From Pigoraptor vietnamica (Eukaryota; Opisthokonta; Filasterea): DNA of 47,514 nucleotides. The stretch lies in NCBI GenBank assembly GCA_943704525.1, contig CALSCQ010003231.1, positions 1-47,514 of the forward strand, in the 5' to 3' direction. A program made the position numbers and the translations under genes. This document shows positions 1-47,514 of this stretch, piece after piece (positions within the stretch are counted from its first letter, which is position 1; each line of letters begins with the position of its first letter). A model generated the notes under the pieces. It saw nothing but the letters and a program-made list of their open reading frames with translations. It searched no databases and was not told the origin of the DNA.

Positions 1-134
1 GGGGGGCGCCGAACAGCCCACATGCACGTGAGTGTAGTGGGGTGCGCGCACACACGTGTGATGTGGGCACATCTGTGTGTGCAAAGTGCGCATCTGTAGC
101 ACAGAAGAACGCGCGCGCAGACAGTGCAACTCAC

Positions 135-645
135 TTGGTACAGCGACTGGGGCGTCGCGGGCGCTGTCCATGCAATGGGCTTGAAAGACGTCCCCTTGTG
201 CGAGCCTGCGACAGCGGCAAAAAAGACCGTGTGGGCTGCGTGTGCGCGGGGAAGTCCTTGTGTGTGTAGAGACTTACCGTCACACCATGGCTGCGACTTG
301 GAGAGACCACACGCACACCAGAGGTATTTTTTACCGGGCTCAATGTTGCGGAGAGTGCATGGGCCATACTGCGTTTGAAACGGCCATGTCAGACTCGAGT
401 AACTGTTTGGGCGTTTCTTCGCCCACGTGTTCCGCCTGTGACGCACACGCCATGCAACACTGCGTGACGGATGCACAAGAACACGACAACAACGCATTCT
501 TACAGAGTATGCGAGTGCAGACACACATGGCAACATGAAAAGCTTCTCTCGTGTCGCATACTGAGCAACAACGCACCGTGGGCACGGCGGGCATTTTTGG
601 GGCGTCTGTCGGAGCAGAGCTACCTCCGTCTTCACTGGAGGCCAT
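135..645 (-). CDS. CDGSH iron-sulfur domain protein (mitoNEET/CISD-like), 3' end incomplete
   Basis: Exons 645-577, 368-278 and 205-135 join in frame (phases 0, 1, 0) through GTGCGT, GTAAGT and GTGAGT donors and CAG acceptors. The joined protein starts MASSEDGG and reads YGPCTLRNIEPGKKYLWCAC, then GLSKSQPWCDGSHKG. This is the CDGSH signature with its three Cys and one His, which bind a 2Fe-2S cluster. The family works in mitochondrial iron-sulfur and redox homeostasis. Exon 3 continues TSFKPIAWTAPATPQSLYQ. After the donor at 134 I cannot fix the next exon; an acceptor at 94 is possible. CISD3-like members carry a second CDGSH motif, which would lie outside the window. The ATG at 645-643 is the simplest start, but a more upstream in-frame start with a basic leader cannot be excluded. 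Function by family is solid; the start and 3' end are not. Confidence 0.75.
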
Positions 646-1021
646 CGTCACAATACGGTGAGAGCCAAGAACATACACAGTCTTGCCGCGACAAAGAAGC
701 AGAGCGGGCCCATTAATGACCGTGGTAAGGGTTCGCGAGAACGGCCGACGATGTTGCGCGTACATCCGTCCGTCAGCCTGGTGTCTGGACTCGGTAACGT
801 GCGCCTTCCCACACGGACGCCTCTTCGAACGCATGCAAGAGCCAAAATAGGCTCCATTTTGCAGGCATGATTAGCATTTCATTGCTTAAGTTGTTGCAAC
901 GCAGCGCTGCGCAAACGCACGGCAGCAGAAAAGCGCAAAAAAAAAGAAAAGAGAAGAAAGGAAGGAGATAGCGCGAGCGAAAGTGACAGAAGCGAAAACG
1001 TCAGCGCGGCGCACGCGGTCT
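646..1021. other. Intergenic: upstream of the CDGSH gene, downstream of the TTLL gene
   Basis: No credible coding sequence. The stretch should hold the promoter of the CDGSH gene and the 3' UTR of the TTLL gene, both on the minus strand. An A/G-rich run lies at about 938-965. No recognisable RNA gene or element. Confidence 0.5.
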
Positions 1022-3297
1022 TTACGCAGAACCGTCGCCCGGCACCTGCGCACCCTTATCGGCGGGCTTGTCCGTCACGCGCTCTTGTGCGCCAATCAGC
1101 CCCATCATAAGCGGGTGGTAGTAGTACGTCCCCTTCGTTCCCTCGGGGAGCTTCTGCGCAACGTGGCTGAGCAACGTCACGACGCTCACGCTGTTGCCCG
1201 TGAGGCGCGACGGGTAGATGCGAACGAAGCCGCCGACCTTCTCCAGCTCGCGGCGGGTGGTGAGGACCGTGTTGATCTCAGAATCGTCGATGCACTGCCA
1301 GTACTCCTTTCCCACCACGGACTCTTCAATGGTCGCGTCGCTCTCGCCCTCCGTGTCAAGCTCCGACTTCTTGAGGTTATCGAGCGTCTGGAGGGGAATC
1401 TCGCCGACGAGCGACCCCGAAGAGCCGTCGAAGAACACGTTCGACTGCAGCTCGTTCCACTCCTCGTCGTAGCGTGCGCGATTCCTGCCAAGGGAGAATT
1501 TTGCACAGAGTCAACAACTGAGGCGCGCGGGGGAGGATCGCAATGCACACACACACATGATGCTGACCACTCGACTGATGTACACACAACACACACACAC
1601 ACACACACACAATACACACACGCGCGCGCGCACTGAAAAGTGCGGGATAAAGTGACACGCACCACTGCTGCAGAGCGAAATCGACGTTGAATGGCTTGGC
1701 CTTCAGGCACTCCTTCTGCGACGAGCGGATGACGCCGAGGTCGTGGAGCTCGCGGAACACCTTGTGCGCAAGCTTCGAGCTGCGCCCGTAGTTCATCGCA
1801 ATGACATTCGTCATCATGCCGACCTTGGTCGCGTCGTACGACGAGCCCGTCTGGCCGGTGAGGTGCATGTCGGGGGAGCCGTTAAGCTGCGGGGACAGAG
1901 GGAGGGAGAGTCAGCGAGGGACAGTCGGTGAGACCCAGTCGCGGAAGATTGTCAGGTAATCACACAGAACGCACCGATCGCACACACCCGCACACCAACA
2001 CCCAAGCAATGAACTGCGATAAGCGATGCACGCTACGGCCACTCCGTCCAACAAACGGTTCGCAAGAAACTCATACCTCGATGACCTTCGGGCGCAGCAT
2101 CGAATCAAAGATGACGTCGACGCCCATCAACTGGTAGCACTGCGGGCACGTGTAGCTCTTGCCGAGCGTGCTAAAGTGGCGGCGGAAGGGCGGCTCGGCG
2201 CTGATAAAGACCTTGACGACGGCCTCGTAGATGCGACGGAAGATTTCTTCGGGATCCTCGCCGACGCGCACGAGGTGCTCCTTGAACTTGGCGTAGTTCC
2301 ACACGAGGTCGTTGACGTCCTTGTACTTCTTGTTGATGCTCGTGTTGGTCAAAAACTGCGTCGGGTCGCCGCCGGCCGTCGCGTTGTGGTCGTACTTGGA
2401 GCTCGCAAAGCGCACAAGGCCCTCGCGGTACATGTAGACGCGGAGAGGGGAGATGGACGTCACGAGGACGTACGTGCGCAGGTCAAACTTGTAGCCGTCG
2501 ATCAGGTAGGGGTCGTTCATGTAGGGCTGGACGATCATGAACGAGCCGTCCTTCTTGAGCTGCTCGAGGGGCTTGATGCCGTCGACGACGTAGATGCCCG
2601 TGCCCTGGCCGCGATCCGTCGGCTTGATGATCCATTTCATGTCCGTGTGGCCCTGCTGCATCTGCTTGTTCGCGTACTTTGCGAGCTGGTTGAACTGGTC
2701 GGGCATCGTGAAGCACGGGAACGTAAACGGCGCGAGCACGATCCCGGGGTACTTGCCCGCGAACCCGGCAAGCGCCGTGTTGATCGTGTTGCAGAACGCG
2801 TCCTTCGTCCACATGATCTGACGAAGGCCGTGCAGGCGCGAGATGCGCTGGAACGAGCTCAGCGACGGGTACCGCGAGCCCGGCACGCACTCCTCGTCAA
2901 GGTCGCCGATTCCCACGCACAGAATGCCCGAGACGGACGAGAGCGACCCGCCGCGCGTGATGCGCACGCCGTTGGCCTTTGTGGCGCGGTTGTACGTCTC
3001 CTGGTCGCGCTCCATCACGTAATTCATGCCCCGCATCAGCAGAAGGGGGCGCTTAATGCGCGACATGCTGTGCCGCCACTCGAGCTGCAGGAGCGTCTCG
3101 AGCGCCGGCGGGATCTTCTGCCCCTGCGCGATCATGGCGCTAATCTCGGGGCTCTCGTTTTGGTCCTGGACAATCGACGTGTCGCCGATGAGCACATCCG
3201 CCACGGCCCGCGTTCGCGTCTGCACGAACGCAAACTGGAGAGCGAGGGCGGCGAAGAGAATGAACACGAGCGTGCCCGCGAGGGCCTTCCCGAGCAT
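1022..3297 (-). CDS. Tubulin tyrosine ligase-like (TTLL) family enzyme with N-terminal membrane anchor
   Basis: Exons 3297-2077, 1886-1663 and 1484-1022 (phases 0, 2) give 635 residues. The TTL ATP-grasp core is clear: KWIIKPTDRGQGTGIYVVDG, then QPYMNDPYLIDGYKFDLRTY and VYMYREGLVRFASSKYD, then DVIFDSMLRPKVIELNGSPD spanning intron 1. These match the nucleotide- and substrate-binding blocks of TTLL enzymes, which add Tyr, Glu or Gly to tubulin tails or other proteins. The first ATG that fits puts a hydrophobic stretch (LAGTLVFILFAALALQFAFV, about residues 7-26) at the N-terminus, predicting a type II anchor or uncleaved signal. The open frame extends about 80 nt upstream without an ATG, so an extra 5' exon is possible. 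The amino acid added and the substrate cannot be told from sequence. Confidence 0.85.
1581..1632. repeat. (CA)n microsatellite in TTLL intron 2
   Basis: An interrupted CA run passes into a short CG run. It lies inside the intron 1485-1662, close to the donor side on the minus strand. Confidence 0.85.
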
Positions 3298-4307
3298 CTT
3301 CTCCGAGAGCGCCCAGTGGGCGACGTCCCTTGGTACGCGATAGGCGAGGAGATTGACGCGCGCGCCCGGCGCGAACAAGCACCAAAGGCGCGATGGTTCG
3401 ACGCCCTGTGAAAGACCTGATTGTCAAAACTCGCGCACAGAGCACATGGGGACATCCGCAACTACGCCACAAGCTGTGCAAGCACGCCCATCCATCTGAG
3501 ATTAGGAATCAGATTGCAGTGCGATTAGGTCAACTTACCTCACACAAAGACCTTCAAGCACGAGTAACTGGGGCACTAAATCCCACGCGACACACGCAAG
3601 TCCTTTCCCCGCGCTGAATGGCACCAGGGGACTTCCTATGAACGAATATGTCCAGGAGGTGTGACCTCAAGAATGTGTAAGACACAAGTCCTCCGCCTCC
3701 GTCGCACGTGTCTGATGATGCAGTCAATACGTCCTACTTGCGAACAATCGCTGCCGGAGTTGGGGAATGTGCGGTGGCGATAGGGGAGGCGGTAGGAGAT
3801 GGGGTGTGGTGGTGTGTGTGTGTGTGTGTGTGTGTGACACGTCCACACGCAGACACGAGGGCTGCATGCCATTATTGCGGTGTGGGAAATTTGGGACGGG
3901 CACAATCGGAAACAGGTACTTATTTGGAATTCCGATCTGTCATTCCATGCCAAATTCCACATTGAAAGGGGCGCGAAAAGTGTCATCAAGTTGACATTAC
4001 TCAATTCTCGCATGTGAAATTTTACGATGCGTTCTTTATATGGGCTGACTATGGCCATCGCAGTTTTCCGATACTAAAAGGCTTGCCACATGGTCTAAAT
4101 TTAATTGTGGGGAGGTAAGCCACAGCCTGTTTCTATTTGCGGATTGTCGGGATAATTTATCGAGGTTCCGCAACCGAGACCTCGCTTCGGTCACTGCAAT
4201 TGCCTACCGGTTGAAAGGCATACTGCACGAAGAACAAAGGCCAAGGATCATCTGCGAAAAAAATGTTTCGCAATATATTTCATAGAGACGACGGGTGGAG
4301 ACCCATC
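3298..4307. other. Intergenic, about 1 kb, between TTLL start and helicase 3' end
   Basis: No supported gene on either strand. It contains a short (GT)n at 3814-3836 and an AT-richer section at about 3870-4170. A small inverted repeat, CGAGGT...ACCTCG, lies near 4160-4184. It should include the TTLL promoter and, from 4307 upward, the 3' UTR of the helicase-knuckle gene. No tRNA cloverleaf was recognised. Confidence 0.45.
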
Positions 4308-7300
4308 TCAATACATTCGGTAACCAGCGTTTGCAGCGCCCGCTCCGTAACCGGCGTGCGCCCCACCGTACCCCGCCTGACCGGCAGCGCCGTAACCAGC
4401 CTGGGCCCCCGCACCGTACTGTGCCTGAGCACCGGCGCCATACGCAGCGCCGTACGCACCCGGGGCAGCGCCATAGCCCGCCTGCGCCGCGTTGTAGCTG
4501 ACCTGCGCTCCGTAGCCCTGTGCCCCGCCGTAGCCCGCTTGCGCGCCGCCGCCGTAGGCACCCTGCGCCGCGCCGCCATAACCGGCCTGTGCGCCGTAAG
4601 AAGACGCTCCCGCCGATCCGCCCTGCTTCTGGGGGCACTGCTGGATGAGGTGTCCGGGCACGTTGCAGATGCGGCACACGTAGCCGCGCGGAGGGCCCGT
4701 CGTCACGGCCGCAGTGCAGTCCTTGATGAAGTGGCCGGGGATGTTGCACTTCTTGCAGACGTAGCCCGGCGGGGGGACGCCGCCGGATTGGCCGCCCTGA
4801 GCGCCGTGCCCCTGTCCGTAGGCACCGGCACCAAACTGCGACTGCTGCGTCGTCCCATACTGACCCTGACCGCCGTACGTCGCCGACGCTCCAATCCCGC
4901 CGCCATAGTGTCCGTGCGCGCCGTTGCCGTACGTCTGCGTGCTCTGAGCGTACTGGTTCCACGACGACGCCGGCGCCTGCGCTGCCCCTGCGGCCCCGTA
5001 CGCGCCATAGCCCTGCTGACCCGCCACTGGCGCCGCACCAGCCGCGCCGTAACCGCCGAAGCCGGCCTGACCGGGCACACCGGCAGCGGGACGCGGGTTG
5101 CCCATCGGACAGTTCTGGATGAAGTGGCCGGGCACGTTGCACTTCTTGCAGAGATACCCCGGCGGAGGCACGCCAGTCTGGCGCGGCGCAAGAGGGCAAT
5201 CGCGGATAAAGTGGCCCGGCTGGTTGCAGCGGCGACACACGTAGTTGCCGAGGGGCACCTGAGGCATCCCCATTCCTGCAGGCTGACGCGCACCGAACGC
5301 GGCAGCGCCAAACATGCCGTAGCCTCCCATCATGCCAAAGCCAGGACGCGGCGCAGCGGCGCGGCCAGCAAGACCCGTCGACGCGCTCACGCGCGCCATC
5401 GTAGATCCCGTGCCCCCAACGGCGCAATCTTTGATGTAGTGGCCTGGCAAGTTGCACTTGCGGCAGATGTACCCCGCTGGCGGCGTCGACGCGTTCGACG
5501 ACGGGCAGTACTGGATCCAGTGGCCCTGGCGGTGGCACTTGTGGCACACGTAGTGCGCCGGCGGAACGGTGCGTTGATTGGGGACATTGAGCAGACCCGC
5601 AGAGCCAGCAGCCGTCGCCGTCGCAGCCGATCCCGTACCGGTCGTACGCGCTCCAGAGACAGAGGCCCGGCGCGGCTGAGAGCTGAGGTGGCGGTTGCGC
5701 GCCTTCGCATCCGTGAGACAGGCCGCCCAGAGGGGCGCAGAGGTGGCCTGCGACGAGCTGCAGATGATGTACAGAGCGCGCTTGGCCCGGCTAAGAGCGA
5801 TCGCGAAGTCGGCGGAGCTAAAAGGGAACGTCGTCGACGAACCGACAACGGAGAAGCTACGCAAACGAGGTCGGAAACAATGTGAACGACCTGTTACACG
5901 AAGGCAAGTCACACAATTCACGCGCTAGCACGCACACACACACATACACACAAAAATAACACGAAGACACACACGCTTTACGTGCAGTCAGCGCGCCAAA
6001 AATGCTCACATGACGACGTCCGCCTCGTGGCCGCGGAACTCGGCGACGGTGGCGACTGTAGGCATCTCCTGGGCACCCTGCTGCTGCGTCGCAAGCTCGG
6101 CCATGATGCGCGCCTTCTGAGCAGCGTAGGGCGTCAGAATCGCAAAAGACGCCGCGCGAAGTTCGCCGGCGTTGATCTCCAAGAACGACGAATACACCGA
6201 CACGCACTGGAGCGCCTCGTCCTCAGATTCCATCGCCGCCGTCGGGGCGGCCGCGCCCATGATCTCGTGCACCGTGTACGCCGAACACCCCTTCAGCGTG
6301 AAGGTCGCAGTCGCCTGCGGTCCGTCCGTGACCGTGTTGTTGTAAACCGTCGCGCGGAAAAAGTAGCCAGTCTCAGCGAGCATGCGATGCTGGATGGAGA
6401 GGTGCGCCACGGGATGTCCCCCCGCAACAAGGCGGCCAAAGAGCGTCGACGTCGCCGCCACCGCGCTGCCCGCGTTCACGCACGCCTGATCTGCGGCCCC
6501 GTCCGACAGTCTCGGGTTCTGCATGCCCGACAGCACAGCGCGCGTCGCAAAGCCCGCTGCAAGCAGGACGTCCGTCTCGCTGATGCGCCCTGCAGCGTCC
6601 ACAACCAGCGCCGCGCTCTCGCGGCCGGCGTACGCAGCGTCCTGCGCCGACGCAAAGACCACGTCGGCGACGAGAAGGAGAATCGTGCGAAGTCCGTCCG
6701 CATCGGCACTGAGGGCGCCACCAGCCCTATGGATGGCAGCACACTCTGCCAGCACAACAGCCTCGCACTCGAGATCGCGAAGGCGGCGAAGGTCGCTGCC
6801 GCTCTCCGCCAGGCGCGCGCGCTCTTCGGCGACGGCAGAAATGCGGGCCTCCAGCGCAGCGCTGTCCTGAGTGGCAGAGAGAATCGAATCCACGACCTCT
6901 TCGAGCGACATGGCGCGAACGGCAGCCTCGCTCGAGTTGGACGTGCCAATGCGCACGGTACGCGGCAAGCCAAAGCCCGCCCGCGCAAGGAGATCTCCCT
7001 CCGCAGGCGCGGCCGTGCGCCTCGCCTTCAGAAACGCCGAGAAGAGCGTGTCCAGCTCGCCGCTCGTGGGCGCAAGGGCAACAACTCGACGAGGGGCCGA
7101 GGCGATGCGCGCGGACACGTCCACGCGGTCGGCGTCAAAGTCGGGGACGGGCGCGTGTGCAGAGTAACTCACACGCCTCGCCAACTGCTCAGCCAGGGCG
7201 ACCGTGATCGACGCGAGGACCGACGTCTTGCCCGTGGCCGGTGGGCCCTGGAGCAGCAGAAATCCGTCCCTCAGCGCCAGAGACGACCGAATCGCCGCAG

Positions 7301-8240
7301 ACTGGTCCGCGTCCCACGTGAGTGGCGACGACGCAAGGAGATCTGCAGAGTCCTCCGGCAGCGCCGTGGCGTCGATGATCGTCGCGGCGGACGGGTTCAG
7401 CGACGCCCGCAGCAGCGGGACGTGACGTGCGTTCGCGAGGAGATCGGCCTTGGACGCCGACGCGGCGGCGTTCGATATCACGAGCGCGTGCCAGCGAGCT
7501 CCCGGGATCAGCTGCTGCGCCGAGCGACGCACCCTCTCGTCCTCGCCGCCCGACACCGTGCGGATGACGACAGAGGCGCCGTTCGTCTCCACCATTCCAA
7601 GAAGAAAGGCCGCGGGCGCAGCGGACGCAGACTTGACGGCCTCGGTCGCGAGGAGGAGGACGTCGTACGGACTGAAGGGAAGGTCCGTCGCGGGCGCCGG
7701 CTCTTCGCCAAGAGCAGGGGCAACTGGCGTGGCGACAAGCGTCACCGACGCAAAGGCCTCCATGTGCTCGACGGCATCAATGGTGACCGGGACCGACTGC
7801 GACTCGTCCAAAAAGGCAGACTGCAGGCCGCGGTGGGCATCGCGAATCACGACGGCGTCGAGCACGGCACCCTGCGCCGACAGATAGTTGTCGACATCGG
7901 GGTACGTGAGAGGCGGCGGGGAAGCAGCCGACTGCGACTCGAACGGGTTTGAGCACAGCAGCGCCTTGTAGTGAGACTCGAGGTCCCATCCGGCGCCATG
8001 GTCACTGCGAGCGACCTGCGGACAGAGAGAGTTTGAGAACATGCCGACACATAATGCGCACATGCGAGCAAAGTGACAACACCGTGAGCGTGATGGTGGG
8101 AACACGCCAAACACATAAGCGAAAGTGTGCAAGCAAAGTAACAGCGTGTTAAAAGAAAAGGACCACAACAATAAGCATACTTTGGACGGCGCATCACGGC
8201 CATCTTCATCTTCAAGCTTTCGCTTGGCCGCGGTCGCCAT
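4308..8240 (-). CDS. SF1 (AAA_11/AAA_12, Sen1/UPF1-class) helicase-like protein fused to six CCHC zinc knuckles
   Basis: Exons 8240-8181, 8015-6010 and 5856-4308 (phases 0, 2) give 1,204 residues. The join at 6010/5856 rebuilds motif V (RGHEADVVIFSVVGSS), so helicase and knuckles are one protein. Helicase blocks: Walker A GPPATGKTS (277-285), motif II VVDAAG (491-496), motif III RAVLSGMQNPR (512-522), motif IV IQHRM (561-565), motif V (about 675-697) and motif VI LSRAKRAL (710-717). Motif II lacks the usual DE pair and motif III lacks GDxxQL, so ATP hydrolysis is doubtful. Six knuckles of form YxCxxCNxPGHFIxxC follow at about 793-806, 820-833, 896-909, 925-938, 1056-1069 and 1083-1096. They resemble the RBBP6/Mpe1 knuckle. 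A Gly/Ala/Tyr/Gln-rich tail runs from about 1097 to 1204. An RNA-binding role is inferred from the architecture; the substrate is unknown. Confidence 0.85.
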
Positions 8241-8872
8241 AATGCTCGCAAAAAACGCACAGCTCGTGCGCGAACAGGAAACCAATTCAAAAGCCTTTTC
8301 CCGCCGAAAAATCCCAACAAAGGGAAGACGTCGAATGTAACAAAGGCCTTGGGCGAGACATTCGCGACGAGAATTCATAGAGAGAAGAGAGATAGAAAGA
8401 GAGAGAGAGAAGATAATGGAGGAAGAGAAATTGTTCGAAGTCAGCACGCATCCATGACGCGATCAGCACGGGAGACGTATTAACAAGCGACATGCACACA
8501 CACACACACACGCACACGTGCGCGCACAGTCTCACTCACAGACAGTGACACGCTCAACGAGGCCATTCAATCTGCCTCAAGCACACACCTAGTTGGCCCT
8601 CTTTGCTTGCGTGTAGAAGAGATGGGCGACGTCGTCTCAATTGGATCGCCTTTTTCACGTGGAGAAAAAGGATCACAGTTGTTGCTGAAACCCAAAAACA
8701 GGTGGTCGGGGTGCATCCTCCACACCCATCATGCTTCGAATCCGGGGTGTTATGGAATTGATAGGAGTAACGTTTTTGTGTCGTAACGTTTTTTGAAACC
8801 GAACGAAAGCCGAAGAGGCCCTTTGATGTTGACGGCGTGTGCACAACCCCTGACAAAACTAGTGGCACGCGA
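8241..8872. promoter_or_regulatory. Divergent intergenic region between helicase and coiled-coil genes
   Basis: This gap of about 630 bp separates two divergent starts, so it should carry both promoters. It contains a GA-rich run near 8388-8415 and a short (CA)n at 8492-8512. The part at 8640-8830 is AT-richer. No distinct core-promoter motif can be claimed. Confidence 0.5.
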
Positions 8873-10310
8873 ATGAGTGACAGGTTGGGGACCGTGCGTT
8901 TTAGTGCTTTATGCCGTGAGCAAGGCTTCTTACGACAGCGCTTATCCGCATTCCACGCAGTGAGGACCCGGCGGAGGGCGACGCGGCTGGATGGCGCGCA
9001 CTTGCATTGTCCCTCCGCGAGCAATTGCGAGACAGCCAAGATGCGCTGGAAGAATTCCAGGTGTGTCGCGTCTCGATGGCGAATTATCCTGCGTATATAT
9101 GGGCGCCCTTTTTTTTCCAGTTTTCGCTGTCCACTGAAACGATGTTGAGTCGAGCAGGAGAGCAGTCGAGAGCTGGAGGCCGAACTGGAAGGCCAGCTGA
9201 ACCAAACGGAGGCAAAAGTCAAAGAGTTGAAGGCGTCCACGGACCGCGCCACGCGCGAGAGCGAATCATTGAAAGTGCGTCGAATTGATCCCATTGCATT
9301 CTGTGCGCTGCGCAGGTGGCATGTCAGTGCTGATTGTACAGAGGGATCAAACAGAAAGGGTCAAGTGGATGCAAATGTAACTCGCGCGTTTGCCGAATCC
9401 ACCCACGCAGGAGCGGTTACAGGCCCTTCAGGCAGAGGCGAATAAGTCGGTGGCGGAATGCGCCAAATTGCGCGCCGAAAACGAGCAACTGAACGCGCGA
9501 GTGAGGCAGCTCGAGCAGGCCAACGACGACTTGGAGCGCGCAGAACGGTTGGTTTATGCTGCTTCCCACCTTCATTTTCGCCTCGGGATGCATGTTTACT
9601 ATAACCTTACTCATAACCCTTAAATGTGTCTTTGTTCAGCGCCGCGGCGGCTTCGGCAGCTGACGCTGAGGCGCGCACGGCGGCGGCTTTGGAGAAGCTG
9701 GCGCTCATGGAGGCTCAGAGCGAGGAAAACGATGCCGCGCAGGTCGAATTGCAGCGACTGAAGGACGAGCTTCGAGGTGAGTGTGCCTACGTCGACCCAC
9801 TGGGTGTGTTTTTTTGACGAACAGCACGTCTTGTAGGACGTCGTTGCGAGTGCGACTCTCTTGTTTTCGTCGCTGTCAGATTTGCTTTTCTCTGACGAGA
9901 GCATATCGTCTGCGCTCAGATTTGAGAATGGAGCTTGAAGTGAGGCCGATGCTTGGCGCCGCGTCCGATTCATCCGGGGCATTGCAAATGGAGACGAGTG
10001 AGGGCGCGCCGCCAGCGCAGGACGCAGCGGCACCCACATCGCCGGCAAGTGCGGCCGAAAAGACGCAGCAAACCGGCCCAAGAAAGCTTGTGGCGGCGCT
10101 CAACTCGATTCTTTCCAGAATGACGGTGGGCGCACATTGCCGCGCTTGTGTGTGATGCTTGATGCGCATGTGCGCTGTGCGTATGGTCCTGCCGACTCTT
10201 CTTTGGTGACAGGCGATTCCTTGTTTGTGGCGTAGAGGTTTGAGCAGAGGATCAACACTGCGAAGGAGACAACCAGTGCGGCCACTGAGGGCAGCACATC
10301 GCAAGCCTAG
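8873..10310 (+). CDS. Small coiled-coil protein of unknown function (seven exons, 260 residues)
   Basis: Exons 8873-8883, 8961-9060, 9158-9274, 9411-9547, 9640-9776, 9920-10125 and 10236-10310 (phases 2, 0, 0, 2, 1, 0) keep one frame of 261 codons ending in TAG. The middle is strongly heptad-like: LREQLRDSQDALEEFQ, RELEAELEGQLNQTEAKVKE, KLRAENEQLNARVRQLEQ and LEKLALMEAQSEENDAAQVE. A Ser/Pro/Ala linker follows, then a helical C-terminus. It has no catalytic motif and no membrane segment. Exon 1 (11 nt, MSDS...) is the weakest part: it uses a GTTGGG donor, as does exon 4 (GTTGGT). I do not recognise the family. It could be a structural, tethering or cytoskeletal adaptor, but that is only a guess from shape. 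Its stop lies 90 bp from the NOP2 stop on the other strand. Confidence 0.65.
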
Positions 10311-10400
10311 TAATACATACAGATTCGCTAACACACGCTGTCCGTTCATACACGAACCGCTGAAGTTACAGTGTATTTAACGTCTTCACGCTTGAACACG

Positions 10401-14976
<4,576 letters not shown>

Positions 14977-15284
14977 TCTCGCCGATACGGAGAGTGTGTC
15001 CTTCTCTCTCGTGTGTCCTCGCGCAAGTGCCTATTGCCGGACGGAGAGAGAGACTATCTTGAAACTTCCTCAAAGAACACACACCTGCGACAGATGTCAC
15101 CTACACAGCACTTTGCACGTGGGGACAGCGTGCCAGATTAGTCACGTGATGATCATATGAATTATACCGAGATCTCGGGAGAGCAGTCAGCTGTAAAGCG
15201 GCCTTTGAAACAGATGACTGAGGAACTGAAAGAGAGTTCGTGGGTCGGTTGCCCTTGTCCGCGCTGTCGGACAGCTCGACAATA
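14977..15284. promoter_or_regulatory. Compact bidirectional promoter region of NOP2 and ARP5
   Basis: Only 308 bp separate the two start codons, which point away from each other. The stretch must hold both promoters and both 5' UTRs unless a 5' exon lies elsewhere. No specific factor site is claimed. Confidence 0.55.
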
Positions 15285-15405
15285 ATGGAGCCACTTGCGG
15301 AAGTGGACCTATTCAAGTTTGCTGACTTGGAGGACGGTGGGTCCCTTCGTCTCTGAAGTGTGTTGTAGGTGTAATGCAGTTTAAAGTCGTGAAACAAAGC
15401 GTCGG

Positions 15406-15487
<82 letters not shown>

Positions 15488-18400
15488 AAGGGAGGAGGGG
15501 TGAGACAGAGAGAGAGGAGGAATGTGGCAATGACTCCCGCTGTTGTAATCGCGTGGCTTTGCACACACACATGTGTCTCGATGCACTCCACTTGGTGCTT
15601 GTAACATGTGCTTACAGAACGCCTGCGCAGCGCCCTCGGCCACATACGCCGACCACGGCGCATTTCGCAACACGCCCCTCGTCATCGACAACGGCTCTTA
15701 CGCCTGTCGCGCGGGATGGGCTGGCGAAGCGCAGCCGCGGCTGCAGTTCAAGAGCATGGTTGGGCGCATCCGGGCACAGAGCGAGGTCGGTCCCTCGTTA
15801 CAGTTGTGTGTTCATGTGTGTGTCGGCAAAACTGGATTGAGAGTTCGGAAACGGTTCATTTTTACGTGCTCTTATCGTGTGCGTTTGCGCAGATTTATGT
15901 CGGCAATGAAATTCGGGACGCGGAGCATTCCAAGTGGTCGCTTCGCACGCCGTTCGAGAACGACATTGTCGTCAATTACGCCACGCAGGAGGAGATCTTC
16001 GACCACATCTTCACCCGTCTCGGCATTAGCGGCAGTGGAGGGCGCCTGGGCCATCCCGTCGTGCTCACCGAGTGCCTTGCGAACCCGCCGGCGTGTCGCA
16101 AGGCCATGTCAGAGCTGCTGTTCGAGTGCTACGGCTGCCCGTCGGTCGCGTACGGCGTCGATGCGTTGTTCAGCTATGCGGGGGAAGGCGGACTCCTGCA
16201 AGGTACTGCTTGCCTTTCGGTTACACCGCACTTGTTGTTGTGCCACACAATTTTGTTCACCAGAGCTAACAGCGCGCGTTCACCCACAACGCACAGGAGG
16301 CACGCTCGCGGACGGCATCGTTCTCTCCTTTGGACACCATGCGACGAGCGTCCTCCCCGTCATTGGCGGTCGTTTCGCTGGATCTTACTGCAAGCGCGTC
16401 AATGTGGGCGCCAGTGACGTGTTGGCTCGCCTCCAGAGGATAGTGCATATGAGATACCCTCATCACAGGTGCGCCTTTTTTTGTCGCCACATTGGTGTGT
16501 TCTATAATTCATTTCGCTGTGGAGAAGGTGCGAGTCATTGGTCGCGTTACGTGGGCTTGCTTCGGGTCTGTTGAGTCTTAACGCGCTGTGTTGTGTCCAT
16601 CGTCCATCTCAGGGCGGCTTTCACTTCACTCCGAGCGAGCGAGGTCCTCCGCAAGCTGTGCGATGTGGCAACGAATTACGATGAAGCTCTCTCGCTGTTT
16701 TCTGGGCATCCGGCGGACGGTATTGATGCGCTGACGTATGCGAGGCAACACCCGTACGTTCGTGTGGTTGAATTCCCGCGCCCCGAGGCGTCGGAATCTG
16801 CGCCGGACGATGCGACCGCTGAGGCGAAAGAGAACAGGCGGAAGGCGCACTTGCAGAAGCTGCAGCTGATGATGGCAGAGCGGCGAAAGCAAAAGGTACG
16901 GCGAATGGGTCTTCGCTGGTATTACGCGGACCAGCTGCGGTGATATGTGGATGGTGGTACTTGCGCACAATCTCGTCGTGGCGATTGGCTAATATGCGTG
17001 CGATTGGGCTAATATGCGTGAAAATCTCGGTCGTAGGTCGCTGATATGGAAGAGCAGTTGCGAGAGATGGAGGCGCTCAAGGACAAAATTGCTGCGTCCG
17101 GTTCGAGCACGCTTACTCCCGCTCTCAAGAAGGCGCTCACAAAGGTTCGTGTAACGTTTCATACGAGCAAACACGTAAAGTTACGTGCGAGCAGAGACGT
17201 ATATGTTTCTTGTTTTTCTAATCACGCTTCCTGTGTCTCGCAGATGAGCATGTCCTCCGTAGAGGAGCTCGAGTCTGCGTGCATTGACGTTGCGGCGAAG
17301 GTCAAGAAAGCCAGGAACAAGATGAACGGCATTGTGGAGGAGGCCCCCGTCGCGGACACGCAGGAGGCGCTTGCGGCCAAGTTCCCCTTGGTGGACGTGC
17401 CGGACGAAGAGCTTGACGAGGGTCAGCGAAAGGAGAAGGTGAGGTGCTCGCTTTTACGGCGTGCGCCTTTTCCTGTCCCGGGCGAGGCACACTGTCGACT
17501 GACGGCGTTTTCGTGCTTGTGCCTGGTGCAGAGGAGACAGCGCTTTCTTAGGAGCGCCGCGGAAGGTCGCGCGCGTGCGAAGCGATTGCGAGAAGAGCGT
17601 CGAAGCTTGCTTTTGGAGAAGGAACGCCATCAGACGGAGGAGCGTGAGAAGGTGAGCCTCTTGTTCGTCCCCTTGTCTCCGAGGTTTTACAGTCCTGCAT
17701 GATGTTATCAATTCTGTTCGACTGTTTTCTCGCTCTCATTGGACGCTGATCTGCAGGATCCGGAGGGATGGCTCCGAGGGATGCGGTCGCGGAGAGAGGG
17801 CATTGTGGCTTGCATTGAAGACCGGCGACGAAAACGCTCCATGCTCAGCGATCGTCGCTCTGCGGCGTCGAAGCAGCGCATGCGCCTGATTGTCCAGCAG
17901 GTGTGCGTCTGAGGCCATCGCTTCTTACACGTATCAGTCAAATCGTGTGTTAACGCCGTCGTCACTTTCGCGTCCTCAGACTGACAATGCCCAGCGGCGG
18001 GCGCGGGATGGGAAGGCGGAGGACACCTTTGGCATGGACGACAGCGACTGGAACGTTTATCGCGAAATTGTGGGTGTCCGGAGCTGTGCTTTGCGTGCGA
18101 TTCAGTCAATCAAGCGCGAGGCCGTGGTTGACTCCGTGCGATTTTTTCTTGTGTGTGTGTGTGTTACAGCAAAAGCCAACGGAAGGGGACGACAGCGAAG
18201 GAGAGCGCGCCCTCAACGAGGAGCTGCAGGAGGTGGAGGGCTATCTGCGCAAATTCGATGCGGACTTTGAGGTCGGCGAGGCCAGCGCACCGGTGACTGT
18301 GATGGTGAGCTTCATTGTCGCTGGTGTTAGTTAGTTTCTATTATATAGGTATCGTACTTATTGTTCGTTGACAGTTGGCGACGTATGTTTGTCTGAATTG

Positions 18401-19162
18401 TTGGATGGTCTTGTCAATGGTGTTGTTTTTTTTTTATTGATTTGTACCTTGTGATTTTTTTTTAAATATTTTTTTGTGTTAATTTGTACCCTGTGGCCGG
18501 CAGGACGACAACTACTATCGCGTTGCGCTGGGTCTCGAGCGCTTCATGGCGCCCGAGATTCTCTTTCAGCCGGGAATGGTTGGCGTCGACCAGTGCGGCA
18601 TTGTGGACACGCTCGCTTTCGTCCTCAGGCGGATGGAGCTGGACGGCATCAGCGTGCCAAAGGTACGATGACTGAGGTCTCGGTCTGGGTTTTCATTTTT
18701 TGTTTCGTTGACTTTCTTTTTTTTTTTTTTTGGGTTCCGTTTTTCCCTTCATGCTTTTTTCCCCCATTTATTCGGTCTCGTTAGTGCGCTCGAGTTTTCG
18801 TTTAATTGCGGTGGAGCCAAATGAATGCCTGTCAACTTGTGCATTAGCTCATTCCGTGTGTTGATTTCTTCCAGCGCTATTTCGTAACCGGAGGCGGCTC
18901 TGCTTTTCCCTCGATGACGGCCCGTGTGGCCTGCGATGTGCGGTCCATCCGCCCAGCCGGTGAAGAGTTTCTCGTGGCGGCGGCAGCGCACCCGTTCACC
19001 AGCGCATGGGAGGGCGCGAGCAAGTGGGCGTCATTTGACGGGGGTTCTCTGTTGAAGAGCGGCGCCATTTCGCGCGCTGACTTTGACGAGAAGGGACACG
19101 ACTATCTTCGCGAGCATGCCGTCTCGAACCCGTATACGCCTGCGCTGGGAGACGCGCCGTGA
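15285..19162 (+). CDS. ARP5: Actin-related protein 5 (INO80 complex subunit)
   Basis: Thirteen exons join in frame to 736 residues: 15285-15336, 15631-15785, 15893-16202, 16297-16468, 16613-16895, 17037-17144, 17244-17438, 17532-17651, 17757-17900, 17980-18069, 18170-18304, 18504-18662 and 18875-19162. The actin fold opens with NTPLVIDNGSYACRAGWAGE and continues HPVVLTECLANPPACRKAMS and SFGHHATSVLPVIGG. A long charged, partly coiled-coil insertion (about residues 280-550) follows, then EILFQPGMVGVDQCGI, RYFVTGGGSAFPSM and the ARP5-type ending EKGHDYLREHAVSNPY. The insertion and the SNPY ending separate ARP5 from other ARPs. ARP5 pairs with Ies6 in INO80 and couples ATP hydrolysis to nucleosome sliding in the nucleus. 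The length is close to yeast Arp5. Introns 6-11 are all phase 0. Confidence 0.95.
15410..15486. repeat. (TG)n microsatellite in ARP5 intron 1
   Basis: About 38 uninterrupted TG units on the plus strand, inside intron 15337-15630, well upstream of its acceptor. Confidence 0.95.
16981..17020 (+). repeat. 20-bp tandem duplication near the 3' end of ARP5 intron 5
   Basis: GCGATTGGCTAATATGCGTG is followed directly by a near copy carrying one extra G. Each copy holds a GCTAAT core that resembles a branch site, 16-50 bp before the acceptor at 17036. Duplication of the branch-site segment is an inference. Confidence 0.7.
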
Positions 19163-19397
19163 GTGAAGTCGGCGAAGGCGGCGGCGTGGCGAGTGGTGCG
19201 GCGGGACCCGCCCTCGCTCAATCGATTTATTCCTGAATATGTGAGGACCTAAAAACCGCGGGACTCGTGTTCATTCGTTAGACGAGCAATTTGGGTCCTC
19301 TTCACAAGTCGACACATGACATGTATCGGTACAGCGGGCTTTCCTCGGCTACTCTAAATATTCCAGATAAGGCCAACAACCGCACCCCAAACACATT

Positions 19398-22300
19398 TTA
19401 GTCGTCTTGGTCAGGACCCTCGTCCACAATCTCTGGCATATCATCGTCGCTGTCGGCCGCACCCGTGTTGTTGCCGTCCCGCTCGGCGACGGTCCGCTTC
19501 CGGGAGTCCGTATGATGTCCAGCAGTCGTCGCTGGCGAACGTGGAATGACAACGGCCGGCACTCGCTCAATCTCCATAGGTACCCTTCCGTCCTGCGAGA
19601 GAAAAAAAAAAAAGGAAAAGTTAGAATCGAATTATTAACGGAAAAACAACGTATCTGCCACATACGATTTACACAGCACTTGCGCGACGAGTTATCCGCG
19701 CGATATCAAGGAGACTACAAACCTCAGCGCTTCCTGTCATCGTCGTGTCCGCAGTGCGACCACTGAAAAAGGGAGCGGCCGTGGAAGGCGTCACCGAAAC
19801 GGCCGGCTGAGCGATCACAGGCTGCGCAATCGGCAATGTCGGCGCCGCTGCAAAACGCTGCTCAGCATGTAAGTCTGCACCAGGCAGGACGCGCTTTGCC
19901 TCGACGCCCTCCATCGACCCCCCCAGGGCCTCTCCGGTCGCCTCCACCACCGGCAGAGAAGTGTTGTCCATCGTTGGCTGCATCGCGCTCCACCCGAGGC
20001 CACGCGCCCCAAAGCCGCCGCCCGAAATCGGCGCATTCTCTGCGCGGCCTTCGACTTCGGGTTTGCCGTGTTCGTCCGCGTTGTCGGATTGAATATTTCG
20101 GCGCGGCACGGGAAGGAGAGGATGTACCATGGCATCCAGCGCAACAAGACACTGTTCGGCTACCGCGCGCACCTGCACGCGGAAAGAAAAAATGTTTGTT
20201 GAGATTAGGCGCCGAAGGGTCTCGGAGCAAACCGAAAGTGAGTTTCCTATTGTTTTCGACGTGCGCATGACTTGCCTCCAGTGACGGATCCTGTGCGAAC
20301 GACCGAATCAGCGCAAGGATGGCGTGCACGCGTGTCGCACTGAGTGAAGAGAAGGCGGCCACCGTAGACCCCATGGCGCCAACAAGGGCGGCGCGGCAGT
20401 GCGCTTGCGAATACGGTCCCGGAAACGCAGCCGGCGCGTTCTGGCAGCGCTGCACGGCCGTCGCACTACCGACGAGCGTGCTTTCGAGACCGCGGCGCGT
20501 CGGCGCCGGGATGGACGCGGCGTATGCATTCACGATCACCGGGATAGCTACGCGATTATGTGGGTGAGTGCGAATGTTCATATGCCACGCTGAATACAGC
20601 ACTCATTTAAACCAAAATGTACTGTAGTGATTTCGCACTTACACTCGAGTGCCTTGAGCGCGACAATGTGCGCAGAGCTCGCGTGGACGCTGTTCGCGGC
20701 GATCGGAGCGGACGCCTCCTCAAGCTTCCGCCGCTTGCCCGGGCGCATCTGCAGCAAAAGCGCCGGAGCCAAGTCAGCACAGATTGGGTTTTAGCGATCG
20801 ACGCTTGAAAAATGCGGACCAATGATGAAATTGATATTGGACACATTCGGACGCACCCGCTCGACCTCTTTCGCCTCTCCGGCAGCGCCATCGTCCTCGG
20901 CGACCCGCACGTCGTTAACCACCGCCGAGACGAACTCGTCGATCGTGGCGACGGATGCCGCCGGACCGCACGCTATTGTCACCGCTCGCGCACAGTCGTA
21001 AGCGGCGGCGCGAACACGACTGCACAATGGAGTGCGTTACTACGACAGCGAGAGTGCCAATACCCGTGAAAGGCCCAAAAATGGGTACGCGTGCAAGCCC
21101 ACAGATTTTCCAGTGCTCAAAACTGGATGCGCAAGCTCACCCCTTCTCCCTGTCTGTTCCTGGGCCACGAGTCGCGCTCAGCGCCTTCGAACACATTCGC
21201 CAAATAGACGAAGCATAGGGCATCGCGTTGCCTCCACAGCTGCGCACATCGAGGCGCCGTGTTGAATTAGAGTGGGCGAACACGACAGACAGGCTCTTTC
21301 TGTCAAGTTTCGTGATGACGCACCTCACGACAAGGGCTTGCACAAGGGAGAGAGCGGCATTGTGGAACCGCCCCATCGCCAGCGCGGGAATGTCCAGCAG
21401 TCCTCCGCGCACTCCGCCCTGAACGGCACAAGAGAGGCCTCGTGAGTATGACATTTGCACACACAAGAAAGCGAGCGTACAAATCATTCCGCCGTTTGAA
21501 ATTTCCCATGACATACCACTGCGCGGTCGTCCCACGCCAAGACGCGCGTGGAGAGGCCCATGACTTCCTCAACGGGCACCGAAACGAGAAACGTCGCGTC
21601 CGAGAGGAGCATTTCCGACGCAGCAGCTGCCGCAGCCTCAAAGTAATACGAGGCCGAAGGCGACCCCGCGACGATGGGAGCGGCCGCGCGCAAACGATCT
21701 CCCACTCGGGACTGCGACGGCTGTGCCGTCCGGCTCTTTGGAACGGAGGCGTGCGCGCTCTCGAACGTCTCGTTCAGATAAGCAACAAGTGCCTCCAACT
21801 GCGCGCGCCATGCCACTGCTTGCGGCGTGGACGTCGACGCGGTGTGCTGGCCGCCCTGCGACTGCGACCCGTCCGCCGACTGCCCGCCCGGCGCACTCGC
21901 GGCAGCCGGAACACGCGCCAGACACTCGCGCGCTGCTCTCGCAACCGACGGACACGCATCAAAGACGCTCGTAATGCACACTGCCTCAACGCCGTCCACG
22001 TGCGGCCTCATGACACCAGGATAGGCGGTTAGACAGCGAGAGAGTGCGGCAATCGCAGCCACGCGTGTGGACGACGGGGAGCGTGCACCGGCGAGATCCA
22101 CGCAAGACGCGACAAAGCGGGCGACGTGGGACGCGGCCATGTCGCGGCGTTGGTCCGGCGTGTGCGATGCCACCGTCAGAATGCGGCTGCCCACCTCGAT
22201 CGCGCACCGGTGCGACGTGTGCGGGTCAGCGGGCCTCTTGAGGATCTGCAGAGTGGCCGTCATCCACGCGGCCGCAGACTCGGCGAAGATGCCCGGCGTG

Positions 22301-22730
22301 CACTGCCGTAACATGGCGCGGAGAAGAGAGAGGCCGCACCAACGCGCGGCCGCATCGCCAGAGAGCAGAAGCGAGTTGACTTTCTTGACCCATTTCTGAA
22401 TGACGAGTGTCGCGGCGTCGCTCGCATGCTGTGCCACAGCGCACGTGTGAGTCGACAGTTACATGGCACACGGCAGCACTAAAAAAGGCAAGCAATGTGG
22501 GACACACTCATAAGATGACAGAGCACGCATAATAAATGCGAGACTGCAAGACCGGCATCACACACCAGCCGCCCGTCGAACAGCCGGTGCGCCTCCACCG
22601 CCGAGAGAACTCCATGAAGATCGCGCGCCAGCGTCGCATCGTCCGCAGCAAACGTCGTCAGTAGCGTCTGAGACGCCGCCGACGCGTCCATTCTGCAGCT
22701 GCTGTCGAATAGGCGTGCGAAAGGGTCCAT
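19398..22730 (-). CDS. PELP1: PELP1/Rix1-type pre-60S ribosome assembly factor
   Basis: Nine exons join to 818 residues: 22730-22566, 22428-21517, 21418-21324, 21239-21141, 21019-20857, 20748-20643, 20547-20276, 20172-19723 and 19592-19398. The helical-repeat body matches the RIX1/PELP1 family: ARWCGLSLLRAMLRQCTPGI, CLTAYPGVMRPHVD, ARECLARVPAAASA and FLVSVPVEEVMG. Then follow a CGG block at the exon 3/4 join, KRRKLEEAS, and VRAVAEQCLVALDAMVHPLL. It ends in an acidic MPEIVDEGPDQDD tail, but lacks the very long Glu/Pro region of vertebrate PELP1. In yeast and animals this protein scaffolds the Rix1 (PELP1-TEX10-WDR18) complex, which acts on pre-60S particles and ITS2 processing. The exon 3/4 frame was chosen because only it links to exon 5. 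Intron 7 (20173-20275) starts with GC (GAG|GCAAGT) rather than GT. A second ATG at 22691 is also possible. Confidence 0.85.
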
Positions 22731-23085
22731 CCACAGTTTCACCTCTCGTTTTTTTTGTCGTCAGCACGTGTGTTACTCCTTCCACTTGCCAAACTTTTTC
22801 CGAGATCTCGCCAAAGAGTACCGAGATCTCGCCAACTTTTTTCCGAGAAAACTCCCACCCCAGCAACCAATGGCGTGCGTGCGTTCCGACTTTGTCGAGG
22901 TTGCGACAAAATTTCGCCGTTCAAAAAACGCACTTGTCACACACACACAAACACACACACACGCGCACGCACACACAACACGCGCATGCACACACAGACA
23001 CACTCGGCACCCTCGACTGAAGCCGTTAATTTGTTGTCGTAAGATTGGCTGCCCTTTTTGTTTGTGGCAATTTGATGCAGCGAGA
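22731..23085. promoter_or_regulatory. Divergent promoter region of PELP1 and the USP-domain gene
   Basis: 355 bp lie between two divergent starts. A direct repeat of CCGAGATCTCGCCAA occurs near 22800 and 22820, each copy containing the palindrome CGAGATCTCG. A (CA)n run lies at 22941-22992. The palindromic pair is a candidate factor site shared by the two genes. Confidence 0.5.
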
Positions 23086-24047
23086 ATGACGCCGCCGCGC
23101 GTGTGGATTGTCGCGGTGAACAGCTCGACGGCCTCGTCGCGGGCGTACGAGTTTCTGCAGGCGCTCCTGAAGAACTCGAGGTTCAAGGATGAAGTCTACG
23201 GTGTGTTTGTTGCGGCTTGATACGGTGTCTTGCGAGACTCTGAAGAGAATGTCGATGTAGTGTTTGCAGCTGCTTTGTTGCGCTTGCCCTGCGTGTGTGA
23301 CGAGATGCGCGGAGAATGTTTTTTTGTCGCGACCTCATTCATGGGGTGGTATTCCTCTGTGTGAAGAGACGGAGATTGAAATTCCGTGCGATCGCATTTG
23401 CGCGCTGTGTGTTGAGATCGACGATAAATGTTTGTTGATGGCGCTGCGTGCACCCCAACCGTACCATCGAATTGACGGTTGTTGGACGTCGCAGCGTACC
23501 ACGTGTACGAACCATCGGAACAGGCGTCGCTACCCGCGAGTCAGCGCGCTGATTACATTCGGAAGACGTACGATCAGCTCGGCATGGAGTGGAAGGTATT
23601 TCATCCCAACACGCAACACATAGCACCCAAACACGCAACATGTAGAGTACTTTGTAGTTCTCCTACGCATTCGCTGCAATCGCACGCAACACATAACATA
23701 CTTTCTACGAACACAAAGCGCGTTTGCATGTGGGAGGTGTTTTGTGGACCTAACGCATCTGTCGGTTATTTTCTTGGCAGATGAAAGCGGCGGGCTCGCA
23801 GCATCTCAAGTTTCAGGCCGGCACGGTCGAAAAGAAGGGCCGCCACATTCACCAGTGCATTGCGGACATCGCAAAGCAACACACGGCAGATTATATTGTC
23901 GTCGGTTCCGGTCGCGCCGAGCGCAAGTGAGTGTTGTGCCGTGTGTAGCTGATTTTGTGTGTGCGTGTGTGTGTGTGTGTGCGTGTGTGTGTGTGTTTTT
24001 GTGTGTGTGTGCGTGCGTGTGTGTGCGCGTGCGTGTTTGTGTGTGTG

Positions 24048-24078
<31 letters not shown>

Positions 24079-24083
24079 TTGTG

Positions 24084-24114
<31 letters not shown>

Positions 24115-25354
24115 TTGTGTGTGTGCGTGCGTGTGTGTGTGCGTGTTTTCAGTGCGGTGTATGTGCGTGCGTGGACGCGTGTATATTCTGTATGTGAACT
24201 GGCCAAAAGTTCCTTGCGAATTGCTCACCGATGCCGCTCGATGTGATGTAATCCAGGGAAACGCTCGGCAGCGTGGCGTTCCACTTGCTTGGCGTGGCCA
24301 ACTGCGCCGTTCTGTGCGTCAAGACACAGGCGCTCCACAAGGCCCCGTCGGTGATGCAGTGAGTTTGCGGCGGCTGAACGTGGTGTCGATTAAGGGTCAC
24401 GCACGCATTCACCGCTTCGTTTTTGCACACGCCTGCATGCGCAAGGGTCACGCACACATTCACCGCTTCGTTTTTGCACACGCCTTGCATGCGCAAGGGT
24501 CACGCACACATTCACCGCTTCGTTTTTGCACACGCCTGCGTGTTACATGTTCACTTGCGTTGTCTATCAACGTTGCTCACACACGCTTCCGCGCGTCCGT
24601 TTGTGCCAGCTTCATGCTCGCGGTCAACGACAGCAAGGCGTCTGAACAGGCGCTCGAGGAGGTGTCTGCCTTTGTTCCGCCGCACAAGCTCACGGTGGTG
24701 AACTGCTCGTTGAATCCGAAGGAGAGCGAGTCGGTTGTCAAGAGCTACACGAAGAAGGTCGCGGACAAGAAGGTGCGGGCCTCATCCTCTGCCGCGCACG
24801 TCCCTCGTGGCTGGGAGATGTTACCACCCTCTTGCTTTTCTGGACACGGTCGCTTTATTTAGGCCACTTTTTTTTCTTTATTTCCCTCTTCTTTGTGTAT
24901 GCTTCCACGGAATGTAGAGCAATCCTTGTCCTCCCACCTCCCCTCTTCCTTTGGTCACACACATGCCAATTGCTTATTCTGCTGGTGCGTTTGCGCAGAT
25001 TGACGCCGAGGTTATAGGGCGGGCCATTCAGCAGGCGCGCTCTGTCGGCGAGGAGATCTGCGAGGCTGCCGACGACTACGACGTGGACCTCATCATCCTC
25101 GGACACCTCAGGTGAGCGCGCGTGCTGAATGCGCGCGATAAGGGCCGTCTGCTGTCACGGAGGCCGTTTACGCTGGCGTAGTCGGGGACGCACACCTGTT
25201 ATGTTTGCCGGTCCGACCTTGTCGATTCGTTTTCTTTGGAGTTTCCTCTGAAAATCGCCCCTAATCTCCCATCGCAAGCACTGAGACGATGGGATCCGTG
25301 TCCAAGTACACGGTCAAGAATGCTCAGCGACACGTCCTCGTCATCCGCAAATAG
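23086..25354 (+). CDS. Tandem universal stress protein (USP) domain protein
   Basis: Seven exons join to 271 residues: 23086-23200, 23495-23595, 23781-23926, 24257-24358, 24610-24772, 24999-25111 and 25279-25354. Two USP folds can be read. The first runs from RVWIVAVNSSTASSRAYEFL to ADYIVVGSGRAERKETLGSV, ending NCAVLCVK. The second runs from HFMLAVNDSKASEQALEEVS to VDLIILGHLSTETMGSVSKY, ending QRHVLVIRK. Both keep the beta1 AVNxS and the glycine-rich G-x-(9)-GS nucleotide-loop layout of ATP-binding USPs. USPs bind ATP/AMP and respond to stress; the partner here is unknown. The last acceptor is CGCAAG|C, an unusual A before AG, but phase and family match (GSVS...VLVI) support it. The gene starts 355 bp from divergent PELP1 and ends 258 bp from convergent GAE. 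Confidence 0.85.
23957..24150. repeat. Long imperfect (TG)n tract in USP-gene intron 3
   Basis: About 190 bp of TG repeats with scattered CG and TT interruptions, inside intron 23927-24256. Confidence 0.95.
24394..24543. repeat. 51-bp minisatellite, three copies, in USP-gene intron 4
   Basis: Copies start at 24394, 24445 and 24497, each beginning GGGTCACGCAC and containing TTCACCGCTTCGTTTTTGCA. The third copy diverges at its end. It occupies most of intron 24359-24609. Confidence 0.95.
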
Positions 25355-25612
25355 CACTGCTCCCTTGCATACGCTCGGAATTTGCGCGCTCGCTCTCGTG
25401 TGCACGCACGCATTGTTTTAGCGCACACCAACGTCACTCTGCGTCACCCTCTGCCATTGCGCGGTTGTCTATGGCACTTGCGTTGTCATCGTTTTTGAAA
25501 ATATATTGGGAGAGAAAAACTTGCGCCGTGACTGCAGTTCAACCACGCCACCATCGCATCCGCTCTCTCTCTCTCTCTCTGTGTGCGCGCGCGTGCGCAA
25601 TGCGACTCCATC

Positions 25613-27671
25613 TCACACGCCCTCCGAACGCGACGGCACCCAGTGGTAATCGCAATACCACGCCACAAACTTTTCGACGCCGTCGGAGAGGGACGTCGTC
25701 GGCACGTAACCGAGACGCTCCTTGGCCTTGGCAACATCGGCAAAAGTGACCGACACATCGCCTGCAGAGCAAGACGCGAAGAATGAGAATGGGGAAAACA
25801 GGAGAAAGCCAAATAAAGTGCGACATGGGCCAAAGAAGGAGGAAGGAATGGAGGGCAAGGAACACACAAAATTGCACACGAGCGATAACTCAACAGACCG
25901 CCAATCACACACACAACGCACCTCCGTACACCGTCTTGTACTCGACCGACGCCTTCTTCCCCGTCGCCCGCTCAATGTTCTCAATCAGCTGCGTCACCGT
26001 TTGGGGTGCGCTGTTGCCGAGGTTGAAGATCTCGCAGCGCGCGCCGAGGTCGACGGCGCCGACGATTCCCGTCACAATGTCGTCGACATACGTGAAGTCG
26101 CGGAGCAACTCGGAGCCGTCGTTGTTTCGGAAGACGGTGAGCTGCTTTCCAGAGACAATGTCCTGCACAGAGTAGAGATGTGTTACAATGGGACAAAAGC
26201 GCGCGCATACACGCCCACGCCCACACACACTCGTACGCGATAAACATGCACACACATACAAGGACGCACCCTTGTGAACGAATAGATGGCCATGTCCGGG
26301 CGACCGTACGGCCCGTACACTGTGAAAAAGCGGAGACCCGTGACAGCGAGGCCGTGCACGTGGTTGTAAGCGTGCGCAATCTCCTCATTCGATTTCTTCG
26401 TCGCGCCGTACAGAGACGCAGGCCGATCGACCACGTCCGTTTCGGCGAAAGGCGTCTTCGTGTTGAGCCCATACACGGAGGAAGACGACGCGTACGCGAT
26501 CTTGATGTCGCGGCGGCTCGCTTGGTTCTCGAGGCGAATGGCCTACAGCGAGAAATCGCACAATTTATAAGTCAAGCGCACACCAGCGGCCACTGACTAG
26601 TAGTTATTCAGGTTGAGGCCAAGTACAACTTGCGAGTTGGCACACACCTCCAGCACCGTAACGAACCCCTGGACATTCGCGCGAATGTACGTGAGCGGCT
26701 GTTCCACGGCAAAGCGGACGCCCGCCTGCGCCGCGAGGTGGACCACGTGCGACACGCGCGCGCCGGAGAGAACGCGCGAGACAAGGGCCATGTCGCAAAT
26801 GTCGCCCGTGATCACGCTGGGAAAAAGTGGCGAAAAGTGGCGTCCGTTCAGTGCCAGCACCACGAGAGACGGACATGCCCCGGGCGAAGAAATAGATAAA
26901 TCACCCAACGCACGCCGGAAAGCTATAGACGACAAGCTGTGTCAGAGTGTCGGTAGCGATGTGCAACGCCCATTCACCTGATTCCCTTTGCTGCCAACAT
27001 GCTGGCGCGATCCCTCTTCAGCTGGACATTGTAGTAGTCGTTGTAGTTGTCCAGGCCGAGCACAACGTCGCCGCGCGCGCGCAACCGAAGAGCTGCGACA
27101 GCACATGTTAGGGATGTCGGAGAAAATATTACCACCAGTTACCCCCAGTCAAATGAGTGCGTCGCGAACGTGAGATTTCGAGTAACGCACCAGTGTGAAA
27201 GCCGATGAAGCCAGCCGCGCCCGTCACGAGGACGACCTTGGCGTCGGGACGAAGTTGCGACTCGGACAAAACTTTCGCAAGTACGCTGTCCACGTGCGCG
27301 GAGGCGGTCGCAACAGACTTCGAAGTCGTGTGCGGCGCACTGCGTGGGACATCTCCCCGCGATTGCGTCTTATCCTTCGACGCCCTCAGCGATTCAACCT
27401 CCGCCTTCAGCTGCGCGTTCTCTGCGTGAAGAGCCGTCATGGCCTCGCGCATCGAGACATTCTCGGCGAGGGCGCGCGCCTTCTCTGCCAGCGCGGTTGC
27501 AACCAACTCGCGGATGCTCCGCAGGCTCTCCACGAGTTGCGCTTCGTCACCGGCGGAAAGTGCCGCGCACGCGTCCAAGGTGAGTTCGGCGAGTGCATCT
27601 TCGGCGAGTTTCGAATCGGCACCAGGAAGAGGTGTCGCGGCGGACACGGCCGCGTGCGGGCCTGGCACCAT
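25613..27671 (-). CDS. UDP-glucuronate 4-epimerase-like extended SDR with N-terminal coiled-coil extension
   Basis: Six exons join to 475 residues: 27671-27191, 27092-26978, 26816-26648, 26542-26270, 26162-25922 and 25761-25613. From about residue 145 it is an extended SDR: KVVLVTGAAGFIGFHTGA (NAD loop GxxGxxG), GLDNYNDYYNVQLKRDR, HLAAQAGVRFAVEQPLTYI and SSSSVYGLN. The catalytic pair is YGATK (Tyr about 300, Lys about 304). RFFTVYGPYGRPDMAI, RDFTYVDDIVTG and NLGNSAPQTV follow. These blocks fit UDP-glucuronate 4-epimerases, which make UDP-galacturonate. The first 145 residues are not part of the family. They contain a helical stretch (RELVATALAEKARALAENVS, then LHAENAQLKAEVESL) predicted to form a coiled coil, where plant GAE enzymes have a Golgi membrane anchor. 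Other nucleotide-sugar epimerase specificities cannot be excluded. Confidence 0.88.
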
Positions 27672-28918
27672 GGCTGACCGCCACCGAGAGCGTTTTCTGC
27701 GCAAATCGGAACGAGATTGTCTGCGTGCGTTGTTCCTCCGTTTCTCTCAGATGTGTGTGTGTGTGTATGCGTTCGTTGTTTTATGTGGCGTCTGCGGTGT
27801 GTCAACGTGATCGGAGAGGTTTCTCCGCGTTGCAAATTGGTCACACACTCAATTGCCTAATCCACCCCGCACACGACTAATGAGGGTCGACGCGGCTCCA
27901 TTGTGATGTATGAAATAAGTCGTTTATTGTTCGCATCTAAATTAACTAACACGGGAATTTAGAGATAATCTCTCGATTTATTTTCCTGTGGTGCAATATG
28001 AAATAAGTAGATCTCACCGTTAAATCAAAATACATCATTACAAGGGACCTTCGCTGAATTGCTGTTGACCAATCGGGTGACGCCATTCCAAGGCCATGTT
28101 ACCGACGCTTAGTCACGCCACTGCCTCCGAGTCTCGGCCTTTCCAACGAAGATCGCCACGGCTGACTGGGCTGTGCCGGCCCTCAGTGCCCGCGGCGCAC
28201 AGGATTCAGAAGCGAATATATGCGGCCACGAGTCGGATACGCCAGTTCGCCGGCAGCCACGAGCGGCGGCGCCAGTCGCCGCCGGCTCAGGGCGGCTCGG
28301 GGCCGGGCGCCACTCAGGCGGCAACGTGCCGACTGACCCCGGCGGCTCCCGGTGGCGCCGTTCACGGGGACGCCGCCCGACACAGAGTGAGGGACCGTGC
28401 GCCGGCTTTCAGTTTCGAAAAACTGACCCTTTTGCGTACGTCAGTCGAATTGCTCGCGGCTTCGGCTATTTTTGGCACGGCCCAATTTGGAAGTGGACAG
28501 TGGGAGACTCCCCACTCTCTCGCGGACACACACACACACACACACGCACACACACACATTTACACGGCTGCACTATGCACACACGCACGCAATTGTTTCC
28601 CGAGTGCCCGCAGGAGTTCCCCCACACAGCCACGTCTCATAATTGCATTGTGGCAACGTGCTATAGTGCCCTAATAGGACAGTCGCGTCGTTTGTCGCGG
28701 ACCCAGTCTCTACGCTAACTCGGTGCGGCGCGACCGCTCAGCTTAAGTGCAGGCTGAGTTTGTGACTCGTTGCTTTCGCCGTCGGGTCATTCAGCGCACG
28801 TCTACACAGTGGCGATACTGCCACCGCGAACAAGACATGCGGCGATAGCGCGCGCGACAAATGCGCAGACCAATGGCACAAGGGACGTAACACTGAGACA
28901 ACGTCTCGAACTGCCCCT
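27672..28918. other. Long divergent intergenic region between the epimerase and ANF-receptor genes
   Basis: 1.25 kb with no supported gene. Three sections can be seen: an AT-rich part (about 27890-28080), a GC-rich block (about 28105-28440) full of GCCGGC and GGCGGC runs, and a (CA)n at 28528-28558. In the AT-rich part TATGAAATAAGT occurs at 27909 and 27997, flanking the perfect inverted repeat AGAGATAATCTCT at 27961-27973. An inverted CCAAT box (ATTGG) is present near 28071. It should hold both promoters; the GC-rich block has an open frame, but its translation is not protein-like. Confidence 0.45.
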
Positions 28919-31900
28919 ATGCAGAGACACGGCGGAAGCAGCCAACGATGGCTGCAACGTGCCCGTGCGTACTTGTGTGCGTGCGCATTCGTTGCCGTCG
29001 CGTTTTCCTGGGGAGCGCACGCGTCTGCGCCGGTCGCGAGAAACTTTACGCTGCGGGTGGGCCTCTCGACGTCGCGAGGGCAGAGTGACATCGAGGGCAT
29101 CACACAACGCGACACGGTCGGAATGGCGTTTCGGGAAATTGCGAAGCGTGCGACACCGACGGCGCGCTTACTTAACAACACGTTCGATGTGGCCCTGATC
29201 TATCACGAGCGCCCCGACAGCGAACCCGCGGGACGTCACGTGGCTCTGAAGGAGGCGATCACGCTGCTGTGGGACGACAACATCGCCGTCCTCATCGGAG
29301 GGAGCTTCTCGTACGAGTCGGTCGTGCTCAGCCTCTATCTCTCGATTTACGGCGTGCCGGAAATCTCGTCCGACTCGACGTCGCCTCTCTTAAGCGACAA
29401 GTCGGACTACGGCAGCTTCATGCGCACGTGCCCTCCGGACAATGCACAGGGTGCGTCCCTCCACTCTCTCCCTGCGCTTTCTTCCTCGCAGGAGGCGATG
29501 GATGTTCCTCCACTCTCTCCCTGCGCTTTCTTCCTCGCCTAGAGGCGATGGATTTTCTTCCTCGCCAAGAGGCGATGGATGTCCCTCCACTCTCTCCCTG
29601 CGCTTTCTTCCTCGCAAGAGGTCCATCGATTTCAGTGCGCTGACATTATTCGTCTCTCGCCCTCTTGACGTGACGATGGACCTCCTTTGTGCCATCAATC
29701 TCAGTGGGCTGACGTTCTTTGTTTCTCCCCCTTTGTGCTTGCACACACAATCGCAGGCGAGGCGCTTGCTCAGTTTGTGCACGACAGGGGTTGGGACACG
29801 GTGGCGGTGCTGTCGGGTCCGGACGCCGAGTACGCGACGCTCCTTGCGCAGTCGTTTGCGATCGAGTGCAACGCCCGCAACATCAGCGTGCTCGCTTCTT
29901 ACCAGTTCAATCGCGAGAACATGCAGACCATCGAGGAGGCCATTGAGTGGGTGTGGGGAAAAAAAAAGTCGTGGTCACTGCCGAAGCGTTGGAGTTGGGT
30001 TTCGAACTGGAGCTCACTGGCTGTGAAGCTGTTTTTCTTTTTGAGCACGCCGACGTGTGCGTTGCTGGTGGCTGACGTGCGCGCTTTGGCTCGACGCAGT
30101 TCGATCAAGAAGATCGGCGTGAAGATCATCCTTTTGGCAGCGCTCGACGTCGACGCCGCCCCCGCGCTGCTCGTGGCGCAGAAGGCGGGACTCACAGGGC
30201 CCGGTTACGCGTGGATTGGTCCGGACGGTGCGTGTATGGGCGCGCCCATTTCGGAGAAGCCTCGCCCACCAATTTTTTTTTGTGCCTCTGTGTGTGAGAG
30301 GGAGGGGCATGTGCTCTCGTGTTTGAGTGTTTGATGTCGCGAGTTGTGCGTTGCTCAACAAGGGACCGCCCACAGGCATTGACACTTTGCTGAACGGCGC
30401 CGGCATTTCCCCGGCGGACATGACTAACCTCGTTCGCGCCGCCGAGGGCTTCGTGTACACCGTCCCCTTCACCGGCGCTGGCACGCCCCGCTACACCGAG
30501 TTTCTCGAGCGCATGGCGGCGGAGAAGCGCAGCAATCCGTCGCTCCATCCCTCCCTCGACCTCAAGGCGATGACCGTGTCGTCTGCGTATGCGGGACTCA
30601 TCTACGAGGCGGCGTATGTGTGCGTGATAGCGGCGGACCGGATGCTCTCGCGGGGGCTTGATCCGTACGTGAACCGCAGCGAATACCTCAGCGAGATGAA
30701 AGCGTGAGTTGAACATCGGCATGGCGATAACACGCACATACCTGCACATCGTCCCATGCGCACTTTACGCACACACATTCACGCACACTAGCACACTTAC
30801 GCAGCGTGGATCTCCCCGCGACTGACACGCCTTACTCCCGTTGCTCCTTTGCCCGTCATGTACTGATTCTCCGTCCACCGCCCCCTTCTCGCGCACAGCG
30901 TGCGATTTGACGGCCCCACGGGCCTAACGGTGTTTCGGGAGAACGGCGACCGGCTCGCGGCGTACGGTCTCAACAACATTGTGAGTGGCCGGCTGCGGCT
31001 GGGCATTGGGAAGTACACGGCGGGCCGTTGGTCCCTCAACGGTACCATTTCGTGGTCGGACGGCACGTCGAATGTCCCCAGCGACGCCGTGTGCGTGCCA
31101 AACTGCGTGATGGGGGTGTGCGCGAAGCAGACGCAGCAAACGGGTGCGTGAATGCGACGCTGCACGGTTCATCTGTTGCAATCGCGCACGTTCAGCTTTT
31201 TTTTTGTGTGTGTGAGTGTGAGTGTGTGTGTGTGTGTGTGAAGAAGGCCTGACGTGTGGCACGTGCGCGTGTTGACCCGCCTTTGCAGGCCCAAGCATAT
31301 CGTTGTGCAGTTGCTGGGCGGGATGGGGCGGCGTGCGCTGCAGCGAACAGGCGAGCTCGTCCACCCGCGACAAGATCCCCTGCATTCTCACTTCTATTTT
31401 GGCTCCGAATTTGTTCGGCATTGCGATCGCTGCGCTCGCGCTGTGGAAGCGAAAGCAGGTGTGCGGAGTGCGCAAAAATGGCTGCACGTGCTACGGATAG
31501 AGTGTGTAGTGAGCGTGTATGCCGCAATTTCTGCTTGTTCTTGTCGATGGACACACGTCTCTGTTTAAGCTGACCCGACATATTTGTTGTTGTTGTTGTT
31601 GTTCGCTTTTTGTTTCCATTTTCGCGTGTGAAGAATGACTGTGTGATATTGTGCTGTCACTTTGTGATACAATTGTGTCGGCACATCCAGTGGCCGTTAT
31701 TGACGGCGCTTCATCTGAACACTGCGCAGGCGCGCAAGAGGGCGCAGCGACAAGAAGAACTCGTTCGGAAAGTCAGTAACGCCACCAAAGCCGACGACGA
31801 AGAGCTGCCCGAAATTCCGAGCGCCAACGCGCGGAAGGCCGCGCGCGCTGCCGCAAAGTCAGAGAGCCAGCGCTCGACGCGGTCGGCGGGCACGTGGAGC

Positions 31901-32912
31901 GCGAAAGTGTTCGGATCGACGAGGTTCCGTCCGCCGTCGATAAGTTTGGGAAGGGGCGCGCACCCGCAGCAGGGCTTTGATCGCTCCGTTTCGCTCCCCG
32001 ATCCGCCAACAAAGGCGCCGCTCGTCATGACTCGGAGCGATCTCGAGCACGGGACGGTTGTTGTGTCCTTTGTGGACGAAACCGGCGCACCTCCCGCGCG
32101 GCTGCCGAGCGGACGGAGGCCATCGTTCGTGCGGCTTGGTGCGGCGGCGTCGGCGTCGAGGCTGAACGAGGGGCACGACTCGCTGGCCGTGGGCGTGGGT
32201 GTGGGCCCGTCACCTCGTGTGGAGGCTCTGCGGTTGAAGGCAGCGTCGCAGCTCAGCTCTGCGGACTCTATGGAGATGCCGCCGAGGCAAGCCCGGGGCA
32301 GCGTGCAGAGCTTTGAGATGACGGAAGTGAACTCCACAGCGGACGCTCTCCAGCAGACAGCCGTCGACATGAGCGTGGGACCACGGTGGAAGCAGAGCAT
32401 ATCGCTGCAGGTCGGTCCCAATGACAGCTCTTGTTTGTCTGTGGCGGCGCACATTCTGCATTTGTCCTTGGTGTATGTGTTGTTGAGGTCTTCTTGACTG
32501 TCTGTCGTGAAGTCGATGGACTTGTGCCCATAATGTGTTCTGATCCACGCCAACTGTCTCTGAACCGTCGGCGTTTGCCGTTGCAGCTCGATGCCCTCCG
32601 CAAGCAGCAAGTGGACCCCTTCTGGATACTTGTCTCGAGTGGGTGTCTTGTGGTCTTTGGTGTGTGCGGTGGGCCTCTTAGCGATGATGCAGTACTGACG
32701 CCCTTGCGCGCGTTGCGTTTCCAGAGAGTGCCTCGACTGCACCGAAGAAACCGCCTGTGCAAAACTCACACATTCACGAAGTCGTCCTTGGCATCATCCG
32801 GGGCAACTCGCTGACGGACAGGCGCCTTGCGATCATTCTCGCGTGTGTGTTTCTTATTCTCTGGGTTATTATGGGACTCGCCCTCATCAATTGCCTCGTG
32901 CTCAGTGCGTGA
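28919..32912 (+). CDS. ANF-type ligand-binding receptor-like membrane protein with EGF-like module
   Basis: Nine exons join to 837 residues: 28919-29450, 29757-29946, 30100-30227, 30376-30703, 30899-31143, 31289-31458, 31730-32410, 32587-32638 and 32725-32912. A signal peptide (hydrophobic CACAFVAVAFSWGA) precedes a periplasmic-binding-protein type I/ANF domain (about 42-445): GGSFSYESVVLSLYLS, VPEISSDSTSPLLSD, GWDTVAVLSGPDAEY and FDGPTGLTVFRENGDR. Such domains bind ligands in class C GPCRs, glutamate receptors and guanylyl cyclases. An EGF-like module follows with Cys at about 458, 462, 467, 481, 483 and 492. TM1 is at about 506-527 and ends in KRK. A 230-residue basic, Ser-rich tail follows. 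A second hydrophobic segment (IILACVFLILWVIMGLALIN) ends the protein. There is no seven-TM, kinase or cyclase domain, so the signalling output is unknown. Exons 8-9 are less certain than the rest. Confidence 0.8.
29452..29640. repeat. About 49-bp minisatellite in receptor intron 1
   Basis: Roughly four full or partial copies of CTCCACTCTCTCCCTGCGCT followed by TTCTTCCTCGC and AGAGGCGATGGA, within intron 29451-29756. Most copies carry a pyrimidine tract plus an AG resembling a 3' splice site. Confidence 0.9.
31199..31241. repeat. T-run and (TG)n in receptor intron 5
   Basis: Short T tract followed by an imperfect TG run in intron 31144-31288, 47 bp before the acceptor of exon 6. Confidence 0.85.
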
Positions 32913-33272
32913 GGGCCCTATCTTGCATTATTGTTGCGACATCAATGCGTACACTATAATGAAATCTCAGATGGCGGACGGTGGCATTAGCGGAAGTTCG
33001 AGCGTTTGCGTGCATGAAGCAGAGCAAAGGAAGGTGGCAATGCCACTTTCATTGGTGGCACACGCCGCCACGGGAATAGCCGAGACACAAAACGCGAACG
33101 CAGCGAAGTCACAACGCACACGCACGGAAAGCGAATTGAGGAAACGCGCACAAAGTGAGAGACACACAAAACACACACTCTGGGTAACGAATTGATCATA
33201 GTTATATGTACACAATAGTGAGGGGGATGGAAAAATTCACGCAGCGCGCCGTGACGCACGGGGCAGACCGTC
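32913..33272. other. Convergent 3' region between receptor and cadherin genes
   Basis: 360 bp between two facing stop codons. It should hold both 3' UTRs. No credible coding sequence, RNA gene or element was recognised. Confidence 0.5.
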
Positions 33273-36200
33273 TTACGCCGCAGACTCGTACACCCCCGCC
33301 TTCTTCATCTGCGAGCTCGCGACCCACAGGTTCTCGACGCCGGTGGTGGCAGGCGCAGGCACAGACTCCTTCTTGCCCTTCACCATCGACTGCGTCCGCA
33401 CAAACGCGTCGTGCGAGTCGGCGAGATCGAGCAGGGCGTCGATGGTCTGGTCCGGCCGCGCCCCGGTGGCACTGTAAATGCTCGACGGGCGCGTGCGGGT
33501 CTCGTCGCGCAGCAGGTTGTTCTCCCAGATGGCCTCCTGCGCCGCCTCCTTCTCCTTCGTCGGCGCCGCAGAGTAGCGCGAGGGCGCACTCTTCGAGGCG
33601 CCGCCCGCATTGGCGCGCCGGTGCTTCATGTACGCGACGGCACCGATCACAGCAGCAAGGCCCACGACGCCGCCCACGACGGCCGGAATGATGACCGAGG
33701 TGCTGGACGACGACGATGATGAACCACCGCCACTGTTGGTCTGCTGTTGGAACGAGAATTGACAAATGGAGCCGTAGTAGCCCGAGTTGCAATCGCACGC
33801 CGGACTTCCGTACGGCGCGTCATTGAGCAGCGTCTGGCTGCAGTTGCGCGAGTTGAGGCAAGGATCCGACGAGCAAGACGTCTGGCGGAACGTCTGGACC
33901 GTCAACGTGGCGTTCAGTGTCTGCTGGAGACCGGTCGAGTCGCGGCACGTGAAGCGAATCTCGGAAGTGTGCCCCACGATGTTCTCGATCGACGCCGTCG
34001 TGTACACCTTGTTGTTGGTCACGTTGAAGAGGCCGCCAGAGTAGTCGTGTTCGAACGTGCACGTGACAGAGTCGCCGGCATCCTCGTCAATGCCGACGAC
34101 TGCGCCGACAAACGACCCGGCAGCGGCTTCGCGGCGCACGGTACCTGGGTCGAGGCGCACGCCGGAAGGAGGCTCGGGTACGTCTGCGATGGCGATACGC
34201 AAGGTGATGACGTCAGAGTTGGACACAGCAAGTTTTCCACACAAGGGGCAAAAAACGGCCACGACGTCTCACCTCGCACGTAGATTGTAAACGGCTGCTT
34301 GACGACGAGGCCGCCGCGGTCCGTGCTCTGGACGACGACAGTGAACGACGGCGTGATCTCAAAGTCAAGGGGCTTGAGCGCGACCAGGTTGTCGGCGATG
34401 ATGCCGAGACAGCCCGACGGGTCCGAAACGATCGAGAACGTAAAATTTTCGTTCAGGTCGGGGTCGTTCAGGACGGTCATGTTGCCGATAACGCCGACCG
34501 TGTTCTCCACGATCGTGTTGTTCGCAAGCGCAATGCCGTTGCCAGCCTCGGGAAGGTCTGCACGCGAGGGATGCATTAGCGCACCAGTGCGTGCGCAGAA
34601 GGTGCCAAAGTAAAGGGGAAAAAACTGAACACCCACCGTTGACCCTGATCACAAAGTTGCGCATAAACGTAAATCCGGCGCGGTCCGTGGTCGATATCGA
34701 AATGGCCACCTGCGGCGTCGACTCGTAATCGATCGCCGACTTGACGAGGAGCCGGTTCGCCTTGATCTCAAACAGGTCGCCAGAGGCAAACAGCGTGTAT
34801 GTGAACACATCTCCAAAGTCCTGGTCCACCGTCGCCAGCGTACCGACGAGCGTGCCAACGGGCGCATTCTCGTTGACTCCCGTCGCCGAGAGCGTCAGGT
34901 TCGTGGGCGCCTCGTTGACATCCATCACCGTGATGACAAAGTCCCGCGTGACGTTCGAGCCGCCGTGGTCGATCGAGACAACGGTAATCTTGTACGACGA
35001 CATCGTCTCAAAATCAAGCGGGCGCGACGTGAGCAGCGACGTGCCGTTCGTGTAGAAGGCGTCGGTCGGGTTGGTCGGGAGAATGTACGTGAATGTATCG
35101 CCAACGTCCTCGTCGACCGTTGTGAGCACGCCGACAATTGTTCCGTTGGGCGCGTTCTCGTAGATCGAGTTGCTGCTGAGCGTCAGCCCGGTCGAGGGGT
35201 CGTTCACATCTGGAGCGAAGGGGTCGGGTTAGATGTGGGAGGAGTGAGTAACAATTAACGAAGTCTCGGCACTATACCCACCGTTGACGGTGATGAAGAA
35301 CGAGGTCGTGATGGTGAGGCCGCCCTTGTCCGTGCATGCGACCGAAATCGAAATGACGCGCTGCTTCTCGTAGTTGAGCACGGCGACCGCGTGGAGAATA
35401 GTCCCGTTCGTGATCGCAAAGGCGTTGCCGGGATTGCTCACGAGCGAAAACTTCCACGTCTCGTTTCGGTCAGGGTCGCCGACAGCGCCTAGCATGCCAA
35501 TCATGGCATTGGCAGCGTTGTTTTCGTCAATCTGCGAGTTCGAGAGGCTCACGTTCGTGGGCGCCTCGTTGAGGTCTGCACGAAGAGGAAGGGGGCATGT
35601 GAATTACAGACCGGGACACCGACATTATGGCTCTGTAGCCATAGAGGAAACGTTCAGAATACAGCTGAGAACTCACCGCCAACTGCAATCACATAGTCGC
35701 CCGTGACGGACGCGCCCGTCTGGTCGGTCGCCTTGACCGACACAGCGTACGACGATTTCGCTTCGTAATCGAACGACTTGGTTGTCTTGAGCGTCGTGCC
35801 CGCAAGCACAAAGGCGTTCGCCTCGTTCGTCGTGATCACCAGCGTGAACTTGCTCATGTCCGTGTCGCCGCCAAGCGCCTTGAGGACGCCCACACCCGTG
35901 CCGGCGGGGAGGTTCTCCGCAATGTCGGTATTCGATAGAACGAGGGACGTCGCAGGCTCGACGACGTCTGCGACAGCACTCGGTGTTAGAATAAAAGATG
36001 CAAGAGAGGCCCACAGGGCCAAGACAATAGCAGTCAACACATTGGCGCCAATGCGATTTACGCACTGTCGATCGTGATGTTGAATGAGCTCGTGTACGAA
36101 AGGTTCCCCTTGTCGATAGTGACAATCGAAATCAAGAGGCGCTCCGTGACCTCGTAGTCAAGCGAGCGCGCGGTGAGGAGCCGGTTGCCCGATATGTAGA

Positions 36201-39200
36201 AGGCCTTCGTCGGGTCCGACACAAGCTGGTACGTGAACGACTCGTTTGCATCCACGTCGGTCGACGTCATTGTCGCCACGAGCGTGTCGCGAGGAAGGTT
36301 CTCAGTCACGTTGCTGTTGCTCAGTGCCATCGCTGTCGGCGCCTCGTTCACGTCTGCAAGCATCGTGCGGTACAGGGTGAGCCGCAGTGCACATACACGT
36401 GAGGAAAATACGAACACGCCACGCACAGCGTTTCCGCACTCGCCGCCACATTACTTACCGGTGACCTTGATCGTGAGGGTGGCGACCACCGAAAGGCCGG
36501 CCTTGTCCGTTGCGCGCACGTCGAGCGTGTAATCCGACCGCGTCTCATAATCAAACGGCAGGCGCACCTGCAGTTTGTCGCCGGACATGATGAAAGCATT
36601 CGCGGGGTCGGCCACCAGCGTGTACGTGAACGTGTCGCCCGAGTCCTGGTCAATCGCCCGGAGGTCTCCAATTGGGTACCCGCTGACCGTGTTCTCCGGC
36701 ACTGTCGACGTCGTCACGCGGACGCCCGTCGGCGCCTCGTTGATGTCGCGCACCATGATGGTGAGCTGCTGCGTCGCGTTCTGACCGAGGCGATCCGTCA
36801 CACGCACATTCACCGTGACCGTCGGCGACTCCTCAAAGTCGAACGGGCGCGCCGTGAGGAGGCTCGTGCCAGACACGGTAAAGTTGGCCGGGCCGCTGCC
36901 AGCGACGATCGAGAACGTCCACGAGTCGCCGTCGTCGGGATCGCCAAACTGCTGCAAGGTGCCAATGACCGTGCCGCTCGGGGCGTTCTCAAACACAGTG
37001 TTGTTGCTGATCGTGCAGCCCGTCGGCGGCTCGTTCACGTCCTCAATGGTGATGGTGAAGTTCTTGCGGAACGAGAGGCCGTACTGGTCCGACGTCACGA
37101 TGGTCAGCTGCACAGAGTGGGGTCCCGTCTCGTAGTCGAGGCCGCGAGCGACGACAAGGCGACCCTGCGACGTCGCAAAGAGGCTCTGCGGGTTCACAAC
37201 GAGCGAGTACAGGAACGAGTTGCCGGCGTCAGGGTCCTTGGAAGTCAGCGTGCCGACGACCGTGCCGACGGGGCTGTTCTCCGCAATGCTCGTCTTGGAG
37301 AGGGTGATGTCCGTCGGGGGCTCGTTGACGTCGAAAATCGGAATGTCAAAGTCGCGCGTGATCGTGTTGTTGCCCCTGTCGGTCGAGTTGACGGAGATTC
37401 GAATCAACGGCGTTGCCTCGTAATCAAACACGGTGTTCGTGAAGATGAACGCGTCCTTCGTCGTGAAGACGACCGGGCCCGTCATCCCAAGGGAGTACGA
37501 GAACGACTCGTAGTTGTCCGGATCGTCCGTCGTCAGACCCGCGACCAGCGACTTGACGGGCATGCCCTCCGGAATGCCGACAAGGCCGTCGATGCCACGA
37601 AGGCCGACGTCCAGCGGGGACTCGTTCACGTCAATCACAGAGATCACAAAGCGGCGGGAGATCGTGAGTCCGCCGTGGTCCGTCCCGCGGATCTCGATCG
37701 TGTACTGCGACAGGCCCTCATAGTCGATCGACGTGCCCACGCACAACTGCGAACCGTCAATGTAGAAGGACACGTCCGGGTCATACGTGAGGTCGTAGTC
37801 GTAGTGCTCGCCAATGTCCGGGTCCCCGAGGGTTGACAGATTGCCCAGCACGTAACCGTACGGCACGTTCTCCAACACCGACGTCGACGTCAGCTCGAGC
37901 GACGTGGCGGGCTCGTTGACGTCCACCACGTGGATAACAAGCAGCTGCTGGACGCTGAGGCCGCCGTTGTCCGTCGCCGTGACCGTGACGTTGTAAGACC
38001 GCCGAGTTTCATAATCGAACGAGCGCGCCGTCTGGAGGACGAGACCGATGAGCGTGATGTCGCCGGCGGGCTGTACGGCAATCTGGTACTGGAAGCCGTC
38101 TGTTTGCTCGGGGTCACCGACCGCCTGGATGCGGCCAATAAGCGTGCCCACGGGCTTGTTCTCCTCCACGTCGAGCACGCCGTCCTGCAGCGCAATGCCC
38201 GTCGGAGGTTCGTTGATGTTCGTGACGAAGACGTCAAAGTCGCGCGAGACGCCGAGCCCGCCCTGGTCCTCGCAGGTGATCGTCAGCGTGTACTTCCACT
38301 GCGCCTCGTAGTCCAGCGGTACGCTGTTCCGCAGGTGGTTGCTGACAATCTTAAAGGGCGCGTTTTGAGGCGCGGCAATACGGCACGTGGCCGTCGCACC
38401 GGCATCGGGGTCGCCCTCCGCGGTGAGGTCACCAATCTGCGTGTCGGCAGCGAGGTTCTCCTGGATGCTGTTGGCCGAGAGGCGAATGTTCGTGGGCGGC
38501 TCGTTGACGTCTTTCACGGTAATCGTGAACGCGACGGCCTTCGAGAGACCGCCGACGTCCGTGCACGTGATCTGGAGCGAGTACGAGTTCACCGTTTCAA
38601 AGTCGAGGATGAGCGTCGACACAAGCCGGTTGGCGCCGTCCAGGCGGAAAGCGGATGTGCCCGTCATCACGCACGCAGGGACGTCGTTCGCGTCAGGGTC
38701 CGTCACCGTGAGGTTGCCCACAGCGCTGCCGATCGGGAGGTTCTCGTTCATGGACGTCGACGAGAGCACCACTGCGGTCGGTGCCTCGTTCACGTCCAGC
38801 ACGCCGATCGTGATGTTGCGCGAGAACGAGAGGCCACCGTTGTCCGTCACCTTCACCGTCACCTGCAGCGTGCGCGTCGCCTCAAAGTCCAAAGAGGCCT
38901 TGGCGACGAGCTGCGTCCCAGTCAAACCAAAGCGGCCGCCAGCATTGTCGGTAATCGCAAACGTGAACGTCGAACCCGCGTCGGGATCGGAAGCGCTGAG
39001 GACCCCGATGACGGCATTGATGGCGTTGTTCTCCGCAATCGTGTCCTTGGTAATCGCAATGGCCGTCGGGGGCTCGTTGACGTCTGCAAATGGCAAACAG
39101 GGGGTGAGTTGCTGACAGCGACCGCGCACGCCAAGAGCAGCCTCTTGCGGGCATCACAGCAGCGCTGGCGACATGCACGCACCCTTCACGGTGATGGTGA

Positions 39201-42200
39201 ACGACTTCGTGACGCTCAAGCCGCCAGAGTCCGTTGCCGCGAGGACAATCGAATGGCTAGAGACCGTCTCAAAATCGAGGGCCTTGGCCGTGCGCAGCTT
39301 TCCGCCGTCGATCGAGAAGAACGAAGCCGAAGCACCGCCAGTGATCGAAAACTCGATGACGTCACGGGCATCGACGTCCTGCGCGGTGATGAGGGCGACG
39401 ACGGATCCACGCGGCGCATCCTCGGCAATCTCGGTTGCGTTGATCGCGAGGTTGAACGGCGCCTCGTTCACATCTACGACGCAAGAGGTGAATTAGAAGG
39501 GGCGCATGTCGCCAATGGGGCAATTATAAACTTTCAACCTCAAAATCTTACTGAGCAGAAAAAAAGCGATTTGAGAAGCACAAGACCATATGAAGAGAAC
39601 ATGTCCACGCGACCCACCGAGGACGCTGATGACAAAGTTCTTGTTGAAAGAGAGACCGCCCTGATCAGTCACTCGGAGCGAGAGGGTGTAGCTGGGTGCC
39701 GCCTCGAAATCAAGCGCCTTGATCGTCACAAGGGACGCGCCCTCAATGGAGAAGGCCCCGTTGGTCGGGTCGCTGGTGATCGAGTACGTGAAGACGGGAG
39801 CGGTGTCGGGATCCGTTGCAGACAGCGTCCCGACGGTGAACTTGGTGTCGGTGTTCTCGGCCACGGTCGATGCCGAAAGAGACAGCGACGTGGGTGCCTC
39901 GTTCACGTCTACGGTGAAGCACGTGTTAGAAGTTACGACAACATGACTACACACACAACACTCTGTCCAGACGGAACAATGAAAGATAAGTGCCACAACA
40001 AAGCTGGACGCACCCTGCACGCGGAGGGTGAAGTCGCGCGACACCGATAGCTGCCCGTTATCCATCGACATGACCGTCACGACGTACGTCGAACGGCGCT
40101 CAAAGTCAAGCGCGGCGTTCGTCACAATCGCGCCGTTCTGGATTGCAAACGCGTTCTCGGGGTTGGCCGTAAGCGAGTACGTGAACGTCGAGTGCGCGTC
40201 GGGATCCTGCGTTGCAAGCGTGCCAAGCGACGTGCCCACAACCATGTTCTCGTTGACCGTCGTGCCGCTCAGAGTGATGTCAGTGGGCGCTTCGTTGACA
40301 TCTGCGAGGGGCCGTAACAAAGTATAAATATAAGCAAGTGCAATAGGCCAAACACACAACGCACAAGAGACCTACCGTTAACGGTGATAACAAAGTTCGA
40401 GGTGATGAACTGGGACGCCGTGTCCGTTGCGCGCACGTCAACGCTGTACGACGACTTTGTCTCAAAATCGAGCGCCGACTTGGTCATCAGCCTGCCGTTC
40501 TTAATCTCAAACATGTTGCTGGGGTCCGTCAGCGACAGCGTGATCGTATCGCCGGCGTCCGGGTCGACGACGCCCAGCGTTCCAACGACGCCGACAAAGT
40601 TCTCGTTGACGGCCGTCGCCGAGATGTTGAGAAGGACAGGTGGCTCGTTCACGTCTGCGCCAGACACACAGTTATGCTTGGACAACTGGTTGTAATGCAT
40701 GACTTCGTGAACAGCCCATTCCATTTTGACAAGACAGACAAACGGATGACGACACATACCGAGGACGGAGACGGAGAAGATCCGCGTCACAAAGAGACCG
40801 CCCTTGTCGGTCGACTTGATCGAGACAGTGTAGTCGTGCTTCGTCTCGAAGTCAAACGCAACAGCCGAGCGCAGCTCGTTCCCGTTCGCAATCGCAAAGG
40901 AGGGGTTCGAACCGTCGATCGTGTACGCGAAGACTTCGTTGGCGTCGGGATCGCCCGTCGTGGCGAAGCGGCCGATGAGTGTGCCGGTGGGCTTGTTCTC
41001 CTGAATCGTCGACGCGTCGAGAGTGATGCCCTGGGGCTCCTCGTTCACATCTGGAAGCAGAATGGAGGCCGCAACGTGAGGAAAACACGTTCGCAGTGAC
41101 ACCAAGCGCGTCCCTGCACACAGCCCTACACACCCGTGACGGCGATGGTGAAACCCTTGCTGAACGTCAGCCCCAGCTGGTCGGCCGTCTGGATCGTCAC
41201 AGCGTAGCTCGAGCGCGTCTCAAAGTCCAGCGGCTTGGTCGTGCGCAGTGCATTGTCCACGATCGCAAACGAGTTGCTCGCGTCCGTCAGCGTGTACGTG
41301 AACGTGTTGCCGACATCGGGATCCGTCGTCGTGAGAGAGCCGACGATCGAGTTCGCCGCGAGGTTCTCGGCAATCGTGAGGCCAGAGAGGCTCAGACCCG
41401 TCGGGGCCTCGTTGACGTCTGGATAGTTAGAAGCGCATCGAGGAGAGTCAGCAACACGAAACATGCGAATAAATACGACTCGGCACAAGCCACATCAGAC
41501 ACCGACCAGTGACAGAGACGGTGAACGTGCGCTCGACCGTCCCACTGCGCTTGCTTTCTGTTCCGACGATCGTTACGCTGTACGACGACTGCGCCTCGTA
41601 GTCGAGGAACTTGGCCGTCGTGAGCTTGTTGCCCTGGATGGCGAAGGCATTCGATGGGTTCGTCTTGATCGTGTACGACATGGTCGAGTCCGGCGCAAAG
41701 TTGCCCTGGCTGGATAGCGTGCCAACGGTCGTCCCCACGGCGAGGTTCTCGGCGATCGTGTTGCCAGTCAGTGTCATGCCCGTCGGCGTCTGGTCCACCG
41801 CTGCGAAGCAGAAGAAATGAACAGTGTCAAGTTGTGAATGGGTAGCCTTAAGGGGATAACACAACAGAATTTGCTGAGTCTCCTCAATTGCTGGCACATA
41901 CCGTTGACAGTAACCGTGATGGTCGTCTGGAACGTGTTCGCTGCCTTATCCTGCACGCGAATGACGACGGCATAGCTCGTAGCCACGCGCGTATCGAGGA
42001 GGATCGCCGTCACGAGGTTGTTGCCGTTGAGCGAAAACGCGTTCGAAGGGTTCGTCACAATCGTGTACGCGAACGTCTCCTGCGCATCCTCGTCCGTCGC
42101 CGACAGTGCGCCGACACCGGTGCCGATGGCGCTCGTCTCGGAGATCTGGTTGCCGGTGATCGTGATTGCCGTCGGCACCTCGTTCACATCTGCGTTCGCG

Positions 42201-45200
42201 CATCGGCACGTGCGTTAGAAACCGCATCACTGCGCGCACACATGACAAGCGACTTTTCTCCATACCAATGACGGTGATGTCAAAGTTGACCGTGGCCGAC
42301 AGCTGGCCCTTGTCCGTCACCGTAACGCCAATCCGGTATGTGGACGTTGCCTCGAAGTTCAGGGCCTTGACGGCGACCAGGTTGGACCCAACGACGCCGA
42401 ACGTCGTGCCGGGGTTTGTGCTCACGGTAAACGTGAACGTCTCGCCGGCATCGGGGTCGCCGACCTGCGTGAGCGCTCCAATGACGGCGTTGACAGCGTT
42501 GTTCTCCGCGATCGTCGACTTGGACAGCGTGATGCCTGTGGGCGCCTCATTCACATCTGCGTTGGAGCGCATGCACACGTGAGATACAGTGCACTGACCC
42601 GCACAACAGAGACCAACAGAAGAGCCTAGGCCCACCTGTGATGGTGATCGTGTACGTATGATCGGCAGTGAGCCCGCCCTTGTCCGTCGCACGCAACGTC
42701 AGCGAATACGTCGAACGCGCCTCAAAATCAAGCGGCTTGAGTGAGCGGAGAGAAGATCCCGAAATCTCAAACTCAGTCGAGCCTCCCACAATAGAGTACG
42801 TCGACGCGTCCCCAGCGTCCGGGTCGCCAATAGCCGCAAGCGTGCCGACCACAGTGGCTGCGGCGGCGTTCTCGGCGATGGTCGTCGCAGAGAGCGAGAC
42901 GTCCGTGGGTGCCTCGTTCACGTCTGTGCGTGCGCAACAATTAGAACGTGACAACAATACACTCGCATAACCCAGTTCTTCGCAGCATACTATGCGCGCA
43001 CTCACTGGCAACCGTGATCGTGAATGTCTGGGAGAAGAACAGGCTGCCTTGGTCGGTCGTGCGAATCGTCACCGAGTACGAGTTCTTCGCCTCAAAGTTG
43101 AATGACACGCTCGTCTTGAGGGTGTTGCCAGCGATCGAGAACGCGTTCGCCGTGTCCGTATCGATCGTGTATGTGAATGTGTTGGCGCTGTCCGGATCCG
43201 TCGTCGTCAGCGTCCCGACCGTTGTCCCAACCACAAGGTTTTCGTTCACCGTCATCGCCGAAAGCGAAATCGCCGTCGGCGCCTCGTTGACGTCCGTCAC
43301 GGAGATAACAAAGTCCTTGTCGAATGTGCCTCCAAACTTGTTCTCCTTCACAGTAATCGTCGCCGTGTACGTCTTCTGCGTCTCGTAGTCCAGCGACTTG
43401 GCCGTCATCAGCTGGTTGCCCGAAATCGCAAACGCACTGCTCGGGTTGACCTTGAGCGTGTACGTGAACGTAGAGTCCGGAGGGAAATTTCCAACGGCGC
43501 CGAGCGTCCCAATGGCCGTCGACACGGCAGAGTTCTCCGCCACCGAAGATCCCGTCAGCGTGATGCCCGTCGGCGTCTTGTCCACAACTGCGTTTACGGT
43601 AACAGGTTCGATTACGTTCGGATCCCTCCCAGCAAACACAACCGACATCGTTCTATCACATCTGCACGGTCATACTCACACTGCACGGTGATCGTCGCCG
43701 ACCGCACGAACGTAAGCCCGCCCTTGTCGGTGCCCGTCACCGCAATGTCGTACGAAGACTTGGCCGCAAAGTTCAGAATCACCGCCGTGTTCAGGGCGTT
43801 GTTGTTCGCAATCGCGAAAGCGTTCCCCGGGTTCGTCGTCAGCGTCAGCGTCACGGCGTCATTCGCGTCGACGTCGGTCCACGCAAGCGTACCAACGCGC
43901 GTTCCGATGGGCGCAATCTCAGAGACCGTCTGGCCGGTGAGCGTCACGCTCGTCGGCGCCTCGTTCACGTCTGGGAAGCATTATGGCACAGGTGAGTGGC
44001 ATGTGAGACTCAAACAGGCTTGTTGTGGTGTGGCGTATTTCATCAAAGGCACTAAACACACAACTCGCAAGTAACCCACCGTTGACAGTGATGACAAAGT
44101 CTGCCGCAACCGAGAGGCCACCCTTGTCGGTCGTCGAGATGCGCACCGTGTACGTCTTCTGAGTCTCAAAGTCTAGCGCAGAGACGGTCGCGAGGTTGCC
44201 GTTGCTGATTCCAAAGGCGCTCGAGGGGTTCGTGACCAGGGCGTACGTGAACGTCTCCCCCGCATCCGGGTCGCCGGTGGTGGAGAGCGCCCCGATGGTA
44301 CCCACAACATTCTCGTTGATGGCTAGAGCCGAAAGTGCGAGGCCAGTGGGCGCCTCGTTAACATCTGCGACAGCAGTTCGTTACGGTGAGGCAAAGGCAT
44401 AAAACAATGTGCATTTCTGTCAGCAAACGGAGCTTTAACAGTACCGGTCACGGTGATCGTCAGCGTCTTGGAGATCGTGTTTCCACCCTTGTCCGTCACC
44501 CGCACGTCGACAGCGTAGCTCGATCGTGTCTCGAAGTCGAAGACGGCCGCCGTCTTGAGTGTAGAGCCACTGATGGCAAAGCCGGTCGTCGACGTGGCGA
44601 AGGTGAACGTCTCGGATGCGTCGGGATCGCCTGTTGCCGACAGCGTGCCAATGGTAGTGCCGCTCACCGCATTCTCAGCGACCGTGCTGGCACTGAGAGA
44701 GATGCCCGTCGGCGGCTCGTTTACGTCTGCAGCAAGAAAGAGAAAAAAAGAAAAGAACGCAGATGAGAAAACGGATCGCACGACAAATTCCATTACATTT
44801 TGCGAAAACAACGGGTTTGAAGCTCGAAGCTGGTAAGCAAGAGTCGGCACCTACCAAGCACAGTGACAGTGAACGCCTGCTGCGCGCTGAGTCCGTCCTG
44901 GTCGGTGACCTTAATCGTGATCGAGAACGAGTTGGCAGTCTCAAAGTCGAAAGGAGCGGTCGCGCGGAGAGCGTTTCCGGAGATCGAGAAGCGGCCGCTA
45001 GCATCGTTGACAAGCGTGAACGTGAGCGTCTGCGCTGCGTCGGGGTCGATGCCAGTGATCGTGCCGACGGTGGAACCGGCGGGGCTGTTCTCGTTGATCG
45101 ACAGCGACGACACAGTCACTCCAGTCGGCGCCTCGTTGACGTCTACACGCAAACACATAAGGCGCTATTAAAAAAGGAAAAAAGGAGGGTTTTGAAGTCG

Positions 45201-47508
45201 ACGGCAAACGCGAAGCACACCCACCGATGATGTTGATGGTGAAGGCCTTGTCCACGGACCCGCCGTACTTCGTGTTCGTGCTGCGAATCGTGAGCGAATA
45301 CGAATTCTTCGTCTCAAAATCGAACGTCTTCTTCGACTGCAGCTGCGCGCCACTGATCTGGAAGGCAGAGTCGGCGTCGATGGTAATGAGGTACGAGAAC
45401 GTGGAGTCGGGCTGGAAATTGCCAAGCGTGTTGAGGTTGCCGATAAGAGTGCCGGCCGCGAGGTTCTCGCGGATGGTTGTCGCGTCGAGGACGACACCCG
45501 TCGGCGTCTTGTCGACAAACTGCACGTTGATGGTGAAGGGGACATCGAGCGTAAGCCCCGCCTTGTCCGTCGCTGTGACGACGATGTTGTACGAGCTCGT
45601 CGTGGCATAGTCGAGCAACGTATTTGTCACAAGCGCGCCGTTGGAGATGGCGAATGTGTTGCCGGGGTTGGTCTTCAGCGTCAGCGTCACCGCGTCGCCG
45701 ACATCGGGGTCCACCGACGAGAGCGACCCAACGACCGTGTTCACAGGCGAAGTTTCCGAGACCGAGTTCTTCGACAGTTGCACCGATGTCGGCGGCTCGT
45801 TCACGTCTGTCGGCATGAGACAGAGCTGCGTTAGCGGAGGGAGACTACACGAGACACGTCGACGCGGCCACAAGGGATCGCCAACTTACCAATCACGTTG
45901 ATCGTGAACGCCTGGGACACAAAGAGCCCGCCCTTGTCCGTGCTCACGACGGTGATCGCGTACGACGTCTGCGCCTCAAAGTTAATTGCCGCGTTCGTGA
46001 CAAGGTTCGACCCAGAAATCGCAAAAGTGTTGCCGGGGTTGCTGCTGAGCGTGTACGTGGCCGTATCGCCGGCGTCGGGGTCGCCTCCTGTAGTGAGTGC
46101 GCCAACAACTGTGCCCGTCGCCACATTCTCTTGGACGGTCGACTTCGACAGCGCAATCGATGTCGGAGGTTCGTTCACATCTTTTGAGACAAATAACATA
46201 GGTTAGGCAAACGCATAATAAGAATTACATATACAGCATATAGCTTGGGACCTACCGAGGACACTGATTGTGAACGTGTGCGTCGCCGTGAGGCCACCCT
46301 TGTCGGTCGTCACGATCGAAACAGAGTAGCTCGACGTGGCCTCGAAGTTGAAGACGGCGTTCGTGCGCAGGACATCGCGGTCGATCGTGAACAGAGCCGT
46401 GGCAACACCGAACGTGTACGTGGCCGTGTCGGTTGTGTCGGGGTCGCCCACAGTTGTAAGCTTGCCCACGGACGTTCCGATGGCCGAGTTCTCAGGCACC
46501 GTGAGCTTGTCAAGAGCGACGTCGGTGGGCGCCTCGTTCACGTCGTTGACCGTGACGGTGAACGTCTGGGAAAAGAACAGGTTGCCTTGGTCCGTCGTGC
46601 GGATCGTCACCGAGTACGAGTTCTTCGCCTCAAAATTGAACGCAACTTTCGTCTTGAGGGTGCTGCCAGTGATCGAGAACGCGTTCGCCGTGTCCGTATC
46701 AATCGTGTACGTGAACGTGTTTGCGCTGTCCGGATCCGTAGATGTCAGCGTCCCGACCGTCGTGCCAACTGCGAGATTTTCGTTCACCGTTGACGCCGAA
46801 AGCGAAATCGCCGTCGGCGCCTCGTTGACGTCCGTCACGGAGATAACAAAGTCCTTGTCGAATGTGCCTCCAAACTTGTTCTCCTTCACGGTAATCGTCG
46901 CCGTGTACGTCTTCTGCGTCTCGTAGTCCAGCGACTTGGCCGTCACTAGCTGGTTGCCCGAAATCGCAAACGCACTGCTCGGGTTGACCTTGAGCGTGTA
47001 CGTGAACGTAGAGTCCGGAGGGAAATTTCCAACGGCGCCGAGCGTCCCAATGGCCGTCGACACGGCAGAGTTCTCCGCCACCGAAGATCCCGTCAGCGTG
47101 ATGCCCGTCGGCGTCTTGTCCACAACTGCGTTTACGGTAACAGGTTCGATTACGTTCGAATCCCTCCCAGCAAACACAACCGACATCGTTCTATCACATC
47201 TGCGCGGTCATACTCACACTGCACGGTGATCGTCGCCGACCGCACGAACGTAAGCCCGCCCTTGTCGGTGCCCGTCACCGCAATGTCGTACGAAGACTTG
47301 GCCGCAAAGTTCAGAATCACCGCCGTGTTCAGGGCATTGTTGTTCGCAATCGCAAAAGCGTTCCCCGGGTTCGTCGTCAGTGTCAGCGTCACGGCGTCAT
47401 TCGCGTCGACGTCGGTCCACGCAAGCGTACCAACGCGCGTTCCGATGGGCGCAATCTCAGAGACCGTCTGGCCGGTGAGCGTCACGCTCGTCGGCGCCTC
47501 GTTCACGT
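33273..47508 (-). CDS. Giant cadherin-repeat, EGF, single-pass membrane protein (3' portion; 5' end outside window)
   Basis: 26 exons, 5'-3': 47508-47218, 47125-46256, 46180-45890, 45806-45225, 45142-44855, 44726-44445, 44364-44080, 43970-43680, 43587-43006, 42923-42636, 42556-42266, 42189-41902, 41800-41507, 41418-41134, 41050-40760, 40654-40376, 40301-40014, 39908-39618, 39473-39183, 39083-36459, 36353-36066, 35967-35677, 35575-35282, 35209-34637, 34557-34273 and 34183-33273. All introns are phase 1. At least 3,970 residues carry about 39 cadherin-like domains of about 97 residues, with the cadherin blocks AEN (PEN), DPDxxxxFTY (DxD), LDFE/LDYE (LDRE), TDKGG and DVNEAPT (DxNDN). The C-terminus has an EGF-like module (CSSDPCLNSRNCS ... 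CDCNSGYYGSIC), a Ser linker, a TM (VIIPAVVGGVVGLAAVIGAV), KHRR and a cytoplasmic tail of about 110 residues. I see no beta-catenin or p120 motif. A role in adhesion or prey capture is inferred. Confidence 0.9.
36459..39083 (-). repeat. Single exon encoding nine consecutive cadherin-like domains
   Basis: A 2,625-nt exon (875 codons) with nine linkers of the type D/N-x-NE-x-P and no intron. Most other exons of this gene carry one domain each. The linker codons at the internal junctions sit where introns fall elsewhere in the gene. Confidence 0.9.
40376..47508 (-). repeat. Five-domain cadherin super-repeat, four units
   Basis: Reading 5'-3', 20 consecutive domains fall into four units: 47508-45890, 45806-44080, 43970-42266 and 42189-40376. 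Position 1 has SExSP/SETSA-type starts and no Glu in the LDRE slot (LNFAAKS, LDYATTS, LDTRVAT). Position 2 starts VDKTPTG or VDQTPTG and has PDST instead of DPD. Position 3 has TDQ instead of TDKGG. Position 4 has an extra Gly before DPD. Position 5 is a standard repeat. Domains after unit 4 do not continue the pattern clearly. Confidence 0.8.
43006..43973 (-). repeat. Copy A of a recent ~970-bp duplication inside the cadherin gene
   Basis: Pairs with 46544-47511 at an offset of exactly 3,538 bp. The 291-nt exon 43970-43680 differs from its partner by 3 silent changes, and the 92-bp intron by 2 bases. Similarity falls off toward 43006. Confidence 0.9.
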
Positions 47509-47511
47509 CTG
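46544..47511 (-). repeat. Copy B of a recent ~970-bp duplication inside the cadherin gene
   Basis: Partner of 43006-43973. At its right end the match stops three bases past the exon boundary (47511), right beside the window edge. At its left end copy B continues as coding sequence where copy A has a splice donor. Confidence 0.9.
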
Positions 47512-47514
47512 CAA

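Follow-up and report, generated by a model that had tools for sequence, protein, structure and literature searches.

A cadherin gene at the end of the contig

The window, a stretch of 47,514 nucleotides from Pigoraptor vietnamica, carries on its minus strand the 3′ part of one transmembrane cadherin gene, which runs from 47508 through 40376 and onward to a stop codon just after 33276. Its 26 exons are separated by 25 introns (72–144 bases, 25/25 GT–AG) and splice into 3,971 codons in one frame without a stop, with one base assumed to complete the first codon. The product contains 39 EC domains (d01–d39), and these tandem, above-cut-off matches to PF00028 place it in the cadherin superfamily. 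Domains d01–d20 make up four units of five domains each; we refer to linkers by the domains that they join.

47218..47508, minus strand: unit 1 domain 1 (d01), with LNFA replacing LDFE; the window edge lies within the upstream intron
46833..47125, minus strand: unit 1 domain 2 (d02), with FVDKTP linker, GNFPPDST and KENKFGG
45890..46832, minus strand: unit 1 domains 3–5 (d03–d05), linkers complete, with intron 46255–46181 within
45520..45806, minus strand: unit 2 domain 1 (d06), with LDYA; shares an exon with d07
45225..45519, minus strand: unit 2 domain 2 (d07), with FVDKTP, GNFQPDST and TNTKYGG
44080..45142, minus strand: unit 2 domains 3–5 (d08–d10), introns included
43680..43970, minus strand: unit 3 domain 1 (d11), identical in protein to d01
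43295..43587, minus strand: unit 3 domain 2 (d12), differing from d02 at one residue
42266..43294, minus strand: unit 3 domains 3–5 (d13–d15), introns included
41902..42189, minus strand: unit 4 domain 1 (d16), with LDTR
41507..41800, minus strand: unit 4 domain 2 (d17), with AVDQTP, GNFAPDST and TESKRSG
40376..41418, minus strand: unit 4 domains 3–5 (d18–d20), introns included
33900..40301 (3′ limit approximate), minus strand: membrane-proximal domains d21–d39, with partial ligand losses at d33/34, d37/38 and d38/39
33771..33875, minus strand: EGF-like stretch after the EC domains (weak Pfam match, E 0.087, below the cut-off)
33624..33695 (approximate), minus strand: probable transmembrane helix, a hydrophobic stretch placed by eye
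33276..33623, minus strand: cytoplasmic tail of about 116 residues

The canonical linker of this cadherin reads DVNEAPT, one residue shorter than the animal consensus DxNDNxP. A Pfam search of the tail returned no domain above the cut-off. The same kind of search found no laminin-G match in the last exon (d39 to stop), which separates the protein from Fat, in which a laminin-G domain sits between the EC domains and the membrane. The cadherin cytoplasmic (catenin-binding) domain is absent among the five Pfam families listed at E up to 10, so the protein does not class as a classical cadherin.

Elsewhere in the window, a scan for RNA genes gave no tRNA and no Rfam match at the gathering score. 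Two neighbouring reading frames on the minus strand, 4311–5921 and 6009–8447, have matches to zinc knuckles and to AAA_11/AAA_12.

Four linkers have lost the same seven calcium ligands

We scored nine ligand positions, named as in the cadherin literature, for 52 linkers, of which 38 lie in the window and 14 on a second contig, C874, described below. These are the xEx Glu, DFE Asp and DFE Glu of the lower domain; the first, third and fourth residues of the linker; and, in the upper domain, the DxD pair and the top Asp. The accepted residues are lenient and were fixed after the alignment had been seen, with Asp or Asn allowed at the first linker residue and DFE Asp, and Asp or Glu at the linker Glu and second DxD residue. 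The cadherin calcium motifs (xEx, DxE, linker, DxD and top Asp) are complete at 45 of the 52 linkers. Three linkers lack one or two ligands (two at d33/34, one each at d37/38 and d38/39), and the remaining four lack an identical seven.

These four, referred to here as the hinge linkers, are d1/2, d6/7, d11/12 and d16/17, the junctions between domains 1 and 2 of the units. The original prediction held that the ligand groups of this junction are missing together in all four units and that the other linkers of the units keep theirs. Both statements agree with the scoring: at each hinge linker, domain 1 lacks the LDRE-type Glu, the linker itself lacks its three scored residues, and domain 2, the upper domain, lacks the DxD pair and the top Asp. 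All 15 remaining linkers inside d1–d20 are complete. Losses of more than two ligands, which could have been scattered along the alignment, are confined to these four sites among the 52 scored. They hold 28 of the 32 missing cells in the 468-cell table (Fisher p 1e-33, in which the cells are not independent). Of the 3,876 ways to place four linkers among 19, 4 have an exact spacing of five, although the copies are not independent.

The substitutions at the hinge linkers are specific. Only the xEx Glu of domain 1, present in all four, and the DFE Asp or Asn are kept. The LDRE Glu had been predicted to be lost as LNFA (d01), LDYA (d06) and LDTR (d16), and the linker to be replaced by FVDKTP (d02 and d07) or AVDQTP (d17); the alignment bears this out and adds that the linker Glu is changed to Lys or Gln and the linker Asn to Asp. 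The DPD pair is also gone as predicted, but PDST does not take its place: the aligned residues are N-F-[P/Q/A], and the Asp of PDST falls two columns later. The column of the top Asp holds Glu or Asn and adjoins a one-residue insertion. Splicing error is ruled out as a source of the losses, given that the d06–d07 pair of unit 2 lies within one exon.

Charge is lost along with the ligands. Summed over the nine sites it is −2 to −3 at the hinge linkers, whereas the other 48 average −7.6 and range from −8 to −6; over the wider interface it is 0 to −2 compared with −5 to −10 elsewhere. Judged by these residues, canonical calcium binding at d1/2, d6/7, d11/12 and d16/17 is very unlikely.

The period stops at d20. 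Domains d21–d39 have no ligand loss of the hinge kind and no period of five, and among lags 1–8 in this region none stands out, with the lowest value matched by 195 of 1,000 shuffles.

A second contig probably carries the 5′ part of the gene

Searches of the genome contigs scored the best candidates only (50 for PF00028 and 52 for a domain-2 query). Because a different family yielded 362 candidates, the figure of 50 probably does not reflect an upper limit. Matches to cadherin number 47 of the 50 and 51 of the 52, and all lie on C1328 or C874. As no cadherin match appeared on any other contig among these best candidates, this is probably the sole cadherin gene of its genome.

C874 encodes a start codon, an N terminus that looks signal-like by eye, a cysteine-rich stretch and then 15 EC domains, and it ends inside a probable intron that closes in a run of T. 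The window opens with what appear to be the last bases of an intron, ttgcag. Because one contig runs off in an intron and the other begins with an intron end, the two probably belong to one gene with at least 54 EC domains, and further units could lie between them. The period does not continue on C874, the probable 5′ part, where we found neither such ligand loss nor a period of five.

C874 has features of its own. From c04 to c15 (about 59–3610, minus strand) the first residue of the linker is N or D in strict alternation. Identity at lag 2 is raised as well (61 of 5,000 shuffles match it), which gives the tip arm another period, of two domains. The cysteine-rich stretch (4852–5517, minus strand) has significant EGF-type matches to Notch and Delta-like 1 entries and no Pfam match; by eye it resembles the DSL domain of Delta, in an alignment that is not significant.

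Other searches of the genome placed 30 of the 77 EGF_2 matches listed on contig C583 and integrin beta matches on four contigs (C661, C928, C829 and C373, the last below the cut-off). The Cdc14 of this genome is closer to CDC14A (491 bits) than to entries named CDC14 (246 bits), which we take to be human and yeast entries, respectively. The integrin beta and Cdc14 matches are consistent with a unicellular holozoan and point no further; a pattern for 18S primers had no match. A scan of viral contigs gave 37 pattern matches and no relative.

The period shows signs of block duplication

Identity between domains five apart is 50.4% in d1–20, compared with 40–43% at lags 1–4 and 6–9. This value was matched by 41 of 5,000 shuffles, and by none of 5,000 when d01–d03, near-copies of d11–d13, were omitted. 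On a tree of all 54 EC domains (39 from the window and 15 from C874; bootstrap not settled), the five position labels cluster with 7 changes, and none of 200 shuffles was equally low. The domain 2s form one clade on this tree (support 100/99, with the bootstrap not settled), and positions 1, 3, 4 and 5 are each split (2, 2, 4 and 3 changes). A one-residue insertion before DxD follows the unit position as well: every unit has it at positions 2 and 4 and lacks it at 1 and 3, and three of the four units have it at 5. Equally good agreement arose in 52 of 20,000 permutations, and in 626 of 20,000 for units 2–4 alone.

Two further results, like the split positions, depart from this pattern. Position 4 has no excess identity (46.3% within the position, 48.8% with position 3), and in a tree without the hinge columns (d39 omitted; 60 columns, which is too few) the domain 2s are ungrouped and the domain 1s group weakly (support 57).

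The signs that duplication is the source of the period are strong even so. Lag-5 identity, tree labels and insertion pattern lead us to read a single loss of ligands rather than concerted losses: most likely, to judge by the domain sequences, a five-domain block was duplicated in tandem, and ligands lost once were inherited four times. The original prediction of calcium-free linkers at a period of five is well supported by the seven missing ligands and the loss of charge, and its ‘concerted loss’ is better described as one loss followed by block duplication.

The four units are present as predicted but do not amount to four independent versions. Over the hinge pair unit 1 is almost a copy of unit 3, which leaves three distinct versions. 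Between these two units, dS is 0.039 for d01 and 0.027 for d02, and the intron between these domains differs at 2 of 92 positions. For d03, dS is 0.36 and dN 0.065, that is, under coding constraint, and protein identity is 48% for d04 and 59% for d05. Similarity between the two units therefore switches near the d02/d03 border. The tract 47508–46833 / 43970–43295, which comprises domains 1 and 2 with their intron, is conversion-like: gene conversion appears to have acted on the hinge pair. Units 1 and 3 also share identical runs of up to 211 bases. Because unit 1 lies where the contig ends and closely repeats the hinge pair of unit 3, its placement could be an assembly fault; the three distinct hinge versions stay even if unit 1 is misassembled.

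Conserved replacements suggest a maintained joint

The motifs that replace the ligands in domain 2, VD[K/Q]TPTG and GNFxPDST, are themselves conserved. Across the three distinct units, 15 of the 25 hinge-facing columns of domain 2 are identical, compared with 20 of 73 elsewhere (Fisher p 0.004). The same measure at canonical positions 3, 4 and 5 gives 14/23, 14/24 and 13/23, so the new motif appears to be as constrained as a canonical interface. The base of domain 1 behaves differently: 3 of 14 columns are identical, compared with 27 of 82 in the remainder, and positions 2–5 have 4 to 6 of 14. This lack of excess conservation weakens the case for a maintained joint. Taken together, the conserved residues of domain 2 and the lost acidic charge argue for a maintained joint, not decay.

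With a little more belief than doubt, we read the protein as a giant cadherin stalk with four calcium-independent joints, one every five domains, which arose by block duplication and are maintained to bend or fold the stalk. Most EC–EC linkers, with their full ligand set, would be stiff. In the central zone, a five-domain block with one calcium-free linker would have been duplicated to four copies, with stiff segments on either side. The segment facing the membrane would have 19 domains, and the one facing the tip 15 if C874 is the 5′ part. We regard the joints as maintained interfaces because they have a conserved sequence of their own and little of the acidic cluster remains; they are predicted to hold no calcium, to bend, and to let the stalk bend or fold with or without it. 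By analogy with known calcium-free linkers, such as those at which Fat/Dachsous and protocadherin-15 kink, a stiff stalk could in this way fold or yield at regular steps independently of calcium, which might help so long an adhesin to fold compactly or to be compliant.

The main rival to a bending joint is one that is calcium-free and nevertheless rigid, in which the new residues fix the pair, perhaps straight, through packing and salt bridges, so that a fall in calcium leaves the shape of the stalk unchanged. The proposed contacts involve the Lys of VDK, the Asp of VD, the Phe of F-V-D and of GNF, and the Lys of ENK/NTK/ESK. Such contacts would account for replacement residues that are conserved in three diverged units and for the largely neutralized acidic cluster, and the bent interface of DN-cadherin EC2–3 is described as made of uncharged residues (PMC5120219). 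However, unit 4 has Gln in place of Lys and Ala in place of Phe, so that the contacts are not constant, and calcium-free linkers are described in the available literature as bending or flexing. We consider a rigid joint unlikely.

A re-shaped metal site is more improbable still. Three acids remain near each joint in all four units (the xEx Glu, the VD Asp and the PDST Asp) and might coordinate a single calcium ion, or some other cation, in an altered geometry, but seven canonical ligands are lost, Lys or Gln stands at the position of the linker Glu and the nine-site charge is only −2 to −3.

We give an equally slim chance to neutral decay, in which the ligands of a single linker disappeared, duplication spread this defect and selection has no part in the joints: the supported duplication would give the period without selection, and the domain-1 base agrees with this. 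Against it, the domain-2 motif persisted although identity between the hinge domains of distinct units has fallen to about 41–59%, and each of the three distinct versions retains all seven losses.

The bending joint may have a more specific form, which we put forward tentatively as the less likely side of an open bet: a stalk like a folding ruler, with four calcium-insensitive joints spaced exactly by block duplication between rods stiffened by calcium, a shared and selected motif and gene conversion of the hinge pair that keeps the joints alike, distinct from the irregular kinks of animal cadherins. If this were true, a mechanical device would have evolved in a single-celled relative of animals.

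Bacterial arrays show a shallower periodic loss

A collection of prokaryote genomes scanned with the hinge pairs gave 176 stretches, 116 of them relatives; the best 80 of the 116 correspond to 78 loci. The scan patterns were canonical stretches, and hinge-like linkers were not selected for. From 528 domain matches, 513 were usable by length and provided 368 linkers between close neighbours, which were scored slightly more laxly (Asn also allowed at the second DxD residue). Like the present cadherin, these bacteria have long arrays and the short DVNEAPT linker.

Among the 368 linkers from the best 80 of 116 relatives, 274 are complete and three lack five or six ligands. A seven-ligand loss occurs in none of the 368; the maximum is six, in one linker with a doubtful alignment. 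In Rhodopirellula arrays of two species (L064 and L035), the DFE Glu is lost at 7 of 14 linkers, nearly every second one with one slip, and the linker Glu is lost together with it in 7/7 and 6/7 cases, respectively. Periodic linker weakening is not unique to this gene, and its depth here is unmatched in that bacterial sample.

Comparison with calcium-free linkers of known cadherins

With seven of nine ligand motifs lost, the four hinge linkers fall with those of cadherins that have calcium-free linkers. In the available text of the sources cited here, PCDH15 EC9–10 has a defined interface and a bend of about 90 degrees (PMC5120219), simulations show more flexibility for LI-cadherin EC2–3 than for canonical linkers (PMC8427231) and DN-cadherin has bendable sites under AFM (PMC8325961). 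As in the present protein, each of PCDH15 EC9–10, DN-cadherin EC2–3 and LI-cadherin EC2–3 is a linker without calcium motifs amid canonical ones, according to the same sources (PMC5120219, PMC8325961, PMC8427231). PCDH15 EC9–10 is described as losing xEx too, whereas xEx is kept in the joints described here.

Fat and Dachsous are likewise very long, with a kink where repeats lack calcium motifs that may aid packing; regular kink spacing is not mentioned in the accessible part of that source (PMC11497213), and the last exon of the present gene differs in lacking a laminin-G match. The calcium-free linkers of animals are stated to share no common motif (PMC5120219), whereas the four linkers here share one, at a spacing of exactly five. 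We found no cadherin with calcium-free linkers at a strict period in the portion of the open-licence literature available to us. Calcium-free linkers as such are already known; their regular series appears to be new.

Calcium-free linkers are thought to give long cadherins their bends and elasticity, but the rule behind them is hard to test because the ones described have no motif in common. Four copies of one joint, together with 15 complete linkers in the same 20 domains, provide built-in controls, so that sequence, structure and mechanics of the joints could be compared within one protein. Among unicellular holozoans, Capsaspora owczarzaki is likened to the present case by description: it bears integrins and, in the available text, has a single cadherin (PMC12993075, PMC13245172). 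The Pigoraptor gene suggests that jointed cadherin stalks also exist outside animals.
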